Below the pieces are notes generated by a model that saw only the letters and a list, made by a program, of their open reading frames with translations, was not told the DNA's origin and ran no database searches. This document shows positions 1 to 64,000 of a stretch of 64,000 nucleotides of DNA, one piece after another (the stretch's first letter is position 1; the number at the start of each line of letters is the position of its first letter). The stretch lies in assembly GCA_945878375.1 (NCBI GenBank), contig CAMDWG010000002.1:62001-126000 (forward strand), read 5' to 3'. Origin of the DNA: Roseomonas mucosa. GTDB lineage: Bacteria > Pseudomonadota > Alphaproteobacteria > Acetobacterales > Acetobacteraceae. The position numbers were made by a program, and so were the translations under genes.

Positions 1-502
1 GCAGGCCGCCCAGGAAGAAGCCCGCGCCCTTCATCGCGTTCTTGCTGCCGGTGAAGAAGGCGACCCAGCGGAACAGCCGCCCGGATGCCTGGCCCGCCGT
101 CAGCTTGATCGCGGATTTCGACGCAGTCTTGGTCAGGTCCTTCGCGACGCCGCAGACGCCCTGCGCGACCACGACCCAGGCGACGCTGACCGCCGCCGCC
201 CAATCGGGCGACAGGGCCGACAGCATCAGGAAGCCCAGCACCTGGGTAGCCAGCCCGACCGCCAGCATGCGCGCGATGCCGAAGCGCGTGGCCAGCCAGC
301 CGCCGATCAGGTTGGCGCCGATCCCTGCGGCCTCATACAGCAGGAACAGGAAGGCGAGCGTGAAGGGCGAATAGCCGAGCCGGAAGAAATGCAGCAGCAC
401 CAGCATCCGCAACGCGCCATCGGTCAGCGTGAAGCCCCAATAGGCGGCGGTGACGATGGCGTAGTTGCGCGTGCCCGCGCCGCTGCCGGAGGCGCCGTTC
501 AA
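1..502 (-). CDS. arsJ: ArsJ organoarsenical efflux permease, 5' part (runs off window)
   Basis: This is the N-terminal ~167 residues of an MFS-type membrane protein; the rest lies beyond base 1. The opening [20 protein letters not shown], followed by hydrophobic helices, is typical of ArsJ, which exports 1-arseno-3-phosphoglycerate from the inner membrane. No ATG is available; a TTG at 502-500 overlaps the TGA stop of the upstream GAPDH gene and fits the family N-terminus ([15 protein letters not shown]). The upstream GAPDH and ArsR-ArsC fusion make the assignment firm. The start codon is inferred. Confidence 0.85.
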
Positions 503-1542
503 AGCCCGACGCGCTCCATGTGGCAGGCGAGGTCGACCATGCGGCAGGCATAGCCCATCTCATTGTCGTACCAGGCGTAGATCTTCAGAGCCGTGCCGTC
601 GGTGACCATGGTCGATGGCGCATCCACGATTGCGCTGCGCGTGTCGCGCGCATAATCCGCGCTGACCAGCGGCCTTGTCTCGTAGCCCAATATGCCGGCG
701 AGCGGGCCTGCGGCAGCCTGCGCGAACAGGGCGTTCACCTCCTCCGCGCTCGTCTCGCGCCGCATCTCGAAGACGCAATCGGTGAGGGAAGCGTTGAGCA
801 CCGGCGCGCGCACCGCATGGCCGTTCAGCTTCCCCTTCAGCTCCGGATAGATCAGCGCGATGGCAGTGGCGCTGCCCGTCGTCGTCGGCGCGAGGGACAG
901 CATGGCGGAGCGTGCGCGCCGCAGGTCCTTGTGCGGCGCGTCCACGACCAGGTTGGTGTTGGTCGGGTCGTGGATCGTCGTGATCTGCCCGTGGCGGATC
1001 CCGATCGCCTCATGCACCACCTTCACCACCGGGGCGAGGCAGTTGGTGGTGCAGGAGGCCGCGGTGACGATGGGATGCTTCGCGGGGTCGTAGAGATGCT
1101 CGTTCACCCCCACCACCACATTCAGCACCGTGTCGAACTTCACGGGTGCGGCGACGATGACGCGCTTTGCCCCACGGTCCAGATGGCCTTGCAGCACATC
1201 CGGCGCCAGGAACTTGCCGGTGCATTCCAGCACCAGATCGACGCCGAGATCGCCCCAGGGGATGTCGCCCGGCTTCGCATGTTCGGAAAAGCCGAGCCGT
1301 GTCTCGCCGATGCGGATGGCGGATTCCGCTTCCGCCGCGATACCCGCGCGCCAGCGGCCCTGCACGCTGTCGAATTCCAGCAGATGCGCCGTGGCCGCCA
1401 CGCCGCCCTTGATCTCATTGAGGTGCACGACCTCCAGCCGGTTCGCAGCGCGCGGATCGCTGGCTTGCCGTTCCGCCGCGCCCATGGCCGCGCGCAGTGC
1501 GAGCCGGCCGATGCGGCCCATGCCATTGATACCGACCCTCAT
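499..1542 (-). CDS. Glyceraldehyde-3-phosphate dehydrogenase of the ars operon
   Basis: A type I GAPDH of 347 residues. The N-terminal Rossmann motif [10 protein letters not shown], the catalytic cysteine near residue 164 in ASCTTNC, and the C-terminal [11 protein letters not shown] are all intact. In ars operons this enzyme uses arsenate in place of phosphate to make unstable 1-arseno-3-phosphoglycerate, which ArsJ exports. It overlaps the upstream ArsR-ArsC gene by 4 bases and the ArsJ start by 4, so the three genes are translationally coupled. A housekeeping glycolytic role cannot be excluded, but the context argues for the arsenate-resistance paralogue. Confidence 0.92.
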
Positions 1543-2402
1543 GCGCGTGACCCCGTGAGCGCCCGCGGATCCGCCAGCTCATCGAGCCGCGCCTTCAGCG
1601 CGATACGATCGAGCGTGCCGAAGGGCAGGCTGGTGAAGATGGAAAGCCGCCGATGGAGCGCGGCGTAGAGCTCGTTCAGCAAGGTCGCGCGTTCGACCGC
1701 GCTGCCGGCGAATTTGGCCGGATCGGGCAGCGGCCAGGCGCCCGTCACCACCGTTGCGCCGAAATCCGGGCAGGTCTGCCCGGCCAGCGTGTCGCAAAGC
1801 GCGATGGCAAAATCCATGCGCGGCGCCGCTTCGCCGGTGAACTCGTCCCAGGACTTCGATCGCGCCGCGGAGACATCATGGCCGAGCGCCTTGAGCTGCT
1901 GCAGCACCTCCGGCAGCGGGCCTTCTGCGGCGGGGTCTGAGCCCGCGGAAAAGGCGTGGAAGCGGCCTTCGCCGATCCGGTTCAGGATCGCTTCCGCCAT
2001 GATGGAGCGGGCGGAATTGCGGGTGCAGAGGAACAGCACGTTGAAGACGGTGGGTTGCATGTTCGTGGTCTCCCCAAGGGTGTCGAAGAGCTGGTGCAGA
2101 TTGCCGCAGCGCGCCGGGTTTCCCTCGCAACAGGCCTCTGCGAGGAAGACCAGCAGCGCGCGCAGCCTTTCGATCCGCGCGGCATAGACCAGGCTGCGCC
2201 CATGTCGCGTCGGGGCCACCAGCCCAGCCTGTTCCAGCGCCCGCAGATGGAAGGACAGGGTGGAGCCCGGCACGCCAAGCCGCGACGCGATCTCCCCCGC
2301 CGCGAGGCCCGGCGGCCCGGCCCCGAGCAGGGCGCGCATCAGGTCGAGCCGCGTGGCCTGGCCGAGTGCCGTGAAGCTGGCTGCTGCCTCATCCGATTTC
2401 AT
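1539..2402 (-). CDS. ArsR-ArsC fusion: arsenic-sensing repressor plus arsenate reductase
   Basis: A two-domain protein of 287 residues. Residues 1-105 are an ArsR/SmtB winged helix (recognition region [18 protein letters not shown]). The C-terminal cysteines at 91, 92 and about 99 ([10 protein letters not shown]) resemble the As(III) site of the Acidithiobacillus ferrooxidans ArsR type rather than the classical CVC motif in the DNA-binding helix. Residues ~118-280 are a low-molecular-weight phosphatase-like arsenate reductase with P-loop CTRNSAR (Cys126). It is first in the operon, so it probably autoregulates. Fusion of sensor and reductase is known but uncommon. Confidence 0.9.
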
Positions 2403-2408
2403 ATTTCC

Positions 2409-2414
2409 AGTATA
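2409..2414 (-). promoter_or_regulatory. Candidate -10 box of the ars operon
   Basis: On the minus strand TATACT lies six bases before the ATG of the ArsR-ArsC gene in an otherwise GC-rich gap. With a normal -10 to start distance, transcription would begin at or next to the ATG, giving a leaderless mRNA. No convincing -35 is seen. The surrounding TTCGACTATACTGGAA is a weak imperfect dyad that could be the ArsR operator. This is inference from sequence alone. Confidence 0.35.
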
Positions 2415-2483
2415 GTCGAACCGTCTGTCCCGCGGTGTGACATTCCCATGACGCGGCCTGCCGCCGCGTGGGGCGCAGCCGGA

Positions 2484-3473
2484 TCAGTAGCAGCCGGCGG
2501 CGCGGCCGCGCGCGCGGACCAAGGCGAGCACGGTGCGGGAGCTCGGCACCGGCACATCCACCAGCTCCGCCAGTTCCACCACCGATCCCAGCAGCGCATC
2601 GATCTCCATCGGCCGCCCGCGCTCCAGGTCCTGCAGCATGGATGTCTTGTGCGCGCCCACCTCGGCGCCGCCGGCGATGCGCTTGTCCACGTCGATGGCG
2701 AAGCGGATGCCGAGCTTCTCGGCCACCGCCTGGCCTTCCAGCATCATGGCGCGGGCGATGCCGCGCTGCCCGTCATCGGCGATCAGCACATCGAGGGTCG
2801 CCGTGGTCAGCGCGCTGATCGGGTTGAAGGCCATGTTGCCCCACAGCTTCACCCACATCTCGTCGCGGATCCTTGGGCGCACGGGGGCCTTGAAGCCGGC
2901 GGCGATCAGCGCTTCCGACAGCGCGTTCACCCGCGCGCTGCGACTGCCATCGGGCTCGCCGAGCGTGAAGCGATCGCCATAGCTGTGTTCGATCACGCCG
3001 GGCTCCGGCACCTCGGCCGCCGGATAGACGATGCAGCCGATGGCGCGTTCGGGCGGCAGAAGGCGCGAGACGACGCCACCCGGATCCACGCTTTCGACGA
3101 TGCGGCCCTGCCAGGGACCCGCCAACTGATGAAAATACCACCAGGGGATGCCGTTCACGGCGGAGACGATGGCGGTCTCCGGCCCCAGCAAGGGCTGCAT
3201 CTGCTGCGCGGCGCCCGGCAGCGAATGCGCCTTGAGGGTCACGACCACATAATCCTGCGGCCCGGCTTCGGCGGCGGAGGCGACGGCGCGCACGGGCACC
3301 GTGATCTCCTGCCCCTCGCTCCGCAGCACCAGCCCCTTCGCCTGCATCGCGGCGAGATGTGGCCCGCGCGCGATGACGGTGACTTCCGCATCGCCACCCT
3401 TCTCCCTTTGGGCGGCGAGCTTCGCCGCCATCAGCCCGCCGATCGCGCCGGCGCCGAAGACACAGATCTTCAT
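2484..3473 (-). CDS. panE: 2-dehydropantoate 2-reductase family (PanE/ApbA)
   Basis: An NADP-dependent ketopantoate reductase-like protein of 329 residues. The N-terminal nucleotide-binding motif is GAGAIGG (residues 7-13). The conserved lysine segment WVKLWGNMAFNPISALT is present in the C-terminal helical domain. If it is true PanE it makes pantoate for coenzyme A. No panB or panC is nearby, and the gene overlaps the start of a CoA-ligase gene by 4 bases (ATGA), so a catabolic hydroxy-acid dehydrogenase role is also possible. The family call is secure; the substrate is not. Confidence 0.8.
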   Translation of the reverse strand: MKICVFGAGAIGGLMAAKLAAQREKGGDAEVTVIARGPHLAAMQAKGLVLRSEGQEITVPVRAVASAAEAGPQDYVVVTLKAHSLPGAAQQMQPLLGPETAIVSAVNGIPWWYFHQLAGPWQGRIVESVDPGGVVSRLLPPERAIGCIVYPAAEVPEPGVIEHSYGDRFTLGEPDGSRSARVNALSEALIAAGFKAPVRPRIRDEMWVKLWGNMAFNPISALTTATLDVLIADDGQRGIARAMMLEGQAVAEKLGIRFAIDVDKRIAGGAEVGAHKTSMLQDLERGRPMEIDALLGSVVELAELVDVPVPSSRTVLALVRARGRAAGCY

Positions 3474-4990
3474 GAGAGGGAAATCCCCAGCTTTTCCGCC
3501 AGCCCGATCCGCATCAGCTTCCCCGTAGCGCCCTTCGGGATCTCCGGCAGGAACACCACCTTGCGCGGCACCTTGAAGTCCGCCAGCGACGTCGCCGCGA
3601 AATCGCGCAATTCGCGTTCCGTCAACGCCGCCCCTTCGCGCAGCACCACCGCCGCGCCCACTTCCTCGCCCAGCTTGGCGTGGGGAATGGCGAAGGTCAG
3701 CGCCTGTGCGACGGCCGGATGCGCGGAGAGCACGCCGTCCACCTCCAGCGGGCTTACCTTCTCGCCGCCGCGGTTGATCAGTTCCTTGAGCCGGCCGGTC
3801 AGCAGCAGGAAGCCGTCCTCATCGAACAGGCCCTGGTCGCCGGTGCGGAACCAGCCCTGGGTGAAGGCCTTGGCGTTGGCGTCCGGATTGGCCTCGTAGC
3901 CCTGCGTCACATTGGGGCCGCGGATCACCACCTCCCCGATCTCGCCCTGCGGCAGGATCGTGCCGTCATCGGCCATGATCGCCACTTCGGGCCCCGCGGG
4001 CCTGCCGACCTTGCCGGGCTTGCGGGGGCCTTCCAGCGGGTTGGAGCACATCTGGTGCGATGCCTCCGTCATCCCGTAGCTCTCGACCAGCGGGCAGCCG
4101 AAGGTCGCTTCCATCTGTTCCATCACCGGCCCGGGGAGAGAGGCGGAGGAGGAGCGGATGAAGCGCAGCTTCACGCGTTCGATGATCTCGCGGTTGCGTT
4201 CCGCGCGGCCCAGGATCGCCTGGTGCATGGTGGGCACGGCGGTGAACCAGCTCGGCCGTTCCTCATCCATCCAGCGGAAGACGCGCAGCGCATCGAAGCC
4301 CGGCGTGCAGACCACCGTGCCGCCGCTCCGCAGGGATCCGAGCACGGCCGCGATCAGCCCGTGGATGTGGAACAGCGGCATCACATTGAGGCAGACATCC
4401 GCCGGCGCGAGCGACAGCGCGGCGGCGATATTGGCGGCGGAAGCGGTGACGTTCGCCTGGGTCAGCGGCACGATCTTCGGCCGCGCGGTGGTGCCCGATG
4501 TGTGCAGCACCAGCGCGACATCCTCTGGCTGCGCCATGCCGGGATGCGCGGCGGTGCCGGGCGTGCCGCCCTCCAGCGTGAAGGAGCCGGCCGGGCCGCC
4601 CGGCACCACTTCCAGCAGCGGCACGCCGAGCTTCGCCGCCGCCGCGCGGGCCGGCGTTTCCACCCCGCGCATCACGATCAGCGCCTTGGCGCGCAGGTCC
4701 TCGATGTAGAAGGCGAACTCGTCTTCCCGGTAGGAGGGATTCAGCGGCGCCGTGGTCGCGCCGCAGGCGACGGTGACGAAGACCGCCGCCATCTCCGGCC
4801 CGTTGGGCAGCACGATGGCGACCCGGTCGCCGCGCCCGATGCCGATGGCGTTGAGCGAGGCGACCGTCCGCGCGCCCAGGTCGCGGAGCGCCGCATAGGA
4901 TAATGGCGCGCGGCCTTCGGTGGCGCGTAGTGCAGGCCGCGCGGCCTCACCCAGTTCGAGAAGCCCGGCGATGGTGCGGATGGCGGACAT
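3470..4990 (-). CDS. Acyl-CoA synthetase, oxalyl-CoA synthetase-like
   Basis: An AMP-forming ligase of 506 residues. The P-loop-like motif LHTSGTTARPKIVPLTQ, PLFHIHGL, the adenylation core ESYGMTEASHQM, TGDQG, GRLKELINRGGEKVSPLEVD and the C-terminal lysine in KGATGKLMR are all present. The HTSGTT-RPK, SSSASLPGPVM and EASHQM signatures match the AAE3/oxalate-CoA ligase branch, so oxalate is the best guess at substrate. The start at 4990 has GGAGA upstream; a longer in-frame opening upstream has no family resemblance and was not used. No formyl-CoA transferase or oxalyl-CoA decarboxylase is adjacent. Confidence 0.85.
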   Translation of the reverse strand: MSAIRTIAGLLELGEAARPALRATEGRAPLSYAALRDLGARTVASLNAIGIGRGDRVAIVLPNGPEMAAVFVTVACGATTAPLNPSYREDEFAFYIEDLRAKALIVMRGVETPARAAAAKLGVPLLEVVPGGPAGSFTLEGGTPGTAAHPGMAQPEDVALVLHTSGTTARPKIVPLTQANVTASAANIAAALSLAPADVCLNVMPLFHIHGLIAAVLGSLRSGGTVVCTPGFDALRVFRWMDEERPSWFTAVPTMHQAILGRAERNREIIERVKLRFIRSSSASLPGPVMEQMEATFGCPLVESYGMTEASHQMCSNPLEGPRKPGKVGRPAGPEVAIMADDGTILPQGEIGEVVIRGPNVTQGYEANPDANAKAFTQGWFRTGDQGLFDEDGFLLLTGRLKELINRGGEKVSPLEVDGVLSAHPAVAQALTFAIPHAKLGEEVGAAVVLREGAALTERELRDFAATSLADFKVPRKVVFLPEIPKGATGKLMRIGLAEKLGISLS

Positions 4991-5094
4991 GCGGTTCTCC
5001 GATCTGCGCCGGGTCCTGCTGGCGTGGCCCGGCCTGGGCCGAATGGGGCGGGTCTTTCTACTGGTCCGGTCGGGATCAGACCTTGCTCTGCATC

Positions 5095-5358
5095 TCAGGC
5101 TGCCTTGTCCTGGCTGCCCTGTGCCGGTGCCTCGGGGGCGGGCTCCGCCGCGGGGGGCGGCGCGGGGCAGGTGCTCAGGCCGAACAGCGGATAGACCGGG
5201 CAGACCCGCGTCAGCCCGGTGACCAGCGGCAGGAAGCCCAGCACGCCCCACCAGCCCAGCGGGCCGAAGATCCACATCATCACCAGCGCCGTGCCGATCG
5301 CGAGCCGGACCGTCTGGTCCAGCCCCCCGACATTCCGCCCAGCCATGCCGCCGGCCAT
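5095..5358 (-). CDS. DUF2892 (YgaP-like transmembrane domain) protein
   Basis: A small inner-membrane protein of 87 residues. Two hydrophobic segments (about residues 18-32 and 36-48) are separated by a Gly/Trp turn, with a cysteine in RVCPVYPLFG, the usual layout of DUF2892 proteins. The C-terminal 25 residues are a Pro/Ala/Glu-rich tail. It sits about 100 bases upstream of the oxalyl-CoA-synthetase-like gene on the same strand and is divergent from the glyoxalase-like gene. DUF2892 domains often accompany rhodanese modules; none is fused here. Function is unknown. Confidence 0.75.
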   Translation of the reverse strand: MAGGMAGRNVGGLDQTVRLAIGTALVMMWIFGPLGWWGVLGFLPLVTGLTRVCPVYPLFGLSTCPAPPPAAEPAPEAPAQGSQDKAA

Positions 5359-5534
5359 CGCGCAGTCTCCGCCTTGCGTGGACTGCTAGCTCACCCTTGC
5401 TTGAGCGCGGCGTCCAGAGGGGGGAGTCGAAGTTGATCTGGGTCAGTTCGACCACAGCCGGCCATGCCATGATACGGTCGTGGCCTCCCGCCACCAGGCA
5501 CCCCAAGGCCCGCCGCCCAGGCGACAGGAACCCC

Positions 5535-6179
5535 ATGGCTGAGATCGACCACATCGTGATTGGCGCCCGTACCCTGGATGAGGGCGCGGCCTATGTCGCG
5601 GCGCATCTGGGCGCCCGCCCGGTTCCGGGTGGTCAGCACCAGGGCATCGGGACGCACAACATGCTGCTCGGGCTCGGCCCTGATCGCTACCTGGAGGTGA
5701 TCGCCGCCGACCCGGGCCAGCCCGACCCGCCCCATCCGCGCCCCTTCGACCTGGACGACCCCGCCACGCGCCTGATGCTGGAGGCGGAGCCGCGGCTTCT
5801 CGCCTGGGTCGCGCGCACCCAGGCGCTAGAGGCGGTGGTGACCCGCCTCGGTGCCCATCATGCAGGCGACATCCGGCCCTGGTCCCGGGGCGAGTTGTCC
5901 TGGCGGATGGCGATGCCGCCGCAGAACCAGGATATGACCAACCTGATCCCGTCGCTGATCCAATGGGATGACGGCAAGGGCGCCGCACCCCGCTTGGCCG
6001 ACCAGGGCATCCGCCTGGCGGCGCTGGAGGCCGAGCACCCGAACCCGGAGGCGGTCCGCCACGCGCTGGCCGCCCGTGGGCTGGAGGAGGCGCTGCGGCT
6101 GCGCCGCAGCCCCCATCTCAGGCTGCTGGCCCGCCTGACCCGCGCCGATGGCCAGGAGGTGGTGCTCGCCAGCGGCTGA
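5535..6179 (+). CDS. Glyoxalase-like (VOC superfamily) protein
   Basis: A cytosolic protein of 214 residues starting MAEIDHIVIGARTLDEGAAYV, the beta1-alpha1 opening of a VOC/glyoxalase-like (Glyoxalase_3) fold. The metal-type His at DHIV and GTHNMLLGLG...YLEVIAADP in the next module are visible. The start at 5535 has AGGAA seven bases upstream and fits the family better than longer in-frame starts. It is transcribed alone, divergent from the DUF2892 gene and convergent with the methyltransferase. The substrate is unknown. Confidence 0.75.
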   Translation: MAEIDHIVIGARTLDEGAAYVAAHLGARPVPGGQHQGIGTHNMLLGLGPDRYLEVIAADPGQPDPPHPRPFDLDDPATRLMLEAEPRLLAWVARTQALEAVVTRLGAHHAGDIRPWSRGELSWRMAMPPQNQDMTNLIPSLIQWDDGKGAAPRLADQGIRLAALEAEHPNPEAVRHALAARGLEEALRLRRSPHLRLLARLTRADGQEVVLASG

Positions 6180-6301
6180 CCCGGACAGGGAGATGCCGAA
6201 AGTGCCGCAACTTCGAATGTTCCGAACCCGTGGTGAGGTGGTCCTGTCGTCGCGCCAATGCTACTCTCGCGTGCCGGATCCGCGCGGTGGTCGCGCTGGA
6301 T

Positions 6302-6327
6302 CGCCACGCTGCGCTCGCAGCGTGGCG
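6302..6327. terminator. Perfect 12-bp hairpin between convergent genes
   Basis: CGCCACGCTGCG at 6302-6313 and its exact reverse complement at 6316-6327 are separated by only CT. It lies between the convergent glyoxalase-like and methyltransferase genes, 42 bases past the latter's stop. No T-run follows on either strand, so it may be a Rho-type or bidirectional stop, or a REP-like palindrome. Confidence 0.45.
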
Positions 6328-6368
6328 GGGTAGCGGGAAGGACGAGAATGGCGTTGCGGCGTGCCGCG

Positions 6369-7013
6369 TCACCGACCGGGCTGGTAGCGCCAGACGCTGG
6401 CGGGGGGGATGTTGAGCGGCGTCCACGCCTTCCGCTTCGCCGTCAGGCCCAGCTTGCGGTAGGGCAGGGGCGAGGTGATGCAGTAGGTATAGAGCAGGAA
6501 GCCCTTGCCGGGTGCGACGCTCTCCACCGCCTCGACGAAGCGGCGCTGCTGGGCCAGGGGCAGCATCACCAGCGGGATACCGCAGATGGCGGTGCCGACC
6601 TTGCCATGCATCCGCGCCGGCAGGGCCTTGGACAGTTCGAAGGCATCGCCCTGGATCACGTTGACGCCGGGCAGGGCGCTGCGCAGGTGGTCGGCCATGT
6701 CGCGCACGATCTCCACCACCACCAGCCGCTCCGGCGGCAGGCCGGCATCGAGGAGCGCGCGGCTGATCACGCCGGTGCCCGCGCCGAGTTCCACCACCAC
6801 CTCATCCTCGCCGCAGGTCGCGAGCGCCGCGATCCGCTTGCAGAGCGCGGGGGAGGAGGGGATCACCGACCCCATCTGCAGCGGATTGGCCAGCCAGCGC
6901 TTCAGGAACAGGGCGGTGTTCTTCACTTCGCCATGCGACACGGCGCCTTCGGTGGCGCCCCCCGAGGCACCTTCCGGGCGGCTATTCCGCTCCGGTGCTG
7001 CGATGTCCGACAT
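6369..7013 (-). CDS. pmtA: Phospholipid N-methyltransferase-like SAM methyltransferase (PmtA type)
   Basis: A class I SAM methyltransferase of 214 residues. The N-terminal FLKRWLANPLQMGSVIPSSP segment is characteristic of the short PmtA/phosphatidylethanolamine methyltransferase group, in which an amphipathic N-terminus binds membrane. SAM motif I is VVELGAGTGVISRALL, followed by VVVEIVRDM. It would methylate phosphatidylethanolamine toward phosphatidylcholine at the inner membrane. The start at 7013 has an excellent GAGGAGAG ribosome site; the upstream ATG at 7070 does not. Confidence 0.75.
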   Translation of the reverse strand: MSDIAAPERNSRPEGASGGATEGAVSHGEVKNTALFLKRWLANPLQMGSVIPSSPALCKRIAALATCGEDEVVVELGAGTGVISRALLDAGLPPERLVVVEIVRDMADHLRSALPGVNVIQGDAFELSKALPARMHGKVGTAICGIPLVMLPLAQQRRFVEAVESVAPGKGFLLYTYCITSPLPYRKLGLTAKRKAWTPLNIPPASVWRYQPGR

Positions 7014-7168
7014 GCTTCTCTCCTCGACAGGTCCGCTACGGGACCGGCGCACGCCTACAATCGGCTCCATGACGGCGCTCGCACGTTTTCACGACAGAGC
7101 TATGACAAGTCCGCGACACAACGCTGCGTTCGCACGTCCTGCCGCAAGGCCGCGCGAGGCCGGGTCGC

Positions 7169-8572
7169 ATGACGGCGCGGGTCCTGGTGGTCGATGACGT
7201 GCCGGCGAATTGCCGCCTGCTCGAAGCCAAGCTGCTCAACGAATATTACGAGGTCGCGCTGGCCGGGTCCGGGCCGGAGGCGCTGTCCATCGTGTCGCGC
7301 TGGATGCCGGATGTGGTCCTGCTCGACGTCATGATGCCGGGCATGGATGGCTATGAGGTCTGCCGGCGCCTGAAGGCGCAGCCGGGCACGTCCCATGTGC
7401 CGATCGTGATGGTCACCGCCCTGACCGACCAGGGCGAGCGCGTGCGCGGGTTGCAGGCGGGGGCGGACGACTTCCTGTCCAAGCCGGTCGATGATGGCAT
7501 GTTGTTCGCCCGGCTGCGCGCGCTGCTGCGGACGAAGCAGGTGCTGGACGCCTGGCGCCTGCGGGCGGAGACGGCGCGCGATCTCGGCATCGAGGCGAAG
7601 GATGCGCCGCCCCCTGGCCTTGCCGGCGCCCGCGCCCTGATCGTGAACGCCGATCCTCTGGAGACGGAACGGCTTTCGGCCATGCTCCAACAGGATGGGC
7701 TGGAGGTCGCGACCTGCGTCGATCCGGCCGCGGCCTGGGCGGTGCTGTTGGAAGATCCGCATGATGTCGTGCTGCTCAGCCTCTCGCTGGACGGCGGGGA
7801 TTCGCTGCGCTTCGCCTCCCGCCTCCGGGCGGAGGCGTTGACGCGCGAGTTGCCGGTGCTGCTGATCGGCGACCAGGCGCAGAAGAACCTTGCGCTGCGT
7901 GGCTTCGACCTTGGCGCGAACGATCATGTGCTGCGCCCGGTCGATCCGAACGAGCTCTGCGCGCGGGTCCGCAACCAGGTCCGGCGGAAGCACTACCAGG
8001 ACATGCTGCGCGCCGATCTCGACCGGTCTCTGGAACTCGCGGTGACGGACCCGCTGACGGGGCTCCGCAACCGCCGCTATGTGCGCCGCCACCTGGAAGG
8101 CGTCCTCCGGAACGCGGCGGCGACGGCGCTGATGCTGGATGTGGACCGCTTCAAGGCGGTCAATGACACCTTCGGCCACGCCGCCGGCGACGCGGTGCTG
8201 CGGGACGTCTCGGAACGGGTGCGCGGCCATCTGCGCTCCGCCGATGTGGTCGCGCGCTATGGCGGAGAGGAGTTCCTGGTGGTCATGTCCGGCGCGGATG
8301 CCGAGGATGGCATGCTGGTGGCCGAACGCCTGCGGAGCGCCATCGCCGCCGCGCCGATCATGGCGGAGGGCGAGTCGCTGGCAGTGACGGTCAGCATCGG
8401 GATCGCGTTTGCCGCGGCGGGGACGCCGTGCGACGACCTGATCGCGGCGGCGGATGCGGCGCTCTACCGGGCCAAGAACAACGGCCGCAATCGGGTGGAG
8501 GTCGCGCCCGATAGTGGGCAGGCCATCGGCCGGCGAAGATGGGGCAATATGCGTTCAGATGGAAACATCTGA
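7169..8572 (+). CDS. pleD: PleD-type response regulator diguanylate cyclase
   Basis: A 467-residue protein with REC-REC-GGDEF architecture. The first receiver has the acidic pair DD at 9-10, phospho-acceptor Asp53 and the lysine in FLSKPVDD. The second receiver has Ser where the aspartate should be (VVLLSLSLDGG), as expected for the adaptor REC of PleD. The GGEEF active site is at 365-369, preceded by an RxxD inhibitory site (RSAD, 356-359) for product feedback. It makes c-di-GMP on phosphorylation and controls motility or attachment. It is a single gene divergent from pmtA, and its stop codon lies inside a long hairpin. Confidence 0.93.
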   Translation: MTARVLVVDDVPANCRLLEAKLLNEYYEVALAGSGPEALSIVSRWMPDVVLLDVMMPGMDGYEVCRRLKAQPGTSHVPIVMVTALTDQGERVRGLQAGADDFLSKPVDDGMLFARLRALLRTKQVLDAWRLRAETARDLGIEAKDAPPPGLAGARALIVNADPLETERLSAMLQQDGLEVATCVDPAAAWAVLLEDPHDVVLLSLSLDGGDSLRFASRLRAEALTRELPVLLIGDQAQKNLALRGFDLGANDHVLRPVDPNELCARVRNQVRRKHYQDMLRADLDRSLELAVTDPLTGLRNRRYVRRHLEGVLRNAAATALMLDVDRFKAVNDTFGHAAGDAVLRDVSERVRGHLRSADVVARYGGEEFLVVMSGADAEDGMLVAERLRSAIAAAPIMAEGESLAVTVSIGIAFAAAGTPCDDLIAAADAALYRAKNNGRNRVEVAPDSGQAIGRRRWGNMRSDGNI

Positions 8573-8582
8573 ACGCATATTG
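8545..8582 (+). repeat. 17-bp perfect inverted repeat with GAAA loop over the pleD stop codon
   Basis: CAATATGCGTTCAGATG at 8545-8561 is followed by GAAA and the exact reverse complement at 8566-8582. The pleD stop codon (8570-8572) is inside the right arm. A GAAA tetraloop would be unusually stable in RNA. No T-run follows, so it is not a classical terminator. Confidence 0.85.
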
Positions 8583-8612
8583 CTCTTGATTCAAAGGGTT
8601 ATCGAGCGCGGA

Positions 8613-8632
8613 CTGCGTTCGTATGAACGCAG
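8613..8632 (+). repeat. Second hairpin after pleD with shared GCGTTC/GAACGC arms
   Basis: CTGCGTTC (8613-8620), GTAT, GAACGCAG (8625-8632) form a perfect 8-bp stem followed by CGTTCTTT. The arm shares GCGTTC with the larger hairpin 50 bases upstream. It may be the actual pleD terminator, or a protein site. Confidence 0.6.
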
Positions 8633-8663
8633 CGTTCTTTGGGGCGCTGCCCTTCACACACGC

Positions 8664-8690
8664 AAAAAGCCCGGCCGCTAGGCCGGGCTT
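8664..8690 (-). terminator. Intrinsic terminator of rpmG
   Basis: Read on the minus strand, AAGCCCGGCC, loop TAGC and GGCCGGGCTT are followed directly by TTT, giving a GC-rich 10-bp stem with a run of five Ts. It lies 54 bases past the rpmG stop. Confidence 0.85.
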
Positions 8691-8744
8691 CCATCAGGCG
8701 TCGAAGTCGAGGCGACCTGGCCCGGGCCCCTGAGGGCCCGCGGG

Positions 8745-8912
8745 TTACTTGATCTTGGCTTCGCGGAAGGCGACGTGCTTGCGCGCCACCGGATCGTACT
8801 TCTTCAGTTCGAGCTTGCCGGTCGCGGTACGGGTGTTCTTCTTCGTGACGTAGAAGTAGCCCGTCTCGGCAGTGCTCACGAGCTTGATCAGGACGGTGTT
8901 GGCCTTGGCCAT
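8745..8912 (-). CDS. rpmG: 50S ribosomal protein L33
   Basis: A complete 55-residue basic protein, [20 protein letters not shown] at the N-terminus and [12 protein letters not shown] at the C-terminus, matching bacterial L33 in length and sequence. It has no cysteine, so it is the zinc-free (C-minus) type. It is a part of the large ribosomal subunit near the E site. It stands alone, downstream of the S41 protease gene's 3' side, and ends at a strong terminator. Confidence 0.95.
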
Positions 8913-9036
8913 GGGACAGGTTCCACAGGTCGAATACAGGCACCGGGCACGCCGATAGGCGGCCCGGCAGGGTGGCGCACCATAGTCGGAAGCGCCGCCG
9001 GGTCAAGGCCGAAAGCCGGCCGAAGGCCAGGGGCGC

Positions 9037-10572
9037 TCAGCGCCCCACCGTCGCCAGGGCGGCCGCATAGGCCCGCGGGTTCTCGATCAGCGCCTGCGCC
9101 GCGGCGAGGTCCGCGGTACGCCCTTCCGCCGGCGGGCAGGCCCCGCGCAACGCCGCCGCATCCGCGGCGCCGAGCGGCGGGCGCGCGGCGCGCTGCTGCC
9201 TCAATGCCGATCCCATCGGCGCCAGCCCCGACCCCAGCCCCGTCAGCCCCGCCGCCAGGACGTCCGGCCCCAGGCTGGTGCAGACCACGGGCAGCACGCC
9301 CAGCCCATGCAGCGGCCAGCCCGAGGGCGCGAGCACCTGCGACCAGGTGAGCATGATCTCTGCATCATTCGGCAGCGGTGCGATCAGTTGGATCAGGCCC
9401 TTGCCCTGGGTCGCGCTGCCCACCACCGCAGCGCGGCGCCGCTCCGAAAGCGCCATCGCCACGATCTCCGCCGCCGAGGCGGTGCGGCCATCGACCAGCA
9501 CCACGACAGGCCGGCCCTGGGCCAGGTCGCGCCCGCTGGCCTCGTAGCGCCGCGAGGCGTCCGGGTGCCGGCCCTGGGTGCGCGCGACCTCTCCCTCCGT
9601 CAGGAAGGCATCCGCCACCGCGACCGCCTGGGTCAGCAGCCCGCCGCGATTCGCGCGCAGATCCAGCACCACCCCGCGCGGCGGCCGCTCCGCGAAGCCA
9701 TCCACCAGCGCCGCCGTCAGCTGACGCTCCGTCAGCGCGGAAAAGCCGCTGAGCCGCACCCAGAGGATGCCGTCCCGCCGTTCCGCCTTGACGGTCGGGG
9801 GCGGGACCAATTCGCGGAGCAGCGTCACCTCCCGCCGCCGGCCGGCGCGCAGCAGCGTCAGCCGAACGGAGGTGCCGTCAGGCCCTTCCAGCAGGGACGC
9901 CGCAAGCCCAGGGTCGCGGGGCCCGAGCGCCCGGTCCTCCACCGCCAGCAACCGGTCGCCGGTCCGGATTCCCGCCATCGCCGCCGGCCCGCCGGGCGCG
10001 ACGGAGACCACCGCGAGGCCGTCGCGCTGCACCGCGATCCGCAGACCGAGTCCCACCTGGCCCACCCGCCTTTCGCGCGCCGTGCGGGCCTCGGCTGGGG
10101 TCACGTAGCGGCTATAGGGGTCGAGGTGGTTGAACACCTCCTCGAAGCCCGAGGCGATGAGCCGTTCGACACCCGCCCGCCGCAAGGTGGGGGATGCGCG
10201 CCAGCCGGCTTCATAGAAGCCGCTCAGAGTGGTCGCGAGCGCGGCTGCCGCCACCGCGGGCTCACGCGGCACGAAACCCGCCAGGGGGGTGGCGGCGATC
10301 GGCTGGTCCTCGACCGTCAGGCGCAACTCCGTGCCGCGGCGCAGCGGCTCGATCCGGGGGTCGATCACGCCGAGTCCGCGCAGCGACCACAGCGCGAGAT
10401 CGGCCGGCGCGGGACGGTCCAGATGGCGTTCCAGCAGTAGCGTGAGCGACTCGGCCAGCACACGCTCGACCGCCTGGCGGGGGAAGGGCGCGGCGTCCTG
10501 CGCGCGCGCCGGGCCGGCGCCGAGGAAGACGGCCAGCGCCAGCAGGCAGGGCAGAAGAAGGCGCCCGATCAG
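9037..10572 (-). CDS. S41 family C-terminal processing peptidase
   Basis: A secreted or periplasmic protease of about 511 residues. The N-terminal LLLPCLLALAVFLGAGPARAQD reads as a cleavable signal peptide. A PDZ domain (GLGLRIAVQRDGLAVVSVAP onward) precedes the S41 core, with catalytic Ser in DGRTASAAEIV and Lys in ATQGKG. The start is a problem: no ATG, GTG or TTG lies near the signal peptide. A CTG at 10572 overlapping the rnr stop (CTGA) is the best placed; the nearest ATG (10788) is 72 codons inside rnr. It is coupled to rnr. Confidence 0.8.
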   Translation of the reverse strand: MIGRLLLPCLLALAVFLGAGPARAQDAAPFPRQAVERVLAESLTLLLERHLDRPAPADLALWSLRGLGVIDPRIEPLRRGTELRLTVEDQPIAATPLAGFVPREPAVAAAALATTLSGFYEAGWRASPTLRRAGVERLIASGFEEVFNHLDPYSRYVTPAEARTARERRVGQVGLGLRIAVQRDGLAVVSVAPGGPAAMAGIRTGDRLLAVEDRALGPRDPGLAASLLEGPDGTSVRLTLLRAGRRREVTLLRELVPPPTVKAERRDGILWVRLSGFSALTERQLTAALVDGFAERPPRGVVLDLRANRGGLLTQAVAVADAFLTEGEVARTQGRHPDASRRYEASGRDLAQGRPVVVLVDGRTASAAEIVAMALSERRRAAVVGSATQGKGLIQLIAPLPNDAEIMLTWSQVLAPSGWPLHGLGVLPVVCTSLGPDVLAAGLTGLGSGLAPMGSALRQQRAARPPLGAADAAALRGACPPAEGRTADLAAAQALIENPRAYAAALATVGR

Positions 10573-12893
10573 CGCCGGCGGCGCGGTCCGGCAGGCTTGC
10601 CGCGCGGCCCTTGGCCCCGGCCTTGCCGCGATGTCGTGGCGCGCGGGTCGCCCTGCATCAGGTTGAACACCATGCCGCCGGTCCGCGGTGTCGCGGATGC
10701 CAGCCGCACCTCGACCGCCTGGCCAAGGCTGAAGGTCAGACCCGTGCTGCGGCCCGCCATCCGGTGGCCGGCCTCGTCCAACTGCCATCTGTCGTCCGGC
10801 AAGGACGCGAGAGGGACGATTCCGCTCGCGCCGTTCGTCTCCAAAGTGACGAAGAGACCGAAGCGTGTCACCCCACTGATTCGCGCATCGAACATGTCGC
10901 CGACGCGTTCCGACATATAGGCGGCGAGGTAGCGATCCACCGCGTCGCGTTCGGCCAGCGCGGCGCGGCGTTCGGTCTGGGTGATGTGCTCCGCCGTGTC
11001 GGGGAAGCGCGCCGCTTCCTCTTCCGCCAGCGCGCCGGCGGAAGGGCCCTTGCCGAGGGCGAGGCCGGCGATCAGCGCGCGATGGACCAGAAGATCCGCA
11101 TAGCGCCGGATCGGGCTGGTGAAATGCGCGTAGCGGGTCAGCGCCAGGCCGAAATGGCCGATATTGTCGGGACTGTAGGCGGCCTGGGACTGGCCGCGCA
11201 GCACCGCTTCGTTCACCAGCCGCGCCTCCGGCCGTTCCTTCACGATCTCCAGGATGCGGGAGAAGTCGCGCGGGTGGATCTGGTCGCGCGCCGCCAGCTT
11301 GATGTCGAGCGAGGCCAGGAACTGCCGCAGCCCTTCCAGCTTCTCATCCGACGGGCGGTCGTGGATGCGGTACATGCAGGGCTGGCGGAGCCCTTCCAGC
11401 TCCTCCGCCGCCGCGACATTCGCCGCGACCATGAATTCCTCGATCAGCCGGTGGCTGTCGAGCCGCGCGCGCGGCACCACCGCTTGCACATGGCCCTTCG
11501 GGTCCAGCAGCACGCGCCGTTCCGGCACATCCAGGTCGAGCGTCCCACGCCGCTCCCGCGCCGCGAGCAGGGCGCGGAAGGCGCCATAGAGATGCGCCAC
11601 CTGCCCCGCCGGCACGCCATCCGGGTCGCGGCCTTCGTCCTGGGCGGCCTGCACCCCTTCATAGGTCAGGCGCGCGAAGCTGCGCATGATGCCGCGCCCG
11701 AAGCGGTGGGCGCGCTTGGTGCCGGCCTTGTCGAAGCGCATCTCGACGAACAGGCAGCCGCGATCCTCATTGGGGCGCAGGCTGCACCAGCCGTTGGACA
11801 GCGCCTCCGGCAGCATCGGCACGACGCGGTCGGGGAAATAGACGCTGTTGCCGCGCGCCCAGGCCTCGCGGTCCAGCGGGCTGCCGGGCTTCACATAATG
11901 GGCGACGTCGGCGATCGCGACCACCACGCGCCAGCCATCCTCCAGCGGTTCCGCCCAGACGGCATCGTCGAAGTCGCGCGCATCCTCGCCATCGATGGTG
12001 ACCAGCGCCACGTCGCGCAGATCCTCGCGCCCGCGCTTGGTCACGCCCTTCGCGCGCTCGGCTTCCAGAACCGCCTCGGCGGGGAAGATATCGGGGATGC
12101 CATGGGCGTGGATGCAGACGAGGGAGACGCTGCGGGGCTCTCCCATCCGGCCCAGCACCTCCACGATCCTCGCGGGGCGGGGGCCCATGGGGCGGTGCTG
12201 GGGTAGGGGTTCCGCCAGCACGATGTCGCCTGGCCGCGCGGCCCCGGCCTCGCCGGGTGGGACCATCCATTCGGCGCGGGAGCGGCGGTCGGTCGGGATG
12301 ATCCGGCCTTCCTCGAACACGCCGAGCACGCGGGCGGGGCGGTCCTGGCTGGCGAGCCGCTTGAAGGTGCGGCCTTCGTATTTCGTGCCGCCGATATGGC
12401 GGAGCCGCGCCAGCACGCGTTCGCCCGGCGCAAGGGCGGGCAGGCCGCGGCGTTCGGGGGCCATGAAGATGGCGGGCGGGGGGCCGTTCGCCTTGTCCCA
12501 TTGCACGGGGCGCGCGATGGCGTCGCCATCGGCATCGGTGCCGACGATCTCCACCACCGTCATCTCCGGCAGGCGGTCCGGTGCGGCGATGCCCCGCCGG
12601 CCGACCGGCGCGGCCTGGCCCTGCTCCTTCAGGCTGCGCAGCAATTCGCGCAGCGCGGGGCGCTGGTCCGGTGACAGGCCGAAATGACGGGAGATGTCCG
12701 ACTTGCCGACGCGGCCGGGTGCCGCGCGCAGGAAGGCGCGCAGCTGTTCGCGGGTGGGCAGGGGGTTGCCCAGGCCCTCGGCGTCCCGGGGCGGGCGAGG
12801 GGCCTTGGCGGTCCCCTGCGCCGGGGCGGCCGGGCCGGTCCGCACCCGCTTGCGGGCGGCGTGACCCTTGGGGGGCGGGCCGCGCCGGTGCAT
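10569..12893 (-). CDS. rnr: Ribonuclease R
   Basis: A 3'-5' exoribonuclease of 774 residues that degrades structured RNA. Order: basic N-terminal tail and a winged-helix segment (about 45-95), cold-shock-like region, RNB catalytic domain with the aspartates of DGEDARDFDDAVW near residue 300, and a C-terminal S1 domain (about 655-740, MFDARISGVTRFGLFVTL) followed by a basic tail ending GPRRRR. It begins 1 base after the topA stop, in the conserved alphaproteobacterial topA-rnr order. Confidence 0.94.
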   Translation of the reverse strand: MHRRGPPPKGHAARKRVRTGPAAPAQGTAKAPRPPRDAEGLGNPLPTREQLRAFLRAAPGRVGKSDISRHFGLSPDQRPALRELLRSLKEQGQAAPVGRRGIAAPDRLPEMTVVEIVGTDADGDAIARPVQWDKANGPPPAIFMAPERRGLPALAPGERVLARLRHIGGTKYEGRTFKRLASQDRPARVLGVFEEGRIIPTDRRSRAEWMVPPGEAGAARPGDIVLAEPLPQHRPMGPRPARIVEVLGRMGEPRSVSLVCIHAHGIPDIFPAEAVLEAERAKGVTKRGREDLRDVALVTIDGEDARDFDDAVWAEPLEDGWRVVVAIADVAHYVKPGSPLDREAWARGNSVYFPDRVVPMLPEALSNGWCSLRPNEDRGCLFVEMRFDKAGTKRAHRFGRGIMRSFARLTYEGVQAAQDEGRDPDGVPAGQVAHLYGAFRALLAARERRGTLDLDVPERRVLLDPKGHVQAVVPRARLDSHRLIEEFMVAANVAAAEELEGLRQPCMYRIHDRPSDEKLEGLRQFLASLDIKLAARDQIHPRDFSRILEIVKERPEARLVNEAVLRGQSQAAYSPDNIGHFGLALTRYAHFTSPIRRYADLLVHRALIAGLALGKGPSAGALAEEEAARFPDTAEHITQTERRAALAERDAVDRYLAAYMSERVGDMFDARISGVTRFGLFVTLETNGASGIVPLASLPDDRWQLDEAGHRMAGRSTGLTFSLGQAVEVRLASATPRTGGMVFNLMQGDPRATTSRQGRGQGPRGKPAGPRRRR

Positions 12894-12894
12894 C

Positions 12895-15651
12895 TCAGCC
12901 CCCCTTCGCGGCGCTGGGCTTGCGCGCGGCGGGCTTCTTCGCCGGGGCCTTCTTCGCGGCGGCCTTCGCCGGGGCTTTCTTCACAGCGGCCTTTGGCGCC
13001 GTTGCCTTGGTCGCTGTCGCCTTGGCCGGAGCCGCCTTCTTGGCGGCCGGCGCGGCCTTGGCCTTGCCCTTCGCGCCGCCCTTGCCCTTCATCGGCGGCA
13101 GTTCCTTGCCCTTCTCGGCCAGCAACTGCACCGCTTCGTCGAGCGTCGCCGCTTCCATCTCCATCCCGCGCGGCAGGTTGGCGATGGTCTTCCCATGCAT
13201 CGCATAGGGCCCGAAGCGGCCCTTGCGGATCTCCACCGGCACGCCGTCCTTCGGATGCGCCCCGAGCAGCCTGACCTTCGCCCGCGCCTTGGCCAGCAGC
13301 TCCATCGCCCGGTTCATGCCAAGCGCCAGCACGTCATCCCCTGGCTCCAGCGATTGGTAGACGCTGCCGAGCCGCACATAGGGCCCGAAGCGGCCGATGC
13401 CGGCGGTGATCTCCTCCCCCGTCTCCGGATCCCGCCCGATCGCGCGCGGCAGCGACAGCAGGGCCAGCGCGGCTTCGAGGTCCAGCGTCTCGGGGTTCAT
13501 GTCCCGCGTCAGGCTGGCGCGGCGCGGCTTGGTCGGCTTGCCCTTCGCATCCGTGCCGGCTTCGCCGAGCTGCACATAGAGCCCATAGGGACCGCGCCGC
13601 AGCGTGACATTCTGCCCGGTCGCGGGATCGGGGCCGAGTTCGCGATGCCCCTCGAAGCTGCTCGAGGCACGCTCCCCATCCGGGCCGGGGGCCGTCAGCG
13701 GCCTTGTGTAGCGGCATTCGGGGTAGTTCGAGCAGCCGACGAAGGCCCCCGTGCGCCCCAACCGCAGCCCAAGCCGTCCGCCCGAGCAGGACGGGCAGGC
13801 GCGCGGATCGCCCGCGCCTTCGCGGGCGGGGAAGAAATGCGGCCCCAGCTCCTCATCCAGCGTGTCGATCACATCGCTGATCTTGAGGTCGGTGGTCGCG
13901 CCGATCGCCTTCGAGAAATCATCCCAGAAGGCGCGCATCACCGCCCGCCAATCCGCCCGGCCGCCGGAGATGTCGTCGAGCTTCTCCTCGAGCCCCGCGG
14001 TGAAGCCGGTATCCACGTATTTCTCGAAGAAGGCGACGAGGAAGGCGGTCACCAGCCGGCCGCGGTCCTCCGGGATGAAGCGCCGCTTGTCGAGCCGCAC
14101 ATACTCCCGGTCCTGCAGCACCTGCAGGATCGAGGCATAGGTGGACGGCCGCCCGATGCCGAGTTCCTCCAGCTTCTTGACCAGCGTCGCCTCGGAAAAG
14201 CGCGGCGGCGGCAAGGTGAAGTGCTGGTTGGCGGCGACCGCGCCGGTCTTCAGCGCATCCCCCTGCCGCATCGGCGGCAGGGTGCGCTCATCCTCATCCT
14301 CGCCGGCGCCTTGCGCGGGGGTGGCGATGCCGGCGCGGGCATCGGCCGCGCGGTCATCCTCATCTTCCCGATAGAGGCGCAGGAACCCGTCGAAGGCGAT
14401 GACGGAGCCATTGGCGCGCAGCTTCGTGCGCCCGGTCGGATCGGCGATCTCGACCACCGTCTGGTCCAACTCGGCCGATTGCATCTGGGACGCGACGGCC
14501 CGCTTCCAGACCAGCTCATACAGCCGGCGCTGGCGGTCATCGAGGAAGCGGGCCACCTGGTCCGGCGTGCGGGTGACGTCGGTGGGCCGGATCGCCTCAT
14601 GCGCTTCCTGGGCGTTCTTCGCCTTGGAGGTGTATTCGCGCGGCGCGCCGGGGACGTAGTCCGGGCCGAAGCTGTCCTTCACATGGTCGCGGATGGCGAA
14701 GATCGCGTCCCGCGACATCTGGACGCCATCGGTCCGCATATAGGTGATCAGGCCGACGGTCTCCCCGCCGATATCCACGCCTTCATACAGCTGCTGGGCG
14801 GTCCGCATCGCCTGCTGCGCGCCCATGCCGAGCTTGCGGCTGGCTTCCATCTGCAGGGTGGAGGTGGTGAAGGGCGCCGGCGGATTGCGCCGCGTGCGCT
14901 TCTTCTCGACGCTTGTGACGCCGAAGCGGCCCGCTTCCACCGCCGCCTTGGCGCGCATCGCGCTCGCCTCGTCCGGCAGGTCGAATTGCTCGAGTTTTCG
15001 GCCCTCATGATGCGTCAGCCGCGCCATGAAGGGCGCGCCGGAAGGCGTCGCGAAGCGGGCTTCCACCGTCCAGTATTCGCGCGCCCGGAAGGCCTCGATC
15101 TCCGCTTCCCGCTCGCAGATCAGGCGCAGCGCGACGGATTGCACGCGGCCAGCGGATTTGCTGCCGGGCAGCTTCCGCCAGAGGACGGGCGAGAGGTTGA
15201 AGCCCACCAGGTAGTCCAGCGCGCGGCGCGCCAGATAGGCCTCGATCAGCGGGGTATCCAAATCGCGCGGATGGGCGACGGCGTGCTGGATGGCGCGCTT
15301 GGTGATCTCGTTGAAGGTGATGCGGCTGACCTCGACACCCTTCAGGGCGCCGCGCCGGGCCAGCATGTCCTTCACATGCCAGGAAATCGCCTCTCCCTCG
15401 CGATCCGGGTCGGTGGCCAGGAACAGGCGCTTGGCCCCGCGGAGTGCCTGCGCGATGTCCCGCACCTGGCGTTCGCCACGGTCATCCGCCTCCCAGTCCA
15501 TGGCGAAATCCTCGTCCGGGCGGACGCTGCCATCCTTGGGCGGCAGGTCGCGCACATGGCCGAAGGACGCGAGCACGGTGAAGTCGCGGCCGAGATACTT
15601 GTTGATGGTCTTTGCCTTGGCGGGGCTTTCGACCACGAGGACGTCGGGCAT
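12895..15651 (-). CDS. topA: DNA topoisomerase I
   Basis: A type IA topoisomerase of 918 residues that relaxes negative supercoils. The TOPRIM domain opens at VLVVESPAKAKTINKYLG with the DPDREGEAISWH acidic cluster. The active tyrosine is in GLITYMRTDG near residue 304. One four-cysteine zinc ribbon (CPSC...GCSNYPEC, about 617-645) is followed by topoisomerase C-terminal repeats. The last ~60 residues are a Lys/Ala/Pro-rich low-complexity tail, which is common in alphaproteobacterial TopA and likely binds DNA. It lies between dprA and rnr. Confidence 0.96.
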   Translation of the reverse strand: MPDVLVVESPAKAKTINKYLGRDFTVLASFGHVRDLPPKDGSVRPDEDFAMDWEADDRGERQVRDIAQALRGAKRLFLATDPDREGEAISWHVKDMLARRGALKGVEVSRITFNEITKRAIQHAVAHPRDLDTPLIEAYLARRALDYLVGFNLSPVLWRKLPGSKSAGRVQSVALRLICEREAEIEAFRAREYWTVEARFATPSGAPFMARLTHHEGRKLEQFDLPDEASAMRAKAAVEAGRFGVTSVEKKRTRRNPPAPFTTSTLQMEASRKLGMGAQQAMRTAQQLYEGVDIGGETVGLITYMRTDGVQMSRDAIFAIRDHVKDSFGPDYVPGAPREYTSKAKNAQEAHEAIRPTDVTRTPDQVARFLDDRQRRLYELVWKRAVASQMQSAELDQTVVEIADPTGRTKLRANGSVIAFDGFLRLYREDEDDRAADARAGIATPAQGAGEDEDERTLPPMRQGDALKTGAVAANQHFTLPPPRFSEATLVKKLEELGIGRPSTYASILQVLQDREYVRLDKRRFIPEDRGRLVTAFLVAFFEKYVDTGFTAGLEEKLDDISGGRADWRAVMRAFWDDFSKAIGATTDLKISDVIDTLDEELGPHFFPAREGAGDPRACPSCSGGRLGLRLGRTGAFVGCSNYPECRYTRPLTAPGPDGERASSSFEGHRELGPDPATGQNVTLRRGPYGLYVQLGEAGTDAKGKPTKPRRASLTRDMNPETLDLEAALALLSLPRAIGRDPETGEEITAGIGRFGPYVRLGSVYQSLEPGDDVLALGMNRAMELLAKARAKVRLLGAHPKDGVPVEIRKGRFGPYAMHGKTIANLPRGMEMEAATLDEAVQLLAEKGKELPPMKGKGGAKGKAKAAPAAKKAAPAKATATKATAPKAAVKKAPAKAAAKKAPAKKPAARKPSAAKGG

Positions 15652-15699
15652 TGGGTGCTGGTTCGCCTTGCGATTCCTGCCGCGCGCCGCGCCGCGCGT

Positions 15700-16860
15700 T
15701 CAGCGCGCGGCCCGGGCAACACGGTCGCCGGGCAGGACCTCCACCAGTCCCGAAAGCTCGAGATCCAGCAGCATCGCCCGCACGGCAGGCGGCGAGAGGT
15801 GGCAGCGCCGGGCCAGATCGTCAACGCCCACCGGGGTCGGCGCAAGCATTTCAAGGAGTTGCCCGGCGGCGTCGGAGGGCGGCGGCGCGTCATCCGCCTC
15901 GGAAGCGGGATTTTCCGTGTCGTCTCGTGGCCGGAACAGGGGGGCCTCGCGCGGCGCCTCGGGCAGGTTCGCCAGCACATCCTCAGCCGTCTCGACCAGA
16001 TGCGCGCCCTGGCGGATCAGGTCGTTCGACCCCCTTGCGCGCGGGTCGAGCGGGCTGCCGGGCACGGCGAAGACCTCCCGCCCCGCTTCCAGCGCGAGGC
16101 GCGCGGTGATCAGGCTGCCCGAACGCTGGGCGGCTTCCACCACCACCACGCCCAGCACCATGCCCGCCACGATCCGGTTGCGGCGGGGGAAGTGCCGCGC
16201 GAGCGGCGCGGTGCCGAGCGGCGCTTCCGCCACCACCACGCCGCCTTCGGCGACGATCCGTGCCTGGAGCCCGGCATGCTCCGGCGGGTAGGGCTGGTCG
16301 AGCCCGCCCGCGACCACCGCCACCGTCCGCCCATGCGCCCCGAGCGCGCCCAGATGCGCCGCCGCATCCACCCCGCGCGCGAGGCCGGAGGTGACGACGA
16401 CGCCGGCCATGGTCAGGCCGGCCGCCAGTTCCTCCGCCACCCGCCGCCCGCCGGCCGAGGCGGAGCGCGCGCCCACCACCCCCACCTGCCGCCTTAGCAG
16501 CACGGAGGCATCGCCGAGCACTGCCAGGATCGGCGGCGCATCCTCGACCAGCCCGAGCAGGGGCGGGTAGCCGGGCGCGCCCAGATGCAGCCAGGTGCCG
16601 CCCAACCGGTCCAGCGCCTCCATCTCCCGCGACGCGTCGATGGCGGGGAAGGGGGTGAGGGTGCGGCCGGTGCGCGCGGCGATGCGGGGCAGGGCGGCCA
16701 GCGCCGCGGTGGCCGTGCCGTGGCGTTCGATCAGGCGGCGGAAGGTGGCGGGGCCGATGCCCTCGGTGCGGGACAGCCGAAGCCGCGCGAGCGTCTCCGC
16801 CCGGCCCGGCGCGGCATCGGCCAGCCGCAGCTGCTCGAAGATCGTGTCCTGGTGGCGCAT
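15700..16860 (-). CDS. dprA: DNA-processing protein DprA
   Basis: A 386-residue ssDNA-binding protein that loads RecA during natural transformation. An N-terminal HhH/SAM-like helical part (LSRTEGIGPATFRRLIERHG) precedes the Rossmann DprA domain with GARSASAGG and SGLARGVDAAAH. A C-terminal winged helix (about 320-385, GVDDLARRCHLSPPAVRAML) ends the protein. The ATG at 16860 was preferred to a TTG three codons upstream. It is followed by topA 48 bases on. Its presence hints at competence but does not prove it. Confidence 0.93.
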   Translation of the reverse strand: MRHQDTIFEQLRLADAAPGRAETLARLRLSRTEGIGPATFRRLIERHGTATAALAALPRIAARTGRTLTPFPAIDASREMEALDRLGGTWLHLGAPGYPPLLGLVEDAPPILAVLGDASVLLRRQVGVVGARSASAGGRRVAEELAAGLTMAGVVVTSGLARGVDAAAHLGALGAHGRTVAVVAGGLDQPYPPEHAGLQARIVAEGGVVVAEAPLGTAPLARHFPRRNRIVAGMVLGVVVVEAAQRSGSLITARLALEAGREVFAVPGSPLDPRARGSNDLIRQGAHLVETAEDVLANLPEAPREAPLFRPRDDTENPASEADDAPPPSDAAGQLLEMLAPTPVGVDDLARRCHLSPPAVRAMLLDLELSGLVEVLPGDRVARAAR

Positions 16861-16891
16861 CGGCCCCAAGGCAGCACGCCAGGTACCCGAA

Positions 16892-16910
16892 ACGCAACCT
16901 TTGGTTGCGT
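16892..16910 (-). terminator. Hairpin after plsY
   Basis: ACGCAACC (16892-16899), TTT and GGTTGCGT (16903-16910) form a perfect 8-bp stem two bases past the plsY stop, followed on the minus strand by TTTCGG. It is a weak intrinsic terminator or attenuator between plsY and dprA. Confidence 0.5.
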
Positions 16911-16911
16911 G

Positions 16912-17499
16912 TTAGTCTTTCTTGCTACCGAAACGCGGCTCGGTCCCGGCCAGCAACCGCTGGATATTGGGCCGATGACGCCAGGTGATGAGCGCCGCGA
17001 GGCCGGCGGCGAAGATCGCCAGCCGCGAATCGCCGAAGACCAGCGCCCCGACCGGCGCCAGCGCGCAGGCGACCAGCGCGCTGGCCGAGGAGATGCGCGT
17101 CACCGCGAAGACCGCGATCCAGGCCGCGACGGTGACCAGCCCCAGCCAGGGCGAGGCCGCCAGCAGCACGCCCGCCCCGGTCGCCACCCCCTTGCCGCCC
17201 TTGAACCCGAGCCAGACGGGGAAGACGTGCCCGGCCATGGCGGCGACACCGGCAACCAGCGCGGCGTCCTCTCCCCACAGCCAGCGGGCGATCAGCAGGG
17301 CCGCCGCGCCCTTCAGCACATCCAGCGCCAGCGTGGCGGCGGCGAGCTTCTTGTTGCCCGTCCGCAGAACATTGGTCGCGCCGATATTGCCCGAGCCGAT
17401 GGCGCGGATATCGCCCAGCCCGGCGGCCTTGGTCAGGATCAGCCCATAGGGCACGGAGCCGAGCAGGTAGCCGAGCAGTGCGGCCAGGATCAGGGACAT
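16912..17499 (-). CDS. plsY: Glycerol-3-phosphate acyltransferase PlsY
   Basis: An inner-membrane acyltransferase of 195 residues that uses acyl-phosphate to acylate glycerol-3-phosphate, the first step of phospholipid synthesis. Conserved motifs are present: LLGSVPYG with [11 protein letters not shown] (motif 1), [12 protein letters not shown] (motif 2) and the C-terminal [15 protein letters not shown]. About five hydrophobic helices can be seen. Its ATG overlaps the stop of the dihydroorotase-like gene (TAATG), so the two are coupled. Confidence 0.95.
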
Positions 17500-18773
17500 T
17501 ACCCGAACACCCGCTTGCCGTTCTTCCAGGTGCCCAGAACCTTGCCTTCCAGCGCCCGGCCGTCGAAGGGGGTATTCTGCGCCTTGCCGGGCAGCTTCCC
17601 GGCTTCCACGCGCCAGCCGCGCTCGGGGTGGAACAGCACCAGGTCGGCGGGCGCGCCTGTCCGCAGCGTGCCGGCCTCGATCCCGAGCAGCTTCGCGGGC
17701 CGCGCGGTCAACAGATCCAGCGCCTGGAGCAGCGTCAGGTCGCCGCCATGCACGCGGGCGAGCGTCACGGCCAGCAGCGTCGCCAGCCCCGCGCCGCCGG
17801 CCTCCGCCTGGGCGAAGGGCAGGCGCTTGTCATCGGCATCGCGCGGCTGGTGGTCGGAGGCGATGGCATCGATCGTGCCGTCCTGCAGCCCGGCGATCAC
17901 CGCCAGCCGGTCGGCTTCCTCGCGCAGCGGCGGGGAGAGCTTGGCATAGGTGCGGTATTCGCCGATCGCCGTCTCGTTCAGGTCGAAATAGGGCGGCGCG
18001 GTGTCGCAGGTGACGGAAAGCCCCTCGGCCTTGGCGGCGCGGATCAGGTCCAGCGCGGCGCCGGTCGAGACATGGGCGAAATGCACATGGCCCTTGGTGA
18101 GGCGGGCGAGGGCGATGTCCCGCTGCACCATCATCGCTTCCGCCGCGCGGGGGATGCCGGGCAGGCCCATGCGGGTCGCGCGTTCCCCTTCCGTCGCGGC
18201 GCCGCCATGGGCCAGCGCCGGTTCCTCTGGATGCTGCACGATGAAGCTGCCGAAGGCCCGCGCATAGGACAGCGCGAGGCGCATGGTGCGCGCATTGCCG
18301 ATGGCGCGCCGGCCATCGGTGAAGGCGATGGCGCCGGCTTCGCGCAGCAGGCCGAATTCGCTCATCTCCTTGCCCTGGCAACCGGCGGTGGCGGCGCCAT
18401 AGGGCAGGATGGCGACGGAGCCCGTCGCTTCCCCGCGCCGGATGACGAATTGCACAAGCGCGGGGTCGTCCAGCGCCGGGTCCGTATCGGGCAGGGCGCA
18501 GAGCGTGGTGATCCCGCCCGCGGCGGCGGCGAGTGCGGCCGATGCGATGGTCTCCCGATGCTCCATCCCTGGCTCGCCGAGTGCGGCGCGCAGGTCGATC
18601 AGCCCCGGCGCCAGGCAGGCGCCCCCGGCATCTACCACCGTGGCGCCCTCAGGCGTGCCGAGATTGGCGCCGTGATCGGCGATGACGCCGTCGCGCACCA
18701 GCAGCGCGCCCGGCGCGTCGAGGCCGGTCGCGGGGTCTAGCAGGCGGGCGTTGGTGAGCAGTGTCGCGGCCAT
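17499..18773 (-). CDS. pyrC: Dihydroorotase-like protein, probably non-catalytic
   Basis: A 424-residue amidohydrolase of the dihydroorotase family. The metal-binding DxHxH after the first strand is replaced: the segment reads [19 protein letters not shown], with neither histidine. Other motifs remain ([18 protein letters not shown]). Loss of the HxH pair is the hallmark of the pseudo-dihydroorotase that scaffolds aspartate carbamoyltransferase in some proteobacteria. pyrB lies just upstream, separated by a DUF3592 gene, which supports that role. A catalytic PyrC would then be encoded elsewhere. Confidence 0.85.
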
Positions 18774-18782
18774 GACGAAGCT

Positions 18783-19415
18783 CTATAGGCTCTCGCGATG
18801 TGGTGCGCCAACAGACTGGCGGTCTCGCGCATCTCGCAACTTCGCCCGCGCAAGCTCGACGTCGTCCTCGGTGCGGATATTCAGCCGTGGCTGTTCCCCA
18901 CGGAAAAACTGAAACAGAAGGCGCGCCAGAACACCGACCACGATGAGGTTGATCCCAATCTGGGCTGGAATTTCGTGCACCATGGCCGATTCCGGAAGCA
19001 TCGCGCGCGGATCAGAGGGATCGATTCGCACCGCCAACTCATACCCAGGGGTTGGCAGCCTTCGCAGCGTCGCTGAATCGCCCGCGCTATTCGTCGAGCC
19101 GCGAGCGTGGAAAGGCCGGAGGGAGTAACCAGAAACAATTCGCCCATCCGGCAGCGTAGCCGTGAGCGGGGCATCGTAGCTTGGGCCGCTACGGCCGGTG
19201 CGCGCTTGACGTGCCTCTCCCGCCACGGTCGCGGTCGCCCGTTGCCAAGTGCTTGCTACCCAGGCGTCATGTACAGCCTGTGAGAAAAAGCCAACGACCA
19301 GGGCCGCAGGCAGGATGGCGAAGCCTGCTGCTTGCCACCGCCCGAGCGGTTTCTTCGCGAACGGATTCCAGTCAGGGCGGGGCCTAGGATCAGCTGCTGC
19401 CTGACCGCCTTCCAT
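18783..19415 (-). CDS. DUF3592-like membrane protein between pyrB and pyrC
   Basis: A 210-residue protein with one membrane helix near residues 30-50 (FAILPAALVVGFFSQAV) and another near 155-170 (IGINLIVVGVLARLLFQFF). The part between them, with TATVAGEA, LTATLPDGRIVSGYSL and YELAVRIDPSDP, matches the DUF3592 pattern of a small extracytoplasmic beta domain. The ATG overlaps the pyrB TGA by one base; a TTG one codon earlier is less likely. Its codon use is less GC-biased than its neighbours by eye. Function is unknown and the position inside the pyrimidine operon is odd. Confidence 0.65.
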   Translation of the reverse strand: MEGGQAAADPRPRPDWNPFAKKPLGRWQAAGFAILPAALVVGFFSQAVHDAWVASTWQRATATVAGEARQARTGRSGPSYDAPLTATLPDGRIVSGYSLRPFHARGSTNSAGDSATLRRLPTPGYELAVRIDPSDPRAMLPESAMVHEIPAQIGINLIVVGVLARLLFQFFRGEQPRLNIRTEDDVELARAKLRDARDRQSVGAPHRESL

Positions 19416-20353
19416 CAAGTATTCCGCCGCAGGTTCCGAGATAGCAGGTCGAGCACGGCCATCCGCACCGCCACCCCCATCTCCACCTGTTCCCCGATCA
19501 CGCTGCGGGCGGGGTCGTCGGCGACCGCGCTGTCGATCTCGACGCCGCGATTCATCGGGCCGGGATGCATCACGATGGCGTCCGGCTTCGCGACCGCCAG
19601 CTTCTCCGCATCCAGGCCGTAGAAGCGGAAGAATTCGCGGGCGGAGGGCACCAGGCCGCCCGTCATCCTCTCCTTCTGCAGCCGCAGCATCATGACGACA
19701 TCGGCGTCCTTGAGGCCGGTCTTCATGGAATGATGCACCTCGACGCCAAGGCGCGCGGCTTCCGCCGGGATCAGCGTCGGCGGGCCGACGATCCGCACGC
19801 GGGCATTCATCGTCAGCAGCAGGTGGATGTTGGACCGGGCGACGCGGCTGTGCAGCACGTCGCCGCAGATCGCGACCGTCAGCCCCTCCAGCCTGCCCTT
19901 GCGGCGGCGGATGGTCAGCGCGTCCAGCAGCGCCTGGGTCGGGTGTTCATGCGTGCCGTCGCCGGCATTGATCACCGCGGCATCGACCTTCTGGGCCAGG
20001 AGGGCCGGCGCGCCGGACTGGCCATGGCGCACCACCAGCAGATCGGTCTGCATCGCGTTCAGCGTCGCCGCCGTGTCCAGCAGCGTCTCGCCCTTGTTCA
20101 CCGAGCTGGTCGAGACCGACATGTTGACGATGTCGGCGCCCAGCCGCTTGCCGGCCAGTTCGAAGCTGGTGCGGGTGCGGGTGCTGTCCTCGAAGAACAG
20201 GTTGATCAGCGTCCGACCTTTCAGCAGGTCGCGCTGGGTCTTCCCCTGGCGGTTCAGCAGCGCGTAGCTCTCCGCAAGGTCGAGCAACGTCGCGATATAG
20301 GGCGGCTCCAGGCCTTCGACGGCCAGGAGATGTCGGAAAGGATAGGGCACCAC
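19415..20353 (-). CDS. pyrB: Aspartate carbamoyltransferase catalytic subunit
   Basis: A 312-residue enzyme that joins carbamoyl phosphate and aspartate in pyrimidine synthesis. The carbamoyl-phosphate loop [25 protein letters not shown] and the [11 protein letters not shown] segment near the C-terminus are intact. The start is GTG at 20353, six bases after the ruvX stop, without a strong ribosome site, so it is likely coupled to ruvX. No pyrI is present; the pseudo-dihydroorotase downstream is the expected partner. Confidence 0.95.
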
Positions 20354-20359
20354 GTCAGT

Positions 20360-20860
20360 TTAGGCGCTCTCGCCCTCATTCGACCAGCCCGCCCCGGCGC
20401 GGTGCGCGGTGGCATCCAGCGCCGCCTGCAGCATGTAGGCGGCGGCGGCCGCATCCACCGCCTTGGCGCGCTTGGCCCGCGTCAGATCGGCCTCGATCAT
20501 CGCGCGGTTGACGGCGGCGGAGGACAGGCGCTCGTCCCAGAAGGCGACCGGCAGGCCCGCCGCATCCGCCAGCGCCCGGCCCCAATCCTTCGCCGCCTGG
20601 GCGGCCGGGCCGAAGGACCCGTCCATGCCGAGCGGCAGCCCCACCACCAGCCCGCCCGCGCCTTCGCGCCGGGCGATCGCCGCGACCTCCGCCGCATTGG
20701 CCCCGAGCTTGCCCCGCACCAGCGCCGCATAGGGCGAGGCGAGGGTCAGCGTCACATCGGACAGCGCCAGGCCCACCAGCCGCGACCCTGGATCCACACC
20801 GATCAGCCGGGCGCCGCGGGGCAGCGAGGCCCGCAGCTCTGTCAGGTTGAAGACTGCCAT
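20360..20860 (-). CDS. ruvX: Holliday junction resolvase-like / pre-16S rRNA nuclease YqgF
   Basis: A 166-residue RNase H-fold protein. Motifs include IGVDPGSRLVGLALSD (first catalytic Asp), VGLPLGMDGSFGP, WDERLSSAAVNRAM and the final VDAAAAAYMLQAALD. In Escherichia coli the homologue trims pre-16S rRNA. The start at 20860 (MAVFNLTEL) is preferred to one 12 codons upstream. It is divergent from gatC with a 68-base shared promoter gap. Confidence 0.9.
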   Translation of the reverse strand: MAVFNLTELRASLPRGARLIGVDPGSRLVGLALSDVTLTLASPYAALVRGKLGANAAEVAAIARREGAGGLVVGLPLGMDGSFGPAAQAAKDWGRALADAAGLPVAFWDERLSSAAVNRAMIEADLTRAKRAKAVDAAAAAYMLQAALDATAHRAGAGWSNEGESA

Positions 20861-20928
20861 GACCGCCGTTATGGTCCCGCGCGCACGCCCAGGCAAATCC
20901 CTGGAAATTCAAGGATATCGCGAAGCCC

Positions 20929-21225
20929 ATGTCGCTCGACACCGCCATGGTGAGGCGTATCGCCTCGCTGGCCCGCATCCGGCTGGAGGAGGAGGAGGTC
21001 GGTCGCATGCAGGCCGAGCTCAACGGCATCCTCGGCTGGATCGAGCAACTCCAGGCCGTGGATACCGACGGGGTCGAGCCGATGGCCGGCGGCGCCCCCG
21101 AAGGCCAGCCCGCCATGCGCCAGCGTGCCGATGCCGTGACCGATGGCGGGCAGGCCGATGCGGTGCTGCGGAACGCGCCCGACCGCATGGATGATTATTT
21201 CGGCGTGCCGAAGGTGGTGGAGTGA
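20929..21225 (+). CDS. gatC: Asp/Glu-tRNA amidotransferase subunit C
   Basis: A 98-residue subunit that holds GatA and GatB together. It has the usual [19 protein letters not shown] helix and the C-terminal [18 protein letters not shown] tail that wraps over GatA. It is the first gene of a gatCAB operon; its TGA overlaps the gatA ATG (TGATG). Confidence 0.96.
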
Positions 21226-22706
21226 TGCGCCCGACCGACTACACCCTGAAGGGTGCGCTGGATGCCCTCGCGACGGGGGAGACGACCTCCGTCAAGCTGA
21301 CCGAGGCCTTCCTGGAGGGCATCTCGGCGCTGAACCCGCGCCTCAACGCCTTCATCACCGTCACCGCCGACCAGGCGCTGGCGGCGGCGAAGGCGAGCGA
21401 TGCGCGCCGCGCGGCCGGGCAGGCCGGGAAGCTGGAAGGCGCCCCGCTGGCGATCAAGGATTTGTTCTGCACCGCCGGCGTCCAGACCACGGCCGCGAGC
21501 CGCATCCTCGGCGGCTTCGTGCCGCCCTATGAAAGCACCGTGACCGCGAACCTGCTGCGCGATGGCGCGGTGTTCCTCGGCAAGGTCAATCTCGACGAAT
21601 TCGCCATGGGCTCGTCGAACAAGACCAGCGCTTATGGGCCGGTCGAGAACCCGTGGTCGCGCGCGAACGATCCCGCGACGCGGCTGGTGCCGGGCGGGTC
21701 CTCGGGCGGTTCGGCGGCGGCGGTGGCGGCACGGCTGGCGCTGGGGGCGACGGCGACGGATACGGGCGGTTCCATCCGCCAGCCCGCGGCCTTCTGCGGC
21801 ATTGCGGGGATCAAGCCGACCTATGGGCGCTGCTCCCGCTTCGGCATCGTCGCCTTCGCCTCCAGCCTGGACCAGGCGGGGCCGGTGGCGCGCACGGTCG
21901 AGGATTGCGCGATCCTGCTGAACTCCATGGCCGGCTTCGACCCGAAGGACGCGACCAGCGCCGACCTGCCGGTGCCGGATTTCGCCGCCGCCTGCGGGCG
22001 GTCGGTGAAGGGGCTGCGGATCGGCGTGCCGCGCGAATATCGCCTGGACGGTCTGGCGCCGGAAATCGCGGCGCTGTGGGAACAGGGTCTGCAATGGCTG
22101 CGCGACCAGGGCGCCGAGACGGTCGAGATCAGCCTGCCGCACACGCAATACGCGCTGCCCACCTACTACGTCGTGGCGCCGGCCGAGGCGTCCTCCAACC
22201 TCGCGCGCTATGACGGCGTGCGCTTCGGGATGCGGGAGGTGGCGCAGAATTCCGACCTGCGCGACCTCTATGAGCGCACCCGCGCCAAGGGCTTCGGTGC
22301 GGAGGTGCGCCGTCGCATCATGATCGGCACCTATGTGCTGAGCGCGGGCTATTACGATGCCTATTACCTGAAGGCGCAGAAGGTCCGCGCGCTGATCCGC
22401 CGCGACTTCGAACAGGCCTGGGCGCATTGCGACGCCATCGTCACGCCGGCCACGCCTTCAGCCGCCTTCGGGATGGATGAGAAGCAGGACGATCCGCTGA
22501 CGATGTATCTGAACGACGTCTTCACCGTGACGGCGAACCTCGCGGGGCTGCCCGGCCTTGCGGTGCCGGCGGGCCTCGACGGGCAGGGTCTGCCGCTCGG
22601 CCTGCAGGTGATCGGCAAGCCCTTCGACGAGGAGACCTGCTTTGCCGTCGGCGCTGCGTTGGAGCGCGCGGCCAACTTCACGGCGGTTCCGGGGATCCGC
22701 GCATGA
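21225..22706 (+). CDS. gatA: Asp/Glu-tRNA amidotransferase subunit A
   Basis: The 493-residue amidase subunit that releases ammonia from glutamine for transamidation of misacylated Glu-tRNA(Gln) or Asp-tRNA(Asn). The Ser-cisSer-Lys triad is visible: Lys in [10 protein letters not shown], the serines in [13 protein letters not shown] and [14 protein letters not shown]. The ATG at 21225 was chosen over an overlapping GTG one codon upstream. It overlaps gatB by 4 bases. Confidence 0.97.
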
Positions 22707-24151
22707 CCTACACCATCGAAGGCACCACCGGCCCCTGGGAGCTCGTCATTGGGCTCGAAGTCCACGCCCAGGTCACGTCGCACTCCAAGCTGTTCAGCGG
22801 CGCCGCCACCGCCTTTGGCGCGGAGCCGAACAGCCAGGTGTCGTTCATCGATGCCGGCTTCCCCGGCATGCTGCCGGTGATCAACGCCGAATGCGTGGCG
22901 CAGGCCGTCCGCACCGGGCTTGGCCTCAATGCCAAGATCAACCTCTGGTCGCGCTTCGACCGGAAGAACTATTTCTACGCCGACCTGCCGCAGGGCTATC
23001 AGATCAGCCAGTTCGCCCACCCCATCGTGGGCGAGGGCGCGGTGGAGATCACGCTGGCGGATGGCAGCACCAAGACCATCGGCATCACGCGCCTGCATCT
23101 GGAACAGGATGCCGGCAAGTCGCTGCACGACCAGCACCCGACGAAGTCCTTCATCGACCTCAACCGCTCCGGCGTCGCGCTGATGGAGATCGTGTCGGAA
23201 CCCGACATGCGGAGCCCGGAGGATGCGGGCGCCTATCTGACCAAGCTCCGCCAGATCCTGCGCTACCTTGGCACCTGCGACGGCAACATGGACGAAGGCA
23301 GCATGCGCGCCGACGTCAATGTCTCCGTCCGCAAGGCGGGTGAGGGCTATCGCACGCGCTGCGAGGTGAAGAACGTCAACAGCGTGAAGTTCGTCATGCA
23401 GGCCGTCGAGGCCGAGGCGCGGCGCCAGATCGAGGTCTGGGAATCCGGCGGCAAGGTGGACCAGGAAACGCGCCTGTTCGACACCGCGCGCGGCATCACC
23501 CGTTCGATGCGGTCCAAGGAAGACGCGCATGACTATCGCTATTTCCCCGAGCCCGACCTGCCCCCGCTGGTGCTGGAACAGGGTTGGGTGGACGGGCTGA
23601 AGGCCTCGCTGCCGGAACTGCCCGATGTCCGTCGCGCGCGCTATGTCGCCATGGGCCTCACCCCCTATGACGCGCATGTGCTGACGCTGGAGAAGGAGAC
23701 GGCCGCCTTCTTCGAGACGGTGGCCAATGGCCGCGACGCGAAATTCGCCGCCAATTGGGTGACGGGCGATTTCTTCGCCGCCCTCAATCGCCTGAAGCGC
23801 GACATCGCCGACCCGCCGGTGACGGCCGTCAACCTCGGCGCGCTGCTGGACCTCATCGCGGACAAGACCCTGTCGGGCAGCCTCGCGAAGCAGGTCTTCG
23901 AAGCGATGATCGAAACCGGCAAGACGCCGGGCGAGATCGTGGAGGAACGCGGCCTGAAGCAGGTGACCGACACCGGTGCGATTGAGGCCGCGGTCGCCGA
24001 TGTGCTGGCGAAGAACGCCGACAAGGTCGCCGAATACCGCTCGGGCAAGGACAAGCTGTTCGGCTTCTTCGTCGGCCAGACGATGAAGGCGATGCAGGGC
24101 AAGGGGAACCCGGCCCTGGTGAATGACGTGGTGAAGAAACTGCTCGGCTGA
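22703..24151 (+). CDS. gatB: Asp/Glu-tRNA amidotransferase subunit B
   Basis: The 482-residue tRNA-binding and kinase subunit of GatCAB. The cradle domain opens [13 protein letters not shown]; the signature [24 protein letters not shown] and the C-terminal YqeY-like tail ([22 protein letters not shown]) are present. It is the last gene of gatCAB. Confidence 0.97.
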
Positions 24152-24193
24152 CAGCGCGCGTCGCGGCCATCACGGCCGCCGGGGGAGGCTCGG

Positions 24194-25267
24194 ATGGACC
24201 AGGACCGGACGCCGGGCGTCGGCAGCCTCGTCGAGCGTGGCCTTGCGCTCGCCGTGGTGGCGCTGGTGCTGCTGGGCATCCTGGCGGTGCTGCAGCCCTT
24301 CGCGACCGCCATCCTGTTCGGATCGATCCTGGCCATCGCCGCGTGGCCGCTGCGGGATGCGCTCGTGGCGCGGGGCTTCGGGCGCGGCGCGGCGGCGGGG
24401 CTGATGCTGCTGCTGGTGCTGGTTGTCATTGTCGTGCCGCTGCTGCTGATCGCACCCGGCCTGGTCGGCGCCATCCGCGGCAGCGCCGGCGCGTTGCAGG
24501 CCGCCGTGCTGTCCGCCCCCATCGATCCGCCGGGCTGGCTGAGCGCCCTGCCGCTGGTCGGCGAACGGCTGGATGCGCTGTGGCATCGGGTGGCCGAAGC
24601 GCGCGGCAATATCGGCCCGCTGGTCGAGCCCTATGCGGATCGTATCCAGGCGGTGCTGCTGGCGGTCGCTGCGGGCCTTGCGGACAGCGCCTTGCAGATC
24701 CTGCTGGCGCTGATCGTCGCCACGATGTTGTGGTCCCAGGGGGAGGCGATCGCCGATGCGCTGCGCGACAGCGCGTCCCGCCTGGGCGGGGGCACGGGGG
24801 TGAATGCGCTGAATGCGGCGGGCGCGGCGGTGCGGGCGGTGGCCTATGGCGTCGTCGGCACCGCGGCGGCGCAGGGGCTGCTGGCCGGGATCGGCTATGC
24901 GGTCGCCGGCGTGCCGGCGGCGGCGCTGCTTGGCTTCCTCACGCTCGTCTTCTCGGTCACGCAGATCCTCGGCCCGCTGGTGGTGGTGATGTGGGTCGCG
25001 GCGGCGTGGTGGCTCTATGATGGCGGGCAGACGGGCTGGGCCATCTTCATGGCCGTCTGGGGATTGGTCGTGGTGTCCGGCAGCGACAACATCCTGCGGC
25101 CGCTGCTGATCAAGCGCGGCGTGGAGATGCCGCTGAGCCTGATCATCCTTGGTGTCTTCGGCGGCTTCGTCGCCTTCGGCTTCCTTGGCCTGTTCATCGG
25201 GCCGGTGCTGCTGGCCGTGGGGCTGGTCATGCTGCGCGCCTGGCGCTCGGCCGAACGCAACGCGTGA
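24194..25267 (+). CDS. AI-2E family transporter (TqsA/PerM-like)
   Basis: A polytopic inner-membrane protein of 357 residues. Hydrophobic helices alternate in the usual pattern: two near the N-terminus (residues ~15-50), one near 75-95, then a periplasmic-type loop and five more between about 150 and 350. The segment GFLTLVFSVTQILGPLVVV and the PLLIKRGVEMPLSLIILGVFGG motif are characteristic of the family. The start has GGGGGAGG upstream. Family members export varied solutes; the substrate is unknown. It lies 42 bases after gatB. Confidence 0.85.
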   Translation: MDQDRTPGVGSLVERGLALAVVALVLLGILAVLQPFATAILFGSILAIAAWPLRDALVARGFGRGAAAGLMLLLVLVVIVVPLLLIAPGLVGAIRGSAGALQAAVLSAPIDPPGWLSALPLVGERLDALWHRVAEARGNIGPLVEPYADRIQAVLLAVAAGLADSALQILLALIVATMLWSQGEAIADALRDSASRLGGGTGVNALNAAGAAVRAVAYGVVGTAAAQGLLAGIGYAVAGVPAAALLGFLTLVFSVTQILGPLVVVMWVAAAWWLYDGGQTGWAIFMAVWGLVVVSGSDNILRPLLIKRGVEMPLSLIILGVFGGFVAFGFLGLFIGPVLLAVGLVMLRAWRSAERNA

Positions 25268-25272
25268 GGGGT

Positions 25273-25297
25273 GCGGGAGGGGCGCTGCCCCTCCCGC
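25273..25297. terminator. Bidirectional hairpin between convergent genes
   Basis: GCGGGAGGGGC (25273-25283), GCT and GCCCCTCCCGC (25287-25297) make a perfect 11-bp stem in the 42-base gap between the AI-2E gene and the oppositely oriented ABC binding-protein gene. No T-run is seen. Confidence 0.5.
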
Positions 25298-25309
25298 CAA
25301 CGCCGCGCC

Positions 25310-26902
25310 TTACGCGGGGCGCACGCCCCACGGATAGGGCATGCTGCCCTTCTGGTGGCCCGTGATGCTGCGGCGCCAGGCTGTGCGCATCGTGAACTGC
25401 CCGAGCGGCACCGTCGCCACATCGTCCTGCGCCAGCTTGTTCAGCTCATTCGCGATGGACAATTGCCGGGCCGCATCAGGCGCGTCGAGCCACGCGTTTA
25501 CCAGTTCCTGCGCGCGCGGGCTGGTGTACCAGCCGAACCACCCGGTCGGCCCCGGCCCCTTGACCAGCGAGGACACCGCCGGGTTGAGGTAGGCGAGGGA
25601 GGAGCCATAGGTGTGGAAGATGCTCCACCCGCCCTGGTCCACCGGCTGGGTGCGTGCGCGCCGCTGCACCACGGTGCCCCAATCGGTGTCGGCAAGTTCG
25701 ATGTTGAAGCCGATGCGCCGCAGCCGATCGGCGGTGACCTGCCCATGCGGGCCGATCAGCGGGAAGTCGGTCGGGTTGATGATCACCACCTTCTCGCCGC
25801 GATAACCGCTGGCCTGCAACGCCGCGCGCGCGCGGTCCAGGTTGCGCGGCGCCGCGTTGAGCGGCGAGAGATCCTCGGTGCTCAGCGGCGTGCCGCAGGG
25901 AAACAGGCTGCGGCATTCGCGCCAGACGCTCTGATCGTTGCCCAGCGTGGCGCGCATGTATTCCGACTGGTCCACCGACAGCGCCACCGCCTGGCGCACC
26001 GCCCGGTCGTTGAACGGCGCCTGCAGGTGATTGAGGCGCATGATCGACATGATGCCGTAGGGGTTCAGCACATCCACCTGGATGTTGCGGTTCCGCTGGA
26101 GCGTCGGGATCAGGTCGGGCAGGGGCTGGTCGATCCAATCCACCTCGCCGGCCTGCAGCGCGGCGGCGGCGGTCGCGGGGTCGGGCAGGATGTGCCATTC
26201 GATCCGCTGGTAATGCGCGATCTTCGCGCCAGCCGCGCCATCCGTGGGCTCGTTGCGTGGGCGGTAGCCATCGAATTTTTCATAGACGACGCGGGAGCCG
26301 GAGACGAATTCGGCGCGGATGAAGCGATAGGGGCCGCTGCCCACCATCTCGCTCACCTGCGTGTTGGCATCCGTCCGCGCCAGGCGCTCGGGCATGATGA
26401 AGGGCACGTTGGCGTCGGGCTTGGCCAACGCGTCCAGCAGCAGCGCGAAGGGGCGCTTCAGGCGGATCTCCAGCGTGCGGTCATCCGCCGCGCGCCATTC
26501 CTCCACGCGCTCGGCCAGGATCTGGCCGAAGGGATCGCGCTTCGACCAGCGGGCGAGGGAGGCCGCGCAATCCGCCGCGCGCACCGGCTCCCCATCATGG
26601 AAGCGCAGCCCTTCCCGCAGGCGGATGCGCCAGATCAGGCCATTGGCCGAGACCTCATGCCCTTCCGCCATCTGCGGGCGCGGGCGCAACTGGCCGTCCA
26701 TGCCGTAGAGCGTGTCGAAGACATGGTAGCCGTGCATCTGGGTCACGATCGCGCTGGTCCAGATCGGATCCAGCGCCGTGAGGTTGGCCTGCGGCACGAA
26801 GCGCAGCGTGTTGGCGCGGCTGCCCTGGGCGAGAAGTGGGGCAGGCAGGACGGAACTCGCGGCGAGGCCAGCGGCCCCGGCGAACAGATTGCGGCGATAC
26901 AT
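25310..26902 (-). CDS. ABC transporter substrate-binding protein, family 5 (peptide/nickel type)
   Basis: A periplasmic binding protein of 530 residues. The N-terminus MYRRNLFAGAAGLAASSVLP with a later AxA-type site is a Tat-like signal peptide (RRNLF). The SBP_bac_5 domain is seen from LDPIWTSAIVTQMHGYHVFD and LREGLRFHDGEPVRAADCA. No permease or ATPase genes flank it, so it is an orphan that must serve a transporter encoded elsewhere. Family 5 binds peptides, nickel, or plant-derived compounds; the ligand is not predictable. Confidence 0.85.
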   Translation of the reverse strand: MYRRNLFAGAAGLAASSVLPAPLLAQGSRANTLRFVPQANLTALDPIWTSAIVTQMHGYHVFDTLYGMDGQLRPRPQMAEGHEVSANGLIWRIRLREGLRFHDGEPVRAADCAASLARWSKRDPFGQILAERVEEWRAADDRTLEIRLKRPFALLLDALAKPDANVPFIMPERLARTDANTQVSEMVGSGPYRFIRAEFVSGSRVVYEKFDGYRPRNEPTDGAAGAKIAHYQRIEWHILPDPATAAAALQAGEVDWIDQPLPDLIPTLQRNRNIQVDVLNPYGIMSIMRLNHLQAPFNDRAVRQAVALSVDQSEYMRATLGNDQSVWRECRSLFPCGTPLSTEDLSPLNAAPRNLDRARAALQASGYRGEKVVIINPTDFPLIGPHGQVTADRLRRIGFNIELADTDWGTVVQRRARTQPVDQGGWSIFHTYGSSLAYLNPAVSSLVKGPGPTGWFGWYTSPRAQELVNAWLDAPDAARQLSIANELNKLAQDDVATVPLGQFTMRTAWRRSITGHQKGSMPYPWGVRPA

Positions 26903-26966
26903 GGCGCTTCCTCGATGGGATCTTTGCGTCCCGGCGGGGAAGGCTAGGCGTGCGCCGCGGCCCCGG

Positions 26967-27908
26967 TCAACCTTGCGCCGTGTCCGCGCCCAGCCGCGCC
27001 CGGGCTGCGGTGTATTCGGCCTTGAGGCGCGCGATCACATCTGCCGCCGGTGGCGCATCGGCGATGGAGCCCACCCCCTGGCCCGCGCCCCAGATATCCT
27101 TCCAGGGGCGCACATGCTCGGATCCATATTTCATCCGGCTCTTGTCGGCGGCTGGCAGCGCATCCGGGTCCAGCCCCTGCGCGGCGATGGAGGGCTTCAG
27201 GTAGTTGCCCGGCACGCCGGTGAAGAAGGGCGTGTAGACGATGTCGGCGGCCGCGCTTTCGACGATCATCGCCTTGTAGCGCTCGGCGGCGTTGGCCTCG
27301 GCGGTCGCGATGAAGCGCGTGCCCATATAGGCTAGGTCCGCGCCCATCGCCTGCGCGGCCAGCACCTGGTCGCCGCGCGTGATGCTGCCCGACAGCGCGA
27401 TGGGCCCGTCCCATATGCGCCGTACTTCGGCGACCAGCGCGAAGGGGCTGAGCGTGCCCGCATGCCCGCCCGCGCCGGCCGCGACCAGCACGAGCCCATC
27501 CACGCCGGCTTCCAGCGCCTTTTCGGCATGGCGCAGGCTGGTGACGTCGTGGAAGACGATGCCGCCCCAGCCATGCACCTGCTTCACGACATCCCCCGGC
27601 GCGCGGAGCGAGGTGATGATCATCGGCACCCGGTGCTTCGCGCAGATGTCGAGGTCGTGCTCCAGCCGGTCGTTCGACGCATGCACGATCTGGTTGACCG
27701 CGAAGGGCGCGTCATCGGGCCCGAGCGCCGCGCGGATGCGCGTGAGCCAGCCATCCAGCTCCGCCTTCGGGCGCGCATTGAGCGCGGGGAAGGAGCCCAC
27801 GATCCCGGCCCGGCACTGGGCGATCACGAGATCGGGGTTGGAGATGATGAACAGCGGCGCGCCGATCACCGGCAGGGTCAGCCGTTGCAGAAGGGGGGGC
27901 AGGGGCAT
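26967..27908 (-). CDS. Nitronate monooxygenase (2-nitropropane dioxygenase family)
   Basis: A 313-residue FMN-dependent TIM-barrel enzyme. It opens PLLQRLTLPVIGAPLFIISN and contains VAAGAGGHAGTLSPFALV, ALSGSITRGDQVLAAQAMGADLAYMGTRF, all typical of class II nitronate monooxygenases that oxidise alkyl nitronates. The ATG at 27908 matches the family N-terminus; a longer opening upstream on this strand is antisense to the acyl-CoA ligase and is not real. It is divergent from that ligase, which suggests a shared catabolic theme, but this is inference. Confidence 0.87.
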   Translation of the reverse strand: MPLPPLLQRLTLPVIGAPLFIISNPDLVIAQCRAGIVGSFPALNARPKAELDGWLTRIRAALGPDDAPFAVNQIVHASNDRLEHDLDICAKHRVPMIITSLRAPGDVVKQVHGWGGIVFHDVTSLRHAEKALEAGVDGLVLVAAGAGGHAGTLSPFALVAEVRRIWDGPIALSGSITRGDQVLAAQAMGADLAYMGTRFIATAEANAAERYKAMIVESAAADIVYTPFFTGVPGNYLKPSIAAQGLDPDALPAADKSRMKYGSEHVRPWKDIWGAGQGVGSIADAPPAADVIARLKAEYTAARARLGADTAQG

Positions 27909-28070
27909 GGGCGGCAGAATGCCGCCGCCGGCGAGCCCCGTCCATGCGCTTGACCGCCAGCCGATGCCGGGCGATGCAACCTGGATGGGGAAGGGCAGGG
28001 GCATGGCGGCTTCGTTGCGCTGCGGGCATGCGGCGGTGCGGTTGCGCCGCGCTGGCCTCAGGGCCGGCTG

Positions 28071-29756
28071 ATGCCCCATCCCTGGGACGCCAGCTACCCG
28101 CCGGAATCGCGCTGGGACGTCCCCATCGCCGAAGGCACGCTGCCCGGCTTCCTGGATGAGTGCGCCGCGCGCTTCGGCGACGCGCCGGCGTTGGAATATC
28201 GCGGGCATGTCCTGTCCTATCGCCAGTTCCAGGCGCTGGCGGATCGCGTGGCGGCGGGGCTGATGGCGCGGGGGATCGGGCGCGGCCATTGCGTCGCGCT
28301 GCTGCTGCCGAACACGCCCTGGCATCCCGTGTGTTTCTTCGCCGCGCTGCGGACGGGCGCGCGGGTGGTGCATCTGTCGGCGCTGGATGCGAAGCGGGAG
28401 CTTGCGCAGAAGGCGCGTGACGCGGGCGCGACGCTGCTGATCACCACGGGCTTCGCATCGCTGGTCGCCCATGCCGAATGGCTGCTGGAGGACGGCGCCT
28501 TGCCGCGCGCGCTTCTCGCGCCGGAGGCGCGGTGGGGCGGGGAGGATGCGGCCAGCGCATTGCCCCTGTTGCCCGAAGCCGATCCCCCCGCATCCTGGCC
28601 GGCGCTGGCCCCTGGCGATCTCGCTTTGCTGCAATACACGGGCGGCACCACGGGCACGCCGAAGGGCGCGATGCTGACGCATGGCAACCTCACCGCCGCG
28701 GTCGCCATCTACAAGGCCTTCCGCGACGCCAATTCCCTGGCCGAGCGCACCGGGCGCGTGCTGGTGCTGCTGCCCCTGTTCCACATCTTCGCGCTGACGG
28801 CCGTGCTGCTGCGCCAGATGGCCGAAGGCGCGCTGCTGCATCTGCGCCCGCGCTTCGAGGCCGCGCAGGCCATCGCCGATATCGAGGCGCTCGGCATCAA
28901 CACCTTCTCCGGCGTGCCGACCATGTGGATCGGCATGCTGAACAGCCCCGAGGCCCGGCCCGAACGCTTCGCCAGCTTGCGCGTCGTGCGATCCGGCGGC
29001 GCGCCCATGCCCTTCGAGACGCTGCGCCAGCTGGAAGCGCTGATCGGCCGTCGGATCGGCGGCGGCTGGGGCATGACCGAGACCTGCCCCGCCGGTACCG
29101 CCATCCCCCCCGATGCGCCGCGCCGCGCGGGCCTCATCGGCCTGCCCCTGCCGCGCATCGAGATGCGGATCGTGGACCCGGACGCGCCGACGCGCGAACG
29201 CCCCGTCGGCGAGGTGGGCGAGATCGCGATCCGCGGCCCCAATGTCTTCTCCGGCTACTGGAACCGCCCGGCGGAGAATGCCGCCGCCTTCGCCGATGGC
29301 TGGTTCCTGACCGGCGACATGGGCTGGATGGATGCGAGCGGCTATTTCACCCTGGTGGACCGCCGAAAGAACATGATCCTGTCGGGCGGGTTCAACGTCT
29401 ATCCCGCGCAGATCGAGCAGGCGATCTACGAACACCCCGATGTCGCCGAATGCATCGTCATCGGTATCGCGGACGCCTATCGCGGCCAGGCGGCGAAGGC
29501 CTATATCGCCCGAAAACCCGGCGCCGCCGGCTTCACGCTGGATGCGCTGCGTGACTTCCTGGCCGACCGCCTGGGCAAGCATGAATTGCCGGCCGCGCTG
29601 GAATTCCGGGACGCCTTGCCGCGCAGCGCGGCGGGCAAGCTTCTGGCCAGCGCGCTGCGCGCCGAATTCGAGGCGTCCGATGACCGCAGGGCGGAGGCGC
29701 CGACGGCGCCGAGCACCGGAGGTCTGGATCGGATGCCCAAAAAGGGGGAAGCCTGA
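28071..29756 (+). CDS. Long-chain fatty acid--CoA ligase-like AMP-binding enzyme
   Basis: An acyl-CoA synthetase of 561 residues. Motifs: YTGGTTGTPKGAMLTHGN (P-loop), PLFHIFALT, GWGMTETCPAGT, TGDMGWMDASGY, DRRKNMILSGGFNVYPAQIE and a C-terminal lysine in RSAAGKLLAS. It activates a medium or long carboxylic acid as CoA thioester. It overlaps the following acyl-CoA dehydrogenase (TGATG), so it supplies CoA esters to the two dehydrogenases of the same operon. Confidence 0.88.
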   Translation: MPHPWDASYPPESRWDVPIAEGTLPGFLDECAARFGDAPALEYRGHVLSYRQFQALADRVAAGLMARGIGRGHCVALLLPNTPWHPVCFFAALRTGARVVHLSALDAKRELAQKARDAGATLLITTGFASLVAHAEWLLEDGALPRALLAPEARWGGEDAASALPLLPEADPPASWPALAPGDLALLQYTGGTTGTPKGAMLTHGNLTAAVAIYKAFRDANSLAERTGRVLVLLPLFHIFALTAVLLRQMAEGALLHLRPRFEAAQAIADIEALGINTFSGVPTMWIGMLNSPEARPERFASLRVVRSGGAPMPFETLRQLEALIGRRIGGGWGMTETCPAGTAIPPDAPRRAGLIGLPLPRIEMRIVDPDAPTRERPVGEVGEIAIRGPNVFSGYWNRPAENAAAFADGWFLTGDMGWMDASGYFTLVDRRKNMILSGGFNVYPAQIEQAIYEHPDVAECIVIGIADAYRGQAAKAYIARKPGAAGFTLDALRDFLADRLGKHELPAALEFRDALPRSAAGKLLASALRAEFEASDDRRAEAPTAPSTGGLDRMPKKGEA

Positions 29757-30958
29757 TGGACCTTCGCTACACCGCCGAGGAAATCGCCTTCCGCGACGAC
29801 CTCCGCGCCTTCTTCCGCCGTGAGATCCCGGCCGAGATCCGCCGCAAGGTCAGCGAGGGCCGCAAGCTGGACCGCGAGGACATCGTGACGACGCAGCGCG
29901 TGCTGCACGCGCATGGTCTGTCCGTGCCCAACTGGCCGGTCGAATGGGGCGGCAAGGATTGGACGCCCGTGCAGCGCTACATCTTCTCCGAGGAGATCCA
30001 GGCCGCCGCCGTCCCGCAGCCGCTATCCTTCAACGTCAACATGGTCGGCCCCGTCATCGCCACCTTCGGCAGCGAGGCGCAGAAGCGGCGCTTCCTGCCG
30101 CCCACCGCCAATCTCGACATCTGGTGGGCGCAGGGCTTCTCCGAGCCCGGCGCGGGGTCGGATCTCGCCTCCCTCAAGACCAGCGCGCGGCGGGAGGGGG
30201 ACAGCTTCGTCGTGAATGGCCAGAAGACCTGGACCACGCTCGGCCAGCATGCCGACTGGATCTTCTGCCTGGTGCGGACGGACCCCACCGCGCGGAAGCG
30301 GCAGGAAGGGATCTCGTTCCTGCTGATCGACATGAAGACGCCAGGCATCACCATCCGCCCCATCATCACCATCGATGGCGGGCATGAGGTGAATGAGGTC
30401 TTCTTCGACGAGGTCCGTGTCCCGGCCGAAAACCTGGTGGGTGAACTGAACAAGGGCTGGGACTACGCGAAGTTCCTGCTGTCCAACGAACGCATCGGCA
30501 TCGCGCGCATCGGCCTGACGAAGGAACGCCTCGCACGGGTGAAGCGGCTGGCGCAGGAAACGCCGGCGGGCGAGGGCATGGTGTGGGACGACCCCGATTT
30601 CCGCCGCCGCCTGGCGTGGTCGGAGATGGAGCTAAAGGCACTGGAGATCACGCAGATGCGCGTCGTCGCGGCGCAGCGCAGCCGCGCGGCGGACAAGCCC
30701 GACCCGTCCTCCTCCATCCTCAAGATCAAGGGCAGCGAGATCCAGCAGCAGGCGACGCAGCTGCTGATGGAGGTTGCCGGCCCCTACGCCCTGCCGCGCC
30801 CGACGCGGGATGAGGATGGGCTGAACCTGCCCTCCGTCGGCCCCGATTGGGCGGATGCGGCGGCGCCGCTGTTCTTCAACTACCGCAAGGTCTCGATCTA
30901 CGGCGGCAGCAACGAGATCCAGCGCAACATCATCGCCAAGGCGTTTCTGGGGCTCTGA
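29756..30958 (+). CDS. Acyl-CoA dehydrogenase, large subunit type (PimC-like)
   Basis: A 400-residue FAD flavoprotein of the acyl-CoA dehydrogenase family. The FAD/substrate segment WWAQGFSEPGAGSDLASLKT and C-terminal YGGSNEIQRNIIAKAFLGL are seen. The MCAD-type catalytic Glu position (YEG) is Gly here (YGG), so the base must come from elsewhere or the partner. The next gene is a second, divergent acyl-CoA dehydrogenase, six bases on; such pairs form heteromers, as with the pimeloyl-CoA dehydrogenase PimC/PimD. The assignment to pimeloyl-CoA is by resemblance only. Confidence 0.85.
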   Translation: MDLRYTAEEIAFRDDLRAFFRREIPAEIRRKVSEGRKLDREDIVTTQRVLHAHGLSVPNWPVEWGGKDWTPVQRYIFSEEIQAAAVPQPLSFNVNMVGPVIATFGSEAQKRRFLPPTANLDIWWAQGFSEPGAGSDLASLKTSARREGDSFVVNGQKTWTTLGQHADWIFCLVRTDPTARKRQEGISFLLIDMKTPGITIRPIITIDGGHEVNEVFFDEVRVPAENLVGELNKGWDYAKFLLSNERIGIARIGLTKERLARVKRLAQETPAGEGMVWDDPDFRRRLAWSEMELKALEITQMRVVAAQRSRAADKPDPSSSILKIKGSEIQQQATQLLMEVAGPYALPRPTRDEDGLNLPSVGPDWADAAAPLFFNYRKVSIYGGSNEIQRNIIAKAFLGL

Positions 30959-30964
30959 CGGCAG

Positions 30965-32089
30965 ATGGATTTCGACCTCACCGACGAACAGCGCCTGCTG
31001 GCCGAGAGCGTCCAACGCCTCGTTGCCGGCGCCTATCCGGACCTTGAGACGCGCAAGGCCTATCGCGCGGAGCCCAAGGGCTACGCCGCCGCCAACTGGG
31101 CCGCGATGGCGGAGATGGGGCTGCTCGCCCTGCCGCTGGCCGAGGACCAGGGCGGCTTCGGCGGCGGCCCGGTCGAGACCATGATCGTGATGGAAGCCTT
31201 CGGCCGCGGGCTGGTGGTGGAGCCCTACCTGGCCAGCATCGTGCTGGGCCTCGGCCTGCTGCGGCGGGTTGGGGGCCAGGATGCGCTGGTGGCACGGGTG
31301 GCAGCAGGCGACATCACCCTCGGCTTCGCGCATCAGGAACGGCAGGCGCGCCACGACCTGCATGATGTGGCGACCGCCGCCCGGCAGGATGGCGCGGATT
31401 GGGTGCTGGATGGCGCGAAGGGCGTGGTGCTGCATGGCGACAGCGCCGATCGCCTGATCGTCTCGGCCCGCCTGGAAGGCGGGCGGCGCGACCGCGACGG
31501 CATCGGCCTGTTCCTGCTCGACCCCGCGACGGCCGGCGTCGCGCGGCGCGGCTACGCCACGCAGGACGGCCTCCGCGCGGCCGAGATCGTGCTGGAAGGC
31601 GTCCGCGCCACGCTGCTGGCTGAGGATGCGCTGCCGCTGATCGAATGGGTGGTGGATGAGGCGATCGCCGCGATCTGCGCCGAGGCAGTCGGCGCGATGG
31701 ACACGCTGCGCGACCTGACGGTGGATTACCTGAAGACGCGGCAGCAATTCGGCCAGGCCATCGGCGCCTTCCAGGCGCTGCAGCATCGCGCCGCCGACAT
31801 GCTGGTGGCGACCGAACAGGCGCGCAGCATGACGATGTATGCCGCGATGATGGTGCAGGAACCCGACCCCGTCGCGCGCGGCACGGCGCTGTCGGCGGCG
31901 AAGGCGCTGGTCGGGCGGCTCGCCGACCAGCTGGGGAAGGAGGCCATCCAGCTGCATGGCGGGATCGCCATGACCGAGGAATACAAGGCCGGGCACTACT
32001 TCAAGCGGCTGTCGATGCTCGGGGTGCTGTTCGGCGATGTGGATCATCACCTGCGGCGCGTGGTCGCGGCTGGCGGGCTGCCGGACTAG
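30965..32089 (+). CDS. Acyl-CoA dehydrogenase, small subunit type (PimD-like)
   Basis: A 374-residue acyl-CoA dehydrogenase homologue starting MDFDLTDEQRLLAESVQRLV. It keeps the helical domains and KTRQQFGQAIGAFQALQHR and LHGGIAMTEEYKAGHYFKRL, but the middle beta-domain FAD motif is weak (TLGFAHQERQ instead of A-TEP-AGSD). This pattern is typical of the small or partner subunit of heteromeric acyl-CoA dehydrogenases. It is the last gene of the ligase-dehydrogenase operon. Confidence 0.83.
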   Translation: MDFDLTDEQRLLAESVQRLVAGAYPDLETRKAYRAEPKGYAAANWAAMAEMGLLALPLAEDQGGFGGGPVETMIVMEAFGRGLVVEPYLASIVLGLGLLRRVGGQDALVARVAAGDITLGFAHQERQARHDLHDVATAARQDGADWVLDGAKGVVLHGDSADRLIVSARLEGGRRDRDGIGLFLLDPATAGVARRGYATQDGLRAAEIVLEGVRATLLAEDALPLIEWVVDEAIAAICAEAVGAMDTLRDLTVDYLKTRQQFGQAIGAFQALQHRAADMLVATEQARSMTMYAAMMVQEPDPVARGTALSAAKALVGRLADQLGKEAIQLHGGIAMTEEYKAGHYFKRLSMLGVLFGDVDHHLRRVVAAGGLPD

Positions 32090-32252
32090 GTATCTTTCGA
32101 CAAATTGATGATTCGTCCGAATTTATTTCGGCCCTTGCTACGTCTTGGGCCTTTACCCTGGCCGCGACCGTCGCCTTATGAACCTTGCGCGGATCGCGAA
32201 GCCCGGCGAATCCTGGGCCGACGGGTCGCGCCGTGGGGAGAGAAGAAGGTCC

Positions 32253-32699
32253 ATGCCGGACGGCCCATCACCGTATCTGCGCGCCCATGGGCTTGCGCGC
32301 CGCCAGAGTGCGGCCTTGCCGCTGCTCGGTGCCGGAGCGGCGATGCGCGTCGTGCTGGTGACCAGCCGCGAAACGCGGCGCTGGGTCGTGCCGAAGGGCT
32401 GGATCGAACCGAATGAGCCCCCGCATGCCTCCGCCGCCCGCGAGGCCTTCGAGGAAGCCGGATTGGACGGCGAAGCCGAAACGGACCCCCTTGGCCTCTA
32501 TGCCTATCCGAAGCGTCTCGGGCGGGGGCTGGTGGTGCCGACGGAGGTTCTGCTCTTTCGCTTCCGCGTCCGCCAGCTGCTGGAAGATTGGCCTGAGCGC
32601 CGGGAACGCGAGCGCCGCCTGTTCACGCCGGACGCCGCCGCCGACCTGGTGGCGGAGCCCGGCCTCGCGGCGCTGCTGCGGTCGCTCACGGGCCCGTAG
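32253..32699 (+). CDS. Nudix hydrolase
   Basis: A 148-residue hydrolase with a complete Nudix box, GWIEPNEPPHASAAREAFEE followed by AGL (Gx5Ex7REUxEExGU). Such enzymes cleave nucleoside diphosphate-X compounds, or diphosphoinositol phosphates for the closest look-alikes (PKGW...E). The start at 32253 has AGAAGGT upstream; an ATG at 32178 has no ribosome site. A short AT-richer stretch at 32090-32150 upstream may hold its promoter. It is convergent with the dihydropyrimidinase gene. Confidence 0.85.
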   Translation: MPDGPSPYLRAHGLARRQSAALPLLGAGAAMRVVLVTSRETRRWVVPKGWIEPNEPPHASAAREAFEEAGLDGEAETDPLGLYAYPKRLGRGLVVPTEVLLFRFRVRQLLEDWPERRERERRLFTPDAAADLVAEPGLAALLRSLTGP

Positions 32700-32714
32700 G
32701 GCAGGGGGCCTGCC
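32700..32714. terminator. Short hairpin between convergent genes
   Basis: GGCAGG, GGG, CCTGCC immediately follows the Nudix stop and sits in the 33-base gap before the oppositely oriented dihydropyrimidinase gene. A 6-bp stem without a T-run; weak. Confidence 0.3.
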
Positions 32715-32732
32715 AACGCCCCGCCCGTTGTC

Positions 32733-34217
32733 TCAAGACAGGCCGAAGCCATCCGGCGCGACGCCGCGCGGCTTGACCATGTCGTAGGGGCCGCGCGGCA
32801 GGAAGCGGCCGGTGCCGGGTTCCGCCTGCACCTTGCCGTCCTGCATCACCACCTCCCCCCGGCGGATGGTGGTGACGGGCCAGCCGGTGACCTCCAGCCC
32901 CTCATAGGGGGTGTAGTCGATCGCGTGCTGCATCAGCGCGTTGGTGATCGTCACCTTCTTCGCCGGGTCCCACAGCACGACATCCGCGTCGCCGCCCGGC
33001 AGGATCGCGCCCTTGCGGGGGTAGAGACCCATCAGCTTCGCAGGGTTGGTGCTGGTCAGCCGCACGAACTCCTCGAGCGCGATCCGGCCTTTCGACACGC
33101 CCTCGCTGAACAGGATCGGCAGCCGCGCGGCGAGGCCCGGGATGCCGTTCGGGATCTTCTCGAAGCTCGCATCGCGCCCCTGCGCGGCCTTGCCGCGCGG
33201 GCCGTCGAAGCTGAAGCCACAATGGTCGGAGGAGACGACGTCGAGCGTGCCGCGCCGGATCATCTCCCAGATCCGCCCATGCTCGGCCGCATCCCGCGGC
33301 GCGGGGGAACACATGAACTTCGCCCCCTCGAAGCCACCATCACGCGGATTGCTGCGCGCCATGTCGGCGGCGGTCAGCGTGATGTATTGCGGGCAGGTCT
33401 CGCCCCACACCTTCACGCCGCGCGCCTGGGCGCGGGCGATTTCCTCGGCGGCTTCCGCGCAGCTGACATGGAAGATCTGGATCGGCTGGTCGACGAGTTC
33501 CGCCAGCGCGATGGCGCGGTGCGTCGCCTCCCGCTCCACCACGCGCGGGCGGGACCAGGCGTGATAGGTGGGCGCGGTCATCCCGGCCTCCAGCAACGCC
33601 CGGGTGCGCCAGCCGATCGCGTCGTAATTCTCGCAATGCACCGTCACCAGGCAGCCATGCTGGCGGGCAGCGACCAGCACCTTGATGTAGTCGGCATCGC
33701 CCAGATGCAGGGGTTCATAGGTCAGGAAGACCTTCAGGCTGCGGACGCCTTCGGCCACCACGCGCGGCACTTCGTCCCGCATCACCGCATCGGTCGGGTC
33801 GCTGATGATCTGGTGGAAGGCGAAGTCCAGCATCCCGCCTTCCCCGCGCCGGCGGGCGTCAAGGTAGCGGTCCCAGATGCCGAAGCCCTTCCATTGCGGG
33901 ATGAAGCAGACGACGCTGGTGGTGCCGCCCGCGAAGGCGCTGGCGGAGGCGGTGGCGAAGCTTTCCTCCATCACCGTCACCGCTGGCTTGCCATCCGGGC
34001 CCATTTGGCCGGCGGTGGAGGCTTCCTCGATATGGCAATGGCTGTCCACGCCGCCGGGCAGCACGAGAAGACCGCCCGCGTCGATCACGCGCCGCGCGCC
34101 TTCGATGGTCTCGGCGATGGTGGCGATGCGGCCATCCTTGATGCCGATGTCGCAGCGCACCGCGCCAAAGGCCGTGGCGACAAGCCCGCCGCGGATCGCG
34201 AGATCATGGTCGGACAT
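32733..34217 (-). CDS. hydA: Dihydropyrimidinase (D-hydantoinase family)
   Basis: A zinc amidohydrolase of 494 residues that opens the ring of 5,6-dihydrouracil or hydantoins. All metal motifs are seen: GGVDSHCHIE, the carboxylated-lysine segment SLKVFLTYE, VHCEN, FHVSC and SSDHCGFS. The C-terminal beta-sandwich segment ADVVLWDP is present. No beta-ureidopropionase is adjacent, though a nitrilase-family hydrolase lies 8 kb away. It is preceded on the same strand by the HtrA-like gene. Confidence 0.9.
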   Translation of the reverse strand: MSDHDLAIRGGLVATAFGAVRCDIGIKDGRIATIAETIEGARRVIDAGGLLVLPGGVDSHCHIEEASTAGQMGPDGKPAVTVMEESFATASASAFAGGTTSVVCFIPQWKGFGIWDRYLDARRRGEGGMLDFAFHQIISDPTDAVMRDEVPRVVAEGVRSLKVFLTYEPLHLGDADYIKVLVAARQHGCLVTVHCENYDAIGWRTRALLEAGMTAPTYHAWSRPRVVEREATHRAIALAELVDQPIQIFHVSCAEAAEEIARAQARGVKVWGETCPQYITLTAADMARSNPRDGGFEGAKFMCSPAPRDAAEHGRIWEMIRRGTLDVVSSDHCGFSFDGPRGKAAQGRDASFEKIPNGIPGLAARLPILFSEGVSKGRIALEEFVRLTSTNPAKLMGLYPRKGAILPGGDADVVLWDPAKKVTITNALMQHAIDYTPYEGLEVTGWPVTTIRRGEVVMQDGKVQAEPGTGRFLPRGPYDMVKPRGVAPDGFGLS

Positions 34218-34232
34218 GGCGGGGTTTCCGTC

Positions 34233-35213
34233 TCAGTGAAGCCGGGGGGACTTCAGGAAGCTCGCGCGGTCGGCGCTGGTGACGGGAACGGTGAAGCGCC
34301 GCCCGTCCCGCTCCGCCTCGACGCGCAGCTTCACCCCCGCCGCGCCGCGCGACCACAGGCTGCGCCAGAGCGTGGCGAGGTCCGCTGCCTCAGTCCCGTC
34401 GAGGCCCAGGATCCGGTCCCCCGCCCGCAGCCCCGCGCGTTCCGCCGGCCCCTTCGCGGCGACGGAGGCGACGACGATCCCTTCCTCCTGGTCCGCGGCA
34501 TAGAGACCGATCCAGGGACGCGCGGGCTTGTTCACCCGCCCATAGCGCAGCAAATCGTCCAGGATCGGGTGCAGCAGCGCGACCGGCACGCACATATTGA
34601 GATCCAGCCGCCGCCCGCGCTGGTCGCGATGCTGCAGCACGAGCGAACCGATGCCGAGCAGCTTGCCATCCGGCCCGATCAGCGCTGCCCCGCCCCAGGA
34701 TGGGTGGGCGGGGGCGGTGAACAGCGCTTCTTCCAGCAGATACTCCCAATAGCCGGCGAAGGGCTCCTTCGCGACCAGGGAACAGGCGACCGCACCGCCT
34801 TCCTCATCCGCCCCGGCGGCGGCCAGCACGGTCTGCGCCCCAGTCTCCGGCGCGGGGCCGGTGCCGAGCGCGATCGCCGGCGCTTCCAGCCGTCCGAGCG
34901 CCTGGACCAGGCCGAAGCCGGTCTCGAAATCATAGGCCAGCGCATGGCCCTGCACCACGCGCCCGCCGGCGGTGGTGATCCAGATGCTGTCGGCTTCCCC
35001 CACCAGATAGCCGATGGTGAGCACCAGCCCGTCCGCCCGGATCACAACCCCGCTGCCTTCGCGCTCCGTGCCGAGCGTGCGGGCGGAGAAGGCATCGGCC
35101 GGCACGCGCGACTTCACCGACACCACGGCGCCCAGCGCGGCGTGCAGGTCGAAGCCGTAATCGGCCGGGTCGGGCCGCAATTCCTTGGGGATACTCCAGC
35201 TATCCTCGGCCAT
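34233..35213 (-). CDS. HtrA-like protein with degenerate protease domain and PDZ
   Basis: A 326-residue protein with the S1C trypsin-like fold plus a C-terminal PDZ domain (about 235-320, WIGLYAADQEEGIVVASVAA and GPAERAGLRAGDRILGLDG). The catalytic residues are not where they should be: the His segment reads LTIGYLVGEAD (Tyr for His), the Asp segment YDFETGFGLV lacks the Asp, and the Ser segment HPSWGGAALIG has no GNSGG serine. No signal peptide is seen. It is likely a non-proteolytic binding or chaperone protein. It lies 15 bases upstream of the dihydropyrimidinase gene and is probably cotranscribed with it. Confidence 0.75.
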   Translation of the reverse strand: MAEDSWSIPKELRPDPADYGFDLHAALGAVVSVKSRVPADAFSARTLGTEREGSGVVIRADGLVLTIGYLVGEADSIWITTAGGRVVQGHALAYDFETGFGLVQALGRLEAPAIALGTGPAPETGAQTVLAAAGADEEGGAVACSLVAKEPFAGYWEYLLEEALFTAPAHPSWGGAALIGPDGKLLGIGSLVLQHRDQRGRRLDLNMCVPVALLHPILDDLLRYGRVNKPARPWIGLYAADQEEGIVVASVAAKGPAERAGLRAGDRILGLDGTEAADLATLWRSLWSRGAAGVKLRVEAERDGRRFTVPVTSADRASFLKSPRLH

Positions 35214-35386
35214 CGGTGCTCCTGCCCTCTGGCCCAGCCTAGATCAGATCGTGGGGGGTCGTGAACGCCCGGGGGCTGGAATCCGCCGCGCCGGCAGATG
35301 GCCGGGCAGCGCCCGCGCGTTGACACCCGCCTGGGGTGGTTCCAAAGGTCGCGCCACGCCCACACTCTCCAGGATACCCCTCCCCC

Positions 35387-36235
35387 ATGGACAGGACCGC
35401 GCTGCAGGCGCGCATCGAGGCCCTCTGGGGCCGGCGCGATACGCTCAACGCCCAGACCAGCGGGGCCGACCGCAGCGCGGTGGAAGACGCGCTGGCGCTG
35501 CTCGATTCCGGCGGCGCCCGCGTGGCGGAGCCGGATGGCCCCACGGGAGAGGGCGGTGGATGGAAGGTCAACCAGTGGCTGAAGCAGGCGGTGCTGATGA
35601 GCTTCCGGCTGTCCGACAGCGCGCCGATGGCGACCGCCGCCGGCGCCTATGACAAGGTGCCGCTGAAGTTCGAAGGCTGGGACGACGCCCGTTTCAAGTC
35701 GGCCGGCTTCCGCGCCGTGCCCGGCGCCGTGGTGCGCCGTTCCGCCTATATCGCGCCGAATGTGATCCTGATGCCGAGCTTCGTGAATCTCGGCGCGTAT
35801 GTGGATAGCGGCACGATGGTGGACACCTGGGCGACCGTCGGGTCCTGCGCGCAGATCGGCAAGAACGTGCACCTTTCGGGCGGCGTCGGCATCGGCGGCG
35901 TGCTGGAACCGCTGCAGGCCAACCCGGTGGTGATCGAGGATGACTGCTTCATCGGCGCCCGGTCCGAGGTGGTGGAAGGCGTGATCGTTGAACGCGGCAG
36001 CGTTCTGTCGATGGGCGTCTTCATCGGCATGTCCACCAAGATCATCGACCGCGCGACGGGCGAGGTCTTCTATGGCCGCGTGCCGGCCTATTCGGTGGTG
36101 GTCCCCGGCGCGCTGCCCGGCAAGAACCTGCCGGATGGCACGCCCGGCCCGAGCCTCTACTGCGCGGTGATCGTCAAGCGCGTGGATGAGAAGACGCGCG
36201 CCAAGACGAGCATCAACGAACTGCTCCGCGATTGA
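35387..36235 (+). CDS. dapD: Tetrahydrodipicolinate N-succinyltransferase
   Basis: A 282-residue left-handed beta-helix acyltransferase of lysine and diaminopimelate synthesis; it adds succinyl to tetrahydrodipicolinate. The hexapeptide repeats [20 protein letters not shown] and [20 protein letters not shown], plus [20 protein letters not shown], are diagnostic. The start at 35387 matches the family N-terminus. It is followed by dapE. Confidence 0.96.
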
Positions 36236-36255
36236 CGATGCGGGCCGCAACCGTC

Positions 36256-36278
36256 CCCCCGCCACCTTGTGGCGGGGG
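36256..36278 (+). repeat. 10-bp hairpin in the dapD-dapE gap
   Basis: CCCCCGCCAC (36256-36265), CTT, GTGGCGGGGG (36269-36278): a perfect stem in the 73-base dapD-dapE gap. It could attenuate or protect the transcript. No T-run follows. Confidence 0.5.
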
Positions 36279-36308
36279 AGGCGGGCGGGAAGCATGGGGC
36301 GCCAAGGC

Positions 36309-37448
36309 ATGAGCACCGATCCCGTCCCGCTGGCCCAGGCGCTGATCCGCTGCCGGTCCGTGACGCCCGCCGATGATGGCGCGCTGGACATCGTGCAGCG
36401 GGCGCTGGAAGCGCTCGGCTTCGCCTGCACGCGGATGGTGTTCGGCCCCGAGGACTACCGGGTGGATAATCTGTTCGCCCGGCTCGGCACCGGGGCGCCG
36501 CATCTCTGCTACGCCGGCCACACCGATGTGGTGCCGCCCGGCGACCCTGCCGCCTGGGCGGACGATCCCTTCGCCGGGGTGGTGAGGGATGGCGTGCTGT
36601 TCGGCCGCGGCGCCTGCGACATGAAGGGCGGCATCGCCGCCTTCATCGCGGGGCTGACCGATTTCCTCGCCGCGCGCCCCGACCACACCGGCTCCATCTC
36701 GCTGCTCATCACCGGCGATGAGGAAGCGCGCAGCATCGACGGCACGGCGAAGGTGCTGGAATGGATGCAGGCCAACGGCCAGATCCCGGATATGGCCCTG
36801 GTGGGTGAGCCGACCTCGCGCGCCGCGTTGGGCGATGTGGTGAAGATCGGCCGGCGCGGCAGCCTGACCGCCCGCATCACGGTGGAGGGCAAGCAGGGCC
36901 ACAGCGCCTATCCGAACGCAGCCGACAATCCGATCCACCGGCTGGTGGCAGCCCTCGGCCCGCTGCTGGCCGCGCCGCTCGACAACGGCTCGGCGCATTT
37001 CCCGCCGTCCACGCTGCAGGTGACGGGCTTCGATGTCGGCAATGCCGCGTCCAACGTTATCCCCGCCGCGGCGCGCGCGATGCTGAACCTCCGCTTCAAC
37101 GACCACCACACCAGCGCCGCGCTGACCGAACGCCTGCACGCCGCACTCCGCGCCGCCGGCGCGCGCTACACGCTGCAGGCCGAGTGTTCCGGCGAGAGCT
37201 TCCTGACCCAGCCCGGCCCCTTCGTGGATGCGCTGTCGCGCGCCATCACGCGTGCAACCGGCGTGACGCCGGCGCTGGATACCGGCGGCGGCACATCGGA
37301 TGCCCGCTTCATCGCGCGCTATTGCCCGGTGGCGGAATTCGGCGGCGTCGGCGCCACGCTGCACCAGGTGGATGAACGCGCGCCGGTCGAGGAACTGCAC
37401 CGCCTGGCCGCGACCTATCGCGCCATCCTCGAGGAGTTGCTGCCCTGA
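36309..37448 (+). CDS. dapE: Succinyl-diaminopimelate desuccinylase
   Basis: A 379-residue dinuclear zinc M20 peptidase-family enzyme, the step after dapC in the succinylase branch. Metal ligands are visible in CYAGHTDVVPPGD, GRGACDMKGGIAAF, TGDEEARSIDGT and GGVGATLHQVDE. The start at 36309 (MSTDPVPLAQALI) matches the family; an ATG five codons upstream is possible. dapD lies upstream, so the two act in one pathway. Confidence 0.95.
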   Translation: MSTDPVPLAQALIRCRSVTPADDGALDIVQRALEALGFACTRMVFGPEDYRVDNLFARLGTGAPHLCYAGHTDVVPPGDPAAWADDPFAGVVRDGVLFGRGACDMKGGIAAFIAGLTDFLAARPDHTGSISLLITGDEEARSIDGTAKVLEWMQANGQIPDMALVGEPTSRAALGDVVKIGRRGSLTARITVEGKQGHSAYPNAADNPIHRLVAALGPLLAAPLDNGSAHFPPSTLQVTGFDVGNAASNVIPAAARAMLNLRFNDHHTSAALTERLHAALRAAGARYTLQAECSGESFLTQPGPFVDALSRAITRATGVTPALDTGGGTSDARFIARYCPVAEFGGVGATLHQVDERAPVEELHRLAATYRAILEELLP

Positions 37449-37471
37449 GCGGAGCCGCCCCCCCGCCCCCG

Positions 37472-38038
37472 ATGCGGACCATCATCGTCGCCGGGCTCGC
37501 CGGCGCGCTGCTGCTGGCGCGCGGCCGGCCGGAGGGGCTGTCGCTGGTGGAATCCTCGCCGGCCGGGGCCTGGCGGTCCTTCGCGGCTGCGCTGATCTGC
37601 CTGCCGGCGCTGCTCGGCATCCGCTTCTTCTCCTGGGTCACCTTCGGCACGCCGGAAGGCGGCATGCTCCGCGCGCTGATCGCAGAGCTGACGGCCTATG
37701 CCATCGCCTGGGTCGGCTTCGCGCTGCTGACCCTGCCCTTGGCCCAGGCCTGGGGGCGGGAGGCGTCCTGGCCGCGCTTCATCGCCGCCTGGAACTGGAC
37801 CAACATGGTGCAATACGCGCTGATGCTGGTGCTGACGGTGCCGGCCGCGCTCGGGCTGCCGCCGGGGGTGACGCAGGCGCTGACGCTGTGTGGCATCGGC
37901 TACGCCTTCTGGCTGGAATGGTTCGTGGCCCGCCATGCGCTGGGTGTGGAGGGCGGCAAGGCAGCCGCCCTGGTCGGGCTCGACCTCATGCTCGGCCTGT
38001 TCCTGGCGGGCATGATCCGCACGCTTTCGGGGGGATGA
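37472..38038 (+). CDS. Uncharacterised membrane protein downstream of dapE
   Basis: A 188-residue, strongly hydrophobic protein with about five membrane helices (for example MRTIIVAGLAGALLLARG, AAALICLPALLGIRFFSW, ALIAELTAYAIAWVGFALLT, ALMLVLTVPAALGL and ALVGLDLMLGLFLAGMI). It is in the dapD-dapE strand run, 23 bases after dapE, and its stop overlaps the region of the next start. I do not recognise the family; it resembles the uncharacterised membrane proteins often found next to dapE in this order. Confidence 0.6.
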   Translation: MRTIIVAGLAGALLLARGRPEGLSLVESSPAGAWRSFAAALICLPALLGIRFFSWVTFGTPEGGMLRALIAELTAYAIAWVGFALLTLPLAQAWGREASWPRFIAAWNWTNMVQYALMLVLTVPAALGLPPGVTQALTLCGIGYAFWLEWFVARHALGVEGGKAAALVGLDLMLGLFLAGMIRTLSGG

Positions 38039-38040
38039 GG

Positions 38041-39099
38041 ATGACCGGCCGTTTCGACGCGGGGGCGCTGCTGCGCTTCGCGACCGCCGCCTGCCGCGCG
38101 GCGGGCCTCGATGCCGACAAGGCGCACGATGTGGCGGAGGTGCTGCTGGATGGCGACCTGATGGGCCATGACACGCATGGCCTCGGGCTGCTTGCCCCGT
38201 ATCTCGACAGCCTCGCCGCCGGCGACATGGCGGCGGAAGGCGAGCCGGAGGTGCTCTCCGCCACCCCCGTGGTGCAGGCGTGGAATGGGCGGAAGCTGCC
38301 CGGCCCCTGGCTGGTGCGCCGCGCGATCGAGGCCGCGGACCAGGCCGCTGCGGTGTTCGGCCTTGGCGCCGTCTCCATCGCGCAGAGCCACCACATCGCG
38401 GCGCTGGCGGCCTATGGCCCGGCGGTGGCGGCGCGGGGGCGGATGCTGGTGCTGACCTGCTCGGACCCGGCCACGGCTTCCGTCGCGCCCTGGGGCGGGA
38501 CGCAGCGCGTCATCACCCCCAACCCGCTGGCGGCCGCCTGTCCGACGCCTGAGGGGCCGGTGATCCTCGACGTGTCGATGTCCATCACCACCAACGGCAT
38601 GACCGCCCGCCGCCGGGCAGAGGGCACGCGCTTTCCGGGCAACTGGCTGCTGGATGGCGCCGGCAACCCGACCGACGACCCCAACGCCTTCTGGGGCGAG
38701 CCCGCCGGCACGCTGCTGCCGTTGGGCGGGGTGGAGGCGGGGCACAAGGGCTTCGCGCTCGGCCTGCTGGTGGAAGCGCTGACCAGCGGGTTGTCGGGCA
38801 CCGGCCGGGCGGCGGCGCCGAAGGGCTGGGGCGCGTCGGTCTTCGTGCTGGTGCTGGACCCGGCGAAATTCGGCGGCGCGGAGCGCTTCCTGGCCGAGAG
38901 CGGCTGGATGGCGGATGCGGTGCGTGGCAACCCGCCGCGCCCCGGCTTCGACCAGGCCCGGCTGCCCGGCGACCGGGCGATGGCCCGGCGCGCCAAGGCG
39001 CTGGCCGAGGGCATCGTGCTGCACCCGGCGATCCCGCCCGCGCTGGAGAAGCTTGCCGCGCGCCATGGTCTGGCGCTTCCGCTCTCGCAGGGCGGCTGA
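38041..39099 (+). CDS. Ldh family NAD(P)-dependent oxidoreductase (malate/L-lactate dehydrogenase type)
   Basis: A 352-residue member of the Ldh_2 family (malate, ureidoglycolate or sulfolactate dehydrogenases; not the Rossmann LDH fold). Diagnostic segments: LLDGDLMGHDTHGLGLLAPY, SIAQSHHIAAL, WGGTQRVITPNPLAAACP and GHKGFALGLLVEALTSGLSG. It acts on 2-hydroxy/2-oxo acids in the cytosol. ATG at 38041 has a GGGGGG-type site; another at 38035 overlaps the upstream stop. The substrate is unknown. Confidence 0.85.
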   Translation: MTGRFDAGALLRFATAACRAAGLDADKAHDVAEVLLDGDLMGHDTHGLGLLAPYLDSLAAGDMAAEGEPEVLSATPVVQAWNGRKLPGPWLVRRAIEAADQAAAVFGLGAVSIAQSHHIAALAAYGPAVAARGRMLVLTCSDPATASVAPWGGTQRVITPNPLAAACPTPEGPVILDVSMSITTNGMTARRRAEGTRFPGNWLLDGAGNPTDDPNAFWGEPAGTLLPLGGVEAGHKGFALGLLVEALTSGLSGTGRAAAPKGWGASVFVLVLDPAKFGGAERFLAESGWMADAVRGNPPRPGFDQARLPGDRAMARRAKALAEGIVLHPAIPPALEKLAARHGLALPLSQGG

Positions 39100-39116
39100 A
39101 TGGGCGTAGCCCTCGC

Positions 39117-39160
39117 CAGCCCAACCAGGCCCGCATTTGCCCTGACAACGGGTTGGGCTG
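39117..39160 (+). terminator. 10-bp stem after the Ldh-family gene
   Basis: CAGCCCAACC (39117-39126) and GGTTGGGCTG (39151-39160) are exact reverse complements with a 24-base loop, 18 bases after the stop. It could terminate the dap-ldh run; there is no T-run. Confidence 0.4.
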
Positions 39161-39189
39161 CGGGTTCGGGGGATGCTGCGCATAGTGGG

Positions 39190-39356
39190 CTAGGGTCCAA
39201 ACCCAATCAGACCCGAGGCGGAGGGCCGAGGACGGCGTGGAAGGCCGCAAGGAAGGTCGCGCCGCCGATGCTTGTTGCATCGGCAAGCGGCCTAACGCCG
39301 CGGATGCCAGGCCGGACCGGCCAGGCGCCCGGCAGATGATTGGGTTTGGACCCTAG
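39190..39356. repeat. 167-bp element with perfect 20-bp terminal inverted repeats
   Basis: CTAGGGTCCAAACCCAATCA at 39190-39209 is repeated as its exact reverse complement at 39337-39356. The interior holds a second stem, GCCGATGC/GCATCGGC (39264-39284), and no convincing gene. Size and structure fit a MITE-like or palindromic intergenic repeat between the Ldh-family gene and the MFS transporter. No target-site duplication is obvious at the ends. Confidence 0.8.
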
Positions 39357-39374
39357 GCCGGGGACACGACTTTG

Positions 39375-40601
39375 ATGCGGGAGGCGGGCGCGCGGGCCGG
39401 ATCGTTGTTCTTCGGCTGGCGCGTCGTCGGCGCGGGCTTCGTCGTCGCCATGTTCGGCTGGGGCTTCGGCTTCTATGGCCCGCCGGTGTTCCTTCATGCG
39501 GTGGAGGCCGGGCGGGGCTGGCCGCTCTGGATGGTGTCCCTCGCGGCCACCTGCCATTTCCTCGCGGGTGCCGTCGTGGTCGCGCGGATGCCGGCGTTGC
39601 ATGCGCGCTTCGGGATCGTCGCCGTCACCCGGGCCGGCGCAGTGGCGGCGGCGCTGGGCGTGATGGGCTGGGCGCTGGCCGCCGAGCCCTGGCAACTCTT
39701 CGCCGCGACGCTGCTGTCGGGCGCGGGCTGGGCGGGGACGGGCGGGGCGGCGATCAACGCCATCGTCGCGCCCTGGTTCGCCCGCCGCCGGCCGGCGGCG
39801 CTGGGGGCGGCGTTCAACGGGGCGAGCATGGGGGGCGTGCTGCTCGTGCCCCTCTGGGTGGCGCTGATCGGCGGGCTCGGCTTCGGCTGGGCGGCGGCGC
39901 TGCTGGGGGGCGCGATGCTCGGCGCGGTCTGGTGGGTCTCGGCGCGCTATCTCGGGCGGAGCCCGGCGCAGATGGGGCTGCTGCCGGATGGCGACGCGCC
40001 GGGCGGCGCGGCGCCGGCCAATGCGCGGGTCGCGGCGCGGCTTGGCCCCCAGGCCGGGCGGGATCGGCGCTTCGTGACGCTGGCGGGGGCGAATGCGCTC
40101 TGCTTGTTCGCCCAGCTCGGGCTGATCGCGCATCTGATTTCCGTCCTTGCGCCGGTGCTGGGGGCGCAGGGGGCGGGGCTGGCGATGGGGCTGGCGACGG
40201 CCTGTGCGGTGGCGGGGCGGGTGCTGGCGGGGTGGCTGCTGCGCCCTTCGGTGGATCGGCGGCTGGCCTTCGCGGGCAATGCCGTGATGCAGGCGGCGGC
40301 GGTGCTGCTGCTGATGGGGCCGGGGGGGCATGTGGGGCTGCTGCTGCTGGCGGTGGCGATCTTCGGCTTCGGCATCGGCAATGCCACCACCCTGCCGCCG
40401 CTGATCGCGCAGCAGGATTTCGCCGAGGCCGACATGCCCCGCGCCGTCGCGCTGCTGGTCGCGACCGGGCAAGCCACCTACGCCTTCGCCCCCGCCGCCT
40501 TCGGCCTGCTGCGAGAGATCGACACGCTGGTGATGTTCGCCGCCGTCGCTGGCTGCCAGGCGCTGTCGGCGGCGCTGGTGCTGGCCGGGCGGCGGGGCTG
40601 A
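39375..40601 (+). CDS. MFS transporter
   Basis: A 408-residue inner-membrane protein with about 12 helices in two halves. It opens SLFFGWRVVGAGFVVAMFGW, like oxalate/formate-antiporter-type MFS carriers, and has GAAFNGASMGGVLLVPLWVAL in helix 5 and the halves linked near residues 195-225. ATG at 39375 was chosen; a TTG one codon upstream is possible. It begins 18 bases after the inverted-repeat element, so its promoter likely lies in or upstream of that element. The substrate is unknown. Confidence 0.85.
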   Translation: MREAGARAGSLFFGWRVVGAGFVVAMFGWGFGFYGPPVFLHAVEAGRGWPLWMVSLAATCHFLAGAVVVARMPALHARFGIVAVTRAGAVAAALGVMGWALAAEPWQLFAATLLSGAGWAGTGGAAINAIVAPWFARRRPAALGAAFNGASMGGVLLVPLWVALIGGLGFGWAAALLGGAMLGAVWWVSARYLGRSPAQMGLLPDGDAPGGAAPANARVAARLGPQAGRDRRFVTLAGANALCLFAQLGLIAHLISVLAPVLGAQGAGLAMGLATACAVAGRVLAGWLLRPSVDRRLAFAGNAVMQAAAVLLLMGPGGHVGLLLLAVAIFGFGIGNATTLPPLIAQQDFAEADMPRAVALLVATGQATYAFAPAAFGLLREIDTLVMFAAVAGCQALSAALVLAGRRG

Positions 40602-40611
40602 GGGGCCGGGG

Positions 40612-41766
40612 TCAGGCCCGGGGCAGCGCCTCCAGCACCACTTCCGCCGCCGCTTCGCTCGGCGTGAGGCCGGGGGGGTGGAGCTGGTCCAGGACGCTGG
40701 CCAGACCCGTGCGCTGCGCTGCGGCGGCCTCCGCATCCGTCATCAGGCGGTACAGCGCCTCGGCCAGCGCTTCCGGCGTCGCGCGGTCCTGCAAATACTC
40801 GGGCGCGACCTCGTGATCCGCCAGCAGGTTCACCAGGCTCGCGAAGCGCACTCGCACCAGCCGGCGGATGATCGCCGCCGTGATCGGGTTCACGCGATAG
40901 GTGACGACATGCGGCAGCCCGGCCACCGCCATCTCCAGGCTCGAGGTGCCGGACTTGATCAGCCCCGCCCCGCCGGCGGCGCGGACAGCGGCGAAGGCGT
41001 CGTGCTTCTCGGCCAAAGTCTCGACCAGGATCGGGCGGCCGGGCCAGCCGGCGGCGGCTTCGCGCACCTGCTCCGCCACCACGGGCGAGACGGGGATGAC
41101 GGGGCGCAGGCCGGGCAGGCGGGATTCGAGGAGCCGGAGCGTCGCGCCGAAGATCGGCAGCAGGCGCTTCGCCTCCATCCTTCGGCTGCCGGGCATGGCG
41201 AGCAGCAGGCGCTCCTCCGGCGCGATGCCGTGGCGGGCGCGGAAGCGGGCGGCGTCGCCGCCATCGGCGCCGCTTTCCAGCACCGGATGGCCGACGAAGC
41301 TCGCGGGGATGCCGGCATTGTCGAACAGCACGGGTTCGAAGGGCAGCAGGCAGAGGATGCGGTCCACCCGCTCCCTCACCTTCTTCACCCGCCCCGGCCG
41401 CCACGCCCAGATCTGCGGCGCGACATAGTGGATGACGGGGATGCCGAGCGGCTTCACCCGTTCGGCCAGCCGCAGCGTGAAGCCGGGGCTGTCGATGGTG
41501 ACGATCAGGGCGGGGCGGCGGGCGGTGATGTCCGCCACCGTCTCCGCCATGCGGCGCGACAGGTTGCGGATGTTGGGCAGCACCTCGATCAGCCCCATCA
41601 GCGCCAATTCGCGCATGGGGAACAGGCTCGCCATGCCCTGTTCGGCCAGTCTTTCGCCGCCGATCCCCGCGAAGGTCAGGTCCGGCCGCCGCCCGCGCAG
41701 CGCGCCCACAAGCCGCGCGCCGAGCGCATCGCCGGAGGCTTCGCCGGCCACGATGTAGATCAGCAC
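40612..41766 (-). CDS. lpxB: Lipid-A-disaccharide synthase
   Basis: A 384-residue GT19 glycosyltransferase that joins UDP-diacylglucosamine and lipid X at the inner membrane in lipid A synthesis. It opens LIYIVAGEASGDALGARLV; IGGERLAEQGMASLFPM, IDSPGFTLRLAERVKPLGIP and YVAPQIWAWRPGRVKK are diagnostic. The start is a GTG at 41766 because no ATG fits. Other lpx genes are not in the window. It is convergent with the MFS gene and preceded on the same strand by the nitrilase-family gene. Confidence 0.94.
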   Translation of the reverse strand: MLIYIVAGEASGDALGARLVGALRGRRPDLTFAGIGGERLAEQGMASLFPMRELALMGLIEVLPNIRNLSRRMAETVADITARRPALIVTIDSPGFTLRLAERVKPLGIPVIHYVAPQIWAWRPGRVKKVRERVDRILCLLPFEPVLFDNAGIPASFVGHPVLESGADGGDAARFRARHGIAPEERLLLAMPGSRRMEAKRLLPIFGATLRLLESRLPGLRPVIPVSPVVAEQVREAAAGWPGRPILVETLAEKHDAFAAVRAAGGAGLIKSGTSSLEMAVAGLPHVVTYRVNPITAAIIRRLVRVRFASLVNLLADHEVAPEYLQDRATPEALAEALYRLMTDAEAAAAQRTGLASVLDQLHPPGLTPSEAAAEVVLEALPRA

Positions 41767-41824
41767 TACACTGCCGCCCGATGGTCGGAGGGCCGCAGGC
41801 CCGGAGAGCTGAATGGGTCGGCCA

Positions 41825-42721
41825 TTAAACGTACTCCGCCGGGGTGGGCGTGGGGATGGGGTGGCGTGGCCAGTCGCGGTGGTTCCGCACCGCGCCATGC
41901 TCCCGCACTTCCTCCAGCCGCGCGGGGTCGAGGGTGCAGAACACCCAGCCCGCTTCGTCCTGCTTGCCGCAGGCCAGCACGCCATCCTCGGGGAAGCCGC
42001 GATCAGCGGGGCCGAACACCGCCGCCTGGCCGCGATTGACGTCGAGCGCCGCGCTCCAGGGCGCGAGGCCCACGGTGGGCGTGCAGGCGATGTAGCATTG
42101 GTTCTCGATCGCGCGGGCGGCGGCGGAGATGCGGATGCGCGTCGCGCCATGCGCGCTGTCGGTGCAGGACGGCGCCAGCACCAGCCAGGCGCCGGCTTCG
42201 ACCTGGGCGCGGACATGCTTCGGGAATTCGACATCGTAGCAGATCGAGATCCCGATCCGCCCCCAAGGCGTGTCGAAGACGCGCGGCGGCGCGCCGGGGG
42301 CAACACCCCAGCGTTCGGCCTCGAAGCGGGTCATGATGCGTTTTTCCTGCATCGCCGTGCGGCCATCCGGGGCGATCAGCGGCGCGCGGGCGACCACGCG
42401 GTCCCCATCGCGCATCGGCAGCGTGCCGGGCAGCAGCCAGACCTTGTGGCGGATCGCGGCGTCGCGCATCGCGGCCAGGATGGGCTCCGCATGGGCCACC
42501 ATCGCGGCGAGTTCGGTGGCCTCGTCGGTCGCGTCCTGGCCGGCGAGCGCGGCGCCAAGTTCGACGCAGGCATATTCGGGCAGCACCAGCAGGTCGGCCC
42601 GGTCCCGCGCCTGCGCGATCCAATGGTCCAGCCTGGCGCCGAAGGCGGCGACGGAGGGGACGCGCTCCACCGGATATTGCAGCAGGCCGATCCGGATCGT
42701 GCGGGCGGGCGGCGCGGTCAT
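41825..42721 (-). CDS. Carbon-nitrogen hydrolase (nitrilase superfamily)
   Basis: A 298-residue nitrilase-fold enzyme. The Glu-Lys-Cys triad is visible in VLPEYACVE, MQEKRIMTRFE and ISICYDVEFP. Such enzymes hydrolyse amides, nitriles or N-carbamyl compounds in the cytosol. It overlaps the upstream GNAT gene by 4 bases, an arrangement of nitrilase and GNAT that recurs in this superfamily (some members are even GNAT-nitrilase fusions), which suggests a joint job. The substrate is unknown. Confidence 0.87.
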   Translation of the reverse strand: MTAPPARTIRIGLLQYPVERVPSVAAFGARLDHWIAQARDRADLLVLPEYACVELGAALAGQDATDEATELAAMVAHAEPILAAMRDAAIRHKVWLLPGTLPMRDGDRVVARAPLIAPDGRTAMQEKRIMTRFEAERWGVAPGAPPRVFDTPWGRIGISICYDVEFPKHVRAQVEAGAWLVLAPSCTDSAHGATRIRISAAARAIENQCYIACTPTVGLAPWSAALDVNRGQAAVFGPADRGFPEDGVLACGKQDEAGWVFCTLDPARLEEVREHGAVRNHRDWPRHPIPTPTPAEYV

Positions 42722-43320
42722 GCCCCGAGATCCTTGGTCCAGAAATCCAGGCGATGCGGCGTGGCCTGCGTCGCGCCGACTTCCTTCCAGTCGAAGGTCA
42801 CGGCGAGGCCAGGGCAGGGCGTGTAGCCTCGCCGGCGCCAGAATTCATCGAGCGGCACGTAATCGGCAGGCTTGCGCGGATCGGCCGGGTCGCGCCGCAC
42901 CGCGCAGAAGGCGGCGTGGCGCAGGCCGAGGCGGCGCGCATGGGCTTCCCGTTCCACGAAGAACCGCACCCCCGCGCCGCGGCCGCGCCAGGGGGCGAGC
43001 AGGATGGATTCGCCGAAATAGCAATGCGCGGCGGGGTCGAGGCCCGCTGCTTCGAAGGCCTGTTGGACGGGGGCGTGGCCCTGGGTCATCGGCTCACAGG
43101 TCGCGGCGCCGACCACCCGGGTGCCATCGCGGCAGACCACCACGGCCGCACCGGGGGCATCGGCATAGGCGCGGAGGTAGCCGCGCTCATAGGCCTCGTC
43201 GCCTTCGTACAGATAGGGCCAGTCGCGGAAGACGGCGATGCGTAGCCGGGCGAGGTCCGGCAGCAGCCCGTGCAGCGCCGGGCCGGCGAGTGTCTCGAAG
43301 GTCAACTGGACGTCGGGCAT
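42718..43320 (-). CDS. GNAT family N-acetyltransferase coupled to the nitrilase
   Basis: A 200-residue acetyltransferase. The acetyl-CoA loop is in FGESILLAPWRGRGAGVRFF (Q/RxxGxG/A), with AAVVVCRDGTRVVGAATCEP in the core sheet and a C-terminal FWRRRGYTPCPGLAVTFDWKE. The start is at 43320 or four codons upstream at 43332; neither has a strong ribosome site. It is divergent from the SemiSWEET gene. Its acceptor is unknown. Confidence 0.83.
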   Translation of the reverse strand: MPDVQLTFETLAGPALHGLLPDLARLRIAVFRDWPYLYEGDEAYERGYLRAYADAPGAAVVVCRDGTRVVGAATCEPMTQGHAPVQQAFEAAGLDPAAHCYFGESILLAPWRGRGAGVRFFVEREAHARRLGLRHAAFCAVRRDPADPRKPADYVPLDEFWRRRGYTPCPGLAVTFDWKEVGATQATPHRLDFWTKDLGA

Positions 43321-43386
43321 GGGGGGATGCATAGGCAGCCGGCCTCGCCCGGGGAAGGGGCCAGGACTGGCAGGGAGGGGCAGAGA

Positions 43387-43641
43387 GTGGATCCGGTCGA
43401 GCTGATCGGCCTGGTGGCCGGGTTGATGACCACCAGCGCCTTCGTGCCGCAGGCGGTGCAAAGCTGGCGCACGCGCTCGGCGCGGGATGTGAACCTGGTG
43501 CTGCTGGTGCTGCTGGCGGCGGGCAACACACTCTGGCTCACCTATGGTGCGCTGATGGGGTCCTGGGGGCTGGTCGCGGCCAATGTGGTGACGGTGCCGC
43601 TCTGCCTGCTGATCCTGTGGGTGAAGTTGAAGTGGGGGTAG
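43387..43641 (+). CDS. SemiSWEET-type sugar transporter
   Basis: An 84-residue protein with three hydrophobic helices, the half-unit of MtN3/SWEET carriers. It opens VDPVELIGLVAGLMTTSAFV with the PQ motif (VPQAVQSWRTRSARDVN), then LLAAGNTLWLTYGALMG with the conserved Trp-Tyr region. It would dimerise to move sugars passively. It starts at GTG 43387 with GGAGG upstream. Convergent with the COG0523 GTPase gene. Confidence 0.9.
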   Translation: MDPVELIGLVAGLMTTSAFVPQAVQSWRTRSARDVNLVLLVLLAAGNTLWLTYGALMGSWGLVAANVVTVPLCLLILWVKLKWG

Positions 43642-43644
43642 CGA

Positions 43645-44736
43645 TCACCCCGCTTCGATCGCGGCGCGCTCGGCCGCGGCGGTGAGGAAGGCGCGGAGGC
43701 CGGATTCCACCGCCTCCGGCTCGATGCCCCGCAAGATGAAGACCAGGCGGGATCGGCGCGGCGCGCCCTCGGGCCAGGCGGGCAGGCGGCGGGGCGGGTG
43801 GAACAGGCCCTGCACGCCATGCACCACCACGGGCTGCGCCTCTCCCATTATGTCCAGCACGCCCTTGATGCGGAGCATCGCCGCGCCGCGCACCGTCGCC
43901 ATCATCTCCAGCCACCCGGCCAGCCCGTCCCAGGGCAGGGGCGTGTCGAAATCCAGGCAGAGGGCGCGGATGTCCTCGCCATGGCGGTTCGGGTCGTGGT
44001 GGTGGTGATGCCCGTGGTCGTGATGGTGATGGTCGTGGTGATGCTCGCCCTGGCCCGCCGCGCCGATCCAGCGCGCGACATCGGGCGTCTTCACGGCTGT
44101 GTCCCAGGGGCCGGCGGCCAGGATCGCTTCCGGCGCGAGGGCGCCGGCCACCGCCACCTCGATCGGCGCCACCGGGTTCAGCGCACGGAGCCGCGCGCGC
44201 AGCGCCGCGACGGCCCCCGGCGGCGCGAGGTCGGTCTTGGTCAGCACCAGCCGGTCGGCCACCGCCGCCTGGCGGCGCGCTTCGTCCTGCGTGTCGAGCG
44301 TCGCCTCGCCCGCCACCGCATCGACCAGCGTCACCACCCCATCCAGCACGAAGCGCCGCCCGATGCGCGGATCGCCCATGAGCGTCGCCAGGATCGGCGC
44401 GGGATCGGCGAGGCCCGTCGTCTCCAGCACCACGCGCTTCACCTTGCGGCCATCCAGGATCCGCGCCCAGAGATCGTCCAGCGCCCGCGGCAGGTCCCCG
44501 CGCACCGTGCAGCAGAGGCAGCCGGCGCTGAGCAGCACCGCCTCACCCTCCAGCTTCTCCACCAGCAGGTGGTCCAGGCCGATCTCGCCGAATTCATTGA
44601 TCAGCACCGCCGTGTCGGCGAGCGCGGGGTGGCCGAGCAGCGCGTTCAGCAGCGTCGTCTTGCCCGCGCCGAGGAAGCCGGTCAGCACGGTCAGCGGCAC
44701 GGGGCCGGGGGCCGAGGAGGCGTGTGTGGCGCTCAT
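43645..44736 (-). CDS. COG0523 (CobW/ZNG1-like) metal-handling GTPase
   Basis: A 363-residue G3E GTPase. Walker A is [16 protein letters not shown], followed by EFGEIGLDH, the metal-binding CxCC motif [11 protein letters not shown] and the guanine-specificity motif LTKTDLA. A histidine-rich loop of more than a dozen His (about 225-246) is a likely zinc store. The C-terminal CobW_C domain is present. It overlaps hisI by 4 bases, and a Fur/Zur-family gene is divergent, so a zinc-insertion role under zinc starvation is the best reading. A cobalamin role is less likely. Confidence 0.9.
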
Positions 44737-45164
44737 CGGCCGTAGAGCGCCTTGGGATCGGCCTCGGGCGCGGTGAGCGTCGCAAGATCTGGCCCGCGCG
44801 GCGCGCGGTAGAAGCAGCTGCGGCGGCCGGTGTGGCAGGCAACGCCATGCTGATCCACCAGCGCCAGCAGCGTGTCCCCATCGCAATCCAGCCGCAGATC
44901 GACCAGGCGCTGCACCTGGCCCGAGGTCTCGCCCTTGCGCCACAGCGCCTGGCGGGAGCGCGACCAGTAGCAGACCTGTCCGGTCGCCAGCGTCTCCGCC
45001 AGGGCATCGCGGTTCATCCAGGCCATCATCAGCACCTCTCCCGTCTCGTGCTGCTGGGCGATGCAGGCGACGAGGCCGTCGCGGTCGAAGCGCACGGCGT
45101 CCAGCAGGCGCGCATGGGCGGCCTTGTCCTGGCTGGTCTGGGCTTCAGGAAAGCTGGTCGGCAT
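44733..45164 (-). CDS. hisI: Phosphoribosyl-AMP cyclohydrolase
   Basis: A 143-residue zinc enzyme that opens the ring of phosphoribosyl-AMP in histidine synthesis. The zinc cysteines are all kept: Cys94 in [10 protein letters not shown] and Cys110/Cys117 in ACHTGRRSC. No fused HisE is present. It is the upstream partner of the COG0523 GTPase (4-base overlap) and divergent from the Zur-family gene, not with hisGD, which lies 17 kb away. This suggests zinc-responsive expression. Confidence 0.93.
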
Positions 45165-45197
45165 GGCAAGGCATCCGCTTCGGCGTTAGGATGACGC

Positions 45198-45212
45198 TGT
45201 TACACTATATCG
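45198..45212. promoter_or_regulatory. Candidate Zur-box in the hisI / regulator divergent gap
   Basis: TGTTACACTATATCG sits in the 76-base gap between hisI and the Fur/Zur-family gene. It resembles one form of alphaproteobacterial Zur operator (TGTTATAnTATAACA) but matches a perfect dyad at only about half its positions. The TATAT core may also serve as a -10. A guess needing binding data. Confidence 0.3.
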
Positions 45213-45240
45213 CCCGGCCATGGCCGAGGGGGAAGAGCAG

Positions 45241-45714
45241 ATGGACGCATCCTCATCGACGGGCGTGGAGGCGATGCTGGATCGCGCGGCGGGCTCCTGC
45301 CTCGCGCGCGGGGCGCAGCTGACGGCGTTGCGCCGGCAGGTGCTGCGGCTGGTGCTGGCCTCGCCGCAGCCCATCGGCGCCTATGCGCTGCTGGACCAGC
45401 TGCGGGCCGAGCGGCCGGGGGCGGCGCCGCCCACGGTCTATCGCGCGCTGGATTTCCTGCAGGAACACGGGCTGGTGCACCGGGTGGAGCGGCTGAACGC
45501 CTTCGTCGGCTGCGCGGGGCCGGAGGCGCATCACCATTGCGGGCATGGCCATGACCATCCCCACCAGTTCCTGATCTGCTCGAAATGCGGCGCCACCGCC
45601 GAGATCTGCGACGACCGGGTGGCGCATGCGGTGGCGGATGCGGCGCGGATCGCCGGCTTCGCCCCCCACCGCACCACGGTGGAGGTGGAGGGCGTCTGCG
45701 CCGCCTGCCGCTGA
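45241..45714 (+). CDS. zur: Fur-family regulator, Zur type
   Basis: A 157-residue metalloregulator. A winged helix (QLTALRRQVLRLVLASPQPI and APPTVYRALDFLQEHGL) precedes a dimerisation domain with the His-rich HHHCGHGHDHPHQF and structural zinc cysteines CSKCG and CAAC near the end. The long N-terminal extension and paired CxxC motifs fit Zur more than Fur. The start at 45241 has GGGGGAAGAG before it; an ATG at 45220 has no site. Its neighbour set (hisI, COG0523) supports zinc control. Confidence 0.8.
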   Translation: MDASSSTGVEAMLDRAAGSCLARGAQLTALRRQVLRLVLASPQPIGAYALLDQLRAERPGAAPPTVYRALDFLQEHGLVHRVERLNAFVGCAGPEAHHHCGHGHDHPHQFLICSKCGATAEICDDRVAHAVADAARIAGFAPHRTTVEVEGVCAACR

Positions 45715-45721
45715 GGGGCGG

Positions 45722-46906
45722 TTACGCGGGGAGTAGCGCGAGGCCCTGTTCCAGATCGGCGATCAGGTCCGCGACCTCCTCCAGCCCGATATGCAGGCGC
45801 ACGGTCTGGCCGGGCAGGGACGGCATGACGCTGCGGGTCACCGCGACATTCGTCGGCAGCGCCAGGCTCTCATACCCGCCCCAGGACGCGCCGATGCCGA
45901 ACAGCTTGAGCCCGTCCACGAAGCCGAAGACCTCGGCCTGCGTGTAGCGGGGCTGGAAGACCACGCCGAACAGGCTGCAGGCGCCGGTGAAGTCGCGCTT
46001 CCAGATCGCATGGCCCGGATCCTCGGGCAGGGCCGGGTGCAGCACGGAATGGACCTCCGGCCGCGCCTGCAGCCAGCGCGCGACGGCAAGGCCAGCTTCT
46101 TCCTGATGCGCAAGTCGCACCGCCATGGTCCGCGCGCCGCGCAGGGCCAGCCAGCAATCATCGGGGCTGGCGTAATGCCCCATCGCGCTGGCCGCGTTAC
46201 GGATCGCGAGGTGATGCGCCTCCGTCGCGACCGTGACGGAACCGAGCAGGATGTCCGAATGCCCGCCGACATACTTCGTCAGCGCCTGGATCGAGATGTC
46301 GCAGCCCTTCGCAAAGGGCTGGAAGTGATGGATGCCCCAGGTGTTGTCGATCATGGACACCGCGCCGCGCGCGCGCGCCAGCGCGGTCAGGGCGGGCACA
46401 TCCTGCACCTCGAAGGTGTGGCTGCCGGGGCTTTCCAGATACAGAACCCGCGTGTTGGACCGCCAAAGCGGCGCCAGCGCCTCCGCCGTGGTGGTGGGGT
46501 CGTAGAAGGTGGTCTCGACGCCCCAGCCGGCCAGCATCCCCTCTGCCAGGCTGCGCGCCGGGCCATAGGCGCTGTCGGGCATCAGGCAGTGATCGCCGGC
46601 CTTGAGGAAGGCCAGCAGCGGCACCGCGACGGCGGCCAGCCCCGTGCCGAGGATGGTGCAATGCGTCCCGCCCTCGATCCCCGCGACCATGTCTTCCAGC
46701 GCGTAATGGGTCGGCCCGCCCTGGGTGCCATAGGTCATCACCCGCTCGAACCGGCGCTTGCCATTGGCCACCCGCGCGTCACAGGACGGGTGCAGGACGG
46801 TGGAGCCGCGATGGACCGGCGGGTTCACGAAGCCATGGCTGCGGACCGAGGGGCGCGAGCCATGGGTCAGGCGCGTGGCGAGGCCACGCTTGGTGTCTTC
46901 ATCCAT
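45722..46906 (-). CDS. metC: Cystathionine beta-lyase (Cys/Met metabolism PLP enzyme)
   Basis: A 394-residue type I PLP enzyme. The PLP lysine is in SIQALTKYVGGHSDILLG; YLESPGSHTFEVQD and SMIDNTWGIHHFQPF are typical of the MetC branch that splits cystathionine to homocysteine, ammonia and pyruvate. The start at 46906 (MDEDTKRGLATRLTHG) overlaps the sseA stop by one base (TGATG). It is in an operon with the sulfurtransferase, a sulfur-amino-acid theme. Confidence 0.88.
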   Translation of the reverse strand: MDEDTKRGLATRLTHGSRPSVRSHGFVNPPVHRGSTVLHPSCDARVANGKRRFERVMTYGTQGGPTHYALEDMVAGIEGGTHCTILGTGLAAVAVPLLAFLKAGDHCLMPDSAYGPARSLAEGMLAGWGVETTFYDPTTTAEALAPLWRSNTRVLYLESPGSHTFEVQDVPALTALARARGAVSMIDNTWGIHHFQPFAKGCDISIQALTKYVGGHSDILLGSVTVATEAHHLAIRNAASAMGHYASPDDCWLALRGARTMAVRLAHQEEAGLAVARWLQARPEVHSVLHPALPEDPGHAIWKRDFTGACSLFGVVFQPRYTQAEVFGFVDGLKLFGIGASWGGYESLALPTNVAVTRSVMPSLPGQTVRLHIGLEEVADLIADLEQGLALLPA

Positions 46907-47754
46907 CACGCGGTCGCCTTCGGGGTTTCGGGGCGGGATGCCCATTCGGTCCAGGAGCCGTCATAGACTGCCGGTTCCGCCAGCCCCGCGCGCAGCGCGC
47001 CGAGCGCGAGGACGCAGGCCGTGACCCCGGTGCCGCAGGACGTCACCAGCCGCCGCGCGCCATCCGCGCCGCGCGCGGCGAAGATGGCGCGGAGCGCGGC
47101 CGGGTCCTTCATCGTGCCATCGGCCGCCAGCAATTCGGTGAAGGGCAGGCTGACCGCGCCGGGCATGTGGCCGGATTGCAGGCCGGGCCGCGGTTCCGGC
47201 GCGATGCCGTCGAAGCGCGCCTTGCTGCGCGCATCCAGCACCATCGTCCCGGCCTCGCCGCCGCCGATGATCCGCTTCACATCGCCGATGCCGGCCAGGC
47301 GCTGCGTGTTGAGGTCCGGCACGAAGACGGCGGGGGCAGGGGTGGCGGGCGCGCCCGCTTCCGTCGCGCGGCCCTCGGCGCGCCACTTCGGCAGCCCCCC
47401 ATCCAGCGCCGCCACCTTGTCATGCCCGAACAGCCTGAGCAGCCACCAGCCGCGCGGCGAGCCATGCAGGCCCTTCTGGTCGTAGCAGACCGCCCGCGTC
47501 CCGTTGCCGACGCCGAGCGCGCCGATCACCTTCGCGAAGCGCGCGGGCGTGGGCACCATATGCGGCAGCGGGTCGTCCTGGTCCGCGACCTCATCCAGGT
47601 CGAGGAACAGCGCGCCCGGGATATGCGCCTTCCGAAATTCCGTGCGGCCATCCAGCGGCGCTTCGTTCGGCAGGTACTTCGTGCAATCCAGCACGACGAG
47701 GTCCGGCTTGCCGATCTCGGCCGCCAGCCATGCGGTGGAAACGAGGTTGTCCAT
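46906..47754 (-). CDS. sseA: 3-mercaptopyruvate sulfurtransferase
   Basis: A 282-residue tandem rhodanese protein. The C-terminal catalytic loop is CGTGVTACVLAL, the CG(S/T)GVT signature that separates mercaptopyruvate sulfurtransferases from thiosulfate rhodanese. The N-terminal inactive rhodanese has LDCTKYLPNEAPLDGRTEF. It moves sulfane sulfur from 3-mercaptopyruvate to acceptors. It precedes metC. Confidence 0.9.
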   Translation of the reverse strand: MDNLVSTAWLAAEIGKPDLVVLDCTKYLPNEAPLDGRTEFRKAHIPGALFLDLDEVADQDDPLPHMVPTPARFAKVIGALGVGNGTRAVCYDQKGLHGSPRGWWLLRLFGHDKVAALDGGLPKWRAEGRATEAGAPATPAPAVFVPDLNTQRLAGIGDVKRIIGGGEAGTMVLDARSKARFDGIAPEPRPGLQSGHMPGAVSLPFTELLAADGTMKDPAALRAIFAARGADGARRLVTSCGTGVTACVLALGALRAGLAEPAVYDGSWTEWASRPETPKATA

Positions 47755-47759
47755 GCGCG

Positions 47760-48482
47760 TCAGTCCACCAGGATGAAATGGATGCGCCGGTTCTGCCGGC
47801 CCTTGCTTTCGATCCGCGTCACCTCGACCCGGCCGATCTCCGACAGGCGCTGCACATGCGTGCCCCCGCAGGGCTGGAGATCGATGGGCGAGTTGGCCGG
47901 CCCGATCCGCACCAGGCGGATGCGGCCCGCGCCGCGCGGCGGCTGGACTGACAGGGTGCGGACCATCTGCGGATTGGCGTCCAGCTCCGCATCCGTGATC
48001 CAGCTCGATCCTGTCTCGTGATCCGCCGCGATCAGCGCGTTGAGCCCTTCGGTGAACCAGGCCGGCGCCGGCGGCTCCGGCAGGTCGAAATCGAGCCGCG
48101 ATTTCTCCGCGCCGATCTGATTGCCGGTGGCATAGACGCCCGGCAGCAGGGTGCAGAGCAGATGCATCGTGGTGTGCATCCGCATGTGCCGATGCCGCCG
48201 ATCCCAGTCGAGGCTCACCGCGACCTCCGCCCCCACCGGCGGGGCCGCGGCGCCGGGGGCGAGGCCGTGCAGGATGACGCCGGGTTCCGCGCCCTTGATC
48301 GCTTCCGCGACGGTCGCTTCCCCGCCATCCCAGCGCAGCGTGCCGCTATCCCCCGGCTGGCCGCCGCTGCGGGCGTAGAACACGGTGCGGTCCAGCACCA
48401 CGCCCTTCTCCTCCACCGCGATCACGCGGGCGGTGCAGGATTTCAGATAGGCGTCGTCGGAGAAGAGCGGTTCGGTGGTCAT
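47760..48482 (-). CDS. Alanyl-tRNA editing protein AlaX-M type
   Basis: A 240-residue stand-alone editing domain that hydrolyses Ser- or Gly-tRNA(Ala). An N-terminal beta-barrel holds ARSGGQPGDSG, the AlaX-M signature. The zinc site HxxxH is in RMHTTMHLLC and the CGGTHV motif near the end; both needed for metal are present. ATG at 48482 was chosen; one four codons upstream is also possible. It lies five bases upstream of sseA. Confidence 0.9.
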   Translation of the reverse strand: MTTEPLFSDDAYLKSCTARVIAVEEKGVVLDRTVFYARSGGQPGDSGTLRWDGGEATVAEAIKGAEPGVILHGLAPGAAAPPVGAEVAVSLDWDRRHRHMRMHTTMHLLCTLLPGVYATGNQIGAEKSRLDFDLPEPPAPAWFTEGLNALIAADHETGSSWITDAELDANPQMVRTLSVQPPRGAGRIRLVRIGPANSPIDLQPCGGTHVQRLSEIGRVEVTRIESKGRQNRRIHFILVD

Positions 48483-48599
48483 GCGTCTGTCCATGGCGGC
48501 CGTGGCGCGGCGCGCCCAAGCGCCTCGGGCGCTGTTCTCTGGCGTGGCGCGGTGGCATTCATCGTTGCGCGACCCTAGCCCCGGGGTCGAGGAAGGTCC

Positions 48600-49502
48600 A
48601 TGTCCGCCCCTGATCCCGCCGCACTCGCCAAGGCTCGGCAGAGCGCCATCCTGCTCGTGCTCGGCTCCTCCGCCACCTTCACGCTGGCCGCCGCCTGCGT
48701 GAAGGGGCTGGAGGGTGCGATCCCGCTGGCGCAGCTGATCCTGTTCCGCAATCTGTTCTCGCTGCCCGTGCTGCTGGCGATGGTGCCGGGCCAGGGGGGG
48801 CTTGCGGTGCTGCGGCCGCGCCAGCCGGGCTGGCACTTGGCGCGGATCATCTTCGGCCTCGGCGGCATGATCGGCGCCTTCGTCGGCTACACCCACCTGC
48901 CATTGGCGACCGCGACGGTGCTGGGCTTCACCATGCCGCTGTTCCTGACCGCGCTGTCGGTGGTGCTGCTGCGCGAACGCGTGGGCTGGCGGCGGTGGAG
49001 CGCGGTGGTGGTGGGCTTCGCCGGCGTCGCGCTGGTCGCCCGCCCCGGCTTCGGGACAGAGGCGCTGCCGGCCTGGCCGGTGGCAGCGGTGCTGGTGGGC
49101 TCGCTCGCCTGGGCGCTGGCGATGATGACGATCCGGCGGATGGGGCAGGCCGGCGAGAACGGGGTGACGATCGTGTTGTGGTTCGCGATCGGCAGTGCGG
49201 TGATCTCGGGCGTTGCCGCGATTCCGACCTGGGTGGAGCCGGATGCGCGCCAATGGGCGCTGCTGCTGGCGATCGGGCTGGTCTCGGCCTTCGCGCAACT
49301 GATGATGACGGCCGCCTATCGCCGCGGCGAGACGACGCTGCTGGCACCCTTCGAGTATGTGGCGCTGGTCTGGACGATGCTGCTGGGGCTGGCGATCTGG
49401 GGCGAATGGCCGGGCCTGCTGGACCTGCTGGGCTTCGCGGTGCTGGTCGGGGCGGGGCTGTTCATCTGGTGGCGGGAGACGCGGCTGGCGCGGGGGCGGT
49501 GA
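48600..49502 (+). CDS. EamA/DMT-superfamily transporter
   Basis: A 300-residue inner-membrane protein with about ten helices in two EamA repeats. Segments such as LVLGSSATFTLAAACVKGLE, LIFGLGGMIGAFVGYTHLPL, ATVLGFTMPLFLTALSVVLL and TTLLAPFEYVALVWTMLLG are characteristic. It exports small metabolites, substrate unknown. It is divergent from the AlaX gene. Confidence 0.85.
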   Translation: MSAPDPAALAKARQSAILLVLGSSATFTLAAACVKGLEGAIPLAQLILFRNLFSLPVLLAMVPGQGGLAVLRPRQPGWHLARIIFGLGGMIGAFVGYTHLPLATATVLGFTMPLFLTALSVVLLRERVGWRRWSAVVVGFAGVALVARPGFGTEALPAWPVAAVLVGSLAWALAMMTIRRMGQAGENGVTIVLWFAIGSAVISGVAAIPTWVEPDARQWALLLAIGLVSAFAQLMMTAAYRRGETTLLAPFEYVALVWTMLLGLAIWGEWPGLLDLLGFAVLVGAGLFIWWRETRLARGR

Positions 49503-49606
49503 GGGGGGGGGCAGGGTGGCCTCGCGCGGCGCCGCGGCCCGGCCCTGCTCCCATTCCGCACCGCCGTGTCCCGCCTTCACCAAGCCTTACTCTTTCCGGT
49601 GCAATA

Positions 49607-49621
49607 GCGGTATATAACCGC
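49607..49621. promoter_or_regulatory. 15-bp palindrome overlapping a likely -10 box
   Basis: GCGGTATATAACCGC (arms GCGGT/ACCGC, centre ATATA) lies 111 bases before the first pyruvyl-transferase-like gene and is the only AT-rich core in the gap. TATATA would serve as -10 for a plus-strand promoter, with the palindrome an operator. Not tested. Confidence 0.4.
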
Positions 49622-49731
49622 AACGATGTGTCGGGCTGCCGGGCGCTTCATCCTGCCCCGCCGATGGATCCTGGCAGGTGCCGTGCGGTTCCGCGGTGTC
49701 GTGCCGTGCGCGTCGGCTGAAGAGGAAGTGA

Positions 49732-50895
49732 ATGATGGCGCAGATGAAGATCGCGGTGCTCTGGGAAGAGGCGTCGCTGGGCCTCTACGGCAATCGCAGC
49801 TTCCCGGAACTGTACAAGGGCTTCGGCGCCAACAGCGGCAATTTGGCCTTCGTGCATGCGATCCGCAGCCATCTGGTGGGCGAGATCGGCGTGCTGGGCT
49901 GGTCGGCGCGGCCCGAGCGCTTCGCCGACTACGACATCATCGTGGTGCCCTGCGCGAACCAACTCGGCCCGCATGTGGAACTGTCGGAACTGGCCGAGCA
50001 TTGGGCCAGGTTCGGCAAACCGATGGTGGCCATCGGCCTGGGCGCGCAGGCGGACAGCTTCGACCAGGATGTGGAGGTCAGCCCGGGCACGCTGGACTGG
50101 GTGCGGCTGATGGCCTCCATGGCGCCGGGAAGCGCGGCCAATATCTGGACGCGCGGGCCCTACACGACCAGCCAGTTGGCCAGGCTCGGCATCCCTGGCA
50201 GCACGGTGGGCGGCTGCCCGACGCATTTCATCAACCCCGCCCCCGATCTCGGCCAGCGCATCTGGCGGGCCTGGACCGCGCATCCGCTGCCGCGCGCGGT
50301 CACGGTCGCCGCCGGCCACGAATCCTGGCTGCACCTGACCACCATCGAACAGCAACTCATCGGCCTGATGCAGGACGTGATCCATGAGGGCCAGTATGTC
50401 GTCCAATCCGCCGAGGGGATGATCCGCATCGCGCGCGGGGAATTCGACGACATTGCCCCTGCGTCGCTGGACGGCATCCGCCGCTATGTCGCGCCGCACC
50501 TGTCGGAGGACGAGTTCCGTGTCTGGTGCCGCCGCTATGCCCGCGCCTACTACGACATTCCGGCCTGGATGGAGAGCCTTGGCCGCTGCGACCTGACCAT
50601 CGGCCCCCGCTATCACGGCGTGGCACTGGCCCTGCAGGCCGAAAGGATGGGTGTCACTGTGACCATCGACAGCCGCACGGAGGAGATGTGCGGCCAGACC
50701 GGCGTGCCCTTCATGCGGGCCCGCGACCTTGCGGGCAGGACGATCACGCGGGCCACCCTGAAGCAGCAGCTTGTCTTCGATCCGGACGCCTATGACGCAC
50801 AGCGCGCGGAGCGCGCTGGCGCATATGTCGCTTTCCTGGAATCGAACGGGCTGGAGGCAGCGGATTTCCTGAAGCGGATCGCGGCCTGGCGGTAG
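49732..50895 (+). CDS. Polysaccharide pyruvyl transferase family protein, copy 1
   Basis: A 387-residue protein of the polysaccharide pyruvyl transferase family (PF04230-like), which adds pyruvate ketals or related groups to glycans. Shared family segments: YGNRSFPELYKGFGANSGNL, IWTRGPYTTSQLARLGIPGS, VGGCPTHFINP and DLTIGPRYHGVALALQAE followed by TIDSRTEEMC. The start has AGAGGAAG upstream. A tandem paralogue follows 210 bases on, about two thirds identical by eye. No glycosyltransferases are adjacent, so the substrate is unknown. Confidence 0.8.
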   Translation: MMAQMKIAVLWEEASLGLYGNRSFPELYKGFGANSGNLAFVHAIRSHLVGEIGVLGWSARPERFADYDIIVVPCANQLGPHVELSELAEHWARFGKPMVAIGLGAQADSFDQDVEVSPGTLDWVRLMASMAPGSAANIWTRGPYTTSQLARLGIPGSTVGGCPTHFINPAPDLGQRIWRAWTAHPLPRAVTVAAGHESWLHLTTIEQQLIGLMQDVIHEGQYVVQSAEGMIRIARGEFDDIAPASLDGIRRYVAPHLSEDEFRVWCRRYARAYYDIPAWMESLGRCDLTIGPRYHGVALALQAERMGVTVTIDSRTEEMCGQTGVPFMRARDLAGRTITRATLKQQLVFDPDAYDAQRAERAGAYVAFLESNGLEAADFLKRIAAWR

Positions 50896-50948
50896 CGTTC
50901 GCCCGCGCCCTCCGGCGGGGAGTCCTGTTCTTGTTCAGGATCGAATTG

Positions 50949-50977
50949 TTGACGCATCGGATGGCCGCATGCTAGGG
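50949..50977 (+). promoter_or_regulatory. Candidate sigma-70-type promoter before copy 2
   Basis: TTGACG (50949-50954), a 17-base spacer and CTAGGG (50972-50977) lie in the gap between the two paralogues, about 130 bases before the start of copy 2. The -10 is poor (TGCTAGGG). If real, copy 2 has its own promoter. Confidence 0.3.
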
Positions 50978-51105
50978 ACGCGGGCGCGACATGGGGACAG
51001 TGGAGCGTGGCCCGGTCGTCCCCGACGCGGTGAACGCCTTGTCCCGCCCGCCGGGTGCTCCCAACGCCGGCCCCGCATGTTCAGCCAGTCACGGAGAGAC
51101 CCCGG

Positions 51106-52335
51106 ATGAAGCCGAAAAAAATCGCGCTGCTATGGGCCGAACCGTCCCTCGGGCTTTACGGCAACCGCAGTTTCGACGCGCTCTTCAAGGGCTTCGGCCA
51201 CAACAGCGGCAACCTTGCCTTCGTCTACGCGATCGGCAACCAATTGGTCGGCAACATCACCTATCTCCCCTGGGGTAGCCGGAAAGAACGCCTCGCGGCT
51301 TTTGACATCGTCGTCGCGCCCTGCGCCAACCAACTCGGCAAGCACACCGACCTCGGCACACTTGCCGCGCTCTGGGCCAGCTTCGACAAGCCGATCGTGG
51401 CCATCGGCCTCGGCGCCCAGGCAAAGTCGCTGGATGATGACGTCGAGGTGACGGAGGGCACGCTATCCTGGGCGCGTACCGTCGCGGCCAAGGCCCCGGG
51501 CAGCGCGTCCAACATCTGGACACGCGGCCCCTACACCGCACGCCAGCTCGAACGGCTCGGCATCCCCGATGCGGTGGTCGGCGGCTGCCCGACCCATTTC
51601 ATCAACCCCGTGGCTGATCTTGGCCGACGCATCGGGCGCGCCTGGAAGGCGAACCCCGTCCCGCGCGCGATCACGGTGGCCGCTGGCCACCAGAGCTGGC
51701 CCGAAGTCCGTGTGATCGAACAGCAGTTGATCGGCCTGATGCAGGACATGGCCCATGACGGCCAATACGTGACGCAATCGGCCGCCGATATGGTCCGCGT
51801 CTCCCGCGGCGAGTTCGATGAGGTCCAGCCGGAGGTGCTGAAGCGGATCCGGAATCACGTGACGCCGCATCTTTCCGAGGACGAGTTCAAGAGCTGGTGC
51901 CGGCGCTACGCCCGCACCTATTACGACATCCCGGCGTGGATGGAGAGCCTTCGGCGCCATGACCTGACCATCGGCCCCCGCTACCATGGCACGCCGATTG
52001 CGCTGCAAGCTGAAGGGATGGGGACTTGCATCGCCATCGACAGCCGGACCGAGGAGATGTGCGTCCAGACCGGGGTGCCGTTCTTGCGCGCGCGGGACCT
52101 TGCCGACAAGCCTATCACGCGCTCCACCCTCAAGAAGATGATTGCATTCGATCCGGACGCCTATGACGCGCAGCGCGCCGAGCGGGCCGGGGCCTATGTC
52201 GCCTTCCTCGAGGCGAACGGGCTGGAGGCGAAGGATTACCTGAAGAAGATCGCCGAAGGTCCGGCGCGCCCTGCGCCGAAGCAGCCTGTGGAGAACGCGC
52301 CGGAGCCCTCGCCAGCCAGCGTCTTGGCGTCGTAA
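51106..52335 (+). CDS. Polysaccharide pyruvyl transferase family protein, copy 2
   Basis: A 409-residue tandem paralogue of the preceding gene, with the same landmarks: SLGLYGNRSFDALFKGFG, NIWTRGPYTARQLERLGIP, VGGCPTHFINP, TIGPRYHGTPIALQAEG and TIDSRTEEMC-like AIDSRTEEMC. The C-terminus has an extra Pro/Ala-rich tail (PARPAPKQPVENAPEPSPAS). The start at 51106 has GGAGAG before it. The pair probably arose by local duplication and then diverged, perhaps for different acceptors. Confidence 0.8.
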   Translation: MKPKKIALLWAEPSLGLYGNRSFDALFKGFGHNSGNLAFVYAIGNQLVGNITYLPWGSRKERLAAFDIVVAPCANQLGKHTDLGTLAALWASFDKPIVAIGLGAQAKSLDDDVEVTEGTLSWARTVAAKAPGSASNIWTRGPYTARQLERLGIPDAVVGGCPTHFINPVADLGRRIGRAWKANPVPRAITVAAGHQSWPEVRVIEQQLIGLMQDMAHDGQYVTQSAADMVRVSRGEFDEVQPEVLKRIRNHVTPHLSEDEFKSWCRRYARTYYDIPAWMESLRRHDLTIGPRYHGTPIALQAEGMGTCIAIDSRTEEMCVQTGVPFLRARDLADKPITRSTLKKMIAFDPDAYDAQRAERAGAYVAFLEANGLEAKDYLKKIAEGPARPAPKQPVENAPEPSPASVLAS

Positions 52336-52371
52336 CGCCTCGCACGGCCAGTCGCTGGGCGAGGCCCCCGC

Positions 52372-52394
52372 TTCAGACCAGCGCCTTCCGGAAC
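52372..52394. repeat. Direct repeat copy 1: stray 3' end of a GNAT gene
   Basis: These 23 bases are identical to 53258-53280. Read on the minus strand they encode FRKALV and a stop, the C-terminus of the GNAT gene at 53259-53687. No further GNAT similarity continues to the right of it, so this is a detached tail. Confidence 0.85.
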
Positions 52395-52558
52395 GACGGC
52401 CATGATCTGGATGTCGCGCTTGACGGGGTATCTTCCATCTTGATGACATCTCCCCTGGAGATCCGACGATAAACGGCTCGGGGCGTGAAGGGCTTGCCCG
52501 ATCTCGTCCCTGCTTTACTACTCGAGGCTTGGCGCGGGGCACCTCGACGGAGTTAACC

Positions 52559-53245
52559 ATGGCCACCGATGCGCCGTTTGGTCCTACCGAGGCAAACGCC
52601 AAGGCTTCCGTGCCGCAGGTGCCGGCGCCCCCGGTCATCGGTCTCCCCTACATGTCGACGTCCGAGCTTGCGCTACTCCGCCAATTGGTTGCCGGGCTGC
52701 AAGCCTATTCGGAGTTCGGCATCGGCGGCTCAACCCGGCTCGCCATCGAATCCGGCATCCAGCGCGTGGTCAGCGTCGAATCCGACAAGGCTTGGCTCGA
52801 CGCCGCGGCCACCAACCCGCTTCTGGCGGCAGCGGTGGCGGATGGCCGTCTGTCCTTGCTGCATGGTGATGTCGGCCCCACGCGCGCCTGGGGGGCACCA
52901 TCTGATCCACAGACCAAGCACCTGTGGCCCGGCTATTGGCAGCGCCCATGGGCGATTTGGTCCGAGGAGCGCCGCATGCCCGACTTGGTCTTCGTGGATG
53001 GTCGCTTCCGCGTGGCCTGCGCGCTGGCGGCGCTAGACTTCGCTCGCTCCTTCGGCGCGGCGCCGGAGCAGTATCGGGTCGTGATCCACGATTTCAGCAG
53101 CAAAAGGGAGTACTACAACCCTGTGCTGCAATTCTTCGATGTGGTCGATCGGGCGGAGAGTCTCGTGGTTTTGAAGGCCCACGCCGCCATCGCGGCGAGT
53201 GCTCTGTGCGAAGCGCTTTCCCAGTTCTCCCTCGACACCCGTTGA
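52559..53245 (+). CDS. Class I SAM methyltransferase-like protein
   Basis: A 228-residue protein with a Rossmann methyltransferase core. Motif I reads YSEFGIGGSTRLAIESG, followed by RVVSVESDKAWLDAA (acidic residue for SAM ribose), a GDVGPTRAWG segment and PDLVFVDGRFRVACALAALD. It matches uncharacterised proteins seen in glycan clusters, so transfer to a sugar or protein is possible but unproven. The start at 52559 has GGAG. It lies between the two copies of a 23-bp direct repeat, and its flanks are less GC-rich than the rest, which suggests insertion. Confidence 0.65.
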   Translation: MATDAPFGPTEANAKASVPQVPAPPVIGLPYMSTSELALLRQLVAGLQAYSEFGIGGSTRLAIESGIQRVVSVESDKAWLDAAATNPLLAAAVADGRLSLLHGDVGPTRAWGAPSDPQTKHLWPGYWQRPWAIWSEERRMPDLVFVDGRFRVACALAALDFARSFGAAPEQYRVVIHDFSSKREYYNPVLQFFDVVDRAESLVVLKAHAAIAASALCEALSQFSLDTR

Positions 53246-53257
53246 TGAGACGGCGGT

Positions 53258-53280
53258 TTCAGACCAGCGCCTTCCGGAAC
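53258..53280. repeat. Direct repeat copy 2: 3' end of the intact GNAT gene
   Basis: Identical over 23 bases to 52372-52394 and in the same orientation. It is the genuine stop and last codons of the GNAT gene on the minus strand. Confidence 0.85.
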
Positions 53281-53687
53281 CACAACCGCGCATGCCCCGC
53301 CGGCATTCCGTCCAGGCGGCCGAATTCGGCGTAGCCGTTGCGCTGCCAGAAATCCGGGGCCTGGAAGCTGAAGGTGTCCGTATAGGCCTGGCCGCAGCCG
53401 CGGTCGCGCGCGATGGCCTCGGCGCGGCGCAGCAATTCGGAACCCAGGCCCTGGCCGCGCATCTCCCGCGACAGCCACAGCCAGTCGATGAACAGCCAGC
53501 CCCAGAAGGTCAGGCCCAGCAGCCCGCCGCGCACCGCGCCATCCGGGCCGCGCGCCAGCAGCGTCACCGGTTCGCGGTCATAGCCGCCGCCCATTTCCTG
53601 GTTGTAGGTGTGCAGCCCGCGCTGGATCGCGGCCACGGCGTCAAGCTCGGGGTAGGCGTCCTCGACGATCTGGATATCGCTGCTCAT
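53259..53687 (-). CDS. GNAT family N-acetyltransferase
   Basis: A 142-residue acetyltransferase. The acetyl-CoA motif is WLSREMRGQGLGSELLRRAE (R/QxxGxG), followed by YTDTFSFQAPDFWQRNGYAE, a pattern of small GNATs acting on amines. The last codons form the right-hand copy of the 23-bp direct repeat. Its acceptor is unknown. The next gene on the strand is parA-like, 40 bases upstream of its start. Confidence 0.85.
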   Translation of the reverse strand: MSSDIQIVEDAYPELDAVAAIQRGLHTYNQEMGGGYDREPVTLLARGPDGAVRGGLLGLTFWGWLFIDWLWLSREMRGQGLGSELLRRAEAIARDRGCGQAYTDTFSFQAPDFWQRNGYAEFGRLDGMPAGHARLWFRKALV

Positions 53688-53727
53688 GGTAACCCGGTGG
53701 TTCGGCGGGCGCAGAAGGCCACGGCGC

Positions 53728-54363
53728 TCAGCGCCGCGCCAGCCCCCGCAGGGCCGCCGCCAGCGCCCGCATCTCCGCCGCCGCTGGCGAACGCGGCGCG
53801 GCTTCCGTCACGCCGAGGCCGAGCGCGAAGGCGCTGGCGAAACCGGCGCGGTTGCCGAGCGGCGCATCGAGCAGCGTCAGCCCCTGGGCGCGCAGCTCCC
53901 GCGCCACATCCTCGCCCAGCCGTCCCTGGGAGGGCACGCGGTTCAGCGTCAGCACGGCCGGGCGCTTCTCCGCGCGCGCCAGGTCGAGCGTCGCGCCCAT
54001 CGCCCAGAGATCGGCGGCGGAAGGCTGCAGCGGCACCAGCACCAGGTCGGCGGCGCGGATGGCGATGCGGGCGTCGGTGTCGTCATGCGGCGGGGTGTCG
54101 AGCAGGATGACATCGTGGCCACGCCGTAGCGCGTCGCAGGCGCCGGGCACCCGCCAGCCGGATGGCGCCTGGAAGGTCAGCGGGCGGGCCTTGGCGCCGG
54201 CCCGGCCGCGCGCTTCGTGCCAGTGGAACAGGGTCTTCTGCGGATCGGTGTCGAGCACCGCCACCCGCTCCCCCAGCCCCGCGAAGGTGGCGGCGAGGTT
54301 GGCGGCGAGGGTCGATTTCCCCGCGCCGCCCTTCCGCTGCGCGACGGCAACGACGAAGGCCAT
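53728..54363 (-). CDS. ParA/MinD-family ATPase, orphan
   Basis: A 211-residue P-loop ATPase. The deviant Walker A is QRKGGAGKSTLAANLAA, the A' segment LDTDPQKTL and Walker B-like VILLDTPPHDD are seen. The short form lacks the N-terminal DNA-binding domain of plasmid ParA and has no parB beside it, so it more likely positions a cytoplasmic or surface cargo than segregates DNA. It is divergent from the NAD(P)HX repair gene. Confidence 0.83.
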   Translation of the reverse strand: MAFVVAVAQRKGGAGKSTLAANLAATFAGLGERVAVLDTDPQKTLFHWHEARGRAGAKARPLTFQAPSGWRVPGACDALRRGHDVILLDTPPHDDTDARIAIRAADLVLVPLQPSAADLWAMGATLDLARAEKRPAVLTLNRVPSQGRLGEDVARELRAQGLTLLDAPLGNRAGFASAFALGLGVTEAAPRSPAAAEMRALAAALRGLARR

Positions 54364-54499
54364 GATTGCGACTCCGTGCGTGCGTTGTGCACTGCAAAAA
54401 CGATAGCAGGAGCCGTGTGGCTTTCCCAACGCTCCATGCCGGCGATGGCTGACGGATCCCCCTTCGGTCATGACCCCGAAGCGCGATAGGCTCGGCGGC

Positions 54500-55915
54500 A
54501 TGGAGGAACTGCTCACCCCGGCGGAGATGGCAGAGGCCGATGCGGCGGCGGTCGCCGGCGGCATTCCCGGCATCACGCTGATCGAGGCCGCGGGCCGCGC
54601 CGTGGCGCGCGCGGCGGCGCGGCGCTTCCGGCCCTGCCGCACCCTGGTGCTGGTGGGCCCTGGCAATAATGGCGGCGATGGCTGGGTTGCGGCGCGGTGG
54701 CTTGAACAGGCGGGCTGGCCGGTCGCCGTCGCGCCGCTCGCACTGGCCCGGCCGGGCAGCGATGCGGCACTCGCCGCCGCGCGCTGGCGCGGGCCGGTGG
54801 TGGCGTTCTCGGTGGCCGAGGCCGCGCGGGCGGGGCTGGTGATCGATGCGGTCTTCGGTGCCGGCCTGTCGAAGCCGGTGGAGGGCAGGGCAGGGGAGGT
54901 GCTGGCCAGCCTCCGCGCGCCGGTGCTGGCGGTGGATGTTCCATCCGGGCTGGATGGCGCGACGGGGCAAATGCGGGGTTTCGCGCCGCGCGCTGTGCTG
55001 ACCGTCACCTTCTTCCGCCGCAAGACAGGGCATCTGCTGCTGCCGGGGAGGGATCTGTGCGGGGAGGTGGTGCTGGCCGATATCGGCCTGCCGGCCTCCG
55101 TGCTGCCCGCCATCGCGCCGCGTGCCTGGCGGAACGGTCCCTGGCTGTGGCGCATTCCCCGTCCTGGCGCCGCCAGCCACAAATATGCGCGCGGGCATGT
55201 GGTTGTCGTGGCGGGGCCGGGCATGACGGGGGCGGCGCGGCTGGTCGCGGCGGGGGCGCGGCGGGCGGGGGCGGGGCTGGTATCGGTCGCGGCGCCTGAT
55301 GCCGCGACGGCCGCCGTGCTGCGCGCCGGCGATCCGGGTGTGATCGTGGCCGAGGATCAGGACGCCGTGCTGGCCGATCCGCGCCTCGGCGTCTGGGTGG
55401 TGGGCCCCGGCCTGCCGCCGGTTGCCGCCACCATCGCCCTGCTGCGGCAGGTGGTGGCCGCCGGGCGGCTGGTGGTGGCCGATGCCGGGGCGCTGCGGGC
55501 GGCGGGGCGTGATCCATCGGCGCTGGCGGGCTGCGCGATCCTGACGCCGCATGCGGGCGAATTCGCCGCCGTCTTCGGCCCGGCCGGCGCCTGCCGCATC
55601 GCGGCGGTGCGGGCGGCGGCGGCGGCAACCGGGGCGGTGGTTGTGCTGAAAGGCGCCGACACGCTGATCGCCGCGCCGGATGGACGCGTCGCGATCAACG
55701 ACAACGCTCCGCCCTGGCTGGCGACGGGCGGCACCGGCGATGTGCTGGCCGGCATCGCCGCCGGGCTGCTCGCCCAGGGTCTCGCGCCCTTCGAGGCCGC
55801 GGCCGCTGCCGTCCACCTGCATGGCGCGGCGGCCGTGCTGGCCGGGTCAGGTCTGCTGGCGGAGGATTTGGCCCCGAACATTCCCACGGCGCTCGCGCGG
55901 TTATCGGTCGATTGA
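54500..55915 (+). CDS. nnr: Bifunctional NAD(P)HX epimerase/dehydratase
   Basis: A 471-residue fusion that repairs hydrated NAD(P)H. The N-terminal YjeF epimerase half has LVLVGPGNNGGDGWVAARWL and VDVPSGLDGATG (about 45-160). The C-terminal ADP-dependent dehydratase half, a ribokinase-like fold, has AGEFAAVFG and the ATGGTGDVLAGIAAGLLAQG loop near the end with the catalytic Asp. ATG at 54500 fits the family. It stands alone between the ParA-like and malonyl-CoA decarboxylase genes. Confidence 0.92.
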   Translation: MEELLTPAEMAEADAAAVAGGIPGITLIEAAGRAVARAAARRFRPCRTLVLVGPGNNGGDGWVAARWLEQAGWPVAVAPLALARPGSDAALAAARWRGPVVAFSVAEAARAGLVIDAVFGAGLSKPVEGRAGEVLASLRAPVLAVDVPSGLDGATGQMRGFAPRAVLTVTFFRRKTGHLLLPGRDLCGEVVLADIGLPASVLPAIAPRAWRNGPWLWRIPRPGAASHKYARGHVVVVAGPGMTGAARLVAAGARRAGAGLVSVAAPDAATAAVLRAGDPGVIVAEDQDAVLADPRLGVWVVGPGLPPVAATIALLRQVVAAGRLVVADAGALRAAGRDPSALAGCAILTPHAGEFAAVFGPAGACRIAAVRAAAAATGAVVVLKGADTLIAAPDGRVAINDNAPPWLATGGTGDVLAGIAAGLLAQGLAPFEAAAAAVHLHGAAAVLAGSGLLAEDLAPNIPTALARLSVD

Positions 55916-55965
55916 AGGCGGCGGTTTGGGCATGATTGGCCCGTAACACGTGGTAGGAATTCGTG

Positions 55966-57411
55966 ATGTCCGACCTCGCCGAAGCCCCAGGCCTGTTCGA
56001 TCGTGCGCTACGCCGTGTCACCTCGCTCTGGCGGGAGATGGCCGGCAGCGGGGGGGCGGAGCAGGGCGACGGCTTCGCGGCGCGGATGCGCGCCTGCCTC
56101 GACGCCAGGGGCGGGGAGGTCTCGGCCCGCGCCCGCGCCGCCGGGCTGGCGGAGAGCTACCTGGCCGCCGACCGCGAAGGCCGGGCTGGCTTCCTGCGGG
56201 CGCTGGCGGGCTTCGATGCGGATGGGGACGCGGTCACGGCGGCCTGGCACCGCGTGGCGGCGGCCGATGGGGTGGCCGAACGCGCCGCCGCCAAGGCGCG
56301 GCTGCGCCGGGCGCTGGAACCGCCGCGCGTGCGGCTTCTCACGCAATTCACCGCCATCCCGGACGGGGTGAAGTTCGTCGTCGATCTGCGCGCCGACCTG
56401 CTGGCGATCATGGACGGCGACCCGATGCTCGGGGCGCTGGAGACGGATCTGCGGACGCTGCTCGCCTCCTGGTTCGATGTGGGGTTCCTGGAGTTGCGGC
56501 GGATCGACTGGGCGTCCTCCGCCGCGCTGCTGGAGAAGCTGGTGCAGTACGAGGCGGTGCACCGCATCCGCACCTGGCGCGACCTGAAGAACCGCCTCGA
56601 TTCCGATCGCCGCTGCTACGCCTTCTTCCACCCCCGCATGCCGGAGGAACCGCTGATCTTCGTGGAGGTCGCGCTGGTGAAGGGCCTGGCCGACAATGTG
56701 CAGCGCCTGCTGGATGAGAAGGCGCCGCTGCTGGACCCGAAGGCGGCGGATACCGCGATCTTCTATTCCATCAACAACTGCCAGCGCGGGCTGGATGGCA
56801 TTTCCTTCGGCAATTTCCTGATCAAGCGGGTGGTGTCGCTGCTGTCGGCGGAATTCGGCAACCTCAAGACCTTCGCCACATTGTCGCCGATCCCGGGCTT
56901 CCGGCGCTGGATGGAGGAACGGATCGCGGCCGCCGATCCGGCGCTGGTGGCGGAGGAAGAGGCGGCCGCGCTGCGCGCCATGGCGCCGGCCGATCCCGCT
57001 TTGCCGTCACCGACAGCCGATGCGGCGCTGTCCATGGTGGAGACGCCTGTCCAGACTCTCGCGCGCATCCTGGCGCGTCGCACGGTGGCGCGGCAGGAGG
57101 CGGTGGCGAAGCTGCTCGATCCCGTGCTGCTGCGGGCCGCGTCCCGCTACCTGCTGGCGGAATCGCCGCGCGGCCGGGCGAAGCGCGCGCGCGATCCGGT
57201 GGCGCATTTCCACCTGTCGAACGGCGCGCGGGTGGAGCGGCTCAACCCGCGCGGCGACCTCAGCGAGAAGGGCTGGCGCGAAAGCGCAGGGATGATGGTG
57301 AACTACCTCTACGACCCCGCGCGGATCGAGGACTACCATGAGGATTACGCCGGCGACGGCCGGCGCGCCGCCTCCCCCGCCGTCCGGAAGCTGGCCAAGG
57401 GGTTCGTGTAG
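55966..57411 (+). CDS. Malonyl-CoA decarboxylase
   Basis: A 481-residue enzyme that turns malonyl-CoA into acetyl-CoA and CO2. An N-terminal helical domain (to about 190) precedes the GNAT-like catalytic domain with FFHPRMPEEPLIFVEVAL and the histidine/serine segment HFHLSNGARVERLNP near the C-terminus. Length and motifs match the family. ATG at 55966 has AGGAA; a GTG one codon upstream is possible. Malonate carriers or malonyl-CoA synthetase are not adjacent. Confidence 0.93.
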   Translation: MSDLAEAPGLFDRALRRVTSLWREMAGSGGAEQGDGFAARMRACLDARGGEVSARARAAGLAESYLAADREGRAGFLRALAGFDADGDAVTAAWHRVAAADGVAERAAAKARLRRALEPPRVRLLTQFTAIPDGVKFVVDLRADLLAIMDGDPMLGALETDLRTLLASWFDVGFLELRRIDWASSAALLEKLVQYEAVHRIRTWRDLKNRLDSDRRCYAFFHPRMPEEPLIFVEVALVKGLADNVQRLLDEKAPLLDPKAADTAIFYSINNCQRGLDGISFGNFLIKRVVSLLSAEFGNLKTFATLSPIPGFRRWMEERIAAADPALVAEEEAAALRAMAPADPALPSPTADAALSMVETPVQTLARILARRTVARQEAVAKLLDPVLLRAASRYLLAESPRGRAKRARDPVAHFHLSNGARVERLNPRGDLSEKGWRESAGMMVNYLYDPARIEDYHEDYAGDGRRAASPAVRKLAKGFV

Positions 57412-58128
57412 AGCAACACCCGGCCAGATCGGCCGTCCCGGTCGGAGCTGATGCTCCCGAACCCTTGGTTCGAGCCTATCCTGCGCCCCGGCGGGGCTCC
57501 GCTGCCATGGTCTGCGCCGGGCCGAGCGAAGCCGCGGGTGCCGGAGGCCAGGATCGCGGCCCCTTTCGCGATGAAGGCCAGCGTGGTCGCGACGCCAAGG
57601 CGCTGGCTTTCCGTCGCGGCCGTCACCCCGGCGACCACGGCCGGCCCGAGGAAGCCCGTGACCCGTCCCGTAAGGACGAAGAGGCCGAAGCAGGCCAGCC
57701 GGTCTTCGGGCGGCGCGAGCTGGACCATGAGGGTCCGGCTCGCCGCCTCCGGGGCCCCGAACAGGAAGGCGATCGCCAGCGCCAGGACCCAGAACCAGCT
57801 CTCGCTGTTCGTGGTCAGCAGCGGGATGCCCAGCCCGGCGATCCCGGTGAGCGCGAGGATAATGGCGTGCCGCGACCCCATGCGCGCCTCCACCGCGGCA
57901 ACCGCGAAGCAGCCGGCGGCGGCGCTGAGGTTCATCGCGATCCCGAAGACCAGGATCCGCTCGAAGCTCATCCCGAAGATGCTGGCGGCATAGACGGCCC
58001 CGAACATGGAGAAGGTGTTCAGCCCGTCCGTCTAGAACAGCCTCGCCACCAGCAGCCGGGCCATGGCAGGGCGGGCGGGCAGGGTGCGGAGCAAGGCCGA
58101 GATACGGCGGAACCAGTGCCTCTCGCCC
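57345..58128 (-). pseudogene. Broken UMF1/Atg22-like MFS transporter, 5' truncated and with internal stop
   Basis: Read on the minus strand, WFRRISALLRTLPARPA, MARLLVARLF, then TAG at 58035-58033, then TDGLNTFSMFGAVYAASIFG continues in the same frame. This is the second half of a 12-helix UMF1-family carrier (TDGLNT, FGMSFERILVFGIAMN, LVQLAPPEDRLACFGLF). The first half is missing: homology ends near 58128, where an autotransporter fragment on the other strand begins. The last residues before 57420 have no family resemblance. Not functional as read. Confidence 0.75.
57458..57472. terminator. Small hairpin after malonyl-CoA decarboxylase
   Basis: CGAACC, CTT, GGTTCG forms a perfect 6-bp stem 46 bases after the malonyl-CoA decarboxylase stop. 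Weak terminator; it looks superficially like a tRNA T-arm but no tRNA surrounds it. Confidence 0.3.
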
Positions 58129-58129
58129 C

Positions 58130-59584
58130 CGCGCGCTGACGCTGACGGATACGGCGATCTCGGTGTTCGAGATCGACGGCACCAACACGGCGACGGGCGC
58201 TGGCAGCTATGACCGCGTGGTGCTCACCGGTGCGGGCAGCAGCTTCACCGCTGGCGGTGCCCTTGAGCCGCAGCTTCGCGGTATCTCGGGCGATGCGACA
58301 AACACCTTCACGCCGTCGCTGACCCAGGCCTTCCGGATCGTGCAGGCCGAGGGCGGGGTGCTGGGCAGCTTCAGCGGCCTGGCCCAGCCGGTGGGCCTCG
58401 CGGCGCATACGCGCCTCGATGCTCTCTCCACGTCGGACGCGATCACGTTGTGGGTGACGCCCGACAACTACAGCGACCTGAGCCCGCACGGGGTGTTCCT
58501 GACGGGGAACCAGATGCAGGTCGGCAAGGGGCTGGAAGCGCTGCGGGGCGCCGCGGGCGTCCGCGTCGCCGCCGACACCACCGAGGCGCTGGAGACCCTG
58601 TTCGCGCAGACGCCAGAGCGCCTGCCGGCGGTCGCCAACCAGCTCTCGGGCACCGTCTATGGCGATGCGCTGATGACGGGTGCCGCGATGTCGCGGACCT
58701 TCGCGGATGTCGTGTCCGACCAGTCCGCCTATGGGCTGGCCTCGCCGGCCACCGCGGAACGCTACACGGTCTGGGCGACCGCAACCGGCCAGAACCAGTC
58801 TGTCGGCCGGGATCACAACACCGGCTACAACTCGTCGTCGGGCGGCGCCGCCGCGGGCGCCATCGTGCGCCTTGGGGATGCGTTCACCGTCGGTGCTGCC
58901 CTGGGCTATGGCGGCGCGCGGACGACGGCACGCGATACCGGCGGGAAGGCTGAGGTGGACCTGGTCAACGTCGCCCTGCGCGGCGGTTGGGAGTCCGGCC
59001 AGCTCTGGGCCGGCGCTTATGTGGGTGCCGCGATCATGGAGACGCGGACCACCCGCGACCTCACCACCTTCGGATCGTCCGCGCGCGGCACGGCCTCCGG
59101 CTACGGCATGAACACCGGGGTCGAGGCGGGGCTTCGCTACACGGGCGGCGGCTGGACGTTCCTGCCTTCGCTGGCGCTGGGGCTGGACGAACTCGGCCGT
59201 CGGTCGATGACCGAGAATGGTGCGGGCCCCCTGTCCCTCGCCGTGGCTTCGGATGATGTGACCAGCGTCATGGGTGCGGCTCGGATCCGCCTGCAGCGTG
59301 AATTCACGCTGGAAAGCGGGACGCGCGTGACCCCGACTGTCCGCTTCCAGCTGGCCCACGAAGTGGGTGATCGCGATACGACGACATCGACGGAGTTCGT
59401 CGGTGCCCCTGGCACGGCGATGCGCCTGCATTCTCCGACGCTGGGTCGTACGGCCCTCGGCCTCACGCTCGGCACGGTCGTCGACCTGCCGTCCGGGCTG
59501 GCCTTCTACGCTCGCTACAGCGGCGAGACCCGGGAAGGTCTGGACTCCCACGCCGCCGTCGGTGGCGTGAGCTTCAAGTGGTGA
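58130..59584 (+). pseudogene. 5'-truncated autotransporter: passenger end plus beta-barrel
   Basis: The reading frame enters at RALTLTDTAISVFEIDGTNT, the last rungs of a passenger beta-helix (SVFEI, YDRVVLTGAGSSFTAGGALE), then a linker and a C-terminal translocator barrel with alternating strands such as AAAGAIVRLGDAFTVGAALGY, ending in the aromatic GVSFKW expected for Bam recognition. There is no signal peptide and nearly all the passenger is missing; only a GTG at 58163 could start a cytosolic stub. The 5' break coincides with the broken MFS gene. Confidence 0.8.
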
Positions 59585-59632
59585 GGACACGCTTCCGCCG
59601 TGCCTGACATGGCGTGACGCTATCGCGACGTT

Positions 59633-59678
59633 CGGTCTCCTCGGGTGGATCCTGTCCATCCGGGGAGCCGGTTTTTTG
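59633..59678 (+). terminator. Intrinsic terminator of the autotransporter remnant
   Basis: A long GC-rich stem (CTCCTCGGGTGGA / TCCATCCGGGGAG with two G-U pairs, extended by CGG/CCG across one bulged T) is followed by GTTTTTT at 59671-59677. Textbook Rho-independent terminator, about 50 bases past the autotransporter stop. Confidence 0.85.
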
Positions 59679-59721
59679 GTCTCTTGGTGATCGAACCCGA
59701 TATTTGACGAAGGAACGGCTC

Positions 59722-60300
59722 TTGCGCTCCTCATTATTCCTCGCCTTGTCCGCCTCTGCCCTGTTGGTTGTGGGGTTGGCGGTGGTTCCGGCCGGCGCAC
59801 AGCAGCAGCGCCAGCCGCCAGCCGCCGCCGCGCCCGCTTCCCCGGCCCCGGCGCCGGCGGCGGCGCCGGATCGGACCACCGCGCAATTCGGCGATTGGAC
59901 GGTCGTCTGCGCCGTGGTGGCTGAGGAACGGCGTTGCGAGGTGTCGCAGGTCGTCCAGGACCGGCAGACACAGCTGGGGGCAGCGGTGGCGATCGGTCGG
60001 GCCGCGCGCGATGAGCCGCTGAAGCTTGTCGTGCGGGTCCCCCTCAACGTCATGGTGTCGCATGCACCGCGCCTGCTGCTGGATGGCGCGGAAGTGGCCA
60101 GCTTGCCCTTTGGGATCTGCAGCGTCCTTGGCTGCTTCGCGGAGCTGGATCAGCGCAATCAGCAACTCATCACGCGGCTCTCGGCGCGGACGGCGGAGCA
60201 GCCGGGCCGTATCGAGTGGCGTGAGGTGGCGGGCAACCAGATCGGCATCGCCATGTCGTTCCGCGGTCTCGGCGCGGCGCTCGGCGCCCTTCCGCATTAA
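59722..60300 (+). CDS. Invasion-associated locus B (IalB)-family protein
   Basis: A 192-residue exported protein. Signal peptide LFLALSASALLVVGLAVVPAGAQ is followed by a Pro/Ala-rich linker (to about residue 50), then the IalB domain: FGDWTVVCAV, two or more cysteine pairs (RRCEVSQV, FGICSVLGCFAELD) and a C-terminal GIAMSFRGLGAALGAL. The start is a TTG at 59722 with AAGGA seven bases upstream; another TTG at 59704 is in frame. Family members sit in the periplasm or outer surface with unclear roles. Confidence 0.8.
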   Translation: MRSSLFLALSASALLVVGLAVVPAGAQQQRQPPAAAAPASPAPAPAAAPDRTTAQFGDWTVVCAVVAEERRCEVSQVVQDRQTQLGAAVAIGRAARDEPLKLVVRVPLNVMVSHAPRLLLDGAEVASLPFGICSVLGCFAELDQRNQQLITRLSARTAEQPGRIEWREVAGNQIGIAMSFRGLGAALGALPH

Positions 60301-60534
60301 CGCGGGGTCCGACCAGAGTGAGACGCCTGGTCGGATGCCTTGCTCTGAACAACGAAGGTTTCGCCGCGATCTCCGCCAAATAGATCGGATATCAAAATGT
60401 GTTTGCTCTGCCATGTGCTGGGTCGAATCCGGGCGTTCCGGACAGTAGGCAGGCAGCCAGAACACGCGCCCGTCGCAGCCCGCGCTGACCCGCATGAAGG
60501 TTATCCCCCGCAGCGCCCGGGCACCTCCGCCGGG

Positions 60535-61548
60535 ATGCGGCTGGTGCCGATGGGGGCGAGGCTCGCATCTCTGCCGGGGCTTGTTGGCTTCCTGCCGCCG
60601 GGCACGCGGCTCGGCGCACTGCCCTTCGGGTTGCTGGGGGCGGATGCACTGCTCGGCTGGGGGCGGAAGGGCAGCGGGGCGCGGGCGCAGCGGCTTGGGC
60701 GCCTGCTGCGAAAGCCGATTGTGACGCTGGAAGACGGCTTCGTGCGGTCCCTCGGCCTCGGCGTTGCGGGCGCGCCGGCGCTGAGCGCGGTCGTTGATGA
60801 TCTCGGCGTGCATTACGACGCCCACGCCCCATCGCGCATCGAGGTGATGCTGGAGCAAGGCGGCTGGGAGAGTGCCGCACTGCTGGCCCGCGCGCGGGCC
60901 GCGATGGCGGAGATGCGGCGGCTCAGGATCTCGAAATACAACTTCGGCACCGCGCCGACGTCTGCCGCGGCGATGCTGCTGGGGGCCGGCCCCTTCGTGC
61001 TCTGCGTGGACCAGACGGCCGGGGATGCCTCCGTCGCGCTCGGCGGCGCGGGGCCGGACAGCTTCCGTCGCATGGTGGCCGCGGCGCGGGCAGAGAATCC
61101 GGGCGCCCGCATACTGGTGAAGACGCATCCCGATGTGGTGGCGGGGCTGCGCCGGGGCCTGGTTGACCCCGCCGATGCCGCGCGCGCCGGCGCGGTGGTG
61201 ATCGGCGAGGCGCTCGATCCCTGGGCGCTGCTCGAGCGCGCGACGCGGGTCTACACGGTGACGAGCCAGCTGGGCCTGGAGGCGCTGGTGGCCGGGCTTC
61301 CGGTGCGCTGCTTCGGCCTGCCCTTCCATGCCGGCTGGGGCGCGACCGAGGACGAGATCCACTGCCCCCGCCGCACGCGCCGCCGCAGCGCGGAGGAAAT
61401 TTTCGCCGCCGCCTACCTGCTCTATGCGCGCTACGCCGATCCCCGGACCGGCGCGCCGCGCACGCTGGAGGAGACCATGGCCACCATCGCGGCAGCGCGC
61501 GGTGCAGCGAGCCCGGCGACCATCCGCGGTGTTGCGCCGCTGAGGTGA
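60535..61548 (+). CDS. Single-module KpsC/capsule-type Kdo transferase-like protein
   Basis: A 337-residue member of the Capsule_synth (KpsC/KpsS) family. Segments: TLEDGFVRSLGLG, VDQTAGDASVALGG, ILVKTHPDVVAGLRRGL and TVTSQLGLEALVAGLPVRCF followed by GLPFHAGWGATED, all shared with the beta-Kdo transferase KpsC. KpsC normally has two such modules (~670 residues); only one is here. No other capsule genes flank it. The start is uncertain: ATG at 60535 fits the domain, 60397 is an in-frame alternative. Confidence 0.75.
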   Translation: MRLVPMGARLASLPGLVGFLPPGTRLGALPFGLLGADALLGWGRKGSGARAQRLGRLLRKPIVTLEDGFVRSLGLGVAGAPALSAVVDDLGVHYDAHAPSRIEVMLEQGGWESAALLARARAAMAEMRRLRISKYNFGTAPTSAAAMLLGAGPFVLCVDQTAGDASVALGGAGPDSFRRMVAAARAENPGARILVKTHPDVVAGLRRGLVDPADAARAGAVVIGEALDPWALLERATRVYTVTSQLGLEALVAGLPVRCFGLPFHAGWGATEDEIHCPRRTRRRSAEEIFAAAYLLYARYADPRTGAPRTLEETMATIAAARGAASPATIRGVAPLR

Positions 61549-61963
61549 CATGATCCGACTGGCGGTTGTCCGCGGTTGAGCGACCCATGCCCCATCCCGC
61601 CGGGCTTGTCCGGTCCGCCGCGTGATGGACCACCAGCGCGAGTTGGGGGAGGCCGCGCGGCTCAGGGCATGATGGCGGTGGAACGGAGCCACTCAAGGCG
61701 TCAAGCACCCGAACAGGGATGAAGCTCGACCTCCCTTCACGCGGTGCCAACAGGCTCCCAGCCGTCACGGGTCGAAGGCAACCGCGGCGGCCCGGTTGAC
61801 CGCGCCCGCCCCGTCTGCGAAGGGGCGCTCCCGATCCGTCCCCCGATTGTCACCGGGCCGTGATCGCCCGCGCCAAGCGTGCGCCTTAGGCTGATCCATG
61901 GACACGACAACGACCGAAACCTTCCCCGCCGATCCCTCCACCCCCTCAGAGGCCGGCGGCACC
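61549..61963. other. 415-base gap before hisG
   Basis: No credible gene or RNA was found on either strand in this gap. It probably holds the hisGD promoter; the 66 bases before the hisG start could instead be a 22-codon N-terminal extension from an ATG at 61898. No strong hairpin or repeat stood out. Confidence 0.5.
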
Positions 61964-62614
61964 ATGATTCTCGCCTTGCCCAAGGGCCGGATCCTGTCGG
62001 AACTCGGCCCCGTGCTGGCCCGCGCGGGCGTGGTGCCGGCGGCCGATTACGCCGATGAGGATAGCCGGCGCCTGCGCTTCGAGACCAACCATCCGGGGCT
62101 CGATGTGGTGCGCGTGCGGCCCTTCGATGTCGCGACCTTCGTCGCCCATGGCGCGGCGCAGATCGGCGTCTGCGGCGCGGATGTGTTGATGGAATTCGAC
62201 TACGACCAGATCTACGCGCCGCTCGACCTCGGCATCGGGCGCTGCCGCGTCTCGGTCGCGGAACCGGTGGGGCTGGCGGGGCAGGATCTCGGCGCCGCGT
62301 CCCGCATCACGGTGGCGACCAAGTATCCTTCCATCGCGCAGCGCCATTTCGCCCGGAAGGGCATGCAGGCGGAGGTGGTGCACCTGAACGGGGCGATGGA
62401 ATTGGCGCCTTCGCTCGGCCTTGCGCGCGTGATCGTGGATCTGGTCCAGACCGGATCGACGCTGAAGGCGAATGGCCTGGTGGAGACGGAGGTGATCGCG
62501 CAGGTGACCTCGCGCCTCATCGTGAACCGCACCGCGCTGAAGACCCGGCCGGAGGCGATCGCCGCCTGGATCGGCCGCTTCCGCGCCGCGCTGGCGGAGC
62601 GTGACGCGCGATGA
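61964..62614 (+). CDS. hisG: ATP phosphoribosyltransferase, short form
   Basis: The first enzyme of histidine synthesis, 216 residues. It opens MILALPKGRILSELGPVLAR, with VRPFDVATFVAHGAAQIGVC followed by GADVL, and VDLVQTGSTLKANGL for the phosphate loop of PRPP. The C-terminal regulatory domain of the long form is absent, so it needs HisZ, which is not in the window. The start at 61964 is chosen by family; an ATG at 61898 would add 22 residues. Overlaps hisD by 4 bases. Confidence 0.93.
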   Translation: MILALPKGRILSELGPVLARAGVVPAADYADEDSRRLRFETNHPGLDVVRVRPFDVATFVAHGAAQIGVCGADVLMEFDYDQIYAPLDLGIGRCRVSVAEPVGLAGQDLGAASRITVATKYPSIAQRHFARKGMQAEVVHLNGAMELAPSLGLARVIVDLVQTGSTLKANGLVETEVIAQVTSRLIVNRTALKTRPEAIAAWIGRFRAALAERDAR

Positions 62615-63915
62615 GGCAGGACGGCATGACGTGGCTCGACACGCGCGAGGCGGGCTTCGAGGACGCCTTCCGCGCCCTGCTGGATGACGCGCGGGAAACG
62701 ACGGCGAAGGTCGATGCCGCGGTCGCAGCCCTGATCGCGGAGGTTCGCGCCGGCGGTGATGCGGCGCTGATCGCCTGCACCGCCCGCTTCGACCGCTGGA
62801 CGCCTGCGGATGCCGCATCGCTGCGCGTGACGGCGGCCGAGATCGATGCCGCCGTCGCCGCCATCCCCGCCGCGCGGCGTGACGCGCTGGCGCTGGCCGC
62901 AAGGCGGATCGAGGCCTTCCACCGTGCGCAGATGCCGCGCGACGTGGAATTGGTGGAGCCGGGGCTGCGAACGGGGATGCGCTGGGGCGCGCTGGATGCG
63001 GTCGGGCTCTATGTGCCGGGCGGCAAGGCGTCCTACCCGTCCTCGGTCCTTATGAATGCGCTGCCGGCGCGCGTCGCGGGGGTGGGGCGCATCGCGATGT
63101 GCGTGCCCACACCGGATGGCGTGCTGAACCCGCTGGTGCTGGCCGCCGCGCGGCTGGCGGGCGTGACGGAGGTGTTTCGCATCGGCGGCGCGCAGGCGGT
63201 GGCCGCCATGGCCTGGGGCACCGCCAGCATCGCGCCTGTGGATCGCATCGTCGGCCCGGGGAATGCCTATGTGGCGGAGGCGAAGCGGCAGGTCTTCGGC
63301 CGGACGGGGATCGATTCCATCGCCGGCCCGTCCGAGGTGGTGGTGATCGCCGATGCGGCGAACGACCCGCGCCACATCGCGCTCGACCTGCTGGCCCAGG
63401 CCGAGCATGACGAGGCCGCGCAATCGATCCTCATCACCGACGACGCGGCCTTCGCCCGCCGCGTGGCCGTGGCCGTGGCCGTGGAGTTGCAAACCCTGCC
63501 GCGCGCCGCCATCGCCGCAGCCTCCTGGGCCGCGCATGGCGCGGTGGTGGTGGTGCGCGACTGGGCGGAGGCGGCGGAACTGACCAATCGCCTCGCGCCC
63601 GAGCATCTCCAGATCATGGTGGAGGACCACCGCGCGCTGTTCGCGAAAATCCGCCACGCGGGCGCGGCCTTCCTCGGCCGCTGGTGCCCGGAGGCGGTGG
63701 GCGATTACGTCGCCGGCCCGAACCATGTGCTGCCCACCGGGCGCACGGCGCGCTTCGCCTCCGGCCTTTCCGTGTTCGACTTCCTGAAGCGCACCACCTG
63801 GGTCGAGGCGGAGCGCGACGGGCTGGCCGCCATCGGCCCGGCCGCGGTGACGCTGGCGGAAGCCGAGGGGCTGGACGCGCATGGGCTGAGCATCTCGGCG
63901 CGGCTGGCAGGCTGA
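62611..63915 (+). CDS. hisD: Histidinol dehydrogenase
   Basis: A 434-residue zinc enzyme for the last two oxidations of histidine synthesis. Characteristic segments: GLYVPGGKASYPSSVLMNAL, IVGPGNAYVAEAKRQVFG, DSIAGPSEVVVIAD, LLAQAEHDEAAQSIL with a zinc His and APEHLQIM with another. The start overlaps the hisG TGA (ATGA); an ATG five codons later is also possible. It follows hisG in a his operon whose other genes are outside the window, except hisI at 44.7 kb. Confidence 0.96.
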   Translation: MRQDGMTWLDTREAGFEDAFRALLDDARETTAKVDAAVAALIAEVRAGGDAALIACTARFDRWTPADAASLRVTAAEIDAAVAAIPAARRDALALAARRIEAFHRAQMPRDVELVEPGLRTGMRWGALDAVGLYVPGGKASYPSSVLMNALPARVAGVGRIAMCVPTPDGVLNPLVLAAARLAGVTEVFRIGGAQAVAAMAWGTASIAPVDRIVGPGNAYVAEAKRQVFGRTGIDSIAGPSEVVVIADAANDPRHIALDLLAQAEHDEAAQSILITDDAAFARRVAVAVAVELQTLPRAAIAAASWAAHGAVVVVRDWAEAAELTNRLAPEHLQIMVEDHRALFAKIRHAGAAFLGRWCPEAVGDYVAGPNHVLPTGRTARFASGLSVFDFLKRTTWVEAERDGLAAIGPAAVTLAEAEGLDAHGLSISARLAG

Positions 63916-64000
63916 TGGGGCTGGCGGGGCAGGGGGGGGCGGCCCCCTTGTCTGGCCTGAATCCTTGACCCGCACCGCGTCGGCGCTCATGTTCCGGCGC

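Follow-up and report, generated by a model that had tools for sequence, protein, structure and literature searches.

Pyruvate groups acidify surface glycans and can determine the binding of proteins, phages and immune factors. What, then, are two adjacent genes of the polysaccharide pyruvyl-transferase family doing in Roseomonas mucosa at a place where no glycosyltransferase was found beside them? Both lie in the window, the whole 64,000-nt stretch of DNA analysed here, where the interval that holds them comprises the following features.

48600 to 49502, plus strand: EamA-family transporter (PF00892), a core gene syntenic in 12 congeners; left border of the interval, outside the cassette
49735 to 50895, plus strand: PPT1, PF04230 protein of the NxGN clade, 386 aa (49.6 bits; NSGN, RGPYT and GPRYHG motifs)
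51106 to 52335, plus strand: PPT2, PF04230 protein of the NxGN clade, 409 aa (50.3 bits; NSGN, RGPYT and GPRYHG motifs)
52361 to 52397, no strand: copy of the 3' end of the GNAT gene, 23 nt exact, left flank of the MT segment (repeat family D7)
52559 to 53245, plus strand: MT, 3cvo-like methyltransferase-fold protein, 228 aa (PDB 3cvo, E 4e-19)
53247 to 53283, no strand: 3' end of the GNAT gene proper, right flank of the MT segment (repeat family D7)
53259 to 53687, minus strand: GNAT (PF00583), a core gene present in 15/15 genus genomes; right border of the interval, outside the cassette

For PPT1, an alternative start at the ATG at 49732 is possible. The matches of PPT1 (E 6.6e-13) and PPT2 (E 4.1e-13) to PF04230 (PS_pyruv_trans) exceed the Pfam gathering cut-off of 25.3 bits, and the two proteins are 70% identical over a gap-free alignment of 383 aa, in agreement with an earlier note on this DNA, which had proposed two adjacent family members alike in their key segments and followed by a methyltransferase-like gene. 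PPT1 and PPT2 are sisters in the tree, with support of 100/99, and are the product of a lineage-specific duplication. Both are under purifying selection (dN 0.225, dS 0.84, dN/dS about 0.27), are full length and retain every clade-invariant residue.

PPT1, PPT2 and MT form an accessory islet between the core EamA and GNAT genes. The GNAT gene is arranged tail to tail with MT, and its neighbours are conserved. The same interval holds a sulfotransferase-like gene in 12 congeners and is empty in one (G202), one further contig being too short to read; none of the 13 other genus genomes with a readable interval has a PPT gene there, and any PPT match at all was found in 4 of the 15 genus genomes. 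GC3 is lowest in MT and PPT2 among 29 picked genes of the window, and PPT1 ranks sixth from the bottom. Searches for a phage or defence origin returned no match in phage records, no PHROGs match at E 0.1 and no PADLOC match at E 0.01. The interval after GNAT was also considered as a general slot for glycan genes, an idea that we rejected, since only one (L212, with a GSCFA gene) of 20 stretches from other genera (L197-L216) had a modelled glycan-type gene there; with Siccirubricoccus deserti, where a distant PPT gene and a family-2 glycosyltransferase gene follow GNAT, the count becomes 2/21. Because several of the 20 stretches had lost synteny, the idea is limited to the genus of the window.

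The pyruvyltransferases CsaB, Pvg1p, WbbZ and WcfO have NxGD, RxxxS/T and His motifs in common, according to the available part of the report on WbbZ, in which the first of these is N29xG31D32 (PMC10629545). Residues 33-36 of both PPT1 and PPT2 read NSGN, not NxGD, and the motif position of the Asp is occupied by Asn in all 72 distinct readable sequences of the clade (PPT1, PPT2 and 70 relatives, duplicate loci removed). A sample of 12 more PF04230 proteins, taken from plasmids, has Asn there in 11. The RxxxS/T motif is present in both proteins as R140-x-x-x-T144, and the conserved His is H294, matched by motif and alignment to H226 of WbbZ and H308 of CsaB. Retention among the 72 sequences is complete for R140, reaches 71 for T144 and R292, and 70 for each of H294, D312, R314 and E317; this retention agrees with the RxxxS/T and His motifs that the accessible text describes in pyruvyltransferases (PMC10629545). 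R148 and H308 of CsaB from Paenibacillus alvei, which are tied to PEP (PMC10435577), plausibly correspond to R140 and H294, and N36 is, by motif, probably the counterpart of D106 of Pvg1p from Schizosaccharomyces pombe, an acceptor contact whose replacement in D106A leaves the enzyme nearly inactive, as stated in the part of the source available (PMC4872226).

Judged by its motifs, the NxGN group is a divergent branch of PF04230 in which nearly all of the other motifs are retained. Its members come from Asticcacaulis, Azospirillum, Microvirga, Paracoccus and other genera, the nearest relatives of the pair being 52-62% identical and the furthest sampled about 24-28%. The exchange of Asp for Asn points to a way of handling the acceptor, and perhaps to a product, other than those of CsaB, Pvg1p and WbbZ; pyruvyl transfer by PPT1 and PPT2 stays putative because they have NxGN where the characterised enzymes have NxGD.

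Our preference goes, if only slightly, to an acquired glycan-decorating islet in which PPT1 and PPT2 are PEP-using transferases acting on a surface glycan built elsewhere. The islet would have been horizontally acquired and inserted between the core EamA and GNAT genes. PPT1 and PPT2 would be cytosolic GT-B-fold enzymes that use PEP to attach a pyruvate-type, charged group to surface-glycan sugars, and the two diverged copies may serve two acceptor sites or two sugars. The glycosyltransferases for that glycan would be encoded elsewhere, possibly at a locus on contig C8. The role of MT may be methylation of that glycan or of a different surface glycan, and the gene seems to have come in separately.

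The glycan-modification role put forward in the earlier note is supported by membership in PF04230, by a GT-B-fold model that has Pvg1p among its tied best matches, and by the surroundings of relatives. A GT4-model match occurs in 29 of 61 loci of PPT relatives as compared with 0 of 20 other loci, these controls being another gene's surroundings and, at 3.3-12.6 kb, shorter than most of the 61 (up to 15.2 kb), which are themselves not independent, with several per genus and shared contigs for L090/L096 and L092/L094. An AlgX neighbour model had drifted into PPT sequences and was left out of this tally. Relatives are not confined, as the refuting case of the earlier note would require, to isolated singletons with non-glycan neighbours, although 26/61 loci have no modelled glycan-type neighbour, which counts against the reading we favour. 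In contrast to the two copies of the window, many NxGN relatives occur alone, or have a GT4-type gene, an NxGD paralogue or the uncharacterised SECR gene in their vicinity. SECR adjoins PPT genes in 24/61 loci; a search run without a positive control gave no SECR match in the window's genome.

That genome contains 25 matches to PF00535 (family-2 glycosyltransferases), none of them on the 375-kb contig C2 that carries the window, in line, for family-2 enzymes, with the lack of a nearby glycosyltransferase pointed out earlier. Such isolation is not without precedent, because the locus of WbbZ, an experimentally shown pyruvyltransferase of Klebsiella O1, is unlinked to the main O-antigen locus; the available text also describes a GT-B fold, signs of lateral transfer and, alongside, the polymerase gene wbbY, encoding a glycosyltransferase (PMC10629545). 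Like WbbZ as described there, the PPT pair is an accessory locus with RxxxS/T and His motifs common by alignment; unlike WbbZ, it has NxGN in place of NxGD, and no glycosyltransferase gene was found adjoining it. Elsewhere in the same genome, the contig-C8 locus (PPTd model, E 3.1e-66; GWA model, E 9e-67) combines an NxGD-type PF04230 gene with a GWA-type gene, the kind that accompanies NxGN genes in other genomes.

Does MT belong with the pair? It resembles PDB 3cvo, a 'methyltransferase-like protein of unknown function', over residues 34-159 and has no match in Pfam or NCBIfam; methyl transfer by it is putative. That PPT1 and PPT2 modify a glycan while MT is an unrelated neighbour from a separate event is a serious possibility, and we stop just short of leaning towards it. 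Copies of the 3' end of GNAT border the MT segment and no other part of the islet, and an MT homologue occurs near a PPT gene in only 1/61 loci, which also counts against our preferred explanation. Homologues of MT are present in 33 of 200 genomes of the family, mostly other than those with a PPT match, and by-eye inspection found flagellin-like genes adjoining them in 5/12 loci. Conversely, in Plastoroseomonas hellenica (L035/L133) a PPT gene is directly followed by an MT homologue, and four congeners have MT homologues inside glycan-type loci, all four stretches also giving GWA-model and GT4-model matches. The exact 23-nt repeat had escaped the earlier note; in a whole-genome search it extends to 26 nt at 96% (E 6.4e-5). 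The flagellin-like neighbours suggest a flagellar-glycan idea; the single flagellin gene of the window's genome lies on contig C3, and the stretch around it, read by eye, contains neither a PPT nor an MT gene.

The group that PPT1 and PPT2 transfer is the second matter on which readings diverge. The AlphaFold2 model of PPT2 (pLDDT 94.5) has a GT-B fold, and comparison with Pvg1p (PDB 5AX7) gave an overall likeness with Z 13.2 and rmsd 4.3 over 241 residues, at 11% identity, tied with the best rows and with many GT-B enzymes. The best fold matches are glycosyltransferases and epimerases, which are not separable from pyruvyltransferases; WbbZ (6X1L) is absent among the best 50 fold matches listed, which says nothing against kinship. 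By sequence, neither PPT2 alone nor the C8 and C7 proteins of the same genome found a solved relative, and profiles A1 and A4 yielded chance-level rows only against solved structures. Several results weigh against the explanation that we prefer, beside NxGN in place of NxGD and the undiscriminating fold matches: profile and sequence searches starting from the PPT pair did not reach any solved pyruvyltransferase; the CsaB equivalog model TIGR03609 matches the C-terminal part of the PPTs weakly, at 21.0 and 16.2 bits, far below its cut-off of 213.1; and the PF04230 match begins at about profile position 33 (32-33) in PPT1 and 61 in PPT2. In the NxGD proteins L116 and those of C8 and C7, it begins at position 1.

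An unlikely alternative is that the NxGN clade does not transfer pyruvyl groups at all, having retained the GT-B fold along with a set of anion-binding Arg and His residues but moving something else (a sugar, or a different charged group) onto a surface glycan. The invariant Asn of the clade, at a position where Asp contacts the acceptor, would fit this, as would the glycosyltransferases and epimerases heading the fold comparison and the NxGN genes that, in several loci, adjoin NxGD paralogues as if performing different steps. Against it, those Arg and His positions that have been linked to PEP in CsaB (PMC10435577) and, in the text available, Pvg1p (PMC4872226) appear retained, and Asn could still bind the acceptor through hydrogen bonds. 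Extended to the whole group, the proposal would make the NxGN clade an undescribed and widespread branch of PF04230: it would no longer form the pyruvate ketal by the known route, its members would transfer something other than pyruvate or use pyruvate on a different type of acceptor, and in several genera they would carry out a second step alongside an NxGD protein; we regard this as doubtful. The window's genome itself has two NxGN copies here and its NxGD-type gene at the contig-C8 locus.

It is very improbable that the islet is decaying or non-functional. Its occurrence in the genus is patchy, the PPT relative in G152 carries in-frame stops, and that in Paracoccus liaowanqingii is shortened and adjoins an IS630 transposase gene, but the intact length, selective constraint and retained residues of both copies in the window speak against decay here. 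At 210 and 223 nt, the spacing of PPT1, PPT2 and MT makes a shared transcript putative at most, and this counts against our favoured reading of an acquired decorating islet. A sigma-70 scan of 49400-53800 detected no promoter-like site.

The four-gene, operator-controlled, teichoic-like system that includes GNAT is hardly credible, its physical adjacency being set against a core GNAT gene on the opposite strand, a palindrome at chance level and an alphaproteobacterial host, with Siccirubricoccus and Plastoroseomonas among the genomes of the same family. A GNAT gene is indeed present, as the earlier note had it, but as a gene syntenic without PPTs and not as a member of the system. Likewise, the palindrome at 49607-49621 exists as written and has no second copy in the genome even at one mismatch, but its 5-bp arms do not make it operator-like: such a palindrome is expected 0.32 times per window, and at least one appeared in 28 of 100 shuffles.

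For the biology of these bacteria, the interval shows a swap of decoration genes among close relatives, the sulfotransferase-like gene of 12 congeners standing where the PPT pair stands here. For the family, the tandem pair makes the role of the Asp/Asn residue directly testable, the adjoining NxGD paralogues of other genera serving as internal controls. Should catalysis depend on the Asp of NxGD, many annotated pyruvyl transferases, those with Asn among the 72 distinct sequences and the plasmid sample, may be misnamed.

The two pyruvyl-transferase-like genes of the PF04230 family, PPT1 and PPT2, and a gene of methyltransferase fold (MT) lie between two core genes, EamA on the left and GNAT on the right:

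49735-50895, + strand: PPT1, PF04230 above cut-off
51106-52335, + strand: PPT2, PF04230 above cut-off
52559-53245, + strand: MT, matches PDB 3cvo
53259-53687, - strand: GNAT
52361-52397 and 53247-53283: repeat copies flanking MT, 23 nt exact, GNAT 3' end

The earlier note had assigned PPT1 and PPT2 to this family as an adjacent pair, and the PF04230 check bore this out for both genes; MT had no match in Pfam or NCBIfam. The pair is on contig C2 (374,658 bases) of a 3.86 Mb genome, which contains two more PF04230 genes outside the window, on contigs C8 and C7.

PPT1 and PPT2 are 70% identical over 383 aa and, in a tree of 81 rows, are sisters with support 100/99, the closest other row being a protein from a Nitrosovibrio-labelled MAG. 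The duplicates of Asticcacaulis group in their own subclade of this tree, and annotated neighbouring PF04230 pairs occur in Acuticoccus and Phyllobacterium. The divergence between the copies (dN 0.225, dS 0.84) indicates that both are evolving under constraint, and all residues invariant among 36 aligned members are kept in both.

GNAT, which the earlier note had tentatively placed inside the cassette, was found in all 15 genomes of the genus, and EamA and GNAT lay on one stretch in 12 of the 14 other genomes, in most of them flanked by AlaX-SseA-MetC and ParA-Nnr-MCD, one set per side. The content of the EamA-GNAT interval varies between genomes: a conserved gene, SULF, occupies it in 11 of these 12 (stretches L071-L081) and also occurs in L087, a stretch not reaching EamA; in genome G202 EamA directly abuts GNAT; and the interval of G201 is unreadable because its contig ends too soon. 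No readable interval of the other genus genomes contained a PPT. PPT matches were found in four of the 15 genomes including the window's own, the other three at 29-31% identity, and GC3 among 29 selected window genes is lowest in MT and PPT2. The simplest reading is that the PPT islet was acquired from outside the genus.

SULF, standing in the place of the PPT pair, carries a HIGQSKTGTSSIQR stretch at its N-terminus and TPRs at its C-terminus. Its Pfam matches are TPR repeats only, and the best Foldseek match of its model (pLDDT 77) is the sulfotransferase 3rnl (E 6.1e-4); the name sulfotransferase-like, coming from the model match, is thus a suggestion. Distant PPT relatives were seen in G152, of the same genus, with two in-frame stops (L043:7673-8827), and in G186, of another genus and putatively Siccirubricoccus deserti (about 29-30%), beside a family-2 glycosyltransferase in the syntenic interval after GNAT (L039:8180-10338). 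On a Paracoccus liaowanqingii plasmid, a relative is shortened directly after an annotated IS630 transposase gene (L029:11809-12732).

The 3' end of GNAT, stop codon included, has an exact 23-nt copy on the far side of MT, a match significant genome-wide (E 6.4e-5) and absent from the congener loci examined, suggesting that the MT segment arrived by its own event. No integrase or transposase was noticed on inspecting the window's ORF list by eye, as distinct from a search, and no recognised mobile element accompanies the repeat.

According to PMC10629545, known and candidate glycan pyruvyltransferases conserve, in WbbZ numbering, N29xG31D32, R121xxx(S/T) and H226, and Pvg1p D106 touches the acceptor, the D106A mutant being almost inactive. 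The corresponding motifs of PPT1 and PPT2 are N33-S-G-N36, R140-G-P-Y-T144 and G-P-R292-Y-H294-G, and from motif alignment N36 would fall at the exact site of Pvg1p D106. This NxGN variant was present in 72 of 88 distinct sequences collected, the rest being 15 NxGD (five read from the alignment and ten, with a clipped N-terminus, from the full ORF) and one fragment. The other positions were kept among the 72 (R140, 72/72; T144, 71/72; R292, 71/72; H294, 70/72). Likewise, ten plasmid stretches sampled down the ranking gave NxGN in 11 of 12 PF04230 proteins, the sole exception being from Azospirillum brasilense. The Pfam profile match begins at position 1 in NxGD proteins versus 33 and 61 in PPT1 and PPT2, which agrees with the distinction between the two sequence types. 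An NxGN-type PF04230 relative also occurs on pSymB of Sinorhizobium meliloti 1021, a well-studied symbiont (991597-992490; L217:1501-2394). Our literature search found no publication on the NxGN branch, which is weak evidence as most subscription journals were outside its coverage.

An AlphaFold2 model of PPT2, built from 36 sequences (pLDDT 94.5, pTM 0.90), matched GT-B enzymes with Foldseek and VIA-align 2, namely glycosyltransferases, UDP-GlcNAc 2-epimerases and Pvg1p, with scores spread over only about two Z units. WbbZ has a similar fold background, yet Pvg1p was its clear top match (DALI Z 22), according to PMC10629545. Pvg1p thus stands out for WbbZ but not for the PPT2 model, which counts against close kinship of function.

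A scan with profile A1 yielded 61 named loci, whose neighbours were scored with models built in this analysis. At least one glycan-type neighbour was present in 35 loci and none in 26. GT4-model matches, the seed being confirmed with Pfam (PF13692, PF00534), occurred in 29/61 loci, compared with 0/20 control loci around GNAT in other genera, although these stretches were shorter. The families we call SECR, GAG and GWA, all without a Pfam match, occurred in 24, 19 and 12 of the 61, at least two PF04230-type ORFs in 15, the T1ABC and HlyD components of type I secretion in five and four, and an MT homologue in one. The tally recognised PPT itself in only 56/61 loci; therefore, gene calling misses some. 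SECR (e.g. L120:8173-9351), which lies close to PPTs in genera such as Azospirillum and Microvirga, has an apparent signal peptide by eye and no NCBIfam match. A PPT relative adjoins an annotated flagellin on a Microvirga plasmid, and in 5 of 12 loci inspected (L153, L158, L159, L160 and L161) MT homologues adjoin genes judged by eye to be flagellin-like.

In the same genome, stretch L049 of contig C8 contains an NxGD-type PF04230 gene (E 3.1e-66 with the PPTd model), two GWA-model matches (best E 9e-67) and a PF00535 match (C8:181113-181493). In other genomes NxGD and GWA genes lie beside NxGN genes, and in the four congeners with an MT homologue the same stretches also carry GWA-model and GT4-model matches; thus, parts adjacent elsewhere appear to be split here between C2 and C8. 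We infer that the two sets may act on one glycan.

Together, the PPT1-PPT2 locus is an accessory islet gained by acquisition; it encodes two PF04230 enzymes that arose by duplication and evolve under constraint, and it most likely decorates a surface glycan made elsewhere. The interesting point is the role of the Asp-to-Asn branch of PF04230.
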